A stretch of DNA of 64,000 nt from Candidatus Thiodiazotropha sp. (ex Myrtea sp. 'scaly one' KF741663). Lineage in GTDB: Bacteria > Pseudomonadota > Gammaproteobacteria > Chromatiales > Chromatiaceae. This document shows, in pieces, positions 1-64,000 of this stretch. Position numbers and translations under genes: made by a program. Position 1 is the stretch's first letter; each line of letters starts with the position of its first letter. The stretch is from assembly GCA_025655555.1 (NCBI GenBank), contig JAHXIQ010000002.1, positions 62,001-126,000 of the forward strand, given 5' to 3'. Below the pieces are notes generated by a model. That model saw only the letters and a program-made list of their open reading frames with translations. It was not told the origin of the DNA and did no database searches.

Positions 1-2
1 GC

Positions 3-1100
3 ATGAGTTATGGCGCGATTTCTATTCCGGCTGTGCGCGCCCTCTCCCGGGGCGCCAAGCTCTCGGGGTGCTGGCTGAATACTGGCGAAGGGGGACTATC
101 GCCCTACCATCTGGAGGGGGGATGTGATCTGGTGTTCCAAATCGGTACCGCCAAGTATGGCGTCAGAAATCCTGACGGTAGCCTCAGTGATGAGCGGCTC
201 AGAGAGATTGCCGCCGTACCCCAAATAAAGATGTTCGAGATCAAGTTGAGTCAGGGTGCGAAGCCGGGTAAAGGCGGCATACTACCCGGCAAAAAAGTCA
301 CCGAAGAGATCGCCGAAATCAGAGGCATACCGAAGGGTGAAGACTCTATCTCTCCCAATCGTCATCCCGAGATATCCAACTTCTCTGAGCTGCTGTCGTT
401 TATCAATCGCATACGCGATATCACCGGCAAGCCTGTCGGCTTCAAGATTGCGGTTGGCGCGCATGGCTGGCTGGAGGAGATGTGCGACATGATCCACCAA
501 TGCGGCACCGCCTGTGCACCTGACTTCATCACCATTGATGGGGGTGACGGCGGCACTGGCGCTGCACCCATGCCATTAATGGACAGCGTGGGTCTACCAA
601 TTAAAGCCGCCCTGCCGAAAGTGGTGGACATCCTGCAGCAACACGGCCTGAGAAACCGCATCAAGGTGATCGCCTCAGGCAAACTGATCAATCCCTCCGA
701 GACTGCCTGGGCATTCTGCGCCGGGGCTGATTTTGTCACCTCCGCACGTGGCTTTATGCTCGCCATGGGCTGTATCCAGGCTTTGAAATGCAACAAAAAC
801 ACCTGCCCAACCGGAATCACCACACACAACAAGCGATTGCAGCAGGGCCTCAACCCCATAGAAAAGGCTGAACGGATCAAAAACTTTGTGCATAAAATCC
901 ACTATGGCAGCGGTCTGATTGCACATGCCTGCGGCGTACCCCATCCACGCGCGCTACGCCGTAGTCACTGTCAGATCGTACAGGCCAATACGCAGCCTGT
1001 TCCGCTCGATGAACTCTACCCTTACCAGGAAACGCTAGCGGAATATCGGCCATCAGCATCACAAAAAACGCCTCAACAAGAAACAGAGTTGGATCTGTAA
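3..1100 (+). CDS. FMN-binding glutamate synthase family protein (5' end cut by window)
   Basis: The visible 365 residues match the FMN-binding synthase domain of GltB-like proteins, which forms glutamate from 2-oxoglutarate and ammonia, or a related amine-transfer product. The segment IDGGDGGTGAAPM is the typical flavin/substrate loop, and CNKNTCPTGI fits the cysteine cluster that holds an iron-sulfur centre in this family. The first methionine lies inside a conserved stretch (SRGAKLSGCWLNTGEGGLSP), so the real start is upstream of the window. No glutaminase domain is visible. The family is the short stand-alone type (COG0069-like) rather than full GltB, because the protein ends soon after the synthase core. 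The gene converges on the chemoreceptor gene across a hairpin. Confidence 0.88.
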   Translation: MSYGAISIPAVRALSRGAKLSGCWLNTGEGGLSPYHLEGGCDLVFQIGTAKYGVRNPDGSLSDERLREIAAVPQIKMFEIKLSQGAKPGKGGILPGKKVTEEIAEIRGIPKGEDSISPNRHPEISNFSELLSFINRIRDITGKPVGFKIAVGAHGWLEEMCDMIHQCGTACAPDFITIDGGDGGTGAAPMPLMDSVGLPIKAALPKVVDILQQHGLRNRIKVIASGKLINPSETAWAFCAGADFVTSARGFMLAMGCIQALKCNKNTCPTGITTHNKRLQQGLNPIEKAERIKNFVHKIHYGSGLIAHACGVPHPRALRRSHCQIVQANTQPVPLDELYPYQETLAEYRPSASQKTPQQETELDL

Positions 1101-1135
1101 TACACACACAGAAAATGACGGCAGATACTGACGCA

Positions 1136-1161
1136 ATGAAAACGGCGCCCGAAGGCGCCGT
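1136..1161 (-). terminator. Rho-independent terminator of the chemoreceptor gene
   Basis: ACGGCGCC and GGCGCCGT form a perfect 8-bp stem. Read on the minus strand the loop is TTCG and the stem is followed by TTTTC, which fits termination of the leftward chemoreceptor transcript. It lies between convergent genes and may also slow rightward transcription. Confidence 0.7.
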
Positions 1162-1192
1162 CTCGTATCATCCCTAGCTATCAAAAATAAGA

Positions 1193-3460
1193 TCAGGTGC
1201 TTATCTTGGCTTGAATCGCCTGAATCAAGCGAACAATCTCTTCTGACAGAGGACCAACACGCTGATACTCTTTTTCAGCCGCTACCATATCACCCTGCTT
1301 TTTCAGTTCAGCAATCCGTTTAATCAGCTCGTGAAGTTCCCGGTGTGGCTTCTCGATCTGCTTTATCTCACTGAGGTGTGAGAACTCTTTTTGACCGACA
1401 CTCTCATACCACTTACCGAACCCACACGCATGGTGGTTGAAGGCAACCTGCTCATCCAAAGAACCTTTGCCGTCAAGGAAGCCGCGGATCTTGGTCTTCC
1501 AACTCAAATGCGCCGTCATCGCATGCTGCAATTGCTGGCAATTGGCATCTCCGGTATTGAATTGGCCCAGCAGCTTGCCCAACTCATCGATCTCCCGGGA
1601 CATCTGCTCACTGTTCTCATAACTGCGGGATGAGTCGCGGGCAGTCTCTTCCGCGACATGGGTGATCTCCACGATATTGCGATTGATATCCTCAGCGACT
1701 GCACTCTGCTCCTCAGCAGCCGTTGCGATCTGTGCGCTCATTTGAGAGATACTGTCGACCACCTGAGTGATCTCTTCTAAAGACTGATGCGCCCGGCCGG
1801 CCTGCTCAACACTTTCCGCTGCCTGTTCCTGACTGGTCTCCATCACGGTGACTGTCTGCCGCACACCGGCCTGCAGACTCTCGATCATCTCCTGAATCTC
1901 CTCGGTGGAGTCCTGCGTACGTTTGGCCAGGGTCCGCACCTCATCCGCCACAACCGCAAAACCACGCCCCTGTTCACCGGCTCGTGCTGCCTCTATCGCT
2001 GCGTTCAAGGCCAACAGATTGGTCTGATCGGCAATACCCCGAATGACATCCAGCACGGAACCGATACGCTCACTATCCTGTGCCACATGGCGTACGGTTT
2101 CCACGGCATGACCCACTTCACTGGCAAGGGTGTCAATACTGCGGGTGACCGCGTTCACCACGTCACGACCCGCATTCGCCTGGGAGTCGGCCTGCCTCGC
2201 CGCCTCTGCCGTCTGGGTCGTATTCTGTGCCACTTCATGCACTGTGGCTGACATCTCCGTCATCGCCGTCGCCACTTGGGTAGTCTGCTCATGCTGTTTG
2301 TTGATGCCATCATTGGTATGTTCCGCCAACATGGCAAATTCACCGATCCTCATACTCAAATTACCGGCTGCCTTGGAGACACTGCCTATCATCCCTTCGG
2401 TTTTGTCCGCGAAACGGTTATATGCCCGAGCGAGACGCGACACTTCATCTTTGCCTGACTCGTCCATACGCACTGTCAGGTCACCTTCAGCCGAGGCAAT
2501 ACCTTCCATGGCGACAGCTGCCTGACAAATGGGCCGTACCACACCGAGACTGATGAGCCAGACAAGCCCACCAATCACCAGTACCGAAACCAAGCCCAGT
2601 CCCAGCAGCAATAAGGATATATTTGAGATCGAGGAGGCAAAGGCCGAGCGGTCCTTGGCCAGAACCAACACACCAAAGGGCTCACCAGCATAATTATTCA
2701 CTTTTCCCGCATAGTATGAGACAGGCTTGCCGGCCAGCTCACCGGCACTATAAAAGTGCTCACCCTTCAGGATTCCCTTTAGCTCATCGCTCGAGAGCAG
2801 GTTGTTCCCCTCCATCGTGGAAGCAAAGCGCTCCATGCTTCCCTTTCGATCAATATAGAGCTCCAGGTCCACATCATGACTACGGGAGAAATCATCAAAA
2901 AACGCCTGCCCGAAAGACATGCCGAATTCCACCGTACCCACATGCTGTCCAGCATGGGTAACCGGCATCAAACCACGTATGCCCAAACCGGCTACGCCGA
3001 CTTCCAGGCCATGAATGGGTTTCTTGCTACTGTTGCCTTCCACCACTGTGTGGCGAAACGACGATAGATCATCACCGAATTTAGCTGGCTTGTGCACCCT
3101 CAGGAAGGAGGTAGCCGGTGGCTCGTGAAACTGAAACTGTCTCACGCCATACTCTTTTTTCAATACCTGGAAACCCGGCACAAACAGGGCATTCAAGGCA
3201 TCACGATCACGACCGGCAAAGCGCTCTTGAACGACAGGTATCCCCGCTACCAGTGCGCTCATGGCCTTTGCCCGACGCCCTTCCGACTCTACACCTTCAA
3301 CCACGCTCTTGAAGATCTCACCCATCTCCTCCTTTTCAGCATCCTGCAGAATGGCGCCCATGAAATGGAAGGTGGTGAAAAGCGTAATTGCAAGTACTGC
3401 AGAAACCGCTGAAACGGTCGCGATCACGAAACGTAGAGAGATACCGATATTTCTGAACAT
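1193..3460 (-). CDS. Methyl-accepting chemotaxis protein with periplasmic sensor and C-terminal zinc-binding CZB domain
   Basis: A membrane chemoreceptor of 755 residues. An N-terminal membrane helix (about residues 9-35) precedes a large periplasmic sensor of Cache-like appearance, a second helix (about 275-305), a HAMP linker, and a methylated coiled-coil signalling domain. The signalling tip contains [20 protein letters not shown], which contacts CheA and CheW. The tail is a CZB domain, recognisable by [15 protein letters not shown] and HRELH, the His/Cys set that binds zinc in this family and can sense redox or hypochlorous acid. I chose the ATG at 3460, with AGAGG nine bases upstream, over earlier TTG and GTG codons. 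No other chemotaxis gene is adjacent, so it is an orphan receptor. The ligand cannot be read from sequence. Confidence 0.92.
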
Positions 3461-3560
3461 GAGAATGAGCCTCTGTAAATCCACCAATTCCCTTTGTCAA
3501 AATAGCTCCAACCAGTATTGATAACGGCATCCGGGGCGAAAAGTTTAAGCCATATAAAGA

Positions 3561-3592
3561 AAAAACCCGCACCTTTGCAGGTGCGGGTTTTC
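3561..3592 (-). terminator. Rho-independent terminator after groEL
   Basis: AAAACCCGCACC and GGTGCGGGTTTT are perfect inverted repeats around a six-base loop. Read leftward the hairpin ends in a run of T, directly after the groEL stop codon. Confidence 0.85.
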
Positions 3593-3619
3593 CAGGCTCA
3601 AATTGGCTGAAAGGCGTGA

Positions 3620-5305
<1,686 letters not shown>

Positions 5306-5338
5306 CTACAGGTTAAGTCTGCTTTAGGCGCGGGAGGC

Positions 5339-5629
5339 TTAACCCTCGATGACGCCCATGATGTCCTCTTCACGCATGACGAGAACTTCATCACCACCAA
5401 CTTTCACTTCAGTACCGGAGTACTTGCCGAAAAGCACTTTGTCCCCAACCTTGACGTCGAGCGGACGGACCTCACCACTCTCGGTGATTTTGCCATTACC
5501 GACAGCCATCACCTCACCCTGAATTGGCTTCTCGGTGGCAGCATCAGGCAGCACAATGCCGCCGGGGCTAGTGCGCTCTTCTTCCATACGACGAACGACC
5601 ACACGATCGTGCAACGGACGAATATTCAT
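5339..5629 (-). CDS. groES: Co-chaperonin GroES (Hsp10)
   Basis: A 96-residue Hsp10 with the usual start [14 protein letters not shown] and the mobile loop [13 protein letters not shown] that binds GroEL. It forms the heptameric lid of the chaperonin. It is the first gene of the groESL operon; AAGGAGA lies just before its ATG, and the CIRCE operator sits about 65 bp upstream in the leader. Length and sequence are normal for the family. Confidence 0.99.
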
Positions 5630-5694
5630 CTAATCTATTCTCCTTAAAGGAAATTTTGACGGGTAATCTCTAGTTATTAATCAGGGCGGCATTA

Positions 5695-5721
5695 TTAGCA
5701 CTCGCCCGAATTGAGTGCTAA
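5695..5721 (-). promoter_or_regulatory. CIRCE operator (HrcA-binding site) of groESL
   Basis: TTAGCACTC, nine bases, then GAGTGCTAA is an exact match to the CIRCE consensus, the inverted repeat bound by the heat-shock repressor HrcA. It abuts the -10 element on the groESL side, so a bound repressor would block initiation. It implies that hrcA exists elsewhere in this genome. Confidence 0.95.
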
Positions 5722-5748
5722 TAATAGAGGCAAAAATCGGTTAGTCAA
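5721..5748 (-). promoter_or_regulatory. Sigma-70-type promoter of groESL
   Basis: Read on the minus strand, TTGACT and TATTAT are separated by 16 bases. TATTAT touches the CIRCE element, the usual arrangement for HrcA-controlled groESL promoters. I see no sigma-32 consensus as good as this one. Confidence 0.75.
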
Positions 5749-5861
5749 GACTCCATAAAGAGATTTTCCCATTAAAAACATGATCTAGACGGACTCTGCC
5801 GCCAGTCTGTGTGATAATTGGCGTTTATCTAATAATCCTCATCAAAATTAAGGGGCTCATC

Positions 5862-6290
5862 ATGAGGCAAGTCCAAGAGGGCGACACCGTCCGTATCCAC
5901 TACACCGGCACACTGGATAACGGCACACAGTTCGATTCATCAGCGGGTCAGGATCCCATTAAATTCACCCTCGGCAATAAAGATGTCATCCCCGGCTTCG
6001 AAGACGGTGTCAAGGGTATGCAGGTCGGCGATCAGAAAAAGATCCACATTCCGGCAGAAGAGGCCTATGGAGAGCGTAACGACTCGCTGGTGGAGCAGGT
6101 CCCTCTCCAAAACTTTCCCGACGACCTGGAGCTGCAGGTTGGCATGCAACTACAGGCTCAGAGCCCTAATGGTGAGAATTTCAATGTGATAGTCACAGCG
6201 CTGAGTGGGGAAGCCGCCACGATCGACGGCAATCACCCGCTGGCAGGTGAGGCGCTCAATTTTGAACTCGAACTGGTGGAGATCGTTTGA
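5862..6290 (+). CDS. FKBP-type peptidyl-prolyl cis-trans isomerase, SlyD-like
   Basis: A 142-residue proline isomerase and folding helper. The FKBP halves (VRIHYTGTLDNGTQFDSS near the start and GEALNFELELVEIV at the end) flank an inserted flap of about 60 residues, the SlyD arrangement. It lacks the long His-rich metal-binding tail of E. coli SlyD, so it is closer to FkpB or minimal SlyD proteins. I chose the ATG at 5862 because AAGGGG precedes it and the FKBP domain starts there; the open frame extends further upstream without domain content. It is divergent from groES, consistent with a folding neighbourhood. Confidence 0.92.
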   Translation: MRQVQEGDTVRIHYTGTLDNGTQFDSSAGQDPIKFTLGNKDVIPGFEDGVKGMQVGDQKKIHIPAEEAYGERNDSLVEQVPLQNFPDDLELQVGMQLQAQSPNGENFNVIVTALSGEAATIDGNHPLAGEALNFELELVEIV

Positions 6291-6351
6291 AGCAAAAATA
6301 ATGATCAGCCGTTTTCCTTAACCACAATCACTTTAACTCCAGGAGGCAGTC

Positions 6352-7167
6352 GTGGCGGAAGTGAAGAAGCAGAAAAGCAAAAAACCAAAGAAAATCGACA
6401 ACAAGGTCTATGAGAAGGAGCTATTCAAACTCCAACTCGAGCTGGTCAAGCTGCAGGAGTGGATTAAACACAAGGGACTCAAGGTGGTTGTCATTTTTGA
6501 AGGCCGTGATGCGGCCGGCAAGGGTGGCGTCATCAAACGCATCAACCAACACCTCAATCCTCGTATCTGCCGGGTGGTTGCATTGCCCGCACCCACCGAG
6601 CGTGAGCAGACCCAGTGGTACTTCCAACGTTATGTACCCCATCTTCCCGCTGCCGGTGAGATGGTGCTGCTCGACCGCAGTTGGTATAACCGGGCCGGCG
6701 TGGAAAAGGTCATGGGGTTTTGTACCGACGAGGAGTACCAGGAGTTCATGCGCTCATGTCCCGAATTCGAGCGCATGCTGGTGCGATCGGGCATCATCCT
6801 CATCAAATATTGGTTTTCCGTCTCTGATGAGGAGCAGGAGAGACGTTTCCAGAGCCGCTTGGAAGAGCCGCACAAACGCTGGAAGCTGAGCCCGATGGAT
6901 CTTGAGTCACGCTCCCGCTGGGTGGAATATTCCAGAGCCAAGGATGAGATGTTCGCTCACACCGATATCAAACAGGCGCCCTGGTATGTGGTGCACTCCG
7001 ACATCAAAAAGCATGCGCGACTCAACTGCATTGCACACTTATTAAGCTTGATCCCCTATAAGGATCTGACCCCGGAGCCCATCGAACTACCCCATCGCAC
7101 CGACAGCACGGGCTATGTGCGCCCACCTATCACCGATCAGACCTTCATACCGGATACGTATCCCTGA
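6352..7167 (+). CDS. ppk2: Polyphosphate kinase 2 (PPK2)
   Basis: A 271-residue PPK2-family kinase that transfers phosphate between inorganic polyphosphate and nucleoside diphosphates or monophosphates. Walker A is GRDAAGKGG (residues 51-59) and the Walker B/lid segment is LLDRSWYNRAGVE around Asp108. Both are intact, and the single-domain length fits class I PPK2. A lysine-rich stretch opens the protein. Translation starts at GTG 6352, with AGGAGG six bases upstream. The direction of reaction (ATP synthesis or polyphosphate synthesis) cannot be told from sequence. It follows the FKBP gene by about 60 bp and may be co-transcribed with it. Confidence 0.94.
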   Translation: MAEVKKQKSKKPKKIDNKVYEKELFKLQLELVKLQEWIKHKGLKVVVIFEGRDAAGKGGVIKRINQHLNPRICRVVALPAPTEREQTQWYFQRYVPHLPAAGEMVLLDRSWYNRAGVEKVMGFCTDEEYQEFMRSCPEFERMLVRSGIILIKYWFSVSDEEQERRFQSRLEEPHKRWKLSPMDLESRSRWVEYSRAKDEMFAHTDIKQAPWYVVHSDIKKHARLNCIAHLLSLIPYKDLTPEPIELPHRTDSTGYVRPPITDQTFIPDTYP

Positions 7168-7191
7168 TCGGGTCTGTTCTTGAGAGAGAGG

Positions 7192-7650
7192 TTAGCGGGG
7201 AGAGGTATCATCCTCTTCCCGCTGAAACTCTCCCTCGATCACATCCTGTTTGTGCTCTGCGCCTGGCGGTTCCGGATGCAACGGCCGAAGAATACCGCTA
7301 CCCTGCAGGCTGACTGTCAGCAACCAGCGTCTGATAGGCGGCACCAGAAAAATAAACCCAACCACATCAGTGATAAAGCCAGGTAGCAGCAACAGTATGC
7401 CGCATACCAGCAACACTGCCCCTTCCATCACCTCAATGGCAGGCGCCTCGCCCCGATCCATCATCTCCCGCACCCGCATCAGAGTGGAGAAACCCTGAGC
7501 GCGCACCATCATGCCGCCCACCAGGGCAGTGAAAATCGTCAGAAAAATGGTTGGAAAGGCGCCAATCTGAGAGCCAACCTTTATCAGAAAATAGAGTTCG
7601 GTAAGCGGAATGCCGACGAACAGCAATAGAAAAATCAGTAAGGGCTTCAT
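7192..7650 (-). CDS. fxsA: FxsA family membrane protein
   Basis: A 152-residue inner-membrane protein with three or four hydrophobic helices, a conserved central GFSTLMRVREMMDRGE and LPGFITDVVG, and a charged cytoplasmic tail. E. coli FxsA relieves phage T7 exclusion by the F plasmid when overproduced; its normal role is unknown. The neighbourhood groESL-fxsA-cutA-dsbD mirrors E. coli, supporting the name. An ATG at 7650 is directly preceded by an in-frame GTG; I favour the ATG. It is divergent from cutA across about 80 bp. Confidence 0.9.
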   Translation of the reverse strand: MKPLLIFLLLFVGIPLTELYFLIKVGSQIGAFPTIFLTIFTALVGGMMVRAQGFSTLMRVREMMDRGEAPAIEVMEGAVLLVCGILLLLPGFITDVVGFIFLVPPIRRWLLTVSLQGSGILRPLHPEPPGAEHKQDVIEGEFQREEDDTSPR

Positions 7651-7729
7651 CACAAAAGCTTACGCCCAGCCCGCAAACAGAACAAGGGAATAGCCAGATC
7701 CATACGATTTTGCCTCAAGGCGGTCGATA

Positions 7730-8077
7730 GTGTATTTTCCCCCGATGTCGACACCGCTTCTCTTGATCCTCTCAACCGCACCGGACAGAGAGACGGCAGC
7801 CCAACTCGCCAGCTCGCTGGTGAAGCAGAAGCTCGCCGCCTGCGTCAACCTTCTGCCCCAGATGACATCCTTCTATGAGTGGGAGGGAAAACTGCAGGAA
7901 TCCGCTGAGGTCTTACTGCTGATCAAGAGCACAAAACACAACTATCCCGCGGTGGAGTCGGCGCTCCGGGCACAACATCCTTATGAACTTCCGGAAATCC
8001 TTGCAGTCCCTGTTGAACAGGGGCTACAAGGCTACCTCGACTGGGTGGAGAGATGCACAAATACCGATACTTCCTGA
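7730..8077 (+). CDS. cutA: CutA1 divalent-cation tolerance protein
   Basis: A 115-residue CutA1, a small trimeric protein linked to copper tolerance in E. coli; the biochemical function is unsettled. The conserved core LAACVNLLPQMTSFYEWEGK and the segment HPYELPEILAV are present. The start is GTG at 7730 with AAGG about nine bases upstream; an in-frame ATG at 7745 has no ribosome site. Its 3' end overlaps the start of dsbD by 25 bp, so the two are probably translated from one message, as in E. coli. Confidence 0.93.
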   Translation: MYFPPMSTPLLLILSTAPDRETAAQLASSLVKQKLAACVNLLPQMTSFYEWEGKLQESAEVLLLIKSTKHNYPAVESALRAQHPYELPEILAVPVEQGLQGYLDWVERCTNTDTS

Positions 8078-10341
8078 CTTTATTCCTCATGCTGCTGGGC
8101 CTGACTGGCCAAACTCAAGGTGCCTGGCAGGAGGAAGACCTGCTGATGCCCGACCAGGCCTTCCATATCTCCGGCCGCGCCAACAACGATGATCAACTGA
8201 TCGTCGAGTGGCGGGTAGCGGATGGTTACTACATGTACCGCGACAAGATCCATTTCGAGACCGACTCCATCGGCATCGAACTGGGACAACCGACGCTGCC
8301 TGAAGCAAAGATCAAACACGACGAATTCTTCGGCGATGTCGCCATCTATCGAAACAAGGTAACGGCAGCACTCCCCCTCAAGCGCATAAAAGGCTCCACT
8401 GATACCGTCTTGCTCAAGGCCCGCTCCCAGGGCTGCGCTGATCAGGGCATCTGTTTCCCGCCCCATGTGCAGGAGATAAGGCTGGCACTGGCCCCCATCC
8501 AGGCCCAGGCAGAACCATTGGATTCCCCTCAAACCGGCCAGAATATTTTGTCTGGTGAGATCTTTTCCAACGATTCGGACGAAGATGAACTGCTCGATCC
8601 TGAGGAGGCCTATATCCTGGCCGCCAGCGTAGAGGACGGCACTCACCTACGTCTCAACTGGCGGATTGCCGAGGGTACCTACCTCTATCAGGATAAGATC
8701 CAATTATCGTTGCCTGAGAATCCGGATGTCATCATAGGCAGCTACCAGCTACCCGAGCCTGAGATCAAAGAGGACTCCATCCGACCTGACGGCACTATCG
8801 GCGATGTCCCCGTCTACCACGATGCGATCGATCTCAGCGTGCCGCTGGTACGCAGCGGCACCGATCCCCAGACCATCGAGCTGGAGGCAAAATACCAGGG
8901 CTGTGCCGAGATCGGCGTCTGTTATCCGCCGATCACCAAGCAGTTCACTCTTTCCCTGCCCGGCATTTCCCAGGCAGAGGCGAGCGAGATCACCAACTCA
9001 ACACCAAGCGGTTCTAACGACGAGCCAATTTCCGAACTGGATCAGATCGCCAACACCCTCAAGGGGGGATCAACGCTCTTGATTATCGGTGCCTTCTTCC
9101 TACTCGGGCTGGGCCTCGCTTTTACGCCATGCATTTTCCCGATGATCCCCATCCTCTCCGGTATTATTGCCGGCCATGGGGACAAGATCACTACCCAAAA
9201 GGCCTTTACTCTCTCCCTTGTATACGTCCTCGCCATGGCCCTGACCTATACCGGCGCCGGAGTTCTGGCCGGACTGTTTGGTGAAAATTTACAAGCTTAC
9301 TTCCAAAACCCTTGGATTCTCAGCACGTTCGCATTGATCTTCGTTCTACTCGCCTTTTCCATGTTCGGCTTTTACGACCTGCAGCTGCCCAGCAGCCTGC
9401 AGAGCAGACTCACTGAAGTCAGCAATAAACAGGAAGGTGGTTCGTTGGCGGGAGTTGCCGTGATGGGCTTTCTCTCAGCCCTGATTGTGGGACCTTGCGT
9501 AGCGCCTCCACTGGCTGGCGCGCTGATCTATATCGGCCAGACCGGCGACGCCATGTTGGGTGGTCTGGCGCTGTTCGCACTCAGCATGGGTATGGGCGCC
9601 CCGCTGATTGCCATAGGCACTTCTGCAGGTAAATTCCTCCCCCGTGCAGGCAGTTGGATGGACGCTGTCAAAGCTGTCTTCGGCGTTGCCCTGCTCGGCG
9701 TGGCCATCATCATGCTGGAACGCATCATTCCACCCGATATTGCGATGCTGCTGTGGGGTATCCTGCTGATCTCCTCTGCCATCTACATGGGCGCACTGAG
9801 ACACCTGGAAATTGAGGCCAGCGGCTGGCAAAAGCTCTGGAAGGGCCTCGGCGTGGTCTTCCTGGTCTATGGCTCGTTGATGCTGGTCGGGGCCGCTGCC
9901 GGCGGCAAAGACACCTTACAACCCCTGCGGGGCATCGCCTTCTCTGGCGGCGGTGGAGGGGCGGCACACAATGAACTGGCCTTCAGCCGCATCAAGAGTG
10001 TCGAAGACCTGAACCGGGAGGTGGCGGCAGCCAGCGCCCAGGGGCAGTCGGTCATGCTCGACTTTTATGCTGACTGGTGTGTCTCCTGTAAAGAGATGGA
10101 GAAATATACCTTCTCAGATCCCGGGGTCATCAAAGCACTTGAAAACACGCGTCTGTTACAGGCTGACGTCACAGCCAACGACGATATTGACCAGGCTTTG
10201 CTGCAGGGCCACTTTGGCCTGCCCGGTCCACCGGCAATCATCTTCTATGGGGCCGACGGCCAGGAGCGCAAAAACTACCGGGTGGTTGGATTCGTCCCTG
10301 CGGATGAGTTTACCGAACATATCAATAGAGCAATCCGCTAA
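8053..10341 (+). CDS. dsbD: Thiol:disulfide interchange protein DsbD with two N-terminal domains
   Basis: DsbD carries reducing power from cytoplasmic thioredoxin across the inner membrane to periplasmic DsbC, CcmG and others. At 762 residues it is clearly longer than the usual 560-600. After a signal peptide (residues 1-23) come two consecutive nDsbD immunoglobulin-like domains, each with its cysteine pair: C128/C134 (GCADQGICFPP) and C284/C290 (GCAEIGVCYPP). The membrane part holds C360 (FTPCIFPMIP) and C482 (GPCVAPP). The C-terminal thioredoxin domain has C676-V-S-C679. All redox cysteines are kept. The start is inside the end of cutA, with GGAGAG just upstream. The domain duplication is the notable feature. 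Confidence 0.97.
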   Translation: MHKYRYFLTLFLMLLGLTGQTQGAWQEEDLLMPDQAFHISGRANNDDQLIVEWRVADGYYMYRDKIHFETDSIGIELGQPTLPEAKIKHDEFFGDVAIYRNKVTAALPLKRIKGSTDTVLLKARSQGCADQGICFPPHVQEIRLALAPIQAQAEPLDSPQTGQNILSGEIFSNDSDEDELLDPEEAYILAASVEDGTHLRLNWRIAEGTYLYQDKIQLSLPENPDVIIGSYQLPEPEIKEDSIRPDGTIGDVPVYHDAIDLSVPLVRSGTDPQTIELEAKYQGCAEIGVCYPPITKQFTLSLPGISQAEASEITNSTPSGSNDEPISELDQIANTLKGGSTLLIIGAFFLLGLGLAFTPCIFPMIPILSGIIAGHGDKITTQKAFTLSLVYVLAMALTYTGAGVLAGLFGENLQAYFQNPWILSTFALIFVLLAFSMFGFYDLQLPSSLQSRLTEVSNKQEGGSLAGVAVMGFLSALIVGPCVAPPLAGALIYIGQTGDAMLGGLALFALSMGMGAPLIAIGTSAGKFLPRAGSWMDAVKAVFGVALLGVAIIMLERIIPPDIAMLLWGILLISSAIYMGALRHLEIEASGWQKLWKGLGVVFLVYGSLMLVGAAAGGKDTLQPLRGIAFSGGGGGAAHNELAFSRIKSVEDLNREVAAASAQGQSVMLDFYADWCVSCKEMEKYTFSDPGVIKALENTRLLQADVTANDDIDQALLQGHFGLPGPPAIIFYGADGQERKNYRVVGFVPADEFTEHINRAIR

Positions 10342-10459
10342 TCTTCAATGGGGCACCGTACAACCATTACAGGGATCGCCCCATATGCACCTGACCCGTG
10401 CGCAAGCAGCGGACAATTGCTTCTCACCACTGAGAAACACCGGTAAAACTGCTACGATC

Positions 10460-10487
10460 TTGACATGTTTTGCATTGAAACTAGACA
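10460..10487 (+). promoter_or_regulatory. Weak candidate promoter in the dsbD-aroQ gap
   Basis: TTGACA, 16 bases, then TAGACA, about 125 bp before aroQ. The -35 is perfect but the -10 matches poorly, so this is only a candidate. The rest of the gap (10342-10611) shows no gene or clear hairpin. Confidence 0.3.
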
Positions 10488-10611
10488 AAATGAACGTGAT
10501 CTTGCAGAATTTACATACTTTCCGACAGTTAATACCATTTGTGGCAAATACGTCTTCGAGGCATGGCTGTGACAGCCTGTCGGGTCTAAACACACTTCTG
10601 GAATTCGATAC

Positions 10612-11052
10612 ATGGCGACCCTGCTGGTACTCAATGGCCCGAACCTGAATCTACTCGGTACCCGAGAGCCATCCCATTACGGCCAGGAAACACTGGAGAC
10701 CATTGAAAAGCAGCTGCAGACACAAGCAGAAGTCTCAGGACACAAGATTGCCTTTCGACAAAGCAATGCTGAACACGAGATGGTCGACTGGGTGCATGAA
10801 GCCGCCTCAAACGGTACTGCATTCATCATCATCAATCCCGCTGCCTTCACCCATACCAGTGTTGCGTTACGGGATGCTCTGCTTGCCACCAAAATCCCTT
10901 TCATTGAGGTACATCTGTCGAATGTCCATGCGCGGGAACCGTTCCGCGCACACTCATATTTTTCCGATAAGGCCGTGGGCACCATCACCGGCCTGGGTGC
11001 GCAAGGCTATGACCTGGCTTTGCAGGCCGCCATTGCGCGGCTCAACAAATAA
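10612..11052 (+). CDS. aroQ: Type II 3-dehydroquinate dehydratase
   Basis: Catalyses the third step of the shikimate pathway, 3-dehydroquinate to 3-dehydroshikimate, as a cytoplasmic dodecamer. The start [18 protein letters not shown] carries the catalytic tyrosine (Y23). The block [17 protein letters not shown] carries the catalytic histidine, and GLGAQGY follows near the end. The length of 146 is normal. It opens the aroQ-accB-accC cluster, an order widely kept in gammaproteobacteria; accB starts 21 bp after its stop codon. Confidence 0.97.
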
Positions 11053-11073
11053 CAGCATAAGAGACCGAACAAC

Positions 11074-11538
11074 ATGGATATACGTAAAGTAAAAAAACTG
11101 ATTGAGTTGCTGGAGGAGTCGGATGTCGCCGAAATCGAAATCCACGAGGGTGAAGAGTCGGTAAGAATCAGTCGCCACGGCACCATGCCCGCTCCCGCAG
11201 CCATGCCCGCCATGATGCAGCAGGCACCTGCCGCTGCACCTCAAGCACCAGCGGCCGCGCCTGCTCCTTCTGCCGGCAGCGAAGAAGCCGACAATCAACT
11301 CGAGGGACACGCAGTAAGATCCCCCATGGTCGGCACCTTCTACAAATCCCCTTCACCAGGCAGCAAAGCTTTCGTAGAGGTGGGCCAACAGGTTGCCGTC
11401 GGCGATACACTCTGCATCATCGAAGCGATGAAGATTCTCAACCAGATCGAGTCGGACAAATCCGGCACTGTGAAGCAGATTCTGGTCGATAACGGTGAAC
11501 CCGTCGAGTACAACGAACCTCTCTTCATTATTGACTGA
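11074..11538 (+). CDS. accB: Biotin carboxyl carrier protein of acetyl-CoA carboxylase
   Basis: The 154-residue carrier subunit of acetyl-CoA carboxylase. The N-terminal helix region ([18 protein letters not shown]) contacts biotin carboxylase. An Ala/Pro-rich linker spans about residues 45-70, and the C-terminal biotinyl domain has EAMK with K120 as the biotinylation site. It is co-directional with accC, eight bases apart, so the two subunits are made together. Length and order are normal. Confidence 0.98.
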
Positions 11539-11546
11539 GTGAACCC

Positions 11547-12887
11547 ATGATAGAAAAGATCGTCATCGCCAACCGAGGCGAGATAGCACTGCGCATCCTG
11601 CGTGCCTGTAAAGAGCTTGGTATAAAAACCGTTGCGGTTCACTCTGAAGCCGACCGGGATCTGAAGCATGTCTTATTGGCAGACGAATCGGTCTGCATCG
11701 GACCGGCGCCATCCAGCGAGAGCTATCTGAACGTCCCCGCCATCATCAGTGCTGCGGAAGTCACAGATTCAGTCGCCATCCATCCGGGCTATGGCTTTCT
11801 GTCAGAGAATGCCGATTTTGCAGAGCGTGTGGAGAACAGCGGCTTCATCTTCATCGGCCCGAAGGCAGATACCATCCGCGTCATGGGTGACAAGGTCGCC
11901 GCCATCGAAGCCATGCAACAAGCTGGCGTGCCAACCGTACCGGGTTCAGACGGACCGCTCGACGGTAACGGCAAACGCACCAGGGAGATGGGAGCAAAAA
12001 TAGGCTACCCGGTGATTATCAAGGCTGCAGGTGGAGGCGGCGGACGTGGCATGCGTGTAGTCCACAGCGAGGCCACCCTGCTCAATGCCGTGGCGATGAC
12101 CAAGGCAGAAGCGGAAGCTTCCTTTGGCAACGCCATGGTCTATATGGAGAAATACCTCGAAAACCCACGTCATGTGGAGTTTCAGATTCTCTCCGACACC
12201 CATGGCAATGCCATCCACTTGGGTGAGCGCGACTGCTCTATGCAACGCCGCCACCAGAAAGTTGTGGAGGAGGCCCCGGCCCCAGGCATCACAGAACAGC
12301 AGCGGAGTGATATCGGCATTCGCTGTGCCGAGGCCTGCCGACAGATCGGCTATCGCGGCGCTGGCACCTTCGAGTTTCTCTATGAGAACGGCGAATTCTA
12401 TTTTATCGAGATGAATACCCGCGTCCAGGTAGAGCATCCGGTGACAGAATTGATCACCGGTGTTGATATCGTGAAGGAGCAAATTCTTATCGCTTCGGGT
12501 GAACCGCTAAGTTACAAGCAGGAAGAGATCACGCTGCGCGGACATGCAGTCGAGTGCCGCATCAATGCAGAAGATCCGGAAAATTTTCTTCCCAGCCCCG
12601 GCAACATTAATCAGTTGCACACCCCCGGCGGTCCCGGCGTCAGAGTCGACACACATATCTATAGCGGTTACAGAGTACCGCCTTACTACGACTCAATGAT
12701 CGGCAAGCTGATCACCCATGGAGAGACTCGTGAATCTGCCATTGCCCGTATGCGAATAGCACTGCAGGAGATGGTCATCAGCGGCATCAAAACCAATATC
12801 CCGCTACATATCGATATCATGCGTGACAGTGCCTTCAAGGCCGGCGGTGCAAATATTCACTACCTGGAAAAGAAACTGGGACTCTAA
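11547..12887 (+). CDS. accC: Biotin carboxylase subunit of acetyl-CoA carboxylase
   Basis: An ATP-grasp enzyme that carboxylates biotin on AccB, the first half-reaction of fatty-acid synthesis. The start [17 protein letters not shown], the glycine-rich ATP loop [14 protein letters not shown], and the active-site segment [14 protein letters not shown] are all intact. The 446-residue length is standard. It ends the accBC pair; prmA follows after 80 bp. Confidence 0.99.
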
Positions 12888-12890
12888 ACT

Positions 12891-12958
12891 AAAGAGTTTT
12901 GAGTGTTGAATTAAGAAATCCACACGTTTTTCAACTCACTCGTCACTAAAAGCTCAAA
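12891..12958. repeat. Imperfect GAGTTTTGAG-type inverted repeat between accC and prmA
   Basis: GAGTTTTGAGTGTTGAA on the left is loosely mirrored by TTCAACTCACT and AAAAGCTCAAAAG on the right. The left arm contains the same TTTTGAG heptamer that is tandemly repeated behind glgP. It could be a degenerate member of a small intergenic repeat family. Weak evidence. Confidence 0.3.
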
Positions 12959-12967
12959 AGGCTTCGA

Positions 12968-13849
12968 ATGTCCTGGCTACAATTATCCATCGATACCAGC
13001 GAAGCCGAGGCGCCATTACTCGAACTGGTATTCGAACGCCTTGGCGCACTCTCTGTCACCCTCGGGGATGCCGGTGATCAACCGCTGCTGGAGCTACCGC
13101 CGGATAGCCAGCAGCTCTGGAACCAAACCCGGGTCACTGCGCTTTTTGAGGGTGATAAAGATCCCAAAAGGCTACAACATGCAATGACTGAGGCCCTCGA
13201 TACAACGATTGCCAGCCGATGCTGTTGGGAGCGTATTGAGGACAGAATCTGGGAGCGAGTGTGGCTTGAACATTTCAAGCCCATGCAGTTCGGGCAACGC
13301 CTTTGGATCTGCCCCGAAGGCCAGACAGTGACACAAAAGCATGGCGTGGTCATACAGCTTGACCCCGGATTGGCATTCGGTACCGGCACGCACCCCACCA
13401 CAGCGCTCTGTCTGGAGTGGCTTGACGGCCTTGACCTGAACGGTAAAACAATCATCGACTACGGTTGCGGTTCGGGCATCCTTGCCATCGCTGCGCTTAA
13501 ACTCGGTGCGGAATCCGCCATTGCTATCGATCACGACCCACAAGCCCTGCAGGCCAGCCAGGATAACGCCGCAAAAAACGGTGTATCTGAGCGGATAACC
13601 ACATTGCTGCCAGATGAGATGCCAACAATGACAGCGCACATCCTGGTGGCAAACATTCTCGCCGGCCCACTGATACAACTCGCTCCAAAACTGGACGCTC
13701 TAATCCAGCCAGGCGGTGCATTCGCCCTCTCTGGCATACTTACTGAGCAGCACGCAGAGGTCGCCGCTTCATATCAGTCATTTGCTCACCTGTCACAGCC
13801 GCGGCAGCGCGATGAGTGGATACTCATCCCAGGTCTCAAACATCTCTGA
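12968..13849 (+). CDS. prmA: Ribosomal protein L11 methyltransferase
   Basis: A SAM-dependent enzyme that trimethylates ribosomal protein L11. The N-terminal substrate domain (starting MSWLQLSIDTSEAEAPLLE) is followed by GLAFGTGTHPTT and the SAM loop IIDYGCGSGILAIAALKLG, then VANILAGPL. At 293 residues it is full length. Position between accC and dusB-fis is the conserved gammaproteobacterial order. Confidence 0.98.
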   Translation: MSWLQLSIDTSEAEAPLLELVFERLGALSVTLGDAGDQPLLELPPDSQQLWNQTRVTALFEGDKDPKRLQHAMTEALDTTIASRCCWERIEDRIWERVWLEHFKPMQFGQRLWICPEGQTVTQKHGVVIQLDPGLAFGTGTHPTTALCLEWLDGLDLNGKTIIDYGCGSGILAIAALKLGAESAIAIDHDPQALQASQDNAAKNGVSERITTLLPDEMPTMTAHILVANILAGPLIQLAPKLDALIQPGGAFALSGILTEQHAEVAASYQSFAHLSQPRQRDEWILIPGLKHL

Positions 13850-13941
13850 CGCTATTCTCAAGCCCACATGCATGAAAGGTGTTGCCTGTCCGGCCGCTTC
13901 CGTCTAACTTAGAGGTCCCGAAAGACGTCTTCACCTGAACC

Positions 13942-15201
13942 ATGCTTACTCAGTGCCCACACTGCCAGACCCTGTTCCGTATCGGACCGGAGCAACTCAA
14001 GGTCGCCGATGGCAAGGTACGCTGCAATCAATGCAGCCAGATCTTCAATGCCCTGCATCGCCTGCACGATTCCCCCGCCCCATTCCTTCAGCTAGATGAT
14101 GAAGAATCAGAGGTTGCCTGGCCGCAAACAGAAGCAGAGCAGACACCCGATAAGCAGGAGGAAGAGGAGCCCACCTGGGAGGAAAGCTTTTCAACGCAGG
14201 ATGACACATCGCAAATCCAAGATGATGAGATAGCCGATGGAGAAATACTCAATTCAAACGACAGTAAGCCAGACGAGGACAGTGACACCCTTCTGACAGT
14301 CGATGACACCACCAAGGAGTCGGATACCGATAGCGACCTAGAGTATGTCGTCGAACAGAATGACGGACTCGAGATCGAGCCGGACTATCTCGCTGCCGAT
14401 AGCGAATCCCAGATGTCAGAACTACTGGACCAAGATTCCGTCTCTACACACCTGCAGACAAACGACACAGATAAAGATACCGCTGAGGTGATTGACCTCA
14501 ACATCCATGAAGAGCCGGCTGTCGAGGCAGAAGAGAATGAGACGCCACCAGGTTATGACTTCGGCGACAGTATCCTAAAAGACGAGGTGATTGATGTCCT
14601 GGATGGCAGGCCGGATTACGATTCCATACCCGCATTTCACTCCAACATCGACGAGCCCTCAGGTACCTCTCTCCCGCCTGTGGATGAAAAAGTCCTCGCC
14701 TTTGAAGCTGTGGAGGCCCATGAGAAAGGTAAGAAAGGCCATGCCCTCTGGTTTTTTGGTTCTCTCTTGCTTGTCGTTTTACTCACCAGTCAGCTTGCTT
14801 GGCAGTTTCGTTATGACCTGATCCACTATGATGTCGGCCGCCAGGTATTGAACGTCATTTGCAAGATTACCCGATGTGAAGTACCGAATCGCCGGGACAC
14901 CAATAAGATCCTTATAGAGGGACGTAACCTGAGTACCGACCCGAGTGAGCCGGATGTCCTCTTTATGAGACTCTATATGGTTAATGCCGCTGCCTTCGAT
15001 CAACCCTTTCCCAAACTGCAACTGAGCCTCTATGACGACAACGGAAAACTCGTTGCCCGCCGCACCTTTTTACCGGACCAATACCTGCCAGAAAGTGAAC
15101 GCAACAAAAGCATGATGCCGAGAGCACAGCAAATCCTTGCTGAAATGAAGGTAATCGATCCCGGCAAAGAGGTCACGGGCTTCACTTTCGATTTTCTGTA
15201 G
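13942..15201 (+). CDS. MJ0042-type zinc-ribbon protein with membrane anchor and DUF3426 domain
   Basis: The N-terminus is a small zinc ribbon with C5-x2-C8 and C28-x2-C31 (CPHCQTLFRIGPEQL, then RCNQC). About 200 very acidic, low-complexity residues follow, then one membrane helix near residue 275 (WFFGSLLLVVLLTSQLAW), and a C-terminal periplasmic DUF3426 domain ending EVTGFTFDFL. The arrangement, and the place between prmA and dusB, are common in gamma- and betaproteobacteria. The function is not known. It may be an envelope protein whose cytoplasmic ribbon binds a partner; this is a guess. The long acidic linker is larger than in many relatives. Confidence 0.85.
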   Translation: MLTQCPHCQTLFRIGPEQLKVADGKVRCNQCSQIFNALHRLHDSPAPFLQLDDEESEVAWPQTEAEQTPDKQEEEEPTWEESFSTQDDTSQIQDDEIADGEILNSNDSKPDEDSDTLLTVDDTTKESDTDSDLEYVVEQNDGLEIEPDYLAADSESQMSELLDQDSVSTHLQTNDTDKDTAEVIDLNIHEEPAVEAEENETPPGYDFGDSILKDEVIDVLDGRPDYDSIPAFHSNIDEPSGTSLPPVDEKVLAFEAVEAHEKGKKGHALWFFGSLLLVVLLTSQLAWQFRYDLIHYDVGRQVLNVICKITRCEVPNRRDTNKILIEGRNLSTDPSEPDVLFMRLYMVNAAAFDQPFPKLQLSLYDDNGKLVARRTFLPDQYLPESERNKSMMPRAQQILAEMKVIDPGKEVTGFTFDFL

Positions 15202-15257
15202 TTTTTTATAATTACCATTCTCATCTTAGTGAGTGTTGGAATCCTTTACAGTCATAT

Positions 15258-15281
15258 AAATATCTTTTTTTAAAGATATTT
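15258..15281. repeat. AT-rich palindrome upstream of dusB-fis
   Basis: AAATATCTTT and AAAGATATTT are perfect inverted repeats separated by four T. They lie in a 246-bp AT-rich gap before dusB. This is where a dusB-fis promoter would be expected, but I cannot assign -35 and -10 boxes with confidence. It may also act as a weak terminator for the upstream gene. Confidence 0.45.
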
Positions 15282-15447
15282 AATAGTTTACTTAGATGCC
15301 TTAGAGCCACTTCGCATCTATGCACTTTATTGGTACCGCATCCAGATCAATTGAACGTGATTTTATTTTTGATTCCGCACCATAATGGCGGTAGTATCCC
15401 AACCCCTCCTCAATCACCAACAGCCCCCCGTAAGAAGGGCAGATTGA

Positions 15448-16434
15448 ATGCAAATCGGACCCTATAAATTAGATAACAATCTGCTGCTTGCACCCATGGC
15501 GGGTGTTACCGACAGACCCTTTCGACAACTTTGCAGAAAGTTGGGTGCGGGCTTGGCTGTGTCAGAAATGATATCCGCCGACGCCGCACTCTGGGGTACA
15601 CGCAAGAGCGTAAAGCGATTGGATCATCGAGGGGAAGATGGCCCGATTGCCGTACAGATACTGGGATCGGATCCGGCGATGATGGCCGATGCCGCAAAAG
15701 CCAACGTAGCCTTTGGGGCACAGATTATCGATATTAATATGGGCTGCCCTGCAAAAAAAGTATGCCGAAAGGCTGCAGGTTCGGCACTACTTAAGAACGA
15801 GCCTTTGGTGGCCGAGATACTGCGAGCAGTCGTGGACGCCGTTGATATACCGGTAACATTGAAGATCCGCACAGGACAGGACAAGTCAGAAAGGAATGGA
15901 ATACGTATTGCGAAGATTGCCGAGGATTCTGGCATTCAGGCCCTATCGGTCCATGGCCGAACACGTGCCTGCAAGTTTGCCGGTGAAGCGGAGTACGAAA
16001 CCATTAGCCAGATAAAACAGCAGATCGACATACCGGTCATTGCCAATGGAGACATCAACTCTCCTGAGAAGGCAAAGCAGGTACTTGAGCAGACCGGTGC
16101 AGATGGCCTCATGATCGGCCGCGCCGCACAGGGCAGACCCTGGATCTTTCGTGAAATCGATCACTTTCTGCAGACAGGCGACCTGTTGCCAGCGCCAGAC
16201 ACTCAATGGGTTGCAGACATCTTATTGGAACACCTGTCTCAGCTTTACGAATTCTATGGGGAAACGATGGGCACCCGGATCGCCCGCAAACACATTGCCT
16301 GGTACAGTAAACGACACCCCGGCGGGGCGCGTTTCAGGGAAAAAATCAACCGAACGGAATCAGCCAGCCAGCAACTGCAATACGCACGTGCATATTTTGC
16401 GTGTCAAAAAGAGAAAGGGGAACTGGCGGCATGA
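15448..16434 (+). CDS. dusB: tRNA-dihydrouridine synthase B
   Basis: A flavoenzyme that reduces specific uridines in the tRNA D-loop. It has the start MQIGPYKLDNNLLLAPMAGVTD, the catalytic cysteine in NMGCPAKKV, and the FMN phosphate region DGLMIGRAAQGRPWIF. The 328-residue length fits. The residue after AKKV is cysteine, where E. coli has asparagine. Its TGA overlaps the ATG of fis, the classic dusB-fis operon in which dusB leads and fis is translationally coupled. Confidence 0.98.
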   Translation: MQIGPYKLDNNLLLAPMAGVTDRPFRQLCRKLGAGLAVSEMISADAALWGTRKSVKRLDHRGEDGPIAVQILGSDPAMMADAAKANVAFGAQIIDINMGCPAKKVCRKAAGSALLKNEPLVAEILRAVVDAVDIPVTLKIRTGQDKSERNGIRIAKIAEDSGIQALSVHGRTRACKFAGEAEYETISQIKQQIDIPVIANGDINSPEKAKQVLEQTGADGLMIGRAAQGRPWIFREIDHFLQTGDLLPAPDTQWVADILLEHLSQLYEFYGETMGTRIARKHIAWYSKRHPGGARFREKINRTESASQQLQYARAYFACQKEKGELAA

Positions 16435-16727
16435 ACATCGACGCAAGTCTGTTCAATAAAGAAGATGACAGCAGACTGACTGTCACGCATAGCAAAAAAT
16501 CGGAACCGCTGCGTCAGTGTGTCAGCGACGCAATGCAGCGTTACTTCCAAAACCTCAATGGCCATGGCGCAAATAATCTCTATCGCCTGGTTATGAACGA
16601 GGTGGAAGCACCATTGCTTGAAAGCGTTATGAAACACACCGGCGGCAATCAGACATTAGCCGCCTCTATCCTAGGCATCAGCCGCAGTACATTACGCAAG
16701 AAGCTCTCCCAGTACGACCTGGACTGA
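16431..16727 (+). CDS. fis: DNA-binding protein Fis
   Basis: A 98-residue nucleoid protein that bends DNA, activates rRNA promoters and assists site-specific recombination. The C-terminal helix-turn-helix GGNQTLAASILGISRSTLRK closely follows the family. The ATG overlaps the dusB stop (ATGA); upstream in-frame codons belong to dusB in another frame and are not part of this gene. The length equals E. coli Fis. Confidence 0.97.
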   Translation: MNIDASLFNKEDDSRLTVTHSKKSEPLRQCVSDAMQRYFQNLNGHGANNLYRLVMNEVEAPLLESVMKHTGGNQTLAASILGISRSTLRKKLSQYDLD

Positions 16728-16835
16728 GCCGTAGGATACATACCCATGCACACGGGCAGCTGTCCAATGCGAACATCATAAAACGCATTCGGCAACTGCC
16801 CGATTTACGTTCAACAAGATAGGGGAAACCCACCC

Positions 16836-18395
16836 ATGGCATCTATTAAACGCGCCCTGATCAGCGTCTCAGAAAAAACCGGCATCGTCGACTTTGCTCG
16901 CAACCTCGTTGATAAACAGATCGAGATTCTCTCTACCGGCGGCACAGCCAAGCTGCTGACAGCAAGTGATGTACCTGTAACCGAGGTCTCCGAATACACC
17001 GGCTACCCTGAGATGATGGATGGGCGGGTCAAGACGCTTCATCCCAAAATTCATGGCGGCATTCTTGGCAGGCGCGGTACCGACGATGGCGTGATGAAAG
17101 AGAACGGCATCGGTGCTATCGACCTTATCGTAGTCAATCTCTACCCCTTCGAAGAGACTGTCGCCAAACCTGATTGCGACCTGCCCACCGCCATCGAAAA
17201 TATCGACATCGGCGGTCCCACCATGCTGCGCGCTGCGGCTAAGAATCATAAGGATGTTACCGTCGTGGTCGATGCCGCTGACTACGATCGGGTTCTGCAG
17301 GAGATGGCGAATAACGATAATGCCGTGACCGACGCCACCCGTTTCGATCTGGCCGTGAAGACCTTCGAACACACCGCCCGTTACGACAGCGCCATCGCCA
17401 ACTACCTCGGGGCGCGACTGGGCGATGAGGTGAGCGACTTTCCCCGTACGCTTTCCATGCAGTTCAAACAGACCCAGACCATGCGCTACGGTGAGAATCC
17501 CCACCAGAAAGCCGCCTTCTTCGTGGAGAATCTTATCGAAGAAGCCAGTGTGGCTACTGCCACTCAATTACAGGGCAAGGAACTCTCTTATAACAATATT
17601 GCTGATACCGATGCCGCGCTGGAGTGCGTTAAAAGTTTTGACGAGGGTCCCGCCTGCGTCATTGTCAAACACGCCAACCCCTGTGGTGTCGCCTATGGTG
17701 CCAGCCTGCTGGAAGCCTATGACCGCGCCTACAGCACTGATCCGGAGTCAGCCTTCGGCGGCATTATCGCCTTCAACGGCGAATTGGATGGAGAGACCGC
17801 CAAGGCCATCGTCGAGCGCCAGTTTGTCGAGGTGATTATCGCCCCCAAAGTCTCTGCTGCCGCAGTTGAAGAAGTCAGCAGTAAGAAAAACGTACGACTC
17901 TTATCTTGTGGAGAGTGGACCAGTGAAGCCATCCACCGTACGGAGTACAAGCGTGTTAACGGTGGTCTGCTGGTACAGGATGCCGACCTGCAACTGACCA
18001 AAGAGATCAAGGTCGTCAGCCAACGCCAGCCTACCGAGCAGGAGATGCGTGACCTGCTCTTTACCTGGCGTGTGGCCAAATACGTCAAGTCCAATGCCAT
18101 CGTCTATGGTCGCGACGGTATGACCATTGGTGTTGGCGCCGGGCAGATGAGCCGCATAAACTCTGCCCGGATAGCCGGCATAAAAGCTGAACACGCAGGA
18201 TTGACGGTTAAAGGATCGGTCATGGCGTCGGATGCCTTTTTCCCCTTCCGCGATGGTATCGACAATGCCGCCGAGGCAGGTATTGCCGCCGTTATTCAGC
18301 CAGGCGGATCGATGCGTGACGACGAGGCCATTGCCGCCGCCAATGAACATGGCATGGCCATGGTATTCACAGGCATGCGCCATTTCCGTCATTGA
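16836..18395 (+). CDS. purH: Bifunctional AICAR formyltransferase / IMP cyclohydrolase
   Basis: Performs the last two steps of IMP synthesis. The N-terminal MGS-like cyclohydrolase domain (about residues 1-150, [21 protein letters not shown]) and the C-terminal formyltransferase domain with HANPCG and VKSNAIVYG are both complete. The length is 519. It is followed by a terminator and a small repeat element before purD, so the usual purHD operon is interrupted here. Confidence 0.99.
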
Positions 18396-18418
18396 GTTTG
18401 CTGCCGGGGCAATTAATT

Positions 18419-18442
18419 ATCCCCCCACTAAGGGGGATTTTA
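18419..18442 (+). terminator. Rho-independent terminator after purH
   Basis: ATCCCCC, a short loop, then GGGGGAT followed by TTT. It lies 24 bp past the purH stop and abuts the repeat element beginning at 18441. It suggests that purD has its own promoter. Confidence 0.6.
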
Positions 18443-18521
18443 TAACGCAGTGCTCGCTAAGAATCGCAGAGAGCGCAAAGGGTTTTCATTAGTTACGTTT
18501 CTTTGCGAGCTTTGCGTTATA
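18441..18521. repeat. 81-bp inverted-repeat element (GCGCAAAG family), solo copy
   Basis: The element begins TATAACGC and ends GCGTTATA. Its two arms (ATAACGCAGTGCTCGCTAAG and, reversed, ATAACGCAAAGCTCGCAAAG) resemble each other. They also resemble the terminal repeats flanking the GxxExxY gene at 45515-45980. It has no coding capacity and looks like an internally deleted, MITE-like derivative of that element. Confidence 0.75.
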
Positions 18522-18588
18522 TTTCACCGATCCCAGGTCGAGACTCAATCAATCCAACTCGCAGTCAGGTACAACCAGTAAAAAAATC

Positions 18589-19878
18589 ATGAATATACTC
18601 GTCATTGGCGCGGGCGGCCGCGAACACGCCCTGGCCTGGAAGGCCGCACAATCCCCTCTGGCCGATAAGGTCTATGTTGCACCAGGCAATGCCGGTACCG
18701 CATTGGAGGCACGATTGGAAAATGTACAGATCGATGTCAATGCGATTGATGAGCTGATCGATTTCGCCAAAACCAATGATATCGGCCTCACCATCGTGGG
18801 ACCTGAGGCGCCGCTGGTCATAGGCATTGTCGACGCTTTTACAGCAGCCGGTCTACGCTGCTTTGGACCCGGTCGAGAAGCAGCACAGCTGGAAGGCTCC
18901 AAGTCCTTTACCAAGGATTTCCTCGCCCGCCATCATATTCCTACCGCCGACTACCAGACCTTTACCGATACGGATTCTGCCCTCGCCTATCTGCAGGAGA
19001 CCGGCGCACCCATCGTGATCAAGGCCGATGGTCTGGCCGCAGGCAAAGGGGTCATCGTCGCCATGGATCTGGAGACAGCTGAACAGACCGTCAGAGACAT
19101 GCTGGCCGGCAATGCCTTCGGTGAAGCCGGTCACCAAGTGGTCATCGAGGAGTATCTGGAAGGAGAAGAGGCAAGCTTCATCGTCATGGCAGATGGCGAG
19201 CATGTCCTACCCATGGCTACCAGCCAGGACCACAAACGGATGGGAGACGGCGATACCGGTCTCAACACCGGTGGTATGGGTGCATACTCTCCCGCGCCTG
19301 TGGTGACAGACGAGATTCACCAGCGCATCATGGAGCAAGTGATCCTGCCCACAGTCAAGGGCATGGCTGATGAGGGCCGCCCCTATACCGGCTTTCTCTA
19401 TGCCGGCCTCATGATCACCGCAGATGGCACACCGAAAGTCATCGAATACAACTGCCGTTTCGGTGATCCCGAGACCCAACCGATCATGCTACGCATGCGT
19501 TCTGATCTGGTGGCTCACTGCCTTGCTGCGCTGGAACAGCGACTCGACAGAGAGACCACCGAATGGGACCCCCGAGCTTCAGTAGGCGTTGTTCTGGCCG
19601 CAGGCGGCTATCCAGGCCCCTATCAAAAAGATCTGCCAATCAGCGGCCTGCCAGAGCCGGAGAGTGATGATGCCAAGGTATTTCATGCCGGCACAGCGCT
19701 GCTCAACGACCAAATCGTCACTGCCGGTGGTCGTGTTCTCTGCGCAACAGCACTGGGCGACACGGTGACCCAGGCCCAGCAGCGCGCTTACGAGTTGACC
19801 CGTTCCATCCATTGGGAAAAGGTTTATTTCCGTTCCGATATTGCATATCGCGCTATTGCCAGGGAACAGCAGCACTGA
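18589..19878 (+). CDS. purD: Phosphoribosylamine-glycine ligase (GAR synthetase)
   Basis: An ATP-grasp enzyme of purine synthesis that joins glycine to phosphoribosylamine. It shows the N-terminal MNILVIGAGGREHALAWK, the ATP loop IKADGLAAGKGVIVA, and the metal-site segment NCRFGDPETQ. The 429-residue length is standard. It follows purH, separated by a terminator and repeat. The VanZ-like gene begins at its stop codon. Confidence 0.99.
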   Translation: MNILVIGAGGREHALAWKAAQSPLADKVYVAPGNAGTALEARLENVQIDVNAIDELIDFAKTNDIGLTIVGPEAPLVIGIVDAFTAAGLRCFGPGREAAQLEGSKSFTKDFLARHHIPTADYQTFTDTDSALAYLQETGAPIVIKADGLAAGKGVIVAMDLETAEQTVRDMLAGNAFGEAGHQVVIEEYLEGEEASFIVMADGEHVLPMATSQDHKRMGDGDTGLNTGGMGAYSPAPVVTDEIHQRIMEQVILPTVKGMADEGRPYTGFLYAGLMITADGTPKVIEYNCRFGDPETQPIMLRMRSDLVAHCLAALEQRLDRETTEWDPRASVGVVLAAGGYPGPYQKDLPISGLPEPESDDAKVFHAGTALLNDQIVTAGGRVLCATALGDTVTQAQQRAYELTRSIHWEKVYFRSDIAYRAIAREQQH

Positions 19879-20279
19879 ACCCCACACAACCAGCCCTGAA
19901 CGGCACACCCCATAGCGGTCGTTTTAGGGCTGCCTTTGCCCTGACACTGGTGTTGGTCGGTTATCTCTCGTTCGGTCAGCTTGAAGAGACACCGGTCGCA
20001 GACATTAACGACAAATTCGGACATGCGGCTGCATTTCTCTGCCTGGCCTTTCTACTCGATTTTGCCTGGCCAAGGCACCATTGGGGACTGCAGAAATTAT
20101 TACCACTACTGGCTTATGGCCTGTTCATAGAATTGGTCCAATACTATCTTCCCTACCGCAATTTCTCATTGTGGGATCTGGCCGCCGATGGCCTGGGCCT
20201 ATTTTTATATCCTCTCTCCTTTCCTATATTGAAACGAATACCTATCTTGGCAGTGCGCTGGAATAGTGCTACCAATTAA
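19875..20279 (+). CDS. VanZ-like membrane protein
   Basis: A small integral membrane protein with about four hydrophobic helices. It has the VanZ-family signatures DKFGHAAAFLCLAFLL and FIELVQYYLPYRNFSLWDLAADGLG. VanZ itself confers low-level teicoplanin resistance in enterococci; the role of the many proteobacterial relatives is unknown. The start is uncertain: a CTG overlapping the purD stop, with AGGGAA eight bases upstream, is my preference. A TTG at 19812 would overlap purD by 67 bp, and a GTG at 19950 would cut the first helix. It is probably co-transcribed with purD. Confidence 0.75.
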   Translation: MNPTQPALNGTPHSGRFRAAFALTLVLVGYLSFGQLEETPVADINDKFGHAAAFLCLAFLLDFAWPRHHWGLQKLLPLLAYGLFIELVQYYLPYRNFSLWDLAADGLGLFLYPLSFPILKRIPILAVRWNSATN

Positions 20280-20342
20280 AGGGGAAGCCACCTGAATATC
20301 CAGGCTACCCGACATTGACATTCGACGCTGAAAAGATGAAGC

Positions 20343-22820
20343 ATGCTTATGAGTACAGACCCGCAGAGTGCATTTAAGTACGACTACCTAGGCTCAGACA
20401 CCAAGGCCATTCAGCGCTCTGTATCCAACCATCTGGTTTATACCATCGGTAAAGACCCCCTGACTGCCACAGAACACGACTGGATGATGGCCTTCAGCCA
20501 TGTGGTGAGGGATCGCCTGATCGAGCGCTGGATGGAGACCCAGCGCAGCTACTATAAACATGATGCCAAGCGGGTCTACTACCTGTCGATGGAATTCCTT
20601 ATCGGTCGTAGCCTGGTTAACAGTCTGCTCAACATGGATATCTACGACGCCTGCACCGAAGCACTGCACAAACTCGGTATCGAACTGGAACGGCTACGCA
20701 GTCTTGAACACGATGCCGCCTTGGGCAATGGCGGCCTCGGCAGACTCGCCGCCTGCTTTCTCGATTCCATGGCGACACTCAATATTCCCGGCTACGGTTA
20801 TGGCATTCGCTTCGAATACGGCATGTTCCGGCAGAAGATCGAAGATGGACAGCAGGTGGAGCTCCCTGAAAACTGGCTGGCCCACGGTAATCCCTGGGAG
20901 TTTCCCCGCCCGGAGGTCTCCTACCGTATTCGTTTTGGCGGCCGTGTCATGGAGTATCAGGACCAGACAGGACGCCGCCACTTCGACTGGATCGAGGGAG
21001 ATGTGGTCATGGCGCAGGCCTACGACACCCCCATTCCCGGCTTTCACAACGACACCGTCAACAACCTTCGGCTGTGGAGCGCAAAGGCCTACGAGGACTT
21101 CGACCTCAACTGCTTCAACCTGGGTGAATATACAGAGGCCGTGGTTGGCAAAACGCATTCAGAAAATATCTCCAAGGTGCTCTATCCCAACGACACCTCG
21201 ACCATGAACAAACTGTTGCGTCTGAAGCAGCAGTATTTCTTTGTCAGCGCTTCTCTGAAAGATATCCTGCGACGCTTTTTTATCGATCATGACGACTTGA
21301 GGGAGCTACCGGAAAAAGTTGCCATCCAGCTCAACGACACCCATCCGGCGATCGCCATCCCTGAACTGATGCGGCTGTTGATGGACAAGCACCACCTCGA
21401 GTGGCAACCCGCCTGGGATATCACCACCCGGGTCTTCTCCTACACTAACCACACCCTGTTGCCTGAGGCGCTTGAGACCTGGCCTGTCCATATTCTCGAA
21501 CAGCTGCTACCCCGTCATCTACAACTGATCTACGAAATCAATCGCCGCTTTTTGTTGATGCTGGGCCATCTAAACCCAGGAGACATGGATCTCTTACATC
21601 GCCTCTCGATCATTGATGATGGGGGAGAACGACGAATCCGCATGGCCCACCTGGCTATTGTCGGCAGTCATCGTGTGAACGGCGTCTCGGCACTACACAG
21701 CGAATTGCTGCGCAAATACACCTTCAAGGATTTCAACCGTTACTACCCGAACAAGATCGTGAACGTCACCAACGGCATTACACCACGCCGTTGGCTCTAT
21801 CTCTCGAACAAAGGACTCTCTAAGTTAATCTGCGACGCCATTGGATCAGACTGGATTAAAGACCTGGATCAACTCAAACAGCTGGAGCCGCTGGCAGACG
21901 ATGCGCTTTTCAGAGAACGCTTTGCTGCCATCAAACTGGCTAACAAAAAAAAGCTCGCCACACAGATAAACTACTACCTCAAGCGAGAGATCGACCCTCA
22001 TACTTTGTTCGATGTTCAGGTAAAACGCATCCATGAATACAAACGCCAATTGCTCAACCTGTTACGTACCATTGCGCTCTACAATCGTCTGACTGATACC
22101 GATGCAAAAAAATTCGTACCTCGCACAATCATCTTTGGTGGTAAAGCGGCACCGGGTTACGCACTCGCCAAACAAATCATTCGACTGATCAACGACGTGG
22201 CAGACGTTATCGATAACGACCCGGCGGTCAGCGACCGACTGAAAATCATCTTCATCCCTAATTACGATGTGACCACCGCTTCGGATATCATCCCAGCCGC
22301 TGAACTGTCGCAACAGATCTCGACTGCGGGTATGGAAGCGTCAGGCACTGGGAATATGAAACTGGCGCTGAACGGTGCGCTCACCATGGGGACTATGGAC
22401 GGTGCGAATGTGGAGATGCAGCAGCATATTGGTAGCGATAATATCTTTATCTTCGGACACACAACCAAAGACATCGAGAGACTCAACACCCAAGGCTACA
22501 ACCCTCGCAACCATTATGAGACAAACGCCTGTCTGCGACGGGTCATCGACATGATCGCCAACGGCTACTTCTCACCGGAGGAGCCGGATCGTTATCGCAC
22601 AATTACTGACAATCTGCTCAATGCCGATCACTTTAAAGTACTGGCCGATTTCCAATCCTATCTGGACATCAGCGACCAGGCGGATAAAGCATACCGGACA
22701 CCCGACGAATGGAACCGCATGGCCGTCCTCAACACAGCCCGTATGGGCTATTTTTCCAGTGATCGTACGATTCAGGAATATGCACAGAAGGTGTGGAACG
22801 TTGCACCGGTGCCGAGATGA
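20343..22820 (+). CDS. glgP: Glycogen/starch/alpha-glucan phosphorylase
   Basis: Releases glucose-1-phosphate from glycogen or maltodextrin using pyridoxal phosphate. The 825-residue protein is full length. LGNGGLGRLAACFLDSMATL marks the N-terminal domain and EASGTGNMKLALNGALTMGT the PLP-binding site, with the lysine in NMKLALNG. Other glycogen genes are not nearby, so it is a stand-alone locus. An alternative ATG lies two codons downstream. The stop codon is followed immediately by a long heptanucleotide repeat. Confidence 0.98.
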   Translation: MLMSTDPQSAFKYDYLGSDTKAIQRSVSNHLVYTIGKDPLTATEHDWMMAFSHVVRDRLIERWMETQRSYYKHDAKRVYYLSMEFLIGRSLVNSLLNMDIYDACTEALHKLGIELERLRSLEHDAALGNGGLGRLAACFLDSMATLNIPGYGYGIRFEYGMFRQKIEDGQQVELPENWLAHGNPWEFPRPEVSYRIRFGGRVMEYQDQTGRRHFDWIEGDVVMAQAYDTPIPGFHNDTVNNLRLWSAKAYEDFDLNCFNLGEYTEAVVGKTHSENISKVLYPNDTSTMNKLLRLKQQYFFVSASLKDILRRFFIDHDDLRELPEKVAIQLNDTHPAIAIPELMRLLMDKHHLEWQPAWDITTRVFSYTNHTLLPEALETWPVHILEQLLPRHLQLIYEINRRFLLMLGHLNPGDMDLLHRLSIIDDGGERRIRMAHLAIVGSHRVNGVSALHSELLRKYTFKDFNRYYPNKIVNVTNGITPRRWLYLSNKGLSKLICDAIGSDWIKDLDQLKQLEPLADDALFRERFAAIKLANKKKLATQINYYLKREIDPHTLFDVQVKRIHEYKRQLLNLLRTIALYNRLTDTDAKKFVPRTIIFGGKAAPGYALAKQIIRLINDVADVIDNDPAVSDRLKIIFIPNYDVTTASDIIPAAELSQQISTAGMEASGTGNMKLALNGALTMGTMDGANVEMQQHIGSDNIFIFGHTTKDIERLNTQGYNPRNHYETNACLRRVIDMIANGYFSPEEPDRYRTITDNLLNADHFKVLADFQSYLDISDQADKAYRTPDEWNRMAVLNTARMGYFSSDRTIQEYAQKVWNVAPVPR

Positions 22821-22826
22821 CTGAGG

Positions 22827-22920
22827 GAGTTTTGAGTTTTGAGTTTTGAGTTTTGAGTTTTGAGTTTTGAGTTTTGAGTTTTGAGTTTTGAGTTTTGAGT
22901 TTTGAGTTTTGAGTTTTGAG
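22827..22920. repeat. Heptanucleotide microsatellite (GAGTTTT)13
   Basis: Thirteen perfect copies of GAGTTTT plus GAG, 94 bp, starting six bases after the glgP stop codon. It is intergenic on both strands. Apparent open frames across it are a by-product of the repeat. A run this uniform suggests recent expansion by slippage. The following 140 bp to 23064 show no gene. Confidence 0.98.
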
Positions 22921-23066
22921 TAACTCAGTGTATTTCCTGCCGACTTAATCGCAAGTTCTTTCTTTCCAGCCATTTCCTGCTATACGGGAATTTTTTCTCT
23001 AGTTTAGAATTCGGCGTTTCTCACAAAAACTCTCAACATCCTCCGACAAGAACAAACATTGGATAA

Positions 23067-23090
23067 CAAAAAACCCGCACTAGGCGGGCT
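23067..23090 (-). terminator. Second copy of the tRNA-Gln terminator
   Basis: An identical copy of the hairpin at 23244-23267: CCCGC and GCGGG around ACTAG, with a T run on the minus strand. It lies behind the 19-nt tRNA remnant. Confidence 0.7.
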
Positions 23091-23137
23091 CGATGTTCTG
23101 TTGGCTGGGGATGGAGGATTATTCGGCCCTCCGGGCC

Positions 23138-23218
23138 TCACCCCTGCGGGGCCGGCATGTTGCCGTTCGCCGTCGCTACGCGCCGTCGTCGAACCTCGGT
23201 GGAGATTCTCACCTCCAT
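23138..23218 (-). CDS. Possible 26-residue Arg-rich peptide in the tRNA repeat spacer
   Basis: The spacer of the 177-bp repeat contains an ATG-to-TGA frame of 26 codons: MEVRISTEVRRRR followed by VATANGNMPAPQG. It has four consecutive arginines. E. coli tyrT repeats were reported to encode a small protamine-like peptide (Tpr), so the parallel is suggestive. The ribosome-binding site is poor (AAAGGG touches the ATG) and the message lies beyond a terminator, so expression is doubtful. It may instead be an RNA element without translation. Confidence 0.25.
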   Translation of the reverse strand: MEVRISTEVRRRRVATANGNMPAPQG

Positions 23219-23243
23219 CCCTTTGACTCCTTATCAAGCCCAA

Positions 23244-23267
23244 CAAAAAACCCGCACTAGGCGGGCT
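23244..23267 (-). terminator. Rho-independent terminator after tRNA-Gln
   Basis: The CCCGC/GCGGG stem with a five-base loop is followed on the minus strand by six T. It is 12 bp past the CCA end of the tRNA and would end the rplM-rpsI-tRNA transcript. Confidence 0.75.
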
Positions 23268-23278
23268 CGATGTTCTGT

Positions 23279-23352
23279 TGGCTGGGGATGGAGGATTCGA
23301 ACCTCCACATACGGAGTCAGAGTCCGCTGTCCTGCCGTTAGACGAATCCCCA
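23279..23352 (-). tRNA. tRNA-Gln (anticodon CTG)
   Basis: A complete cloverleaf on the minus strand. The acceptor TGGGGAT pairs with ATCCCCA, followed by discriminator G and an encoded CCA. The D-arm is GTCTAACGGCAGGAC. The anticodon loop CTCTGAC gives CTG, which reads CAG. The T-arm contains GGTTCGAATCC. The length is 74 nt with CCA. It begins 34 bp after the rpsI stop on the same strand and is probably co-transcribed with the ribosomal protein genes. Its last 19 nt recur in the downstream repeat. Confidence 0.95.
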
Positions 23353-23385
23353 GTTGCAGGCCTGGCGCAATGCGCCGGGTCAGTC

Positions 23386-23775
23386 TTAACGCTTGGAGAA
23401 CTGGGGACGCTTGCGGGCTTTGTGCAGGCCGACTTTCTTACGCTCGACGGCACGGGCGTCGCGAGTCAGATAGCCTGCCTTACGCAGGGTGCTATGCAGA
23501 CCATTGTCAAAAGCGTCCAGCGCACGAGCGATACCGTGACGAATGGCGCCTGCCTGTCCGGTTGTACCGCCACCGTTCACGGTCACCTTAACGTCGACCT
23601 TGTCACCCATTTCGGTGACATCCAGTGCCTGACGCACGACCATACGCGCAGTCTCGCGGCCGAAATATTCGTCCAGTGGCTTATTGTTCACCACGATGTT
23701 ACCGCTACCTGCTGTGAGGAAGACGCGCGCAGTTGAACTTTTGCGGCGACCGGTTGTGTTGTGCATATCTGCCAT
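23386..23775 (-). CDS. rpsI: 30S ribosomal protein S9
   Basis: A 129-residue small-subunit protein whose C-terminal tail reaches the decoding centre. The start [20 protein letters not shown], the centre [21 protein letters not shown], and the terminal basic tail [11 protein letters not shown] are intact. It is the second gene of the rplM-rpsI operon, 22 bp after rplM, and is followed by tRNA-Gln. Confidence 0.99.
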
Positions 23776-23797
23776 GATCTTAACCTGGTTTGTTCTA

Positions 23798-24226
23798 TCA
23801 GATGTCCAGCGGCTCTGGCTGCTGAGCTTGATGGGTGTGTTCGTTACCGGCGAAGACGCGCAGTTTCTTAAACATGGCGCGTCCCAGCGAATTCTTCGGC
23901 ATCATCCCCTTGACTGCATGCTGGATTGCCCGTTCTGGCGCCTTCTGCAGCAGTTTACCTAAATTAATGGACTTCAGGTTACCGATGTAGCCAGTATGGT
24001 GATGGTACATCTTGTCTGCCAATTTATTACCCGTGACACGGATCTTTTCGGCATTCACAACAACGATGTAGTCCCCGGTATCCACATGGGGAGTGTATTC
24101 CGGCTTGTGCTTGCCGCGCAGGCGACGAGCGATTTCAGTGGACAGACGACCCAAGGTCTTATCTGTGGCGTCCACGAGGTACCAATTACGGCGTACCTCT
24201 GCCGGTTTTGCACTTACAGTAGTCAT
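23798..24226 (-). CDS. rplM: 50S ribosomal protein L13
   Basis: A 142-residue large-subunit protein. The segments [19 protein letters not shown] and [24 protein letters not shown] are typical. It leads the rplM-rpsI operon. Its 5' region contains a strong leftward terminator about 100 bp before the start codon, so either an independent small RNA or an attenuator precedes it. Confidence 0.99.
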
Positions 24227-24322
24227 TTAATGCCGCTCCGATGGGGAACTGTCATGTCTCGAAAAAGACGGCGGATCTTACATGATCCTTAGTTTAGACA
24301 CAAGGCCCCATCAAATCGCAGA

Positions 24323-24354
24323 CAAAAAAAAGCGCAGCCGGGGGGGCCGCGCTT
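24323..24354 (-). terminator. Rho-independent terminator upstream of rplM
   Basis: Read leftward, AAGCGCGGCC, loop CCCCC, then GGCTGCGCTT gives a ten-pair stem with one G-U pair, followed by eight T. It ends whatever transcript starts near 24403. Confidence 0.88.
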
Positions 24355-24403
24355 AAGATAACCACCAAAGGAGGAATACTGTTACGATTAACGAATCAGT
24401 ATT
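24323..24403 (-). ncRNA. Candidate small RNA or terminated leader upstream of rplM
   Basis: An about 80-nt transcript is predicted on the minus strand. It has a first hairpin (AATACTG with CAGTATT), a single-stranded linker containing CCTCCTTTGG, which is complementary to Shine-Dalgarno sequences, and a strong terminator. It contains no open frame of note. It could be an independent trans-acting RNA or a transcription attenuator of rplM-rpsI. L13 autoregulates its own operon in E. coli, but through a leader I cannot match to this one. Confidence 0.5.
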
Positions 24404-24405
24404 TT

Positions 24406-24437
24406 TGTATACTCTAATATTCTGATGGTTTTGTCAA
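24406..24437 (-). promoter_or_regulatory. Candidate promoter of the rplM-upstream RNA
   Basis: On the minus strand TTGACA (24437-24432) is followed by TAGAGT at 15 bases or TATACA at 20 bases. The -35 is perfect, but neither spacing is ideal. It would start transcription near 24400, at the first hairpin. The remainder of the gap, 24438-24591, shows no gene. Confidence 0.4.
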
Positions 24438-24591
24438 CCCTACATCTGTCACTCAATCTGATATTATCCTCCTGCCTATAATCTGCTGCTGGTGGAAATA
24501 GAAATAATACAGGCGCTGAATCGTATCTTCGGCTCCCGTCAGACAGGCAGATCAAGATTAACCACCCAGATACTCAATAGTTGTTGTTCCG

Positions 24592-25560
24592 ATGTTACTA
24601 AACAGCCTTGCCATTCTTGTTGGACTCGCCGTGCTGGTCTGGGGTGCAGACCGATTTATCAGCGGTGCCGCCGCCCTGGCCAACAACCTGGGCGTCTCAC
24701 CCATGATGATCGGCCTGACAATCGTTGGCCTGGGCACATCCGCACCGGAGATCCTCGTCTCAAGCATTGCCTCCTACAACGGTAACCCAGGCCTGGCAAT
24801 CGGTAACGCGCTTGGCTCCAATATCGCCAATATCGGTTTGATTCTCGGTTTTACCGCGATGGTCACTCCCCTTTCAGTCCATTCCGGCGTATTAAAAAGA
24901 GAATATCCGTTGCTGTTGGCCATCACCCTCATCAGCCTGGCCCTGATGTGGGATGGGGTACTGGACCAACTCGATGGCGCGATTCTATTGTTACTGCTAG
25001 TCGGCATCCTCAGCTGGATGGTCCACTCGGCTAGAACCGCCCAGTCTGATCCCATCGCCGGTGAATTTGACGCAGAAATTCCCCATGACATCCCCACAGG
25101 CAAGGCAATCTTATGGTTGCTGCTGGGGCTGGTTGCACTGCTCGCCAGTTCACGCACATTGGTCTGGGGCGCCACGAACATAGCCACTGCCCTGGGTATC
25201 AGCGATGTTGTCATCGGCCTGACTATCGTGGCTATCGGTACCAGTCTGCCAGAACTGGCGGCCAGTATTGCGAGCGCAATGAAGGGAGAGCATGACATCG
25301 CCATCGGCAATGTCATCGGTTCGAATCTCTACAACTTATTAGCGGTATTGAGTCTTCCCGGTCTCATTGCACCTGGTCCGTTCTTACCCGAGGTACTTAC
25401 CCGGGACCAGCCCACCATGATTGCTTTGACTGTCGCACTTTTTCTAATGGGGTATGGTTTCGGTAGACAGGGTCGTATCAACCGATTCGAGGGACTGCTC
25501 CTGCTTTGTGCATTTATCGGCTACCAGTCTCTGTTATTCTTTTCCCTGGTTCGAACCTAA
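24592..25560 (+). CDS. yrbG: Calcium/sodium antiporter (YrbG family)
   Basis: A 322-residue inner-membrane cation exchanger with about ten helices. The two inverted alpha-repeats are GLGTSAPEILVSSIAS...AIGNALGSNIANI and AIGTSLPELAASIAS...AIGNVIGSNLYN, which hold the ion site. It opens the yrbG-kdsD-kdsC-lptC-lptA-lptB-rpoN cluster, the same order as in E. coli. The exported ion is by family inference only. Confidence 0.95.
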   Translation: MLLNSLAILVGLAVLVWGADRFISGAAALANNLGVSPMMIGLTIVGLGTSAPEILVSSIASYNGNPGLAIGNALGSNIANIGLILGFTAMVTPLSVHSGVLKREYPLLLAITLISLALMWDGVLDQLDGAILLLLLVGILSWMVHSARTAQSDPIAGEFDAEIPHDIPTGKAILWLLLGLVALLASSRTLVWGATNIATALGISDVVIGLTIVAIGTSLPELAASIASAMKGEHDIAIGNVIGSNLYNLLAVLSLPGLIAPGPFLPEVLTRDQPTMIALTVALFLMGYGFGRQGRINRFEGLLLLCAFIGYQSLLFFSLVRT

Positions 25561-25599
25561 GATAATTACCTTCTTCAAGAAAAACATGGCATCGGCATC

Positions 25600-26598
25600 A
25601 TGACACACAAAGCAGAAGTCAACGCGCTGGAAATCTCGCAGATGACCGATCTGGGGCGGGCAGTTATTGAAACAGAGGCCACCGCCATCTCGGCGCTACT
25701 CGATCGCCTGGATGAGCGTTTTGCCCAGGCATGCCGTTATCTATTGGATTGCCAGGGCAGAATTGTCGTGATCGGTATGGGTAAATCAGGCCATATCGGG
25801 AATAAGATTGCAGCCACCCTGGCGAGCACCGGCAGTCCCGCATTCTTTGTACATCCGGGAGAAGCCAGCCACGGAGACCTGGGTATGATAACTGCGCAGG
25901 ATGCAGTGCTGGCCCTCTCCAACTCCGGGGAGACCAACGAACTGCTGACTATTCTGCCGCTACTCAAGCGTTTAGGTGCGCCACTCATCGCCATGACTGG
26001 CAAGCCTCAGTCAACTTTAGCCAGAGAGTCAGAAGTCCACATTGATGTCAGTGTCGAAAAAGAGGCCTGTCCACTGGGTCTGGCACCGACCAGTAGCACC
26101 ACTGCTGCTCTGGTGATGGGAGATGCACTCGCAGTGGCCTTATTGCAGGCCCGTGGTTTTACCGCCAAGGACTTCGCCCTCTCCCACCCGGGCGGCAGCC
26201 TGGGCAGGCGTCTGTTACTGCATGTCAGCGACATCATGCATACCGGGGATGCTCTGCCTGTGGTCGATACCAATGCCACATTACATGACGCTCTGGAAAT
26301 GATGTCTGCAAAAGGACTCGGCATGACTGCTGTCGTTGACGCTGAAGGGCGTGTGGCCGGCCTCTATACCGATGGCGACCTTCGGCGTACGCTTAATAAT
26401 CCCGTTGACATTCATACCCTCGGGGTATGCGAGGTAATGACAAAGAACTGCAAGACCGCGCCACCCAACATGCTCGCCGCGGAAGCCTTGCAGATGATGG
26501 ATAAAAAAAAGATAAACGGCCTGCTGGTGGTAGATGAGGAGCAGCAACTGGTCGGCGCATTCAACATGCATGACCTGTTGAGAGCCGGCGTGATGTAG
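25600..26598 (+). CDS. kdsD: D-arabinose 5-phosphate isomerase
   Basis: Converts ribulose-5-phosphate to arabinose-5-phosphate, the first step to Kdo of LPS. It has an N-terminal SIS sugar-isomerase domain (VIGMGKSGHIGNKIAATLAS; SNSGETNEL) and a C-terminal pair of CBS domains (from about residue 210). The 332-residue length is normal. kdsC follows nine bases later, so Kdo precursor enzymes are made together. Confidence 0.97.
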   Translation: MTHKAEVNALEISQMTDLGRAVIETEATAISALLDRLDERFAQACRYLLDCQGRIVVIGMGKSGHIGNKIAATLASTGSPAFFVHPGEASHGDLGMITAQDAVLALSNSGETNELLTILPLLKRLGAPLIAMTGKPQSTLARESEVHIDVSVEKEACPLGLAPTSSTTAALVMGDALAVALLQARGFTAKDFALSHPGGSLGRRLLLHVSDIMHTGDALPVVDTNATLHDALEMMSAKGLGMTAVVDAEGRVAGLYTDGDLRRTLNNPVDIHTLGVCEVMTKNCKTAPPNMLAAEALQMMDKKKINGLLVVDEEQQLVGAFNMHDLLRAGVM

Positions 26599-26607
26599 GA
26601 GGTTCAA

Positions 26608-27129
26608 GTGCAAGATATTCAAGACAAGGCGCAAGAGATCAAGCTGGTGGTGTTCGATGTGGATGGTGTACTGACAGACGGCAGTCTCTATCTCGGAGAT
26701 GATGGCCAGGAGTACAAGGCCTTTAACTCCCGCGACGGACACGGTATGAAAATGCTGCAGCACAGTGGCGTCATCATCGGCATCATCACGGGCCGTACAT
26801 CTGAGGTAGTGCGTATTCGTATGGAGAGCCTGGGTGTAGAACATGTCTACCAGGGCAAACTGGAGAAACTACCCGCTTTTAAAGCGTTATGTAACAAGCT
26901 TGACTTACAGGCTTCACAAGTCGCCTATGTGGGAGACGACGTTGTCGATCTGCCGATTATGCGCCGTGTCGGCCTGGCGATAGCAGTCAACGATGCGCAC
27001 CCACTGGTGAAACAACATGCTCATTGGCTGACACCCAATGCCGGCGGACGAGGTGCTGGACGGGATGTCTGTGAAATGATCATGGAGGCCCAGGGCAACC
27101 TCAAGTCTGCCCTGGAACACTATCTTTGA
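26608..27129 (+). CDS. kdsC: 3-deoxy-D-manno-octulosonate 8-phosphate phosphatase
   Basis: A HAD-superfamily phosphatase releasing Kdo from Kdo-8-phosphate. The nucleophile motif is VFDVDGVLTDG and the acidic metal motif is YVGDDVVDLPIM. It lacks a cap domain and at 173 residues is the expected tetramer-forming type. The start is GTG with AGGAGGTT upstream. Its end overlaps lptC by four bases. Confidence 0.97.
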   Translation: MQDIQDKAQEIKLVVFDVDGVLTDGSLYLGDDGQEYKAFNSRDGHGMKMLQHSGVIIGIITGRTSEVVRIRMESLGVEHVYQGKLEKLPAFKALCNKLDLQASQVAYVGDDVVDLPIMRRVGLAIAVNDAHPLVKQHAHWLTPNAGGRGAGRDVCEMIMEAQGNLKSALEHYL

Positions 27130-27689
27130 AGCGGCAACTGCTCGGCATCAGTCTGACACTGGCCGCTCTGCTGAGTCTTTTCTGGTGGATGCAGAAACTG
27201 CTTGCACCGCCAGAGGAAACCCGTGTAGCCGGCGTCGAAACGCCAGACTACTATGCTGAGCAGCTGAAGGTACATACTTTCGGCCCCGGTGGGCGTCTTC
27301 AGCAGACCCTGGAAACCCCGCATATGGAACACTTCGAGTCTACCGCTACCGCAGAGCTCAACAGCCCCGTCCTCTGGCGTTACGATGCCGAAACACCTCC
27401 CTGGCGGATACAGGCCGAAAAAGCGCTGGCCAACAGCGATAAAGACATTATCTTTATGCCAGGTGAAGTCATCATCGACCGGGAAGGCGGGGGGAAGCAC
27501 GCGCCCTATCATATAGTGACACGGGATCTGACAGTCGCGACCAGAGATGCTCATACCACCACCGATGCCCCGATACGCATCGAGAGTGGCCAACAATGGA
27601 TCACGGGTGTTGGCATGGAGGGCTGGCTGAAGGCGCCGATGCGTCTCAATCTCCTCAGTCAGGTAAGAGGTCGTTATGAATTTAAATAA
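27126..27689 (+). CDS. lptC: LPS export system protein LptC
   Basis: The bitopic inner-membrane part of the Lpt bridge that passes LPS from LptBFG to LptA. It has one N-terminal helix (LLGISLTLAALLSLFWWMQ) and a periplasmic beta-jellyroll, seen in TPDYYAEQLKVHTFGPGGRL and [14 protein letters not shown]. The start is TTG at 27126, overlapping the kdsC stop. Its end overlaps lptA by 14 bp. Confidence 0.94.
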   Translation: MKRQLLGISLTLAALLSLFWWMQKLLAPPEETRVAGVETPDYYAEQLKVHTFGPGGRLQQTLETPHMEHFESTATAELNSPVLWRYDAETPPWRIQAEKALANSDKDIIFMPGEVIIDREGGGKHAPYHIVTRDLTVATRDAHTTTDAPIRIESGQQWITGVGMEGWLKAPMRLNLLSQVRGRYEFK

Positions 27690-28185
27690 ATCGCTACTGT
27701 ATCCGATACTTCTGATCGGGTTACTGTTTCCTCTGACACTACAGGCGCTCAGCGGAGACAGGGATCAGCCTATGCATTTGGAGGCTGATAGCGTCTCCAT
27801 CGACGAGGGCACTGGTATCAGCCTCTATCAGGGCAATGTTGTGATCACCCAGGGCAGCCTAAAGCTGTGGGCGGATCGACTCTGGATCCACCGGCGCGAC
27901 GGTAAAACCGACAAGCTGATCAGCGAGGGACAACCGACCCGGTTCCAACAAACAACAGATGAACAGGAGGAGGTTCGCGGGCGCGCCCTGCGGGCCGAAT
28001 TCTATGTCGATAGGGACGAGCTGCTGCTGTTCGATGACGCCCTCCTCGAGCAGGGTCCTGATCAATTCCGCAGCGACCGTATTATCTACAACCGCACCTC
28101 ATCACAAGTCAAAGCCGGTACCAGTGCGGATGGAAAACAGCGAGTGCAGGTCATCATAGAACCACGGAAGAAAACGGCCCCATGA
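27676..28185 (+). CDS. lptA: LPS transport periplasmic protein LptA
   Basis: A periplasmic OstA-type protein forming the LPS bridge between inner and outer membranes. A signal peptide covers residues 1-24 (ending LTLQALS). The jellyroll shows [20 protein letters not shown] and [17 protein letters not shown]. Overlap with lptC upstream and a four-base overlap with lptB downstream make a tightly coupled operon. Confidence 0.96.
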
Positions 28186-28907
28186 GCCTGCTACAAGCCG
28201 AAGGACTCAAAAAACAGTATCACAAGCGCAGCGTGGTCGATGGTGTTTCGCTATCGGTCAGTAGCGGTGAAGTGGTCGGCCTGCTGGGACCCAACGGCGC
28301 AGGAAAAACCACCAGCTTTTACATGATCGTTGGCCTGATCCGGGCAGACCAGGGGCAAGTCTTGCTCGATGGCCAAGACCTGACCGATCTACCCATGCAC
28401 CAGCGGGCACGACTCGGTATCGGCTACCTGGCCCAGGAAGCCTCGGTATTTCGTCGACTCAGTGTAGAAAACAACATCCTCGCCATACTGGAAACCCGCC
28501 GGGAACTGGATAAAGCGACAAGACAGGAACGCTGTGATCGGCTGTTGGAAGAATTTGGTATTGCGCATCTGCGGGAGAGCCAGGCCATGAGCCTATCCGG
28601 TGGTGAGCGACGCCGTCTGGAGATTGCCCGCGCCCTCTCCATTCAACCACGATTTGTTCTACTGGACGAACCCTTCGCCGGCGTCGATCCCATTGCGGTT
28701 ATCGACATCAAAAAAATCATCCAGCACCTGAAGTCGCTGGAGATAGGCGTCCTGATTACCGACCACAATGTCCGGGAAACCCTGGATATCTGTGATCGCG
28801 CCTACATCATCAGTACTGGATCAGTACTTGCTGAAGGGCCAACAGCGGACATCCTTGCCGATCCACAGGTTCGCTCTGTCTACCTGGGAGAAAATTTTAC
28901 CATGTAA
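28182..28907 (+). CDS. lptB: LPS export ATP-binding protein LptB
   Basis: The ABC ATPase that powers LPS extraction from the inner membrane together with LptF and LptG, which are not in this window. Walker A is GPNGAGKTT, the signature is [12 protein letters not shown], and Walker B is [13 protein letters not shown]. The 241-residue length is normal. It is the last gene of the lptCAB run; rpoN follows after about 180 bp in which I see no clear promoter. Confidence 0.98.
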
Positions 28908-29088
28908 ATTAGCAGGATAGTCCTAACTGCCGACATTTGAGCCACTTATTTAGAGGGATTAATGGTCGGCAAACCCAATCAGGAAATGTATTTGGCGAAA
29001 AAGAATCTATTACCCCACCGTGTTTTTTTAGCTAGAATGAGATTAAAGACATACAAATAACATACCAGGTTTAATAGACACATCTGCA

Positions 29089-30579
29089 ATGAAGCAGACT
29101 CTCCAGCTCCGTCTCGGACAACATCTCACTATGACGCCCCAGTTGCAGCAGGCGATTCGCCTACTGCAGCTCTCCGCGCTCGATCTCAGCCAAGAGATAC
29201 AGGAGGCGCTGGAGACCAATCCTCTACTGGATACAGACGAGGAACACAGGCACAACAATCATAAAGAAAACGATGGTGCCGATAGTAAACCCCAAGAAGA
29301 TCGCACTAAAGAGGGCCAGGACGGTAACGACATCAACAATGAGAGGGAAATACAGACCGACGCCTCCCAAGTCACAGAAGATCTTCCTGTCGATAGTGAA
29401 TGGGCCGATGTCTACGACAGCTACCTACCCAGCAACAGCGGCAGTGGAGAGGCAACCGACAACGATTACCTTGCACAGCGCAGTGGCGCCCCCACCCTGC
29501 ATGAGCACCTCACCTGGCAGATGAACCTGACACCCTTCACACCCCATGACCATCTGATTGCCACCAATCTTATCGACAGCATCAGTGACGACGGCTACTT
29601 TACCGGTAAGCTGGAGGAGATCCTGCTCTCTCTGGATGTACAGGATGATGAAATCACCCTTGAGGATGTTGAAGCGGTACTACACAGAATCCAGGCCTTC
29701 GACCCGCCCGGCATCGGCGCTCGCGGCCCCCAGGAGTGCCTGCTGATCCAACTGGGGCAACTACCGGCATCAACGCCTCATATCGACCAGGCGATTCATC
29801 TCTGCCGCGACCATTTCAACCACCTGGCGAACCAGGACCAGAACCAGATCAAACGACGCCTGAAGATTGGGGATGATGAACTCAGCGAAATCATGCAGCT
29901 GATTCGATCACTTAATCCCCACCCCGGCACCCTCATTGCCCAAAGTGAGCCGGAGTATGTGATTCCCGATGTCTTCGTCAGCAAACACAAGGGCCGCTGG
30001 CTGGTGGAACTAAACGGCGAGTCCACACCCAAATTACGGGTCAACAGCGAATATGCCAGTCTGATACGGCGCGCCGATCAGAGTGAAGACAACACCTTTC
30101 TTAAAAATCATCTGCAGGAGGCGCGCTGGTTCATCAAGAGTCTGATGAGCCGCAACGAGACCATTCTGCGGGTGGCGACTAAAATTGTTGAATATCAGCG
30201 TGGTTTCTTCGAACATGGAGAAGAGGCGATGAAACCACTGGTACTCAGAGATATCGCAGAGGCGCTCGAGATGCACGAATCGACGATATCCCGGGTTACC
30301 ACTCAGAAATATATGCACACCCCCAGGGGTACTTTGGAGTTTAAGTACTTTTTTTCCAGCCATGTCAGTACCAGCGCAGGTGGCGAGTGTTCCTCCACTG
30401 CCATTCGCGCACTGATTAAAAAATTGGTTGCCGCTGAGTTGCCGAACAAGCCACTCAGCGACAATAAGATCGCCACCATTTTGTCGGACCAGGGTATAGA
30501 AGTGGCCCGGCGTACGGTGGCCAAGTACCGTGAGTCGATGAGCATTCCGCCATCGAACGAGCGAAAGCGCCTGATTTAA
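29089..30579 (+). CDS. rpoN: RNA polymerase sigma-54 factor
   Basis: The sigma factor for -24/-12 promoters and enhancer-dependent genes. Region I is Gln/Leu-rich (MKQTLQLRLGQHLTMTPQLQ), region II is a long acidic linker (about residues 50-110), and the C-terminal RpoN box reads VARRTVAKYRE. At 496 residues it is complete. Its position between lptB and hpf-ptsN is the conserved proteobacterial arrangement linking sigma-54 with the nitrogen PTS. Confidence 0.98.
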   Translation: MKQTLQLRLGQHLTMTPQLQQAIRLLQLSALDLSQEIQEALETNPLLDTDEEHRHNNHKENDGADSKPQEDRTKEGQDGNDINNEREIQTDASQVTEDLPVDSEWADVYDSYLPSNSGSGEATDNDYLAQRSGAPTLHEHLTWQMNLTPFTPHDHLIATNLIDSISDDGYFTGKLEEILLSLDVQDDEITLEDVEAVLHRIQAFDPPGIGARGPQECLLIQLGQLPASTPHIDQAIHLCRDHFNHLANQDQNQIKRRLKIGDDELSEIMQLIRSLNPHPGTLIAQSEPEYVIPDVFVSKHKGRWLVELNGESTPKLRVNSEYASLIRRADQSEDNTFLKNHLQEARWFIKSLMSRNETILRVATKIVEYQRGFFEHGEEAMKPLVLRDIAEALEMHESTISRVTTQKYMHTPRGTLEFKYFFSSHVSTSAGGECSSTAIRALIKKLVAAELPNKPLSDNKIATILSDQGIEVARRTVAKYRESMSIPPSNERKRLI

Positions 30580-30742
30580 AGTGTCTGGCCATGCGGCTTT
30601 GCCCATAGTCGACCCAACGACCGAATGCGGATGCAAGCATGCACAAGGCATATCGCGTCGAAGAAGCGACGTCTGCAACGCAGACCAGCCGCTGAGATCA
30701 GGCAGGGTGATGAGTTGTCTCATCTAAGCACAGGAGATAATT

Positions 30743-31063
30743 ATGCAAATTAGCCTGACCGGTCATCATGTAGACGTTACTGATGCCTTGAAGAACTATG
30801 TGGACAACAAGTTCGAGCGTCTCGAACGCCATTTCGATAACGTGACCAATGTTCACGTCATTCTGAGTGTCGAAAAAATGAGACAGAAGGCAGAAGCCAC
30901 CATGCACGTCAACGGCGCCAATGTGTTTGCCGATTCCGTGCATGAAGACATGTACGCTGCTATCGATGTTCTGACCGATAAATTGGACAGGCAAGTGATT
31001 AAACACAAGGAAAAAATGAAGAGCCACCGCGCCGGCAGCGGCGTCAAGTATGCTACGGAATAG
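30743..31063 (+). CDS. hpf: Ribosome hibernation promoting factor, short form
   Basis: A 106-residue protein of the YfiA/HPF family that inactivates ribosomes in stationary phase. It begins MQISLTGHHVDVTDALKNYV and ends in a basic tail. It lacks the C-terminal dimerisation domain of long HPF, so 100S formation would need RMF or another partner. CAGGAGA precedes the ATG. Location behind rpoN matches E. coli. Confidence 0.96.
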   Translation: MQISLTGHHVDVTDALKNYVDNKFERLERHFDNVTNVHVILSVEKMRQKAEATMHVNGANVFADSVHEDMYAAIDVLTDKLDRQVIKHKEKMKSHRAGSGVKYATE

Positions 31064-31092
31064 CTGCGACTCTGTTAACTGGCGAGGTCTTA

Positions 31093-31563
31093 ATGTTTCC
31101 CGAAGGTTTTCTGCAGGAGAAACGCATCGGCTGCAACCTTGAGGCGGCCAGTAAAAAACGCGTCCTGGAACAACTCGGCCAGCGACTGGCCGAGTCGATT
31201 CCAGACCTGACCCAGGACCTGGTATTCGATGCCCTGCTGGAACGTGAGCGGCTCGGCAGCACGGGTCTCGGAAAAGGGATAGCGTTACCCCATGCCCGTA
31301 TGCCTGAGGTTTCTCAGGCGATGGGGGCTTTCATAAAACTACCCAAAGGTATCGATTTTGATGCGCTTGACGGCGACCCCGTCGATCTGGCATTCGCCAT
31401 GTTGGTACCGGAAGAGGCCACCGACGAGCATCTTCAACTACTCTCTAAACTGGCGAGCATGTTCAGTGACAGCGCTTTTTGTGCTGCACTGCGCGAGGCG
31501 GAAACAGATCAGGACCTGTATCAGCTCATCCGGCAGCGGGAAGCCGCTATCGCCAGCAAATGA
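31093..31563 (+). CDS. ptsN: PTS IIA-like nitrogen-regulatory protein PtsN
   Basis: EIIA-Ntr accepts phosphate from HPr/NPr and regulates potassium and nitrogen responses in other bacteria. The phosphorylated histidine is H67 in LGKGIALPHAR. At 156 residues it is a stand-alone IIA domain. Its stop codon overlaps the start of hprK (ATGA), so the IIA protein and the HPr kinase are translationally coupled. Confidence 0.97.
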   Translation: MFPEGFLQEKRIGCNLEAASKKRVLEQLGQRLAESIPDLTQDLVFDALLERERLGSTGLGKGIALPHARMPEVSQAMGAFIKLPKGIDFDALDGDPVDLAFAMLVPEEATDEHLQLLSKLASMFSDSAFCAALREAETDQDLYQLIRQREAAIASK

Positions 31564-32513
31564 AATCAATACGCACCGTTCAGGAGCTCATCGACGCCCT
31601 AAGTATCGAACTCGACTTAGAATGGGATGGCTGGTGCGGTGACAATTCCATTCTCGATGACAGGCATGACCAAGAGATTGGGGCACCGGCAGGACCACTC
31701 AATCTCATACGCCCAAACCAGATTCAGATTATCGGCCCACCGGAGCAAGCACATCTGCTCAGCGGTGATCCGGAGAACTACCAACACTGTCTGAAGCAGC
31801 TATTTTCTCCCCCACCGGCTGCTCTGCTGTTTACCAATGGACTGGAGCCTACCCCCGAATGCACGACTCGCGCACAGAGCTGCAAAACCGCCATCATTAC
31901 CACCAATCGCTCTGACCACCTGGTCATTGATCGCCTGTTTGAGCGGTTTTCTCAGTCCACCGGCGAGACACTGTTGGTGCATGGTGTCTTCATGGAGGTC
32001 CTGGGCAAGGGCGTACTACTCAGTGGTGACCCGGCTATTGGTAAAAGCGAACTGGCCCTTGCCCTTATTTCACGCGGTCACCGTTTAATTGCGGATGATG
32101 CCGCCGAGCTCTACAAGACACATAGCCACACAATCATGGGGCGTTGCCCAAAGGTACTGCAGGATTTTCTCGAGGTCAGGGGCCTGGGTCTGATCAACAT
32201 TCGCGCCATGTTCGGAAATAGTGCGATTAAACCGGATAAGCGGCTCCACCTGATCATTGATCTGGTTCATTTTGACGACGAGAAACTGAACAACATGGAC
32301 CGCTTGGAAGGGAGCCACTCTCTGCGTACGCTGCTGGATGTGGAGATTCCCCAGACCAGCCTTCCCGTGGCAGCCGGCAGGAACCTGGCAATCCTGGTGG
32401 AAACAGCCGTGCGTCAGCATATGTTGTCGATCGATGGCTATAACGCAGCCAGGGATTTTATTCAGCGCCAGCAGAACCACATCGACCAACATCCCAAAAA
32501 AAGCAGCAACTGA
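31560..32513 (+). CDS. hprK: HPr kinase/phosphorylase
   Basis: A 317-residue enzyme that phosphorylates or dephosphorylates HPr on Ser46. The catalytic His141 lies in LVHGVFMEVLGKGVLL, and the P-loop is GDPAIGKSE (156-164), with alanine and proline in place of the usual Ser-Gly. The second signature is FLEVRGLGLINI. The start ATG overlaps the ptsN stop; the longer open frame upstream is spurious. HprK is typical of Gram-positives but also occurs in many proteobacteria without sugar PTS. Its substrate HPr, with Ser46 intact, is two genes downstream. Confidence 0.95.
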   Translation: MKSIRTVQELIDALSIELDLEWDGWCGDNSILDDRHDQEIGAPAGPLNLIRPNQIQIIGPPEQAHLLSGDPENYQHCLKQLFSPPPAALLFTNGLEPTPECTTRAQSCKTAIITTNRSDHLVIDRLFERFSQSTGETLLVHGVFMEVLGKGVLLSGDPAIGKSELALALISRGHRLIADDAAELYKTHSHTIMGRCPKVLQDFLEVRGLGLINIRAMFGNSAIKPDKRLHLIIDLVHFDDEKLNNMDRLEGSHSLRTLLDVEIPQTSLPVAAGRNLAILVETAVRQHMLSIDGYNAARDFIQRQQNHIDQHPKKSSN

Positions 32514-32601
32514 CCTAGGGCCCGATTAGGCTAACCGACAAAAAGCCTTTTTGTTACAAATATTCGCCGTACAGAAATTAAGTATCCAGCAAAACAACAT
32601 T

Positions 32602-33468
32602 ATGAATTCTGGCATCAAACTACAAATTGTTACTGGTCTATCCGGCTCCGGCAAGACGATTGCACTGCATACCTTGGAAGACATGGGTTACTACTGCATA
32701 GACAACCTGCCGGTCTCACTGCTTGAGGCGGTTGCCCTGCACCTGACCAGTGAACCCGAACCGATTTTCTGTAAAACGGCGGTCGGCATCGATGCGCGCA
32801 GCCAACCCAGCCAAATACCCCGCTTACCGGCACTGGTAGATAATATGCGAAAACAGGGCATCGAGTGCACCATGCTCTTTCTCGATGCCCAGCCCGACAC
32901 GCTGATAAAGAGATTCAGCGAGACCCGCCGCAAACACCCATTAACTGATGGGAAACAATCTCTCGACGAAGCTATCCTGCATGAGCGTGAACTATTACAA
33001 CCCCTGAACAACACCGCCGATCTGCGCATCGACACCTCACATACCAACCAGCACGAGTTGCGTGATTTGATACGCAGCCGTATCAGCGGAGCGGATGACA
33101 ATGCCTCTATTCTATTCGAATCATTTGGTTTTAAGCACGGGGTACCCAGAGATGCGGACTTTGTTTTTGACGTCCGATGCCTGCCCAACCCTCACTGGCA
33201 GTCCGAACTCAGGCATCTCAGCGGTCGCGACAAACCCGTTGCGGATTTCCTTGACGCACAAGATGAAACACACCAGATGATGGCTGATCTGAAGGGCTTC
33301 TTTGACCGATGGATTCCCACCTTCGAGGCGGACGGGCGCAGCTATCTGACCATTGCGATTGGTTGCACCGGCGGACAGCACCGTTCTGTCTACCTGGTAG
33401 AACAATTGACCCAGCATTTTAAAGACCAAGGCATGCAGGTCGTCAGTCGCCATAGAGAGCTATCATGA
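32602..33468 (+). CDS. rapZ: RNase adapter protein RapZ
   Basis: A P-loop protein that in E. coli binds small RNAs GlmY/GlmZ and directs RNase E. Here it has the Walker A loop VTGLSGSGKT near residue 12, the segment YYCIDNLPVSLL, and the C-terminal RNA-binding half with IAIGCTGGQHRSVY. I chose the ATG at 32602, giving 288 residues, close to E. coli; no good ribosome site precedes it or the upstream TTG. It sits between hprK and the HPr gene, as in many proteobacterial PTS-Ntr clusters. Confidence 0.95.
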   Translation: MNSGIKLQIVTGLSGSGKTIALHTLEDMGYYCIDNLPVSLLEAVALHLTSEPEPIFCKTAVGIDARSQPSQIPRLPALVDNMRKQGIECTMLFLDAQPDTLIKRFSETRRKHPLTDGKQSLDEAILHERELLQPLNNTADLRIDTSHTNQHELRDLIRSRISGADDNASILFESFGFKHGVPRDADFVFDVRCLPNPHWQSELRHLSGRDKPVADFLDAQDETHQMMADLKGFFDRWIPTFEADGRSYLTIAIGCTGGQHRSVYLVEQLTQHFKDQGMQVVSRHRELS

Positions 33469-33546
33469 CAATCTGGGATAGTTGCAGGGGTGAATCACAG
33501 CCGAGAAGCTTCATCTGCGCGAGATAACAACGTCCATATTAAAAGC

Positions 33547-33816
33547 ATGCTTAATCAAGAGATAGAGATCATCAATAAACTGGGGCTGCATGCCCGGGCG
33601 GCAGCCAAATTAGTCAGCTGTGCCAGCATTTACCGTAGCGATGTCTACCTGCTGCGTAATGGCCAAAGGGTGAACGGCAAGAGCATCATGGGCGTCATGA
33701 TGTTGGCGGCCAATCAGGGCACCCTGCTGCAGCTTGAAGTAGACGGCGATGATGAGAATCAGGCCTTAGAGGCGCTGATTGAGCTGATAAACGACCGCTT
33801 CGGAGAAGAGCAGTGA
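33547..33816 (+). CDS. ptsH: HPr-family phosphocarrier protein
   Basis: An 89-residue HPr/NPr. H15 lies in KLGLHARAAAKLV and receives phosphate from Enzyme I. S46 lies in VNGKSIMGVMML and is the HprK target. Both sites are present, unlike enteric NPr, which is not controlled by an HPr kinase. Translation probably starts at the ATG 33547, where the domain begins; an upstream in-frame GTG would add 19 residues of no known domain. Its stop codon overlaps the GTG start of ptsI. Confidence 0.95.
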   Translation: MLNQEIEIINKLGLHARAAAKLVSCASIYRSDVYLLRNGQRVNGKSIMGVMMLAANQGTLLQLEVDGDDENQALEALIELINDRFGEEQ

Positions 33817-35555
33817 CGCTCTCCTGTCAAGGCATCGGGATTAATACCAGCCGTGAAGTCGCCATCGGTGAAGCCTACCTGCTGAATCATGGTGTGGCTG
33901 AAATCAGTATGCGGGAGATCACAGAAGACCAGATTCAAGGTGAAATCGAGCGTTTCCAGGATGCTGTGAAAACCACCACCAACCACCTGCGTGAGGTGCG
34001 CGATCAGATTCCGGGTGACACAGCACTTGATATCTCGGAGTTCATCGATACCCATTTGCTGATGCTGGAAGACGTCGCCATCAGCCAAGCTGCCATCGGT
34101 CTGATACGAGAGAATCGTTATAGTGCGGAGTGGGCATTACAGGTCCGCCGCGATGAGTTGGTCAGAGTCTTCGATGAGATGGATGACCCCTACTTGCGCA
34201 CCCGCAAGGATGATGTCGACCATGTAGTCGGACAAATTCAGTTCGTCCTTGCCGGCGGACAGCCGACAAATCACGACAATCTCAAGGGGCGTGTGATAGT
34301 CGCCCGGGATCTGACGCCCGCTGAGACCATCATGATGAAAAACCAGGGGGTGGCGGCCTTCGTTACCGAGTTCGGTGGCCCCCTCTCTCATACTGCTATT
34401 CTGGCCAGAAGCCTCGGTATCCCAGCTGTGGTCGGCATCCATCAGGCCACAACGCTCTTCCGCCAGGGAGAGACCTTGATAGTCGACGGCGCACAGGGTG
34501 TGGTACTGGCAGACCCGACCGAGCGCATTCTGCATCACTATCGCGAACGTATTACGGCCAGACAGAAGCGGGAAGCTGACCTTCGACGCCAGGTTGATCT
34601 GCCGACAATGACCATGGATGGCTTCCATATCTATTTGCATGCCAACATCGAACTGCCGGAAGACATCGAGATCACCCTTGAAAATCGTGCAGACGGTGTT
34701 GGCCTCTTCCGCACAGAATTTCTCTACATGAATCGCCCAGACCCTCCTTCAGAAGAGGAACAACTGGAAGTCTACCTGGCAGCGGTCAAAGGACTCAAAG
34801 GCATCCCCATTACGATCAGAACCCTGGACCTGGGTGTTGATAAAACCACCGGTAGTATGAGTGATTCAGGTTGTATGCCCGCAGTCAATCCTGCGCTGGG
34901 ACTTCGCGCCATACGCCTCTGCCTGAAGGAACCCGAACTCTTTCTACCTCAATTGCGTGCCATCCTGCGGGCATCTGCCGAAGGACCGGTGCGTTTGATG
35001 ATTCCGATGCTATCCGGTCTGCAGGAGCTGCAGCAGGTGTTCAATCTCATAGAGCGCACCAAATCTGAACTGAGCCGTCAGCATCTGCAATACGATCACC
35101 TGATCCCGATTGGCGGCATGATCGAGATCCCTGCTGCCGCCATTGCGGCCAAAGCCTTCGCCAAACAGCTCGATTTCCTCTCCATCGGCACCAATGACCT
35201 GATCCAGTACACCCTTGCGGTCGACCGCATGGATGAGGAGGTCAATTTTCTTTTCGACCCCCTGCACCCAGCGGTCCTTTACCTGATCCAGAACACAATC
35301 AATGCTGCGGATCAAGCGGGTATACCCGTCAGTATGTGTGGCGAGATGGCGGGTGACCCGCGATATACCCGCCTGCTCATCGGCATGGGATTACGGGAAA
35401 TGAGTATGCATCCCAGTGCATTGCTGGAGACCAGAGAGGTTATTCGCCACTGCCATCTGACCGATCTGCAGGTACGAACCGAAACCTATTTCCGGCAGCT
35501 TGAGAGCCATACAGATTCAAACGCACTGTTCGAAGAACTCTTCAACCCCCATTAA
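33813..35555 (+). CDS. ptsI: Phosphoenolpyruvate-protein phosphotransferase (Enzyme I)
   Basis: Transfers phosphate from PEP to HPr. The phosphohistidine domain has FGGPLSHTAILARS with H193. The C-terminal TIM barrel shows GVGLFRTEFLYM and FLSIGTNDLIQYTLAVDR. At 580 residues it is a plain Enzyme I with no GAF domain, so it is PtsI-like rather than PtsP. The start is GTG overlapping the HPr stop. No sugar permease (EIIB/EIIC) gene is in the window, so the pathway here appears regulatory. Confidence 0.97.
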   Translation: MTLSCQGIGINTSREVAIGEAYLLNHGVAEISMREITEDQIQGEIERFQDAVKTTTNHLREVRDQIPGDTALDISEFIDTHLLMLEDVAISQAAIGLIRENRYSAEWALQVRRDELVRVFDEMDDPYLRTRKDDVDHVVGQIQFVLAGGQPTNHDNLKGRVIVARDLTPAETIMMKNQGVAAFVTEFGGPLSHTAILARSLGIPAVVGIHQATTLFRQGETLIVDGAQGVVLADPTERILHHYRERITARQKREADLRRQVDLPTMTMDGFHIYLHANIELPEDIEITLENRADGVGLFRTEFLYMNRPDPPSEEEQLEVYLAAVKGLKGIPITIRTLDLGVDKTTGSMSDSGCMPAVNPALGLRAIRLCLKEPELFLPQLRAILRASAEGPVRLMIPMLSGLQELQQVFNLIERTKSELSRQHLQYDHLIPIGGMIEIPAAAIAAKAFAKQLDFLSIGTNDLIQYTLAVDRMDEEVNFLFDPLHPAVLYLIQNTINAADQAGIPVSMCGEMAGDPRYTRLLIGMGLREMSMHPSALLETREVIRHCHLTDLQVRTETYFRQLESHTDSNALFEELFNPH

Positions 35556-35672
35556 AGCTTCAACTTAAACTCTCTTTTTTCTACGAAAAGACTGCGTCTA
35601 TCCTATCTGGTTATCTTCACGCCCCATCGGCCCCCTGCTACACTGCCTGTCAATCACACACGGGGTACCTAC

Positions 35673-37034
35673 ATGCCAAGCAGCCTGCAGAACAATTCGG
35701 ATGACAACCGACTGCAGGCGGTCACAGAGCTATTGGAAGGCGGCACGCTGACACAAGCCACACGCATGCTCAATGCCTTGCGGCCGGCGGAAATCGCCCA
35801 TCTCCTGGAATCTCTGCCCCTCACCCAACGTAAGGTCGTTTGGGATTTATTGGATGAACAAGCCGCCGGTGTGGTCCTGCTCGATGTTACCGACGAAGTC
35901 CGCGAAAGCCTCTTACAAGAGATGGATCTGGCGGATATCGTCTCCGCCACCGAGGGCCTTGAAATCGATGACCTGGCCGACTTGGTCAAAGAGCTGCCCC
36001 GCCATATCACCTGGGAGGTCATCGACTCCCTCGATCAGCAGAATCGTGAGCGACTCGAGGCCGTTCTGCACTATCCCGAGGATAGCGCCGGCGGCCTGAT
36101 GAATCTCGACACGGTGACCGTGCGCGCCGAGGTAACCATCGACATGGTAATGCGCTACCTGCGCAGGCTCGGAGACAAAGTGCCGAGAGACACCGACAAG
36201 CTCTTCGTGGTCAATCGCGACGGCTTTTATCTTGGCGCCATCTCTCTCAGCCGGATACTGACCAACGATCTGGATGACAGTGTGGCCGAGGTCATGTCAC
36301 TGGATATCCAACCCATCCCTGCCGACTGGAACGAACGTGAGGTCGCCAACCGTTTCGAGCAGCACGATCTCCTGTCCGCACCGGTGGTGGATGAAGAAGG
36401 GCGACTACTTGGTCGAATCACCATCGATGACGTGGTCGATGTCATTCGTGAAGAGGGCGAACATCAATTCATGGGTCATGCCGGATTGAGCGAGGATGAA
36501 GATATGTTCGCCCCGGTGTTGGTCAGCGCCCAACGACGCGCGCTCTGGCTTGGCATCAACCTGCTGACTGCATTCCTCGCCTCTTGGGTGATCCGTCAGT
36601 TCGAATCGACCATCGATCAGATCGTCGCACTGGCGGTGCTGATGCCCATCGTTGCCAGCATGGGTGGCATAGCGGGTACGCAGACACTGACCCTGGCTAT
36701 CCGGGGTATCGCCTTGGGCCAGCTGACAGCCAAAAACTCCCGCTGGTTGATGGTCAAGGAGCTGGCTGTGGGAGGTATCAACAGCATCATTTGGGCTGTC
36801 GTGGTAGGCGTCATTGCCGGCATCTGGTTTCAGGACACCAGCATCGCCTTGCTGATCGCAGCCGCCATCACCATTAACCTGATTTTTGCTGCCCTGGCTG
36901 GTGCCGCATTACCGCTGTTACTGGAGAAAATGGGTATAGACCCGGCGCTGGCGGGGGGCGTACTGCTTACGACCGTCACAGATGTGGTCGGTTTTCTCGC
37001 TTTCCTTGGGCTCGCCACATTGTTCTTGCTCTAA
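35673..37034 (+). CDS. mgtE: Magnesium transporter MgtE
   Basis: A 453-residue magnesium channel. The cytoplasmic N domain (about residues 1-135), two CBS domains (about 136-260) that sense magnesium, a plug helix, and five membrane helices from about residue 290 are in the usual order. The pore helix segment ASMGGIAGTQTLTLAIRG is present. It lies 117 bp after ptsI and is probably a separate unit. Confidence 0.96.
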   Translation: MPSSLQNNSDDNRLQAVTELLEGGTLTQATRMLNALRPAEIAHLLESLPLTQRKVVWDLLDEQAAGVVLLDVTDEVRESLLQEMDLADIVSATEGLEIDDLADLVKELPRHITWEVIDSLDQQNRERLEAVLHYPEDSAGGLMNLDTVTVRAEVTIDMVMRYLRRLGDKVPRDTDKLFVVNRDGFYLGAISLSRILTNDLDDSVAEVMSLDIQPIPADWNEREVANRFEQHDLLSAPVVDEEGRLLGRITIDDVVDVIREEGEHQFMGHAGLSEDEDMFAPVLVSAQRRALWLGINLLTAFLASWVIRQFESTIDQIVALAVLMPIVASMGGIAGTQTLTLAIRGIALGQLTAKNSRWLMVKELAVGGINSIIWAVVVGVIAGIWFQDTSIALLIAAAITINLIFAALAGAALPLLLEKMGIDPALAGGVLLTTVTDVVGFLAFLGLATLFLL

Positions 37035-37096
37035 CTGGTACTCCTGCATGGGAATAAATTTGGGGCTCTCCCACTGGCTGGCTGCTCCCTGATTTA

Positions 37097-37516
37097 TTAC
37101 CTTGAGGGAGTACTGGCTTCGTACTCAGCGACCGGTGGATGGTAGATAATCTGCACCACCGTTCCATCCGGGTCGTAGCAATAGAAACTTCTGGCACCAT
37201 CCCGATGGGTTCGTGGTGCATTACGCATCTGCACACCCATGCTGCTGAGAAATTCGTACCACTCATCCACTAACTCGGCTGTCGCGAGAAAAAAACCGAC
37301 GTGGTCGAGCCTCTGTCCCACCTCATCAAGCTCACCGGCAGGCGCCTTGTGCAGCGCCAGATTGTCTGGTCCTGATGTGAGGTAGAGATTATCGGGATCG
37401 GGCCGCCACTCAACCCTCAGGCCCAGCAGCTCCACATAAAAGCGCTCGCTGGCGGGCAAATCTCTAACATTGAGCGCCACATGCCGCAAACCCAGATGAG
37501 TATCGGGTCGCTTCAC
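37097..37516 (-). CDS. VOC (glyoxalase/dioxygenase) superfamily protein
   Basis: A 139-residue protein with paired beta-alpha-beta-beta-beta modules: LRHVALNVRDLPASERFY in the first half and LDHVGFFLA with SFYCYDPDGTVVQIIYHP in the second. Possible metal ligands are the His residues opening each half and the Glu/Gln near the ends, but no specific enzyme is recognised. The start is GTG overlapping the DUF885 stop by four bases, making it the third gene of the OsmC-DUF885-VOC operon. Confidence 0.88.
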   Translation of the reverse strand: MKRPDTHLGLRHVALNVRDLPASERFYVELLGLRVEWRPDPDNLYLTSGPDNLALHKAPAGELDEVGQRLDHVGFFLATAELVDEWYEFLSSMGVQMRNAPRTHRDGARSFYCYDPDGTVVQIIYHPPVAEYEASTPSR

Positions 37517-39108
37517 TTTAATACCTCTGCAATCATCTCCTCCCAGATCTCTTGACCAAAAGCCCGCTGCACAACCAGGGGCAACGCAACCGCGCCGTGG
37601 GCAAGTAGTCCCTCATGAAAATCCATTAGGGTGATTTCAGGTTTCTGTTGCAACAGCCGAGAGCCCAGGTGCTCAATCAGATCTGCCCCCAGGAGGGCCA
37701 TAAAAGCATCACTGGGTCGACGGGAGATAGCAGTCAGACTCACTTCTGCCCAGCAGGGGATATCGGATAAGGCCTTTAGTCGCTCCAAGGCCTGTCGACT
37801 ATTGATTTCACCGGCATGAAATTCCAGATCGACCACCGCCTGTTCCGCCAGCGCCAGTCGTCGTTGATTGAGCATGATGCGATCAACCTCACTAAAATAC
37901 CCTCTCGCTTCCAGCACTCGGCTCATGTAGTGTGCCCAGCCCCTTTTGAAGGCTGCTGACGGGTTGATCTGACGTATTAAGCTATGAGCAGACACGCCAC
38001 CTGCCCACGCCAGGTAGTGGCGTCCGGCCCAACCGCCATAGAGGGAACGCATGCGAATGGCAGAGAGGGTTTCCCCACCACCCACTTGCTGATCGTGGGG
38101 CACCAGAAAGATGCCACCCTGTTCACTACGCAGGTAACTGCCGCAATCCGGTTGTCGGAAGCAGCTGTCGGTAACCTTAAACTCCATGGGCTGTTCAATG
38201 AGTGGCAGCAGGGATTGTTCTTGCAGAAAACCCCGCATTTTATCCGCTTCTTCATGATAGGCCTGGAGACGCGCATCTCCTGATAGCTTCTCGCCATCCA
38301 TGCCCTTCAGGGCCTGCAGAGTCAGTCCTTGCTTCTCTAAATCTGTATAGCACTGCTGCAGCCTTTTCTGAGCATAGACAAGAGCATCCCCGGTAGTGAG
38401 GCTAAGCTGATCCCGGTGCTTGAGTAACCAGTCGAGCAGCTCCGCACCACAGTCTGCCGTACCACTGGCGGTCGGCGTCAGGTCTTTAATCAGTTTGACC
38501 TTATAGTCCTCGATTGCCTCGGCGGCCTGACTGCTCAGCGTCTGCAGTCTCCCCTGATCGGCACAGCATTCCTTGGTTTGTGGCAAATCCCTCCCCAGCC
38601 GTTTGAGCCAGGGCACCCCTTTTTCGGCCATCTCAAGTGCATCGGCCAACCAGAGGGTGGAAACCAGACCAGGAAGTTCAGACAGACGGCCACGTGCATC
38701 CCGCATATAGTTCGGCGTTTTCTCCAGGATTCCCATGAGAGCTTCGCAGAGCCTTTCCGGTTGCCGTACGACCAGTTCCTGTAACAGTCTCAAGGGGAGA
38801 TACTTGGCAGGATCCCGGTGACGCCAGTCATGCTCCAACAGGACCCGATGTTCGATCATCACCGCACCATAGATCAATTGCAGGTCGAGCTGCCGATCCG
38901 GGTCCAATGCTGCGTAATCAAGCTCTTTAAGGCTCACCAGGAGATTGCTCAGCAGATGAGACAGGGCGCCGACATCATCATCCCCGTCGGGTTCCAGCCG
39001 CCCTTCGTAGCCTGCCACACCTGCATAGATAGCTGCCACGGGATGGAATCTGAACCAGACCCGGTAGAAGTCACTGACCAACGCATCAAAGTTTGCCGCC
39101 TCAGTCAT
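37513..39108 (-). CDS. DUF885 family protein with altered active-site motif
   Basis: A mostly alpha-helical 531-residue protein of the DUF885 type, which resembles zinc peptidases. The family usually carries a His/Glu-rich motif similar to HEAFPGHH; here the corresponding region reads LYGGWAGRHYLAWAGG. Metal-binding residues therefore seem lost, suggesting a non-peptidase role or a divergent site. The ATG at 39108 overlaps the OsmC stop codon, which favours it over a longer frame starting at 39198. The protein has no signal peptide, while many relatives are exported. Confidence 0.8.
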   Translation of the reverse strand: MTEAANFDALVSDFYRVWFRFHPVAAIYAGVAGYEGRLEPDGDDDVGALSHLLSNLLVSLKELDYAALDPDRQLDLQLIYGAVMIEHRVLLEHDWRHRDPAKYLPLRLLQELVVRQPERLCEALMGILEKTPNYMRDARGRLSELPGLVSTLWLADALEMAEKGVPWLKRLGRDLPQTKECCADQGRLQTLSSQAAEAIEDYKVKLIKDLTPTASGTADCGAELLDWLLKHRDQLSLTTGDALVYAQKRLQQCYTDLEKQGLTLQALKGMDGEKLSGDARLQAYHEEADKMRGFLQEQSLLPLIEQPMEFKVTDSCFRQPDCGSYLRSEQGGIFLVPHDQQVGGGETLSAIRMRSLYGGWAGRHYLAWAGGVSAHSLIRQINPSAAFKRGWAHYMSRVLEARGYFSEVDRIMLNQRRLALAEQAVVDLEFHAGEINSRQALERLKALSDIPCWAEVSLTAISRRPSDAFMALLGADLIEHLGSRLLQQKPEITLMDFHEGLLAHGAVALPLVVQRAFGQEIWEEMIAEVLK

Positions 39109-39517
39109 TGTGAATCTCGTAGTCGTGTGTAATTTCCGCGCTCTTGCCCAGCATGATGGAGGCAGAACAGTATTTTTCTGCGCTAAGTGAGATTGCACGT
39201 GCTACGTGTTTCTCGCTCAGCTCCCGTCCACGCACCACAAAATGGGCATGGATTCGGGTAAAGATTTTGGGATTTGCTTCCGACCGTTCAGCTTCCAGCT
39301 CCACAACACAGCTGGTTACCTGCTGGCGGGACTTCTTCAGGATTGAGAGTACATCGAATTCGGTACATCCACCCATACCCAGCAACAGCATTTCCATGGG
39401 CCTGACACCCAGATTTCTTCCTCCATGCTCCGGCGGTCCATCCATCACGACCGCATGACCGCTGCCAGCTTCCCCCAACATGGTGGCCTCCTCCACCCAT
39501 TTCACCCGTGCTTTCAT
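39101..39517 (-). CDS. yhfA: OsmC/Ohr family protein (YhfA-like)
   Basis: A 138-residue OsmC-fold protein. A reactive cysteine lies in MGGCTEFDVLSIL, and a second cysteine near the C-terminus is in SAEKYCSASIML, the usual pair for peroxide reduction. It is divergent from crp, as yhfA is in E. coli and the equivalent gene next to vfr in Pseudomonas, supporting the YhfA assignment. The substrate is not known. It leads an operon with the DUF885 and VOC genes. Confidence 0.92.
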   Translation of the reverse strand: MKARVKWVEEATMLGEAGSGHAVVMDGPPEHGGRNLGVRPMEMLLLGMGGCTEFDVLSILKKSRQQVTSCVVELEAERSEANPKIFTRIHAHFVVRGRELSEKHVARAISLSAEKYCSASIMLGKSAEITHDYEIHND

Positions 39518-39674
39518 CCGCTACTCCGCTTTATCGCTTTATAATGTGTCTGCGACGCAGTTCAAATCATCGCAAACAATGACCGCTGATTATTGCTGAG
39601 CCAAATCCCCCAGACCCGCTTTATTTGTTACACTATACGCAAAAGTACGCTATAGATAGTCGAAAATTCGACAA

Positions 39675-39727
39675 GTTGAAAAGGGTTGCTAAACTTATGC
39701 TTGAACTCTTTTCAACGCTTTTATAAT
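39675..39727 (+). promoter_or_regulatory. crp upstream region: inverted repeat and -10 box
   Basis: GTTGAAAAG (39675-39683) and CTTTTCAAC (39708-39716) are perfect nine-base inverted repeats 24 bp apart. TTGAAC and TATAAT are 15 bases apart and overlap the right arm. This could be the crp promoter with an operator, but the short spacer weakens the call. I see no good CRP consensus site. The rest of the 330-bp gap between the OsmC gene and crp shows nothing else definite. Confidence 0.45.
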
Positions 39728-39847
39728 AACTTAACCAAGAGGACTGGTGGTGGCGACAGCGGTATTTTTCAGGGAAACATTTCAGCTGTATTACAGCTGC
39801 ACCTACCGCCACCATCCCACACTCTGCATCACAAGAGTCATAGGATC

Positions 39848-40501
39848 ATGTCGATCATAAAACCGCCGCCGCAGGAACCTGAGTATCTTCAAAGATTTCT
39901 CTCGTATTGCCATCGCCGACGCTATCCCAAGAATACTGAGATCATACATATCGGTGATCCGGCGGATATTCTATATTACCTGACCGAAGGGTCTGTCGCT
40001 GTCTATATCGAGGACGAGGATGGACGGGAAATCATCCTCACCTATCTCAATAAAGGGCAGTTCATTGGTGAGATGGGCATCTTTATGCCCGAGCCGAAAC
40101 GCAGCGTCATGGTGCGCACCCGCACCCCCTGCCAGATTGCCGAGATCAGCTATCAGCGCCTTGAGCAGCTGTTTGACCACGATCTGAAAGAGCATACCAA
40201 GGAGATCCTATACGCCATGGGTGCTCAGCTCTCCCATCGGCTCTCCCAGACCAGCAGCAAGGTGGGACACCTGGCCTTTTTCGACGTCACCGGCCGCATT
40301 GCCCGTACCCTGCTCGACCTGTGCAAGGAACCGGACGCCATGACCCATCCCGACGGTATGCAGATCCGCATCACCCGTCAGGAGATTGGTCGTATTGTCG
40401 GTTGTTCCCGCGAGATGGCAGGCAGGGTTTTGAAGAACCTGGAAGAACAGGGACTGATCAGCGTTAAGGGCAAGACCATCGTGGTATTTGGCACCCGTTG
40501 A
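39848..40501 (+). CDS. crp: cAMP receptor protein (CRP/Vfr)
   Basis: A 217-residue global regulator. The cAMP pocket residues are conserved (GEMGIF with Glu, KRSVMV with Arg-Ser, and QTSSK for the Thr/Ser pair). The C-terminal winged helix [20 protein letters not shown] is nearly that of E. coli CRP. The ATG at 39848 has AGGA just before it; longer open frames upstream lack domain content. Neighbours OsmC (divergent) and trpC (convergent) match the Pseudomonas vfr locus. No adenylate cyclase is in the window. Confidence 0.97.
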
Positions 40502-40626
40502 TGATCCACCCAGCCGTCACTGGCTGTCGGCAGGTTATCCTTTGTGTGAATTATGGTGATTGCCCATCTCGGCGGTGGCTTGATTACTGCAGAATTTCAG
40601 TGGGTACGAGTAAGACCAGGACTCAC

Positions 40627-41424
40627 TCAGGTAAACAGTTCCGCTAACTTGTCCCCTGGCTCCTCCGCTCGCATAAATGCCTCACCTACCAGGAAGGCAT
40701 GGACCTGCTCAGTGCGCATCAAATCCACATCACCACGTGTCAGGATACCGCTTTCGGTGACCACAATGCGGTCTGAAGGAATCAGCGGAAGCATTTCCAA
40801 GGTCGTGTTCAGGCTTACCTCAAAGGTACGAAGGTTTCGGTTGTTGATACCGATCAGCCGGTTTTCTACCTGCAGCGCACGCTCCAACTCTCCGCTATCA
40901 TGCACCTCGATCAGCACATCCATACCCAGATGATGCGCCAGATCGTTGAGTGTTTTCAGTTGCCGGTCATCCAGACAGGCGACAATCAACAGGATACAGT
41001 CAGCCCCCATGGCCCGTGCTTCGTAGACCTGATAGGGATCAATAATGAAATCCTTGCGAATCACCGGCAAATCACAGGCGGCCCGCGCTTGTCGCAAATA
41101 GGCGTCACTGCCCTGAAAGAAATCGATATCGGTCAACACCGAAAGGCAGGCCGCACCTCCATTCGCGTAACTGCGGGCTATCTCAGCCGGTTTGAAGTGC
41201 TCCCGCAGGATACCCTTACTGGGCGAGGCCCGCTTAATTTCTGCTATGACGCCCGCCTGGCCTGCCTTGATCCTGTTGGCAATAGCATCGGCGAAACCAC
41301 GTGGCGGCGAAGCCCCCTCCAGTTCTTTCTCTAGTCTGTCGAGCGGTTTCTCCTGCAGACGCTGGGCAATCTCCTCCAGCTTGCGGTGGACGATTTTTTT
41401 CAGGATATCCGGCGTATCGTTCAT
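40627..41424 (-). CDS. trpC: Indole-3-glycerol phosphate synthase
   Basis: Forms the indole ring in tryptophan synthesis. It is a 265-residue TIM barrel with [16 protein letters not shown] near residue 55, [17 protein letters not shown], and [13 protein letters not shown]. It is the monofunctional type, not fused to TrpF. It ends the trpE-trpG-trpD-trpC run, two bases after trpD, and converges on crp. Confidence 0.98.
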
Positions 41425-41426
41425 TG

Positions 41427-42449
41427 TCAGTCGAAACTCTGTGTCAGCACTACCAAACGGTCGAGCCGGTTGCGGGCTTCACCGCTGGCAATGGCCTCAT
41501 CGGCCTTTGCCACTCCGGCTTTCAGGTTGGGCGCAATACCCGCAGTGTAGATCGCAGCCCCTGCGTTGAGCACTACGATATCCCTTGCCGGTCCCGGCGT
41601 ATCTTCCAGCACACCACGAATCATTGAGAGACTCTCTGTGGCGTCATTCACCTTGATGGCACCCAGAGAAGCGCGCTTGAGGCCGAAATCCTCAGGCTGT
41701 AAGAGAAAGCGCCGGATCTGACCATCCTTGAGTTCAGCCGCATCAGTCACATCCCCGATACTGATCTCATCCAAACCATCACGAGAGTGGACCACTATGA
41801 CATGATGGCTACCGAGCCGCTGAAGCACTTCCGCCAGGGGCTCCAGCAGGTCACTGCTGAAAACACCCAGTAACTGATTGGGTACACCTGCCGGATTGGT
41901 GAGTGGGCCCAGGACATTGAAAATCGTTCGTGCCCCCATCTCCTTACGTGGACCAATGGCATGTTTCATCGCACTATGGTGGCCAGGCGCGAACATGAAG
42001 CCCACACCCACCTCGCGCACGCACTGCTCTACTTGCTGCGGCGTCAGGTCGAGCCGTACACCGGCCGCTTCAAGCGCGTCAGCACTACCCGACTTCGATG
42101 AGACAGAGCGATTGCCATGTTTGGCCACATGACAACCCGCTGCCGCTGCCACAAACATACTCGCAGTTGAGACATTGAAGGTACCGGACGCATCTCCCCC
42201 AGTACCGACAATATCCACTGTGTTGTCCAGATCGGCGACGGAGACGCCGGAGGCAAGTTCCCGCATGACCGAAGCAGCGGCGGTGATCTCAGCTACTGTC
42301 TCTTCCTTCATCCGAAGGCCGATAAGAAAACCACCGATCTGTGCCGGCGTGGCCCCACCAGTCATGATGGTACGCATGACCCCGGTCATCTCATCGGCTG
42401 TCAGATCCTGCCTCGCCAGCACCTTATTAATGGCTTGCTGCATTTCCAC
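41427..42449 (-). CDS. trpD: Anthranilate phosphoribosyltransferase
   Basis: Transfers phosphoribose to anthranilate. The 340-residue protein shows [20 protein letters not shown] (PRPP site), [19 protein letters not shown], and GPLTNPAG. It starts at GTG 42449, with GGGGAG eight bases upstream; an ATG two codons later is the alternative. A 134-bp gap separates it from trpG. It is unfused to TrpG. Confidence 0.98.
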
Positions 42450-42583
42450 GAGCGCTTCTCCCCTTATCGATATATTTATGTATTCAGTACACGAATAAAT
42501 ACAAATATTTTTTGGCTATACATACAGCATTCGCAACTCAACACATGTTTGCGCTTTCTCTCGTTCGTTTGATGATAAACAAA

Positions 42584-43162
42584 TCAAACACCTTCGACGA
42601 AATTGCGCAGCATGTCATGACCGTGCCGGGTCAAAATCGACTCTGGATGAAACTGTACGCCCTGTATTGCTAACGTTTTATGGCGCACACCCATGATCTC
42701 ATCCATGCCGCCATCCCGTTTGGTCCAGGCCGTGACCTCAAGGCAATCCGGCAGGCTCTCTTTCTCGATCACCAGCGAATGATAACGGGTGGCCTCAAAA
42801 GGATTCTCCAGCCCGCTGAAGACACCGGTATCCGCATGGTGGATCGGTGAGGTCTTGCCGTGCATCACTTCCCGGGCGTGTACGATCCGGCCACCAAAAG
42901 CCTGGCCGATGGACTGGTGACCCAAGCAGACACCGAGGATCGGGATACGTCCGGCATAGGCACGAATGGTCTCCACCGAGACTCCCGCCTCATTGGGCGT
43001 ACAGGGTCCCGGGGAGATCACAATCTGGTCGGGACGCATGGCCTCGATATCCGAAACCCCAATCTCATCATTGCGCACCACTTTGACAGTCACACCCAAC
43101 TCACCCAGATACTGCACCAGGTTATAGGTAAAAGAGTCGTAGTTATCGATCATCAAGAGCAT
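42584..43162 (-). CDS. trpG: Anthranilate synthase glutamine amidotransferase component
   Basis: A 192-residue class-I glutaminase that gives ammonia to TrpE. The catalytic cysteine is in [15 protein letters not shown], with the His/Glu partners in GVQFHPES. Its start overlaps the trpE end by ten bases, so stoichiometric translation is likely. In related bacteria TrpG can also serve PabB in folate synthesis. Confidence 0.98.
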
Positions 43163-44661
43163 GATTCCGTCTCCCCATCACAGGCATGACGATCAAGCCC
43201 CGCCTCGGCCAAAGCCACCGCCCGAAACACGGCACGCCCCTTATTCATGGTCTCCTTCCACTCGAGTTCGGGTATGGAGTCGGCAACCACGCCGGCCCCG
43301 GCCTGGATATGCAGCACTTTATCCTTGATGACAGCCGTACGAATGGCAATGGCGGTATCCATATTACCGTTCCAGGAGAGGTACCCCACGGCCCCGGAAT
43401 AGACACCTCGTTTCACCGGCTCCAACTCATCGATGATCTCCATGGCGCGAATCTTCGGTGCACCGCTGACAGTACCGGCGGGGAATGTGGCACGCAGGAG
43501 ATCAATGGCAGTCATGCCGTCACACAACTCGCCGGTCACGTTAGAGACGATGTGCATCACATGGGAGTAGCGCTCAACCACCATCGTGTCGGTCAACTCC
43601 ACACTGCCTATCTTGGCCACCCGGCCGGTATCGTTGCGGCCGAGATCGATCAGCATCAGATGTTCAGCCAACTCTTTGGGGTCGGCTAGCAGCTCCTCTT
43701 CCAGGGCTCGATCCTCCTCTTCCGTATACCCCCGCCGCCGGGTGCCGGCAATGGGACGCACCGTGACCACACCATCCTCCAGCCGGGTCAATATCTCCGG
43801 TGATGAGCCGACAATTTGGAAATCATCCAGATCGAGAAAATACATGTAAGGCGACGGATTCAGTCCCCGTAGCGCGCGATAGAGATCGAGTGGCGGTGCT
43901 TCAAAAGGGATGGACAGGCGCTGTGAGATCACCACCTGCATACAGTCACCTTCGAGGATGTAGTCTTTGATTCTCTCCACAGCCTGCTTGAAACCGGCCT
44001 CGGTAAAACCGGAGACAAAGTCGGATTCACTGACCTCTCTTTCCGGACCATTGGGGATACGCGGCACAGGCTGCCGCATGGCGTGGATCAGCTCGCGGAT
44101 GCGTTGCTCGGCTGTGGCCAGCGTACCGCCCTGGGAGGGATCCACATGCACGATCACATACATGCGCCCGCTCAGGTTATCGAACACCACCACCTCATCG
44201 GAGATCATCAGCAGGATATCCGGTGTGCCGAGGAGGTCGGGATTGGGACAGTTCGCCAGCTTCGGTTCGATATAGCGAATGATGTCATAACCGAAATAGC
44301 CGACCAGGCCACCATTGAATCGTGGCATGCCCTCTATTTCTGCCGCTTTGTACTGTGAGCGGAACGCCTCTACCCAGGCCAATGGGTCTTCCACAGTGAA
44401 AGTCTCGGTGATCTTGTCATCAGTGCGGATCTCGACCTGATGACCGCTGATCCTTACATGACTGCGGCAAGGCAGACCGATGATAGAGTAGCGGCCCCAT
44501 TTCTCGCCTCCCTGCACTGACTCGAAAAGATAAGAGTAAGGCCCATGGGCCAACTTCAGGTAGACACTGAGGGGGGTATCGAGGTCGGCCAGGACCTCAC
44601 AGACGATAGGTATACGATTGTAGCCCTGTTGCGCCAGGGCGTCGAAAGATTGAGGGGTCAT
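43153..44661 (-). CDS. trpE: Anthranilate synthase component I
   Basis: Makes anthranilate from chorismate. The chorismate-binding domain has [30 protein letters not shown] and [18 protein letters not shown]. The N-terminal part carries a feedback-inhibition segment. I chose the ATG at 44661, preceded by GGAGAGGAC, giving 502 residues; the open frame begins eight codons earlier. I see no Trp-codon leader peptide upstream, so regulation by attenuation is not supported. Confidence 0.98.
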
Positions 44662-44825
44662 TGTCCTCTCCACACAAAAGACCAAAAAACGGGGTTTGCT
44701 GGGTCGGTATTCACCAACGCCATCGCGTGCCGTTTTTCAGCGTCCTGATGTGTGAAAGCGGGGTCATTGTCTATTTTTCTGATTCGGTTACTGGCGTTTA
44801 CCTTAATCGAAAACCCTGTCTGGGC

Positions 44826-45503
44826 TCAAGCCGCTTCTTCCAGCAGGCTGCGGATCTCGGTGAGTGTATCGATCACTGCATCAGGATTGTAGTTGCGGAT
44901 ATCCTCACCATGGTTGTATCCGTAACTCATGCAGACAATCTGAAAACCGGCAGCACGGGCAGCCTTCACATCGCTCTGTGAGTCTCCGATCATCAGGGCA
45001 TCAGCAGGGACCACGCCCAACTGTTCAGCCGCATGCAGCAGCGGCAACGGATCGGGTTTTTTCTTTGGCAGGGTATCGCCGGCGATGACGATCTCGAAGT
45101 CATCATGCACGCCCAGATCCTTTAACAGGGGAAGCGTGAACTGTGCCGCTTTATTGGTCACGCAGCCCAGTCGGTAGCCCTTCAGCTTGAGGTAGTCGAG
45201 TCCATCGCGGATACCGGGATAGAGTGCAGAACGCTGGCTGGTATTCACTGCATAGAGGTCTAGAAAGATCGGATAAGCACGCTCAAAGTCAGCTTCATCC
45301 GGCTCGCCATTGAGTTGCCCGATCAAGGCTCGGCGCACCAAACGCTCCACCCCATTACCGACCCAATCCCGCACTTTCGTTTCGCCGTGGGCGGGACGTC
45401 CTAACTGCTTCATCATCTCATCTACGCAATAGGCCAGGTCGGGCACACTATCCACCAGGGTACCGTCGACATCGATGAGGATCATTTTAGGATTCTTAAT
45501 CAT
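44826..45503 (-). CDS. gph: Phosphoglycolate phosphatase
   Basis: A HAD hydrolase removing phosphate from 2-phosphoglycolate, a by-product of DNA repair and, in autotrophs, of RuBisCO oxygenation. The motifs are ILIDVDGTLVDSVPDLA, GCVTNKAAQF and LMIGDSQSDVKAARAAG. The start is probably ATG 45503; a longer frame begins at a TTG inside the adjacent repeat element. It follows rpe, as in E. coli, but the GxxExxY element separates the two genes by nearly 500 bp. Confidence 0.93.
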   Translation of the reverse strand: MIKNPKMILIDVDGTLVDSVPDLAYCVDEMMKQLGRPAHGETKVRDWVGNGVERLVRRALIGQLNGEPDEADFERAYPIFLDLYAVNTSQRSALYPGIRDGLDYLKLKGYRLGCVTNKAAQFTLPLLKDLGVHDDFEIVIAGDTLPKKKPDPLPLLHAAEQLGVVPADALMIGDSQSDVKAARAAGFQIVCMSYGYNHGEDIRNYNPDAVIDTLTEIRSLLEEAA

Positions 45504-45514
45504 TTCTTTATTTG

Positions 45515-45980
45515 TATAACGCAAAGATCGCTAAGAAGCGCAAAGGACGCAATGTATTCAGAGATTATTTACAACTCTATGCATTCCCTGCTTTAACAAC
45601 TTAGCACTGAAATTAAAAATTAGCCCTAGTTTCAGGCCGCTCCACTTTAAGTAGGTCAACAACTGTGCCCTATGTACAGGCAAAATATTATCCACTGTCT
45701 TCAGCTCTACAATGAGCTGATGATTAATAAGGAAATCCGCACGATATGCCGATTTCACATTCAGCCCTTTATATTCTACAGCGATTACCGCTTCTGTTTG
45801 AAATGGCAATCCGATTAAACCCAACTCACGAGCTAAACACGCCTGGTATGCCGACTCCAACAAACCAGGACCGAGCGTTCGGTGAACTTCGAGAGCAGCC
45901 CCAATTACACTTTGTGCAGTAGCGTTTTCATCCATGAAATCCTTTGCATCCTTTGCGCTTCTTAGCGTTCTTTGCGTTAT
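45515..45980. mobile_element. 466-bp terminal-inverted-repeat element carrying a GxxExxY gene
   Basis: Left end TATAACGCAAAGATCGCTAA (45515-45534) and right end, reversed, ATAACGCAAAGAACGCTAAG are near-identical inverted repeats. The similarity extends about 37 bp each side (continuing AAGCGCAAAGGA). The gene inside fills the space from repeat to repeat, and the right repeat supplies its Shine-Dalgarno-like AAAGGA. The element interrupts the rpe-gph pair. No clear target-site duplication is seen. The 81-bp repeat at 18441 shares its ends. Confidence 0.75.
45558..45935 (-). CDS. GxxExxY protein (PD-(D/E)XK nuclease-like)
   Basis: A 125-residue protein of the GxxExxY family. The name-giving motif is G24-L-L-E27-S-A-Y30. 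A PD-(D/E)XK-type core follows, with D67 in RADFLINHQ and E77-L-K79 in LIVELK. The family resembles small nucleases but has no demonstrated function that I know of. Here the gene is bounded by inverted repeats and uses AAAGGA in the right repeat as its ribosome site. That points to a selfish or mobile nucleic-acid element rather than host metabolism; this is inference. Confidence 0.88.
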   Translation of the reverse strand: MDENATAQSVIGAALEVHRTLGPGLLESAYQACLARELGLIGLPFQTEAVIAVEYKGLNVKSAYRADFLINHQLIVELKTVDNILPVHRAQLLTYLKWSGLKLGLIFNFSAKLLKQGMHRVVNNL

Positions 45981-45984
45981 GAGG

Positions 45985-46677
45985 TCAAACTTTAGCCAGT
46001 TCCGCTTTCATCTTGCCGACGATGGTGTCATAGACGTTGGCATCATTCGCTTCCGGGAAACCGAAGATACCGGAACCCGCGACGAAAGTATCAGCACCTG
46101 CGGCCTTGATCTCGGCGATGTTGTCGACTTTGACGCCTCCATCGATCTCCAGACGGATATCCAGTCCGGAGTCATCGATCAACTTGCGGCATGCACGCAG
46201 TTTGTCCATGGTGGCGGGAATAAAGCTCTGCCCACCAAAACCGGGGTTGACCGACATCAGCAGAATCATATCGACTTTATCGAGCACGTAGTCAAGATGT
46301 GACAGCGGGGTTGCGGGGTTGAACACCAGACCCGACTTACAGCCCTCATTGCGAATCAGCTGCAGGCTGCGATCGACATGCTCGGACGCCTCAGGATGGA
46401 AGGTGATATAAGTAGCACCCGCCTTGGCAAAATCAGGAATAATACGGTCCACCGGCTTAACCATCATGTGGACATCAATATCTGCAGTCACGCCATGCTT
46501 GCGCAGCGCCTCACAGACCAGTGGGCCAATGGTCAGATTAGGTACATAGTGATTGTCCATCACGTCAAAATGGACGATCTCCGCACCCGAGGCGAGTACG
46601 TTATCAACCTCTTCACCAAGTTTGGCAAAATCTGCCGACAGGATGGAGGGAGCGATCTTATCGGATTGACGAGCCAT
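45985..46677 (-). CDS. rpe: Ribulose-phosphate 3-epimerase
   Basis: Interconverts ribulose-5-phosphate and xylulose-5-phosphate in the pentose-phosphate and Calvin cycles. The 230-residue TIM barrel shows [34 protein letters not shown], and [18 protein letters not shown]. The catalytic Asp and metal His residues are present. TAGGAGAC precedes the ATG. It normally leads gph; the inserted element lies just after its stop codon. Confidence 0.98.
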
Positions 46678-46859
46678 GATGTTGTCTCCTACTGTTTCTG
46701 CCCAGTTCTTATTTCACTGATGGGCCTGACGGGAAAGGGTTTCCGCGTCTCTAATTATTAAAATGGGCCGCCACTTTACCCCAAAGCGTGGGATTTTTCA
46801 GCCACATACTGAGTGTTGAACAGGCGCACCCGGTCGATTTTGTAAAAGGAGCCTAAGCT

Positions 46860-47678
46860 ATGGCTATGAAATATCGATTTTCTCGAGCTGCTACAGGTTG
46901 TATCGGCCTGTTTCTCCTTCTGCTCTTCTTCAGTGGTAACGTGCTGGCAGCCAACCTAACCCTGGAGCGGAAAATCTCCCAACAGCTCGACAACCCGGCG
47001 CTTATCGGAGAATCCGTATGGCTAGAGACAGGGAATATTCGCTTTTTCGCCATACTAAACGAGTCACTCGCCAGCGAGCTTATCGGCGGCGTCATACTGC
47101 TACACGATACAGGGCAGCATGCCGACTGGCATGAGATCATCGCGCCACTCAGACATCACCTGTCGGAAAAGGGTTGGGACACACTCTCAATACAGTTACC
47201 GGTCACCAGCAAGCTAGATCTGGCATCCAATAGCCTATTGAGTGATGCATCACTCCGCATTCAGGCCGCTGTTGATTACTTTTCAGCCAGGGAGAACACC
47301 AATCTGGTTCTCATCGGTCATGGTCTGGGGGCACATATGGCCTTGACCTATCTGGCGGAAGCGCCTTCTGTGTCAGTACGCGCGCTCGTCGCCCTCAGTC
47401 TCTCCGCAGAGAGCGGAAAAACCGAGAGTACTGTCATCTCTTCTATCAGCAGCCTTAAGGTACCCATGTTCGACCTCTATGGCAGCCTGGACCGGCCGAA
47501 TGTGACAGACAGCGCCAAAGCGCGTCGAGCCGCAGGCAAGAAGCATCTCAAAGAGAAATACCGGCAGAGTGAAATCATGGGTGCAAACCATGACTATACG
47601 GGCCTGCAGGAGAGTCTCCAACGACGTATTGAGGCTTGGCTAAAACGTGTTGCACTGGGCATGGAGAAGCCCCGCTAG
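46860..47678 (+). CDS. DUF3530 family alpha/beta-hydrolase-like periplasmic protein
   Basis: A 272-residue exported protein; residues 1-30 form a signal peptide ending VLAA. The fold resembles an alpha/beta hydrolase, with the elbow motif LIGHGLGAHMAL. The usual nucleophile Ser is Gly here, so normal serine esterase activity is unlikely. A final His near NHDYTG is in place. The family function is unknown. AAGGAG eight bases upstream supports the start. It is divergent from rpe. Confidence 0.82.
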   Translation: MAMKYRFSRAATGCIGLFLLLLFFSGNVLAANLTLERKISQQLDNPALIGESVWLETGNIRFFAILNESLASELIGGVILLHDTGQHADWHEIIAPLRHHLSEKGWDTLSIQLPVTSKLDLASNSLLSDASLRIQAAVDYFSARENTNLVLIGHGLGAHMALTYLAEAPSVSVRALVALSLSAESGKTESTVISSISSLKVPMFDLYGSLDRPNVTDSAKARRAAGKKHLKEKYRQSEIMGANHDYTGLQESLQRRIEAWLKRVALGMEKPR

Positions 47679-47703
47679 TCCAGACAGAGAGCAGAGGAGA
47701 TGA

Positions 47704-48261
47704 TTAATCCGCCTGCATCAAACGACGGATACGTTTGACGTAGAAACGCGTCTCTCCCGGCGCATGAGGGGCCACCTGCTCCCAAGTTTTCACATCACCG
47801 ACCTTTTGTGCCCGTCTGAAGGCCCGAAGCACATTGCGGTAACCGGCATTGTAGCTTGCCATGGCGAAGGCCAGACGCTCTTCGGTGGGCAAGCCTTTTT
47901 TCCATTTCCGGTAGAGCATGCGATCATAGTAAATCCCCGCAGCAATATTCCAGCGGGGTTCATCGATATTGGTAAAATGGGGGTTCTTGTCCCGAATATC
48001 CTCATAGGTTGCGGGCAGGATCTGCATGATGCCCTTGGCGCCTGCAGAACTGGACGCATCGGGTTGCAATCCCGACTCGGCAATACCCTGAGCCTTGAAC
48101 CATCGCCAATCGACGTGTGGACCGAAGTAGTGCTTGGTATATTTACGGAAGTGGCCGTCGTAAGTATCGCTCCAGTAACTGTCACCCACATGGCGCACCA
48201 GACTGGCATAGGCCAGACCCGGCAACAACACCAGCAGAAGGAACCAGCGCAGCGTCAGCAT
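47704..48261 (-). CDS. Transglycosylase SLT domain protein
   Basis: A small 185-residue lytic transglycosylase-like protein. A signal peptide (residues 1-19) precedes a single SLT domain with the catalytic E62 in GIAESGLQPDASSS, the motif GAKGIMQILPATYED, and MASYNAGYRNVLRA. It would cleave peptidoglycan in the periplasm, producing 1,6-anhydro ends. It starts 15 bp after the DUF350 gene and is probably co-transcribed with it. Confidence 0.9.
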   Translation of the reverse strand: MLTLRWFLLLVLLPGLAYASLVRHVGDSYWSDTYDGHFRKYTKHYFGPHVDWRWFKAQGIAESGLQPDASSSAGAKGIMQILPATYEDIRDKNPHFTNIDEPRWNIAAGIYYDRMLYRKWKKGLPTEERLAFAMASYNAGYRNVLRAFRRAQKVGDVKTWEQVAPHAPGETRFYVKRIRRLMQAD

Positions 48262-48276
48262 GCAGACAATTGATCC

Positions 48277-48507
48277 TCAGTTGAGACCAAGGCCGATAAC
48301 CAGTCCGAGGGCGGTACCGATACCGATAAAAATACCCATGATCATAATGCCAACTGCGATATTTCCCTTCTGCAATTCATCCGGAATACTGAAATTGACG
48401 ATATGGCTAAAGACCTTGCAGCCGAACCACATGAAAAAGATCGTCAGTGCGCCACCAAAAATGACATAGACGAAATTGAGCAGGACGGGGTCCATCGAGT
48501 CGGTCAT
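48277..48507 (-). CDS. DUF350-type small membrane protein
   Basis: A 76-residue protein with two hydrophobic helices (FVYVIFGGALTIFFMWFGCK and VGIMIMGIFIGIGTALGLVI) joined by a loop with NFSIPDELQKGN. It resembles one DUF350 repeat. The function is unknown. CCGGAGGG precedes the ATG. The next gene encodes a lytic transglycosylase. Confidence 0.78.
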   Translation of the reverse strand: MTDSMDPVLLNFVYVIFGGALTIFFMWFGCKVFSHIVNFSIPDELQKGNIAVGIMIMGIFIGIGTALGLVIGLGLN

Positions 48508-48690
48508 ATTTGCCCTCCGGAGGCATTGATCATGGTTTCACTGCATGTTGTACGGATCATGCAATGCCCTGAAGAAAAACATAGCTATTGGTAGAAAGCA
48601 ACGCTTGGTCAGGTTAGCCATCAACCTTGAAATTTCATTAAATCATGAAAGCAGGGATTACGAGATGCAAATTGAATCGCTCTCCTCGAC

Positions 48691-49497
48691 TCACATCTCC
48701 CTAGCCTCTTTTACACGCTCATAGGCTTTTTTGATCTCGTCCGTTTTCTTGGCCGCCATTTTCATCATCTCTTCCGGCAAGCCCTTGGAGACAAGTTTAT
48801 CCGGGTGGTGCTGACTGATCAGCCGTCGATAGGCCCGTTTAACCTCTTTATCGGTGGCGTTGGCAGATACGTTGAGAATGTCATAGGCATCTTCCAGGGA
48901 AAGAGACCTTGGCTGTGCACGACCACCAGCGCCAGTACCCGCATAGTGGGCCTCCGCCCGCACCCGCTGGACCAGCAAACGGAAAGTAAACTCGGAGACA
49001 TGCAATAAGCGGCAAATATGCAGCAACACAGACTCTTCCTGCTTGTCCATCTGCCCATCGGCGAATGCAGCCTGAATCTGGATTTCCATGAACATCTGAA
49101 TCAGAGTCTGTCTGCGATGACATTCCTGCCGGAATTGTTCGATGACATCATCCAAGGGAAAACCGGTGGATTTGCCTTCATTGAACAGCTTGATAGCGGT
49201 CTGTCGCATCTCATCGGAGAGCGACATCTGGGACATCACTGCTTGAGCCAGTCTTATCTCATCCTGCGAGACCCGTCCATCGGCCTTTGCCAGATGCCCC
49301 ATGACGGAAAATGTGGTGGTAAAAAAGGCGGTTTGAACCCGCTCCTGATCGCCCGGCCCCCAAGCCACACGGTCCTCCGGCAGACCCTGCAACCCCTTAT
49401 CGAAACGATGCCCCAATGCAGCGCCCAGGACAGCTCCTAGAGGACCGCCCAACATATAACCGAACGCACCACCAACCAACTTACCCCACCAACTCAA
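48691..49497 (-). CDS. djlA: DjlA-like membrane-anchored DnaJ co-chaperone
   Basis: A 268-residue protein. A Gly-rich N-terminal anchor (GGAFGYMLGGPLGAVLGAAL) precedes a TerB-like helical domain (about residues 55-175). The C-terminal J domain has AYDILNVSANATDKEVKRAY and the HPD tripeptide in QHHPDKL, which stimulates DnaK. The start is TTG at 49497, with AGAGGTGA just upstream. This matches the DjlA layout, where E. coli DjlA affects capsule and envelope signalling. Confidence 0.93.
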   Translation of the reverse strand: MSWWGKLVGGAFGYMLGGPLGAVLGAALGHRFDKGLQGLPEDRVAWGPGDQERVQTAFFTTTFSVMGHLAKADGRVSQDEIRLAQAVMSQMSLSDEMRQTAIKLFNEGKSTGFPLDDVIEQFRQECHRRQTLIQMFMEIQIQAAFADGQMDKQEESVLLHICRLLHVSEFTFRLLVQRVRAEAHYAGTGAGGRAQPRSLSLEDAYDILNVSANATDKEVKRAYRRLISQHHPDKLVSKGLPEEMMKMAAKKTDEIKKAYERVKEAREM

Positions 49498-49562
49498 CGG
49501 CTCACCTCTTTGCTAAATGATTCGAATCACAGCGATACCATACCAGTTGGTACTCATCCTAG

Positions 49563-50228
49563 TCACTTTCCATGGATATACTGCTCGTCGCTAAAACTGT
49601 GTACCCAGGCAGGATAGAAGGCCACCAGCATGGTGATAATCCAACCATTCACCAGCGCCTCGGGGAAAAACATCAGCGGGAAAAAGGGCATTATCGTAAG
49701 GCTCAACTCAGCCATGGTGTAAGTGCCGCTCAGCACCAGCAGATACATGGCAAGATAGCCGCTGGCGTAACCCACTATCCAGGCAGTCAAGAAACCATTA
49801 CCCAGGACATAGACGAAAAAATGCTTCGGTAGCCAGGAACGCACCAGCACCAGTGAAACCTGTGACAAAGTAATCGGTACCAATACCACCGTAAGAAAAC
49901 TGATGAGGTATCCCTGCCAACCGTACCCGGCATTCACACTGACTGCGACAAGCGCAAGGCTGGCCGCGATGATGGCCATAGACCAACCAAACATTAGCGT
50001 GATCACCGTAACGCCCAATAGATGAAAAGAGAGCCCGGGCTGAATCTGTCCTCGCATATGCCAAAGCACGATAAGTGCCACGACAGCCCCTAAAAAGACA
50101 TTCAGCTGCCCCCCATTGGCCAAACGACGCCAAGGCGCCATTCGGATGGCCAGGCCCAACACGACGACAAACAACCCGGCCAACCAGCCGAGCAACGTGT
50201 CTGAAAAGAGACCACCATCAATTTCCAT
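49563..50228 (-). CDS. Energy-coupling-factor-type permease (CbiM-like membrane protein)
   Basis: A 221-residue membrane protein with six or seven helices. The family includes CbiM-type S-components for cobalt or nickel uptake; the segment FHLLGVTVITLMFGWSMAII resembles them, but the N-terminal metal-binding His of true CbiM is missing. No ECF ATPase or T component lies nearby. The substrate is unknown. Confidence 0.75.
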   Translation of the reverse strand: MEIDGGLFSDTLLGWLAGLFVVVLGLAIRMAPWRRLANGGQLNVFLGAVVALIVLWHMRGQIQPGLSFHLLGVTVITLMFGWSMAIIAASLALVAVSVNAGYGWQGYLISFLTVVLVPITLSQVSLVLVRSWLPKHFFVYVLGNGFLTAWIVGYASGYLAMYLLVLSGTYTMAELSLTIMPFFPLMFFPEALVNGWIITMLVAFYPAWVHSFSDEQYIHGK

Positions 50229-50313
50229 TGCATTCTATTCCTGTCGTAGCCGCCATCATCGGCTATTCTGTTATGGCATCTATTTCCCGCAACCCATCAC
50301 TGAAAGGACCGCA

Positions 50314-51354
50314 ATGCTTTACCGTCCCTTGGGCCTCACCGGTATCGATGTCAGCGCGCTATGTCTTGGCACCATGACCTTTGGTGAGCAGAACAACGAA
50401 TCCGAAGCGCATGCCCAGCTTGATCGTGCAGTGGCTGCCGGTATTAACTTTATCGACACGGCAGAGATGTATCCGGTTCCGCCCAAAGCTGAGACCCAGG
50501 GTCTGACTGAACGCTATATCGGTAGCTGGCTGGCCGCTCATGGCCACCGGGAGGATCTGATCATCGCCAGTAAAGTCGCTGGTCCGGCAGACTGGCTCAC
50601 CTACCTGCGGGATGGCAACATCCGGCTCGACAGACTTAATATCGAGGCTGCGCTGGACAGCAGTCTGCAGCGCCTGCAGACGGATTACATTGATATCTAT
50701 CAGCTGCATTGGCCCGACCGGGAGACCAATTTTTTTGGTAAATTGGGTTATTCGCATCCCAGGCAGGAACAGAGCATCCCCATAGAAGAGACGCTTGAAG
50801 TTCTGCTGGATCTTGTCGAAAGTGGCAAAATCCGCCATATCGGCGTCTCCAATGAGACGCCCTGGGGTCTCATGAAGTACCTTCAGTTGGCAGAAACGCA
50901 GGACCTGCCCCGCCCGGTCAGTATCCAGAACCCCTACAATCTGCTCAACCGCAGTTTCGAGATCGGATTGGCAGAGATCGCACATCGCGAGTCCTGCGGT
51001 CTACTGGCCTATTCACCCATGGCATTTGGAGTGCTCTCCGGTAAATATTTCAATCAACAACGGCCTGCCGGCGCCAGACTGACACTGTTCGATCGATTTG
51101 ACCGCTACTCAAACCCCCAAACCGAGTGGGCAGCACAACGCTATGTGACCCTGGCGCAGGAACATGGCCTGGAGCCTGCACAGATGGCACTGGCCTGGGT
51201 CACAAGCCGTCCCTTTGTCACCAGTAACATCATTGGCGCCACCACCCTCAAGCAACTCGAGCAAAACCTGCAAAGTCTGTCCATCAACCTGACACCTGAG
51301 GTTATTGAAGGCATTGAGCAGATTCAGCGTCAGCAGCCTAATCCCAGCCCATAA
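50314..51354 (+). CDS. tas: Aldo/keto reductase, Tas-like
   Basis: A 346-residue NADP(H)-dependent TIM-barrel oxidoreductase, the same length as E. coli Tas. The start MLYRPLGLTGIDVSALCLGT, the catalytic region FIDTAEMYPVPP with Asp and Tyr, IYQLHWPDRETNFFG with His, and the cofactor end TSNIIGATTLKQLEQNL all fit. GAAAGGA precedes the ATG; the longer upstream frame is unsupported. The natural substrate is unknown. Confidence 0.93.
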   Translation: MLYRPLGLTGIDVSALCLGTMTFGEQNNESEAHAQLDRAVAAGINFIDTAEMYPVPPKAETQGLTERYIGSWLAAHGHREDLIIASKVAGPADWLTYLRDGNIRLDRLNIEAALDSSLQRLQTDYIDIYQLHWPDRETNFFGKLGYSHPRQEQSIPIEETLEVLLDLVESGKIRHIGVSNETPWGLMKYLQLAETQDLPRPVSIQNPYNLLNRSFEIGLAEIAHRESCGLLAYSPMAFGVLSGKYFNQQRPAGARLTLFDRFDRYSNPQTEWAAQRYVTLAQEHGLEPAQMALAWVTSRPFVTSNIIGATTLKQLEQNLQSLSINLTPEVIEGIEQIQRQQPNPSP

Positions 51355-51478
51355 GATCAACCCGGCACACAAATACAACTCATGCGAAAAAAGTGACCTT
51401 TCGCAATAGCCTTCGCCATTTTCAATGCCATAATTCAAGATGTAATGAGTACTTACATCGTCCGGAGAAGAAGAGATT

Positions 51479-51772
51479 ATGAGTTCACCGAGAATCCGTA
51501 TAGGCGAATGGTTCAAAACCGTCGATGGAGACAATCTGGAAATTGTGGCCCATGACCCTGAAGAGGGCGTCGTGGAGGTCCAGTTCTACGATGGTACTGT
51601 CGAAGAGTACGACCTGGAGGATTGGGCCGCACTCCAAGTCAAACCGATTGCACCGCCGGAGGACTGGTCTGGTTCCTATGACCTGACCCGCGATGATTAC
51701 GGCGTTGATCTCGACCGCCCTGCCGGGGACAACCACATCAACCCGCTGGACCACCTGGACGAAGAGGATTAA
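51479..51772 (+). CDS. Small acidic conserved hypothetical (DUF6763-like)
   Basis: A 97-residue acidic protein. The N-terminal part RIGEWFKTVDGDNLEIVAHD reads like a small beta-barrel, with VVEVQFYDGTVEEYDLEDW, followed by a disordered, acidic tail ending LDHLDEED. I recall this type being listed as DUF6763 in gammaproteobacteria; no function is known. GGAGAAGAAGAG upstream supports the start. Confidence 0.7.
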   Translation: MSSPRIRIGEWFKTVDGDNLEIVAHDPEEGVVEVQFYDGTVEEYDLEDWAALQVKPIAPPEDWSGSYDLTRDDYGVDLDRPAGDNHINPLDHLDEED

Positions 51773-51983
51773 CTCCCATTTATTTAATCAAGTGTTAAAA
51801 GCCCAAGAAACCCCAAAGATCAGGCGTTGATTGGCTGATCTTTATCCCGCAAATTGGCATCTGAGCCCATTGTTTGGGCGTATCTTCCATGAAGCGTTCA
51901 TTCAGTCGTCCTAAAGTTAAGCACTACCGGGCCGCTAAATTGATCAACGACGACACACACAGATGCTATGCAGGAGGTGCGTC

Positions 51984-52184
51984 ATGAAAACAGTCTACGA
52001 TATGAGTACAGGCCGGATGCTGGCATCCGATTTGTCGGCCGAGCGCCCGCAACGGCTGGTTTCAGAGACCAACACCCCCGAATTGCAGCTGCAGTTAGTG
52101 GTACCCGAATCCATCCCGGAGAGGACACTTCCCCCTGAGCTGGCCCTGGCGGACCTAAACGCCTTTTTCGACAAAATGAGCTGA
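51984..52184 (+). CDS. Small hypothetical protein, 66 residues
   Basis: A short gene with a strong ribosome site (AGGAGGTG) before ATG 51984. The product has no membrane helix and no recognised domain. Its C-terminal half, ELALADLNAFFDKMS, looks helical. Upstream in-frame codons at 51963 lack a ribosome site. It is followed by a hairpin. I do not recognise it. Confidence 0.6.
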   Translation: MKTVYDMSTGRMLASDLSAERPQRLVSETNTPELQLQLVVPESIPERTLPPELALADLNAFFDKMS

Positions 52185-52211
52185 GCAGGAAACCCTCTCC
52201 GGACACCCTCT

Positions 52212-52232
52212 AGCCGGGCCTTGCGCCCGGCT
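52212..52232. terminator. Hairpin between convergent small ORF and Rieske gene
   Basis: AGCCGGGC, a five-base loop, then GCCCGGCT. The stem is strong, but no T run follows on either side, so it is a likely but weak bidirectional terminator. Confidence 0.5.
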
Positions 52233-52234
52233 TA

Positions 52235-52573
52235 CTATATCTCCACGAACACCTTTCCCGATTCAATCCGCAAAGGAATCGAACTCAGACTTTGCCCGGC
52301 ACAGGGCCCTTTTAAGCAATAGCCATCCTCAACACGAAACAACGCGCCATGAGTGGCACACTGTATATATCGATTCGTCAAATCGAGAAACCGGTGTGGC
52401 TGCCACTCCAGATTTACTCCTGTATGTGGACAACGATTACAATAGGCAAAAAGATGGCCGCCCTTTCGCAGCAAGATGATTTCCACTGTTCGGTCAGGTA
52501 GTTCCATCGCAATCCCATAACTGCCCGGATCGGGAAGGTCATCAATATCTGGGAGGGGGAGCCACTCAGGCAT
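52235..52573 (-). CDS. Rieske 2Fe-2S ferredoxin-like protein
   Basis: A 112-residue single-domain Rieske protein with C-P-H in RCPHTGVNLEW and C-A-T-H in QCATHGALF, the four ligands of a 2Fe-2S cluster. It has no membrane anchor, so it is a soluble electron carrier. The ATG at 52573 overlaps the PfkB stop codon (ATGCCTGA), so I prefer it to an upstream in-frame start. The partner oxygenase, if any, is not adjacent. Confidence 0.9.
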   Translation of the reverse strand: MPEWLPLPDIDDLPDPGSYGIAMELPDRTVEIILLRKGGHLFAYCNRCPHTGVNLEWQPHRFLDLTNRYIQCATHGALFRVEDGYCLKGPCAGQSLSSIPLRIESGKVFVEI

Positions 52574-53441
52574 AATCGCCCCCCAAGCCATCAAAACCGA
52601 TTTGCCCGCACTTTTTTCCTGCCAACTCAATGGCCTGGTGTAATGCCCGGTGCGGACTTTTGCCTGACAACAGGCCGTGGATCACACCGGCATTGAATAC
52701 ATCTCCCGCACCCAGCGTGTCACGTACCGCATCAGGGTGATAGGCCGGCAGATACTGAGCACCTCCCTCACCAGAGAAACACCAGCCCCCGACATCCCCC
52801 CATGCAGCAAACAGTAACGCCGCCGGATTATCCCGCCTCACTGCTGTAAACAGTTCCAAAGGATCATGCCAGCCCATGGCCTCCGCATAGGTACGGGAAA
52901 ACAGCAGTACATCGGCTAAGGGAAAAAGTTGTTCAATGCCATCCCGGGGCTGCTCCACTTCCAGGGAGATTCTGGCGTGACCGGCCCGCCGGCGAGACAA
53001 TGTCAGCATGTGCTGACAGTCACTGACATTTCTTCCCTCAAAGTGGAGCCAGTCAAAATTACCCAGGTCAATGGAAGAGAAAGCCTCGATATCGAATTCC
53101 GGCAAATCCCGATAGTGGATAATGGTTCGCGAGGCATGCTCCCGGCTCAGGAGGATGTAGGAGGTGGGTGTCACACCCTCCCGAAGGGTCTTCGCCCAGC
53201 GGATATCGATATGATGATGTTCGAAATCCCCGACAATCTGCCGGGCTGACGCATCATCAGCTAAAACACCCGCCCAATTGCACTGATGGCCCAGCTGACT
53301 CAACACAACGAGGGTATTGGCTGCGTTACCCCCTCGACTCAATCGACGTGAGGCTGCGCGTTGCTTCGAATCTTCGGTAGGGTAACTCGCCACAGTATCG
53401 ATGATGTCGAGCGTGGCAACACCAACGCCAAGTACCTGCAT
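52566..53441 (-). CDS. PfkB-family carbohydrate kinase, ketohexokinase-like
   Basis: A 291-residue sugar kinase. The N-terminal substrate region has RRLSRGGNAANTLVVLSQLG and the C-terminal signature is DTLGAGDVFNAG, with the catalytic Asp. The overall layout resembles ketohexokinases more than ribokinase. The sugar is not determinable here. It is coupled to the Rieske gene, an odd pairing with no known pathway link. Confidence 0.88.
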   Translation of the reverse strand: MQVLGVGVATLDIIDTVASYPTEDSKQRAASRRLSRGGNAANTLVVLSQLGHQCNWAGVLADDASARQIVGDFEHHHIDIRWAKTLREGVTPTSYILLSREHASRTIIHYRDLPEFDIEAFSSIDLGNFDWLHFEGRNVSDCQHMLTLSRRRAGHARISLEVEQPRDGIEQLFPLADVLLFSRTYAEAMGWHDPLELFTAVRRDNPAALLFAAWGDVGGWCFSGEGGAQYLPAYHPDAVRDTLGAGDVFNAGVIHGLLSGKSPHRALHQAIELAGKKCGQIGFDGLGGDYA

Positions 53442-53510
53442 CCGGCGGACCTCTGGAAAGAATACGTATGGAGAGCTACTGAAGCTCTGAACAAGTCTGG
53501 GAGAGTCAGA

Positions 53511-56500
53511 TTATTTTTTGCGGAACAGACGTCCAAGCCCTGACTTTCTCGAATCGGTGTCGCCACTCAACCCGTCTTCACGCATGCGGCTTGATGCCGA
53601 ACGGGACCCAAGTTGCATGGAAGGCTCATCCAGTCCACCCGTCTTGCGTAGCAGCAGTTCCAGTTTGCGCTTCAGCTGGTCAACCTCTTTATCTCGATCC
53701 TCTACGGCATCTTCCAGCGAACGACACTGATTCTGCGACATACGAAGCAGATGATCCTTCTCGGAAAGCGACTGCTGTATAGAGACCATCTCCTGGCGAA
53801 TGGCCTGCTGGTCGGCGACATCATCCACATCTCGGCTATCAGCATCGCTCAGTTTTGAGGTTGCATCCTGCAGTTGGAGTCGCATCTGCTCCAAATCTTC
53901 GTGCGCCTGTCGACGCACCATATCAAGCTCGGTCTTCAGGGCTGCGAGCTGCTCATCATTACCGAAGGACTGAACATCCTGGATCTGCTCCACATAGGTT
54001 TCAATCACACTGCGCAGCTCACCGACTTCACGCCGCATCCGCTTCGCTTCAGCCTTGGCCTCATCCCGCTCCTGCTCATAATTATCCGCCTTGATCCGCA
54101 GCTCCTCCATTTGTACGAGCAGATCGTCGGCCAAATTGGAATCTGTGGCATGCTCACGAAAACCACTCATTTCAGAGTGGAGGTGATCATTCTCGTTCAC
54201 CAGGTCGGTGTACTGCCCTCGAATCTCACTAAGCTGGCTGGCTAGCCTGTCGCGCTCTTCGGCCAGCAATTTCTGCTCCCGTGCCAGCGTCTCCTTCTCC
54301 AGCACCAAGGCATCCATGTCTTCACCAAGCATCTCGATGGCGGTCTCCTGCACCTGACGCTCGCGCCTGAGCACATCAGTCTGCTGCGCCTGCTTCTCCA
54401 CCTTTTTACGCTTGGCTTCTGCCACTTCCAATGCTTTGCGCAGCTCACTGATTTCCGTATCTGTGTCATCTGTCAGCTGGCTCTCCATCTCCAACTGGAC
54501 TTCACGCAGACCGGAGATTTCCCGCTTCAAGGTCGTAATCCGTTCTTCAGCCTTGAGCAGTGCCTGTTGGGCGCTCTCGAGTTCTCCCTTATCCGCACGT
54601 TCCTGACTGTCCGCTTTTGCTGCATCCAACTCAGCACGTAAAGCCTCAATCTGTCGTTGATCCTCTTCGATCCGGCTTGTCAGATCCGTCTCTTTCTCTT
54701 GCGCTGCAGCTTCCAATTTACCGACGGTCTCTTCGAGTTCGGACTTTGCCGTCTGCAACGTTTGCTTTTCACTTTCTAACGCGGCCTGTGCAGTCTTGGA
54801 TGTCTGTACCGCTGACTCACTCTCGGAGAGTGACTGCTGAAGCGCCTCCACCTCCTTGATTCGCTGATTCAGGGCAGCATCTTGATTCTCTTGCCGATGT
54901 TCAAGCTGTGCCTGCAGATTGGCCACCTCCTGTTCCAACTCCGCCTTGAGAGAAGCAAGCTCCTGCTTGGCCAGCTGTAGTTCTGCATCGGATTCAGAGG
55001 CCTGCTTCCAGGCATCCTGACCGGCGGTGATTTCCTGCTGTAGTTGTTCCGTCAGCTGGCTTGTCTCACTTTGCGCCTGCTCCAGGGCCTGTTGCAGATC
55101 AGCCACTTTGCCTTCCACTGCTTGCAAAGATTTACGTGACTCATCAAGGCCTTGTTCGGAAATCTCAACCGCCTCTTCCGCGGTCTTCAACGAGCGCTGC
55201 AGAAAAGCGGCCGTCTGGTGCTCCTGCTCCAGCAGCGCCTCAGTCTCCACCCGCTTCTCCTGCTGACTACTGATCTCGGCTTGCGCTACCTCTAACTGTG
55301 CATTGAGCCCCTGGACGGCAACATCAACGGCTGACTGAGCGTCGCTTGCGAGCTGCTTCTCAGCCTCCAGCGCCTCTCTTAGCTCTCCCAGCTGTCCATC
55401 CGACTCTTCCTGAAGCTGCTGCAATGACGCTTCCAACTGCTGGCGGGAGTTCCTGAGTTCTTCGACAGTCTGGTGGGACTGCTCCAGGTCACTCCTCAAC
55501 GAGTTCATTGCGTTGTTATATTGGGCCTCAGCATCCGAGCCAGCCTCCTGGATAGCCTCCAGTTCCTTCTCCAGGCTTGCACGGCGTTCATTCAGGGATT
55601 GTGATTCGTTGCTGAGCTCGGCCACACGGGCAGTTTCCGCGCGTAACCGATCTTCCAGCCCCGCCTTCTCCTGCTGCAGGGTTTGCTGCGCCGATTCCTG
55701 TGCCCCAACCTGGGACTGGAGTGACTCGGCCTGTTGCTGCAACTCGGCAATCTCGGCTTTTGATTGTTCAAGCGACTCATTGGCAGTCTGATTTGCCGCT
55801 TCGATCTCTGTCTGCAGTGCCGATTCTTTCTGTTGATATTCGGCCTGTACCTGTTCCAGCTGTTGACAGGTTTCACTCAGTGACTGCTCAAGTGCAGCTT
55901 TGGCTTGTTGCAGATCAGAGATATCGTTGCCCGAGGCCTCTGTGATTTGGTCAACTTTACCGTTAGTCTCATCGAGCGCAGTCTGCAGCTCTGCAACTTT
56001 TTGCTGATGTGAGGATTGTGCCTGATTGAGGGCTTCCTGAGCCTCTGTTAAAGCACTTCGAAGCGTCTCGATCTCCTGCAGTTGAGAAGACTGTGCGGTA
56101 TCACGCTCTTCTTCGAGCTTTTGTAGAGAACACTCCAGATCGAACCGCTCACCCGAGAGCCGAGCAAGATCATCAGCAGATTGCTTGCGGAATGTTTCAC
56201 TACTCTCCTGCAGTTCTGCAAGCTCAGCGGCCACCCGCTCAAACTCGTCCTGCTTCTGTTGTGTTTGAAGTTGATCGCCCTGCTGCTGCTCCCTCGCTGT
56301 CTCAAGCTGCAACTGAAGTTCTGTGATCTCTTCTTTAAGCCGCCCTTGTTGAGTTTCGTGCCGAGACTGTAGCTCCTTTAGCTGTGTCTGCAGATCCACA
56401 TCCTGCTGGCGGAATTCATCGCTTAGCTTACGCGTGCTTTCCAGCTCCCCCTGGACGGCTGAAAGGCGTTCCTCAAGTCCTTTATAGCGCTCCAAGTCAG

Positions 56501-57896
56501 ATCTGATGGTGTCAACCTCAGCAGCAGCCGCCTCAGCAGTTGCCAGTGAAGTACGCAGGGCCTCGATCTCATGCTGAAGCTCTTCCTGCGTCGCATGTGA
56601 ACCCTCTTCATCACTCTCCTGCCGTTGCTTGGCTACAGCCAAGGCCTGCTTCAAGAGCTTGATCTCGGTCTGTCTCTGCTTCAGCTCTTCTTCAAACTGC
56701 TGCTCAGTCTCAAGCAGCATCTTTTTGAGCTTATCGATTTCCACCTGTTGGGCATTGGAGAGAGCGGCAGACTCCTCGCTGTCCCGATTGAAATCAATCA
56801 CATTATTTGACGGTGGCTCATCTTCTTGCTGTTCGATTCCCATCTGCACAGCAAGCTCCGCCCAACCCGTATCAAGCACGAAAACTTCCGCCCCGCGCTC
56901 AGTCAGCAGATACGCTGCTGTCGCTGACTGCCCGACTTCAGCCCCATAAACCATATAAGGGCGATCCATGGTGAGACTGGATGCCTGGAAACGAAGAGAG
57001 AAAAAGGGCAGATTGATTGCCCCGGGCAGATGCCCGGCCTCATACTCCTCAGGGGTTCGGACGTCGAGCCATAGGGCGCCATCCTCTACATTTGCACACG
57101 CCTTCTCGTAAGTGACCGTATGTGACAGGGGCTGTTTAACCAGATCGATGAAATCCCTTTTACTGAGACGCACCAAAACCCCGTCGGTCAGCATGGTTAC
57201 GGTACTGCTTCTCGGCTTGTCAGAGATCAGCGCCTCTTCACCAAAACCCTTACCTACCCGCAGTTTGGCCAGCTCAACCGGTGCATGACCGGCCTCTGGA
57301 GTGCGCGTCACGCTGCACTCGCCCTTGCTGATCAGATAGAAAAAATCGCCCTCATCGCCTTGATTGATAACGACATCCCCGGCTTTGACCCCAACCTCTT
57401 CCATACGCATCATGACGCGCTGCAAATTGGCGGGTGGGATCTGCTGAAAGACCGAAGATTGCAGTAACAGACTCATCCAGTCGCCACCGGAAGGCTCTTC
57501 GATATCGTTCACCTCGTAACTGGCGCTGTGGCTGCGGGCCAGCATGTCGCTGAGCATACGGCTGTCGATACGCACGTAGGTGACCGCTGTCTTGGCCTGG
57601 GCGGAGTGTTTACGGGGGAGTTGGTGAGCCAGGGCGAAGCGCGCTGTTTGTGTACCGCTGCTGACGAGATCCATCTCTTTCTGCCCTGACAAGAGCGCAA
57701 TGGTGCCTGAGAGCAGATAAATATTCTGGTGGTCGGTATCGCCCTCTCTGAAGAGGTATTGCCCTTTTTTTACCTTTTCGACCACAACACGGCTGAGCAG
57801 ATTACCCAACTGCTCGTCCGACAGGGTATTCAGCGGCACCAGGTTTTTTAACAGGGCATCATCAGTTTTGCTATTCGGCACGGCCATTCTTAACAT
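53511..57896 (-). CDS. Giant coiled-coil protein with two cNMP-binding-type domains and a rhodanese-like domain
   Basis: A 1461-residue protein. The first cyclic-nucleotide-binding-type domain (about residues 20-120) lacks a recognisable phosphate cassette. The second (about 145-260) keeps it as GFGEEALISDKPRSS, with E220 and R229. A rhodanese-like domain (about 263-352) has LDVRTPEEYEAGHLPGAINL, but its active loop reads YGAEVGQSA, with no catalytic Cys. Residues about 385-1410 are nearly continuous Glu/Gln/Leu-rich coiled coil, ending in the basic tail SGLGRLFRKK. It has no signal peptide or membrane helix. It looks like a cytoplasmic, cyclic-nucleotide-responsive scaffold or filament; this is inference. 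A similar short CNB-rhodanese pairing exists in other proteobacteria. Confidence 0.92.
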   Translation of the reverse strand: MLRMAVPNSKTDDALLKNLVPLNTLSDEQLGNLLSRVVVEKVKKGQYLFREGDTDHQNIYLLSGTIALLSGQKEMDLVSSGTQTARFALAHQLPRKHSAQAKTAVTYVRIDSRMLSDMLARSHSASYEVNDIEEPSGGDWMSLLLQSSVFQQIPPANLQRVMMRMEEVGVKAGDVVINQGDEGDFFYLISKGECSVTRTPEAGHAPVELAKLRVGKGFGEEALISDKPRSSTVTMLTDGVLVRLSKRDFIDLVKQPLSHTVTYEKACANVEDGALWLDVRTPEEYEAGHLPGAINLPFFSLRFQASSLTMDRPYMVYGAEVGQSATAAYLLTERGAEVFVLDTGWAELAVQMGIEQQEDEPPSNNVIDFNRDSEESAALSNAQQVEIDKLKKMLLETEQQFEEELKQRQTEIKLLKQALAVAKQRQESDEEGSHATQEELQHEIEALRTSLATAEAAAAEVDTIRSDLERYKGLEERLSAVQGELESTRKLSDEFRQQDVDLQTQLKELQSRHETQQGRLKEEITELQLQLETAREQQQGDQLQTQQKQDEFERVAAELAELQESSETFRKQSADDLARLSGERFDLECSLQKLEEERDTAQSSQLQEIETLRSALTEAQEALNQAQSSHQQKVAELQTALDETNGKVDQITEASGNDISDLQQAKAALEQSLSETCQQLEQVQAEYQQKESALQTEIEAANQTANESLEQSKAEIAELQQQAESLQSQVGAQESAQQTLQQEKAGLEDRLRAETARVAELSNESQSLNERRASLEKELEAIQEAGSDAEAQYNNAMNSLRSDLEQSHQTVEELRNSRQQLEASLQQLQEESDGQLGELREALEAEKQLASDAQSAVDVAVQGLNAQLEVAQAEISSQQEKRVETEALLEQEHQTAAFLQRSLKTAEEAVEISEQGLDESRKSLQAVEGKVADLQQALEQAQSETSQLTEQLQQEITAGQDAWKQASESDAELQLAKQELASLKAELEQEVANLQAQLEHRQENQDAALNQRIKEVEALQQSLSESESAVQTSKTAQAALESEKQTLQTAKSELEETVGKLEAAAQEKETDLTSRIEEDQRQIEALRAELDAAKADSQERADKGELESAQQALLKAEERITTLKREISGLREVQLEMESQLTDDTDTEISELRKALEVAEAKRKKVEKQAQQTDVLRRERQVQETAIEMLGEDMDALVLEKETLAREQKLLAEERDRLASQLSEIRGQYTDLVNENDHLHSEMSGFREHATDSNLADDLLVQMEELRIKADNYEQERDEAKAEAKRMRREVGELRSVIETYVEQIQDVQSFGNDEQLAALKTELDMVRRQAHEDLEQMRLQLQDATSKLSDADSRDVDDVADQQAIRQEMVSIQQSLSEKDHLLRMSQNQCRSLEDAVEDRDKEVDQLKRKLELLLRKTGGLDEPSMQLGSRSASSRMREDGLSGDTDSRKSGLGRLFRKK

Positions 57897-58089
57897 TGCT
57901 CGGGAATCTTGATCCTTAAAAGGTCTCTATCACCTATTATTTAGCGGCACCCCGTCTGAAAGCTGAAAGAGATTTTCCTCTCTCAGTGACTACAGAACCA
58001 TGAACAAGGTTGCATTTTTACTGCAGGGGCGAAAACCATATATTAAGCCACAATCATTTTACACTGATTAAAATCAACCAAATCAGCGA

Positions 58090-59643
58090 ATGAGTTCACC
58101 ATCCATGATGAAAAAAAGAGGCATTGTCGCGGCAGGACATGATGAAACAGCCCATACAGCGAGTGAAATACTACTCGCCGGCGGTAATGCATTTGACGCC
58201 GCCCTGGCCGCCATGCTGACCGCATGTGTGGCAGAACCTGTCCTGGCATCACCGGGTGGCGGTGGCTTCCTGACCGCCATGCCAGCTGACTCAGCCCCCA
58301 TAGTCTACGATTTCTTCGCCCAAACCCCCAGGCAGAAGCAGCCTGAAGAATCGATAGACTTCCACCCTATTGTGGCCGATTTTGGCACTGCCAGCCAAGT
58401 ATTCCATATCGGCATGGCCTCAATCGCCACACCGGGCTTCATCCGGGGTCTTTTCACAATCCACCGGGAGCTCTGCCGACTCCCGCTCGAGATGATAGCG
58501 GAACCCGCAATCCAGCTTGCTCGCGAAGGTCTTCTTATCAACCCCTTTCAGGATCTAATTGCCAGAATCGTCGCACCCATACTGCAGGCATCACCGGACA
58601 GCCTCGCAATCCATGCCTCACCGACAGATCCAACACACTTGATCCAAAAGGGGGAGGTCCATGTCCAACCATTACTGGCAGACTTTTTTGCCGCATTGCA
58701 ACATGAAGGGGAAACGCTCTTTTACGAGGGTGAAGTCGGAAAGCAGCTGATAGAAGACTGCCGCATGATGGGCGGACACCTCAGGTCGAAGGATCTACAG
58801 GCGTACCAAGTCGTCAAGCGACACCCCCTGCAGCATCGCTACCGCGGCACCAGACTAATCACCAACCCCCTGCCTTCCCTCGGCGGCACATTGATTGCCT
58901 TTTCACTCGGCCTACTGGAGACAGAGCAGGTGGGCATTTTCCAGCCAGGGAGTGAACCGCATTTAAGACACCTGTCTCATGTCATGCGACTGACCCAGGA
59001 AATACGCCGGGATCAGCAGCCATCGATGGATAGTATTCTCTCAACTGAAGTGAGCCGTCACTACCGCTCATTGCTGCAGGATGGCGCCATTACAAAAAGA
59101 GGCACAACGCAGATCAGCATTGCAGACAGTCAAGGTAACCTGGCCAGTATGACCCTCTCTAACGGGGAAGGCAGCGGTTATGTCATTCCCGGCACCGGCA
59201 TCATGATGAACAACATGCTGGGCGAAGAGGACCTTAACCCCAACGGCTTCCATTGCTGGCCGGAAAATCAGCGGCTCTCCTCTATGATGGCGCCGAGTCT
59301 TTTACTGACAAAAACGGGAGATACCATTGTCACCGGCTCCGGTGGTTCCAATCGCATCAGGAGCGCCATCCTCCAGGTCATATCCAACCTACTCGATTTT
59401 GACATGCCGTTGGAGCAGGCCATCTCTCAACCTCGCATTCACTATGAAGCAAACCTGCTAAGCCTCGAATCCGGCATCCTACAGTCAGTCGCAGATGCCC
59501 TAAGCGATGAGTTTCCACAACAGCAGCAATGGGGCGCCAAGAACCTTTTCTTCGGTGGAGCACATACCGTCATACGACAGCATGGCGGCAGGCTCACTGG
59601 CATGGGAGATGAGCGCCGGGGTGGCGTAGCCCTTCTTGTATAA
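58090..59643 (+). CDS. ggt: Gamma-glutamyltransferase family protein, apparently cytoplasmic
   Basis: A 517-residue N-terminal nucleophile hydrolase homologue. The large-subunit start GIVAAGHDETAHTASEILLAGGNAFDA and the self-cleavage region RGTTQISIADSQGN (threonines 339/340) match. The downstream substrate region GSGYVIPGTGIMMNNMLGEE and GSGGSNRIRSAI are present. Most bacterial GGTs have a signal peptide; this one has none, and Gln replaces the usual His after the nucleophile Thr pair. It may act on cytoplasmic glutathione or other gamma-glutamyl compounds. The ribosome site is weak. Confidence 0.88.
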   Translation: MSSPSMMKKRGIVAAGHDETAHTASEILLAGGNAFDAALAAMLTACVAEPVLASPGGGGFLTAMPADSAPIVYDFFAQTPRQKQPEESIDFHPIVADFGTASQVFHIGMASIATPGFIRGLFTIHRELCRLPLEMIAEPAIQLAREGLLINPFQDLIARIVAPILQASPDSLAIHASPTDPTHLIQKGEVHVQPLLADFFAALQHEGETLFYEGEVGKQLIEDCRMMGGHLRSKDLQAYQVVKRHPLQHRYRGTRLITNPLPSLGGTLIAFSLGLLETEQVGIFQPGSEPHLRHLSHVMRLTQEIRRDQQPSMDSILSTEVSRHYRSLLQDGAITKRGTTQISIADSQGNLASMTLSNGEGSGYVIPGTGIMMNNMLGEEDLNPNGFHCWPENQRLSSMMAPSLLLTKTGDTIVTGSGGSNRIRSAILQVISNLLDFDMPLEQAISQPRIHYEANLLSLESGILQSVADALSDEFPQQQQWGAKNLFFGGAHTVIRQHGGRLTGMGDERRGGVALLV

Positions 59644-59739
59644 AAAACAGCGGTCAGTTCATGGCCAGCTTGTGGTTGGACGCAATCTCCAGACTCGCGA
59701 ACAAAATGCCATCCTGACAACCCGCTGATTTCCCTTACC

Positions 59740-60303
59740 TCATTCCCCAAGTAATGCTTTTTTCAGACCACGGGTAACGGGGGCGCTCCCCAACCAGATT
59801 TTCATCAGCGCACGATTAAAATCATGGCCGGGTATTACACCTCTCTCTTGCTCCTTTATAGTAACCCGCGTGCCCTGGCCAGGTAGATAGTCGAGTTGAA
59901 TGCGCTCACCCTCGACCAGGGTCTCAAACATGGCATTGAACTGCTCTATACGATCACGCAAAGGCATCAGCTCATCTTCTGCATGATTGGCTGCAAACCC
60001 TTCATTCCACCCATCGATAAACTTCTCTTTCTCCACCTTCGAATAGAGCATGTCCATCTGCATACGTTTTGGCTCATCCGCATCGATGATCTGCTGCGGA
60101 TCCGATAGACGCTGAGGAAGATAGAGGGAACCCAGATAGACTTTAAAGAAAAGCTTCTTCCTGAGCCCGGCGCCATTTAAAACAAGCGGTGCCTGTACAC
60201 CGTTCAGCTTTACCTCCTCCTGAAGCTCAATACCTGCCATTTCATAGGCGTGAGCAATGGGAAAACAGAGTAACAATACCAGAATGAGAGTCATGCGTTT
60301 CAT
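59740..60303 (-). CDS. Chalcone isomerase-like exported protein
   Basis: A 187-residue protein with a signal peptide (residues 1-19, ending AHA). The mature part has YEMAGIELQEEVKLNGVQAP, FFKVYLGSLYLPQ and IWLGSAPVTRGLKKALLG, the bacterial chalcone-isomerase-fold family. Bacterial members lack the plant reaction and may bind fatty acids or heme-like ligands; the role is not established. It converges on the gamma-glutamyltransferase gene. Confidence 0.88.
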   Translation of the reverse strand: MKRMTLILVLLLCFPIAHAYEMAGIELQEEVKLNGVQAPLVLNGAGLRKKLFFKVYLGSLYLPQRLSDPQQIIDADEPKRMQMDMLYSKVEKEKFIDGWNEGFAANHAEDELMPLRDRIEQFNAMFETLVEGERIQLDYLPGQGTRVTIKEQERGVIPGHDFNRALMKIWLGSAPVTRGLKKALLGE

Positions 60304-60695
60304 AGTTAGTCCTTCCTCAGTTATTTAGATATTCATTTATCAATAAACAGTTCAATCAAAAATCTTTTACTGTTCGCCAGCAAAAAATGGCTTCTAAAGT
60401 TGGCATCAAAACAGCCGCTGTAAATGCCGTCTTTTGCTTGAATTTATGACTATCAGCCATAAGGACATCTCATAAAACACCGAGAGGTGCATGAATATGT
60501 AATCCTGAATGCACTGATATTCAGACCTTCCATCTTTTTTAAGGGTTCAATCAACTGCACAAGCACCCGTTAAATTGCGCTACAGCATCTGAAACTGTAA
60601 AAAACAAGGAATAATGTGTTTTTTATCCTTTAACTATTCGGATTATGTGTTATTTTTAGCCCGCATATCAAACCCCCATGTAAGGAGCATACTGT
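60304..60695. other. 392-bp gene-free AT-rich region before the HU-like gene
   Basis: The stretch between the divergent chalcone-isomerase-like and HU-like genes is AT-rich, especially 60590-60665, with several runs of T and A. It holds no open frame or clear hairpin. It must contain both promoters; I cannot assign -35/-10 pairs with confidence. AAGGAG precedes the HU-like ATG. Confidence 0.5.
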
Positions 60696-61106
60696 ATGGC
60701 CGTTAAGAAAAAGACCGCTAAAAAGACTGCAAAAAAAGCAGCAAAGAAAAAGGTAGTCGCCAAGAAGGCAACGACAACCCGTCGCCAGCCCGCTATTACT
60801 ACCAAGCAGACAAAGACTCAGATCCTCACCGCCATTGCGGAAGACACCGGCTTGCCGCGTAAAGATGTCGCAGCCGTTTTCACCTCCATGAGCGAACTCA
60901 TCACGCGCCATGTACAGCGTCGTGGCTCTGGTGAATTCAGTGTTCCAGACTGTGGCATTAAAATACGCCGTGTCATCAAACCCCGCACCAAGGCACGTAT
61001 GGGTCGCAACCCCGCCACTGGTGAGGCCATCAAAATCTCGGCAAAACCAGCAAAAACCGTTGTTAAAGTGACCGCACTAAAGGCACTGAAAGACAAGATT
61101 GGCTGA
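60696..61106 (+). CDS. HU-family DNA-binding protein with histone H1-like lysine-rich N-terminal tail
   Basis: A 136-residue nucleoid protein. Residues 1-30 are a Lys/Ala tail (MAVKKKTAKKTAKKAAKKK) like histone H1 tails and AlgP. The rest, from about residue 35, is an HU/IHF fold with ILTAIAEDTGLPRKDVAAVF and the DNA-contact end GRNPATGEAIKISAKPAKTV. The tail should add non-specific DNA compaction. A palindromic hairpin follows the stop codon. It is probably chromosomal architecture rather than a specific regulator. Confidence 0.93.
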   Translation: MAVKKKTAKKTAKKAAKKKVVAKKATTTRRQPAITTKQTKTQILTAIAEDTGLPRKDVAAVFTSMSELITRHVQRRGSGEFSVPDCGIKIRRVIKPRTKARMGRNPATGEAIKISAKPAKTVVKVTALKALKDKIG

Positions 61107-61115
61107 TAGCGCCCT

Positions 61116-61146
61116 TTGTCACTGCCGGTTTATCCGGCAGTGACAA
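61116..61146. terminator. Perfect 13-bp hairpin between convergent genes
   Basis: TTGTCACTGCCGG, loop TTTAT, CCGGCAGTGACAA, directly after the HU-like gene and facing the retropepsin-like gene. The stem is strong; T runs are weak, but the location fits a shared terminator. Confidence 0.65.
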
Positions 61147-61166
61147 TCAAACCTCGCTTAACCGCC

Positions 61167-61712
61167 CTAGGGCACCGCCAAACTCAGAGTATCCCCTTGC
61201 TGTTCCAGCTTCAGGTGCTTGAGGAAGCTCATCCCCAACAGCACTTCATTTCCCTGCATGGCCGGTATGATCGTCGCCCGCACATCACGCATGACGATGG
61301 GACCCAACCTGACTTCTGCAATTTCACTCAACCAGCTCGGCACAATACCATTGGCTGTTTGGCTTTGGATTCTGGCCAACCGGTTTAAACCTGCTCTATC
61401 TGCAACCGACTGAGGAACAGCCACATAGGTAGCCCCCGTATCGAGCAGAAAATTCACATCAACACCATTAATTACGCCCGGCGCAAGGTAGTGACCAGCA
61501 CGATTGCGCTTTAAAACCACCTCTTCCACCCCATCCTGCACGACCAGCTTTGCTAATTGCCGATTCGGATTATTCTGACGATCTAACCATTGTGAAAAAA
61601 GCAATGTGAGAAGTGCTAACAGTAACAACCATGCGCCGTAGATCATCCAGCGACCGATACCGTGATAACCACGCCGGTCCGATAAATCACTGGAGCGCTT
61701 ACTGCTGGGCAT
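61167..61712 (-). CDS. Clan AA retropepsin-like aspartic protease (TIGR02281-like), membrane-anchored
   Basis: A 181-residue protein. An N-terminal helix (about residues 23-42) anchors it, with the protease domain predicted periplasmic. The catalytic Asp91 is in VNFLLDTGATYVAVP, and LLGMSFLKHLKL is the second signature. Like viral proteases it has one half-site and would work as a dimer. Targets are unknown. Confidence 0.9.
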   Translation of the reverse strand: MPSSKRSSDLSDRRGYHGIGRWMIYGAWLLLLALLTLLFSQWLDRQNNPNRQLAKLVVQDGVEEVVLKRNRAGHYLAPGVINGVDVNFLLDTGATYVAVPQSVADRAGLNRLARIQSQTANGIVPSWLSEIAEVRLGPIVMRDVRATIIPAMQGNEVLLGMSFLKHLKLEQQGDTLSLAVP

Positions 61713-61782
61713 TTTATTGGGCCTCTTTGATTCATGAAACTACACGCTGACTCAAACCAGGCCACCCCGTGTGTAGACGGGA

Positions 61783-62397
61783 TTAACGCCGGTAGGCACG
61801 CTGTCTTTTTTGAGACCCCATTTGCCGCGCAAAGTGCTGCCGATAGAAAGTCAGTGCACTGCTACCGTTGGCGGAGACATCGAAGACCTTCCAGCCACCA
61901 GCGCTGCGGTAGAAACGAAAATCAATATTTGCCGGGTAACCGCCCGCTTGAAGAATACCAACTCTGACTTTAACCTCATTTTCTCCCGCGCGCCGGGGAT
62001 GATAAAAACGCACATCCTGATTCTCGTAACCAACCAGTCTTTTTGTCAGCGTACTCAACAGCATTTGCTTCACTGAATTTGTCATTTCTGCGCGCTGCTG
62101 ATCGGTCATGTGACGATTCATGGGTCCTGCCACCCAGTTAGTCATATAGTCAAAATCAAAATATGGCGCGATTTCCCGCTCGACAAAACCAGCAATCATC
62201 TGCTGATTAGGCCTCTCCTGCTGACGCATAAATCTCAATAACTTTGTCATACCCTCACGCAACAACTTGTCGGGGCCTGCCTGTTCTGTTTGAGGTGTGC
62301 GTGCTGGGGACTGGCCATAGCCATAGTAAGGCGATGCCTGCAGGCTGGCACTTGTCACGAGTACCAATAATATAATGGCTGACAGGATCTTTTTCAT
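61783..62397 (-). CDS. MlaC/Ttg2D-like phospholipid-binding periplasmic protein
   Basis: A 204-residue protein with a signal peptide (residues 1-21, ending LQA) and the Tol_Tol_Ttg2 domain: IAPYFDFDYMTNWVAG, then the VRVGILQAGGYPANIDFRFY and GGWKVFDVSANGSSAL regions typical of MlaC. MlaC ferries phospholipids between membranes. The rest of an mla operon is absent, so it may be a stand-alone paralogue. The ATG at 62397 has GGAGGAG upstream; a longer upstream frame is not supported. Confidence 0.9.
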   Translation of the reverse strand: MKKILSAIILLVLVTSASLQASPYYGYGQSPARTPQTEQAGPDKLLREGMTKLLRFMRQQERPNQQMIAGFVEREIAPYFDFDYMTNWVAGPMNRHMTDQQRAEMTNSVKQMLLSTLTKRLVGYENQDVRFYHPRRAGENEVKVRVGILQAGGYPANIDFRFYRSAGGWKVFDVSANGSSALTFYRQHFARQMGSQKRQRAYRR

Positions 62398-62510
62398 AAC
62401 TCCTCCGGTAATTGTTAAGCGCCGTCTTCGCGGCGTCAAAGGCAGGTTGCCAATGCATTGCATTAAAATCAAGCTCGATAAGAGAGGGCTTATTCAGGAT
62501 GCCCGGCATC

Positions 62511-63998
62511 TCATGTCGTAATTTTTTTGTAGATATCAGAGACCTTGAGCGGCAGCTTCTCCACCTCACTGATGACAGTGTAGTTGGCGCCACCATACAT
62601 ATGTGGCAAATAGTCATGACCCGCTTCATCGATAGTGATACAAAAAGGGTGTATACCACTGCGCCGCGCTTCGAAAAGAGATTGACGCGTATCCTCGATA
62701 CCGTACTCACTGCGGTAGTCGTCCTGGTAGTCGTCCGGTTTTCCGTCCGATAGGGTGATCAGCAGCTTGGTCCGCGCTTCAACCTCATTCAGCCGAAAAC
62801 TCAAGTGGCGAATCGCAGCCCCCATGCGGGTATAATCACCGGCCTGGATACCACTAATACGCGCCTTGACGGCTTCGTCATAGGGCTGATCGAATTGTTT
62901 AACCGGAAACACTTCACAACGCTTTCTGGTTGTCCCGGTAAAACCATAGATCGCATATTGATCCCCCAAAGCTTCCAACGATTCTGCTAACAGAACCAAA
63001 GCCTCTCTCTCAGCCTCATTGACCCATCCCTGGGTCGAACCGGACATATCCACCATGAACATCACAGCAATATTGCGCTCTTCACGATGCATGCGGGTGA
63101 AGAGTCGTTCAGACATCTCCAAACCGGTATGCACATCAGCCCAGGTCTCAACGAAAGCATCAATGTCGACACCGTCGCCATATACCTGGCGCTTGAGCAA
63201 GCGATCCTCATCCCGCATGGCTTCAAACGTCTTTCGCAGATGACTCAATAACCGACGGTATTTCACTGTGACCCTGTCAGCAAAACCGTCATGGACCGGC
63301 TTGACTGTCATTTCACGCATCACACACCATTTCTTTCGGTAGTGCTTGCGGCGATAGTCCCACTCATTATAGAAAAAAGCACCCTCTTCATGATAAGTGC
63401 CACCCCATACTTCTTCCGGATTCAGTAAACGTCCCTGACCTGTCTCGAAGTCATACTCGCCCGGGCCTGCCGGTACCAGATACTCTGGTGGCACATCGCC
63501 CAAATCCTGGATGATCGAAGTCACGGTTCCTCTGACATCGTCCGGCATAGGTATGGATTTGCCATTAATTAGCAACTCAATACTCATATCCTCCAATTGA
63601 GATGCAGCATCCTTTGATCGAATCTGAAAACGACCAGGTTCTTCTCGTTCACCTTTCGACTCGCCTTTCAACTCATCGGCCATTGCCTTCAGCGCTACCC
63701 TCAGTGCAACCTTTTCTCGCTCAATCCGCTGCTTCATCACCTCGAACGCCAATGCCGGATTCAACTGGCCCTGGAAACAGGTCGTCGCCGGTAAAGGCTG
63801 TCCCAGTATCGATTCCGTCATTTTTATACAATCCATCACGGAAGCATTCTGTTTGCGCAACTCGGCCACCTGTTCCAACCAACCGTCAGGAACGTTTCTG
63901 CCAGTCAATTTATCTGTCAGTACTGACATCTCTCGATAGAGTCCCGGCAGCTCCCGTTCAAGACAGGCATTGAGACGTTCTGTTTCCAATGCATGAAA
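62511..63998 (-). CDS. VWA-domain protein of the NorD/CbbO type (5' end cut by window)
   Basis: The C-terminal 495 or so residues of a larger protein; the frame stays open to the window edge. The C-terminal VWA domain has the MIDAS motif DMSGSTQ and further metal residues in GDYTRMGAAI and LITLSDGKPDD. A preceding helical region includes DFETGQGRLLNPEEVWGG. This layout fits NorD (nitric-oxide reductase maturation) and CbbO (RuBisCO activation with the AAA+ protein CbbQ). I cannot separate the two from this fragment. The partner AAA+ gene would be expected upstream, outside the window. Confidence 0.85.
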   Translation of the reverse strand, partial: FHALETERLNACLERELPGLYREMSVLTDKLTGRNVPDGWLEQVAELRKQNASVMDCIKMTESILGQPLPATTCFQGQLNPALAFEVMKQRIEREKVALRVALKAMADELKGESKGEREEPGRFQIRSKDAASQLEDMSIELLINGKSIPMPDDVRGTVTSIIQDLGDVPPEYLVPAGPGEYDFETGQGRLLNPEEVWGGTYHEEGAFFYNEWDYRRKHYRKKWCVMREMTVKPVHDGFADRVTVKYRRLLSHLRKTFEAMRDEDRLLKRQVYGDGVDIDAFVETWADVHTGLEMSERLFTRMHREERNIAVMFMVDMSGSTQGWVNEAEREALVLLAESLEALGDQYAIYGFTGTTRKRCEVFPVKQFDQPYDEAVKARISGIQAGDYTRMGAAIRHLSFRLNEVEARTKLLITLSDGKPDDYQDDYRSEYGIEDTRQSLFEARRSGIHPFCITIDEAGHDYLPHMYGGANYTVISEVEKLPLKVSDIYKKITT

Positions 63999-64000
63999 TG

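Follow-up and report, generated by a model that had tools for sequence, protein, structure and literature searches.

Introduction

Enzymes of the PD-(D/E)XK fold act mostly on DNA, and homing endonucleases such as I-Ssp6803I are found among them. The GxxExxY proteins form a widespread family for which we know of no assigned role. Short arrays of units such as CACAGAG and CGCAAAG are likewise unexplained dispersed repeats. In the portion of the open-licence literature covered by text searches, no paper on GxxExxY arrays was found: PDDEXK_3 returned none, the repeat words none that was relevant, and one mention of GxxExxY was incidental. The closest described system is that of REPINs and RAYTs. 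In the available excerpts of PMC8049555 and PMC3116915, it comprises a vertically inherited low-copy gene that is rare on plasmids and dispersed inverted repeat pairs that are more numerous where the gene is present.

Here, a GxxExxY gene of a Candidatus Thiodiazotropha genome (G000) is described together with the inverted arrays that frame it. The window, i.e. the whole stretch of DNA analysed, comprises 64,000 nucleotides. Linking GxxExxY with 7-nt arrays offers a testable function for both.

The unit between rpe and gph

The following features were assigned in the window, arms of the window's own type being called type A.

18442..18520, no strand: gene-free mini, an inverted type A arm pair of 79 bp between purH and purD
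44826 to about 45503, minus strand: gph, downstream neighbour, ATG start judged from relatives
45516..45558, no strand: left arm, an inverted array of CGCAAAG-like units with outer end (T)ATAACGC, adjoining gph
45558..45935, minus strand: GxxExxY gene, 125 aa, PD-(D/E)XK nuclease family by profile and conserved residues
45938..45980, no strand: right arm, an inverted copy of the left arm (91%)
45985..46677, minus strand: rpe, upstream neighbour

The unit measures 465 bp and interrupts rpe-gph; the listed TTG start of gph falls within an arm. Its two arms, each of 43 nt and 91% complementary, are separated by 379 nt, and the GxxExxY gene fills the space between them. The stop codon of the gene touches the left arm, and the right arm, which ends AAAGGATTTC-ATG, carries a Shine-Dalgarno-like AAAGGA at its inner end. 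The description given in the original prediction was thus borne out by the positions: near-identical inverted repeats around a 125-residue GxxExxY gene, AAAGGA within the right repeat, a split rpe-gph pair and, near 18441, a shorter relative with the same ends, which is the gene-free pair listed above.

The score of the unit (33) was reached by none of 2000 same-geometry placements in the window, the top placement scoring 32 (placements may overlap the unit itself) and the next 19.5. Allowing up to 3 mismatches, the end motif was matched 4 times in the window, against a mean of 0.03 in 100 shuffles, and 15 times in the whole of G000, against once for the reversed pattern. A single GxxExxY gene was found in this genome. 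A chance inverted repeat was rejected on the basis of the placements in the window, the shuffles and the cross-phylum controls described below. Rfam gave no match up to E 0.1 across 45300-46200.

The GxxExxY protein

The protein encoded in the window matched TIGR04256 (E 1.9e-40; 137.8 bits, cut-off 35) and PF13366 (PDDEXK_3; E 2.4e-39; 134.8 bits, cut-off 22). The PD-(D/E)XK residues are intact, with E27, D67, E77 and K79 conserved, and the motif E...D...ExK...Q lies on a predicted fold that was identified as PD-(D/E)XK with confidence. By these residues on the predicted fold, the protein is confidently placed in the PD-(D/E)XK nuclease family. The PDB yielded no sequence match up to E 1. The main open reading frame of the unit is GxxExxY itself, which is no known transposase; shorter frames lie on the opposite strand.

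Two other assignments were rejected. As a defence gene, the best PADLOC match reached only E 0.028. For a phage origin, the best PHROGs match was at E 0.16, no match was found in GenBank phages (50,697 records) at E 1e-5 and none was confirmed in IMG/VR (one alignment). At the same threshold, GxxExxY was present in 8 of 72,556 plasmid records.

Arrays of a 7-nt unit across phyla

The arms are built from a tandemly repeated 7-nt unit (CRCNRAG and variants), the copies of which are separated by short spacers and read inwards from each end. CACAGAG, CACGGAG, CGCAGAG, CGCAAAG, CGCGGAG, CGCCAAG and CACGAAG are the commonest units. The motif was learned on a cross-phylum set of 78 loci (those of 80 with enough flank) and subsequently tested on a held-out set of 30 loci, which are 30 of the best matches and belong almost all to one family (f51). 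Arms above the score threshold were found at 50 of the 78 GxxExxY loci, from many phyla, as compared with 2 of 254 controls shifted within these loci; at the other 28 a strong arm pair was absent. With the same threshold, 19 of the 30 held-out loci had arms, as did none of 104 controls. At least three units were present on at least one side in 63/78 loci (controls 7/254) and in 27/30 held-out loci (controls 5/104), and on both sides in 38/78 loci (controls 1/254; wrong-strand reading 7/78). GxxExxY genes elsewhere therefore do not consistently lack such repeats; a consistent lack is what the original prediction would have taken as speaking against it.

The letters of the unit differ among loci and match between the two arms of one locus: in the 38 loci with at least three units on both sides, r ranged from 0.75 to 0.96, as compared with permutation maxima of 0.48-0.68. 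Left-right agreement was r 0.94 for G at position 2 and 0.96 for position 5, with permutation maxima of 0.53 and 0.56-0.68, respectively.

Among relatives, 41 GxxExxY matches were obtained, of which 30, including that of G000, were taken as loci. The flanking inverted repeats beat all 100 shuffles at 26 of these 30 (two of them being pieces of one gene). Six further copies in genome G006, scored without shuffles, also have arms, of 29 nt (scores 24-26.5). In a comparison of 30 distant genomes, which are not independent of each other and for which the arm type was taken from one locus per genome, the type of array tracked the arm type of the gene for CACGAAG (p 0.01, or 0.04 when G113 was counted) and did not do so for CGCAGAG (p 0.56).

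A second family showed the same architecture with a different unit and a different protein. Genes matching TIGR02436, a four-helix bundle, also lie inside inverted arrays at L090 (G000:C7:28461-28790) and at 15 other loci, many of the units being 7-nt ones (GAGTTTT, AATTTTG, AGTTATC). Out of 26 matches, 3 were not given and 2 were skipped; 16 of the 21 loci beat all 100 shuffles, some narrowly. Three tandem TIGR02436 matches, 375 nt apart and with equal scores, occur at G006:C26:41614-42690.

Gene-free arm pairs in the genus

Three arm types, A, B and C, were followed in 22 genomes of the genus, G000 included. Type A gave 147 ends in 12 of the 22 genomes and type B 1127 ends in 21, the B pattern also catching type C ends; the reversed controls gave 0 for both. 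When 86 of the 147 type A ends were tested for orientation, neighbours within 600 bp faced inwards in 31 cases, the other orders accounting for 1 and 0. Dispersed gene-free ends number up to 140 per genome in congeners.

Where the B gene is intact (seven genomes), B ends number 31-140, versus 0, 1, 2, 2, 13, 16 and 107 in the seven in which neither a B nor a C gene was found (p 0.008). The other 8 of the 22 genomes were kept outside this test: G010, with a Glu-to-Ala exchange, has 91 ends; G015, G002 and G016, with a broken B gene, have 37, 19 and 21; and those of type C have 58, 78, 78 and 29. Joining the three broken-B genomes to the group without a gene gave p 0.003; the genomes compared are not independent of each other. 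The exception is G012, which has 107 type B ends although neither a GxxExxY gene nor a match to the carA query was found there. The lineage to which the window's gene belongs (G000, G018 and G014) is the only one in which A ends outnumber B ends; since these three genomes are sisters, the excess counts as one event. Arm pairs also persist in genomes where the GxxExxY gene is broken or was not found. The type B gene of G010 (L029) is the one in which Ala replaces the Glu of the ExK motif, and the B ends persist there.

For 15 of the 24 listed B mini sites, the best-matching arm was 93% identical (median), and 102 of 105 pairs of interiors from the same sites were no better than the shuffled maximum. 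Orthologous minis have common interiors. Target-site duplications were about as frequent as expected for the A, B and C minis (16, 24 and 22 entries); this comparison covered the minis, with orthologous copies removed only in part and a C set that overlaps the B set. No common flank was seen among the entries of any type, and the type B flanks had no longer ends in common.

Carriage by MITEs

In G006, 102-bp type A minis (L308-L319) have been amplified within a MITE with TAGTGTCCGTCC ends, and their interiors are common to the copies. A second MITE of this genome, with ISL3-like ends, carries the GxxExxY unit itself (L282, L303-L307). It occurs in six copies, one intact and five internally deleted, of which one is without the left end. 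Judged by eye, its 8-bp duplications are exact in two copies and one base off in two.

Old traces of the TAGTGTCCGTCC MITE were observed in G000 (L005 and L008). The mini at C2:455117 looks like an old copy, its flanks matching the MITE ends on both sides (12/500 and 0/500 shuffles as good). At C5:121764 a match was found on one side (4/500), and this mini is probably an old copy as well. The purH-purD mini showed a weak one-flank likeness (21/500 shuffles as good in the window, 1/500 in G014). The flanks of the unit in the window and most other type A flanks did not match the TAGTGTCCGTCC ends, and only 1 of 26 type B flanks did, at 7/500; type B minis thus show no carrier of this kind in their flanking sequence. 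From the matches at type A minis it follows that part of these moved as MITEs, so that type A movement need not involve GxxExxY.

These data bear on the reading that the gene is a passenger, i.e. that host recombination and unrelated transposases acting on MITE carriers spread and homogenise the repeats, with GxxExxY sitting between them and leaving the arms alone. One MITE in G006 holds the whole unit, another holds type A minis and has left traces in G000, and arm pairs outlast a broken or unfound gene, all of which fits. However, such a passenger gives no reason to expect the same class of array around GxxExxY genes of many phyla, and type B minis are without carrier ends. We consider this reading unlikely, though it has a real chance of being correct.

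Inheritance and shared sites

Ka/Ks of the B gene was mostly 0.05-0.11. The GxxExxY gene is under purifying selection, has been broken repeatedly, including in several close relatives, and descends vertically. Just one GxxExxY match was found in each of 12 of the 22 genus genomes, and units occupy different sites in different genomes.

At rpe-gph, 30 junctions were compared, that of G000 included. Five carry the unit (G000, G018, G014, G005 and G023), G019 holds a 3′ remnant, two junctions were unreadable and the rest are without the unit, which is thus not fixed in all relatives. The copy of G023, a genome of another genus, has different arms, and in G018 and G014 the gene is broken. In a three-gene tree, the closest relatives of G000 are two genomes, both with the unit at the same site.

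At carA-carB, the junction was seen in 21 of the 22 genomes and, by eye, each carries a B or C unit or a remnant. The B units of G019 and G021 adjoin a leftover type C arm. The B protein of G021 is 63% identical to the C protein of G009 and 79% to the B protein of G007; the DNA around carA-carB is 86% identical to that of G009 and 80.5% to that of G007. Because the protein is nearer to G007 while the surrounding DNA is nearer to G009, we read this as one unit having replaced another at the site. In several relatives, rpe-gph and carA-carB also hold a nested palindromic repeat of another kind, GTAGGGTGCGGC...GCCGCACCCTAC.

Between purH (stop codon 18394-18396) and purD (ATG at 18589), the mini of the window had a single-stranded DNA hairpin z of -4.7. 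The two genes overlap in 14 of the 22 genomes (13 by script, G001 by eye) and a type A mini lies between them in six, while G019 has 9 nt and G013 113 nt of other sequence. The insertions include about 15-70 nt of extra DNA beyond the arms. Carriers of the mini fall into three clades of the three-gene tree, which would fit either two gains with losses or three gains, as the right flanks of G005 and G021/G015 look alike. The mini of G014 differs from that of G000 and G018 at the same place and with the same right flank. Minis at shared sites also differ between G007 and both G016 and G002, between G016 and G002, and between G005 and G019. An intergenic site shared by G019 and G005 holds a type A mini in one species, the other having a mini of the AATTTTG type there. 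The synteny comparison of G004, G020 and G009 revealed no element indel, so that recent movement was rejected for the type C lineage.

The mobile or selfish unit proposed in the original prediction has to be modified in view of these results. The unit is real, recurs across phyla and is not fixed at rpe-gph, and gene-free pairs vary between relatives at shared sites. The copy in the window is not freely jumping: it holds the sole GxxExxY gene found in its genome and lies at the same site in the two closest relatives, with the gene broken there. Moreover, the minis lack target-site duplications, and some type A minis are borne by ordinary MITEs.

A host-adopted system for DNA binding or genome organisation, in which the arrays serve as regulatory or chromosome-structure sites and mobility belongs to the past, would agree with purifying selection, long inheritance at the same site and arrays that are kept while interiors differ. 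Gene breakage in close relatives, conserved nuclease residues and minis that differ at shared sites argue against it and make it improbable. A conventional transposon, in which GxxExxY would itself mobilise the 465-bp unit through the terminal repeats, as originally suggested, is very doubtful. The unit is compact, has terminal inverted arms and occupies differing sites in differing genomes, but these points are opposed by minis without target-site duplication, the single match in more than half of the genus genomes, same-site inheritance at carA-carB and rpe-gph, scarcity in plasmid and absence from phage records, and a PD-(D/E)XK enzyme, which is not a known transposase core. Least probable of all is an RNA-level element comparable to rRNA intervening sequences, its arms pairing as a long stem in operon transcripts that the nuclease or a host RNase would process: the unit does lie between co-directional genes at rpe-gph and carA-carB, and TIGR02436, a family known from 23S intervening sequences, is a second small-protein family framed by inverted arrays, but both neighbours (taken as the longest open reading frames) are co-directional at only 28 of 54 loci, Rfam gave no match and PD-(D/E)XK enzymes mostly act on DNA. 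Placement in operons only was rejected as weak on the same count.

Proposed mechanism

A two-part, REPIN/RAYT-like system built on a PD-(D/E)XK nuclease is the best explanation of the data, and we hold it with a confidence somewhat short of even. One part would be a low-copy GxxExxY gene inside inverted arrays of a 7-nt unit, the other the set of inverted arm pairs that are built of this unit and hold no gene. The GxxExxY protein would bind the array, the units of which lie approximately one helical turn apart, and would cut at or between the arms, possibly while the near-palindrome forms an extruded structure or is single-stranded. Repair by arm homology from another copy would then overwrite the broken arms, or turn a gene-free pair into a gene-bearing one. 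An action of the protein on its own ends, as raised in the original prediction, is plausible.

We infer cutting and copying from three observations: arms agree both inside one locus and throughout a genome, unlike the interiors of type B pairs; replacement occurs at fixed sites; and duplications are missing. Cutting followed by arm-templated repair would explain the absence of target-site duplications, the matched arms, an arm sequence that drifts as a set within a lineage, replacement at the same junctions and the combination of alike arms with unlike interiors. The association of gene and arrays, the matched arms, the dispersed inward-facing pairs, the variation among relatives at shared sites, purifying selection and repeated decay are direct observations; binding, cutting of the arms and copying by repair are what the sequences suggest. 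Spread of pairs to new sites lies outside the cut-and-repair scheme, and MITE carriage is one route for it.

In its boldest form, which is put forward tentatively, GxxExxY nucleases would represent a new class of genomic parasite that cuts arms, forces their arm-templated repair and in this way spreads its own 7-nt arrays. Intergenic arrays of the CACAGAG and CGCAAAG type in many phyla would be the footprint of a PD-(D/E)XK gene-conversion drive, in which arm sequence and enzyme coevolve.

Comparison with known systems

A classical insertion sequence with target-site duplication was rejected, as the minis have no such duplication and the main open reading frame is not a known transposase. Cas4/Hjc-type nucleases resemble GxxExxY in predicted fold and in the motif E...D...ExK...Q; however, no PDB sequence was matched up to E 1, and the gene in the window is flanked by rpe and gph instead of CRISPR genes. 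MITEs carry the whole unit or type A minis in G006 and have left traces in G000, with the arms lying inside the MITE, whereas type B minis and the unit of the window are without MITE ends. Common interiors, as expected of MITEs, are seen in the type A copies of G006 and not in type B minis.

PD-(D/E)XK homing endonucleases are likewise small single-gene nucleases subject to gain and decay, and their break-and-copy spread is what is proposed here for GxxExxY. Unlike them, GxxExxY lies outside introns and inteins and is framed by inverted arrays that are also found without the gene.

The likeness to REPIN/RAYT systems, as far as these are covered by the excerpts cited above, comprises a gene that is low in copy number and passed on vertically, inverted pairs that are dispersed, higher repeat numbers in genomes with the gene and rarity on plasmids. 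These dispersed pairs are made up of the end repeats of the gene itself, and some of the type A ones are MITE-borne. In contrast to REPIN/RAYT, arrays of a 7-nt unit take the place of short palindromes at the ends, type B interiors vary between sites, the gene is often broken, and the enzyme belongs to PDDEXK_3, whereas RAYT is a tyrosine (HUH) transposase. Since the enzyme is unrelated, the GxxExxY system is not a member of REPIN/RAYT; the comparison suggests a second origin of the RAYT/REPIN arrangement, this time around an unrelated nuclease.
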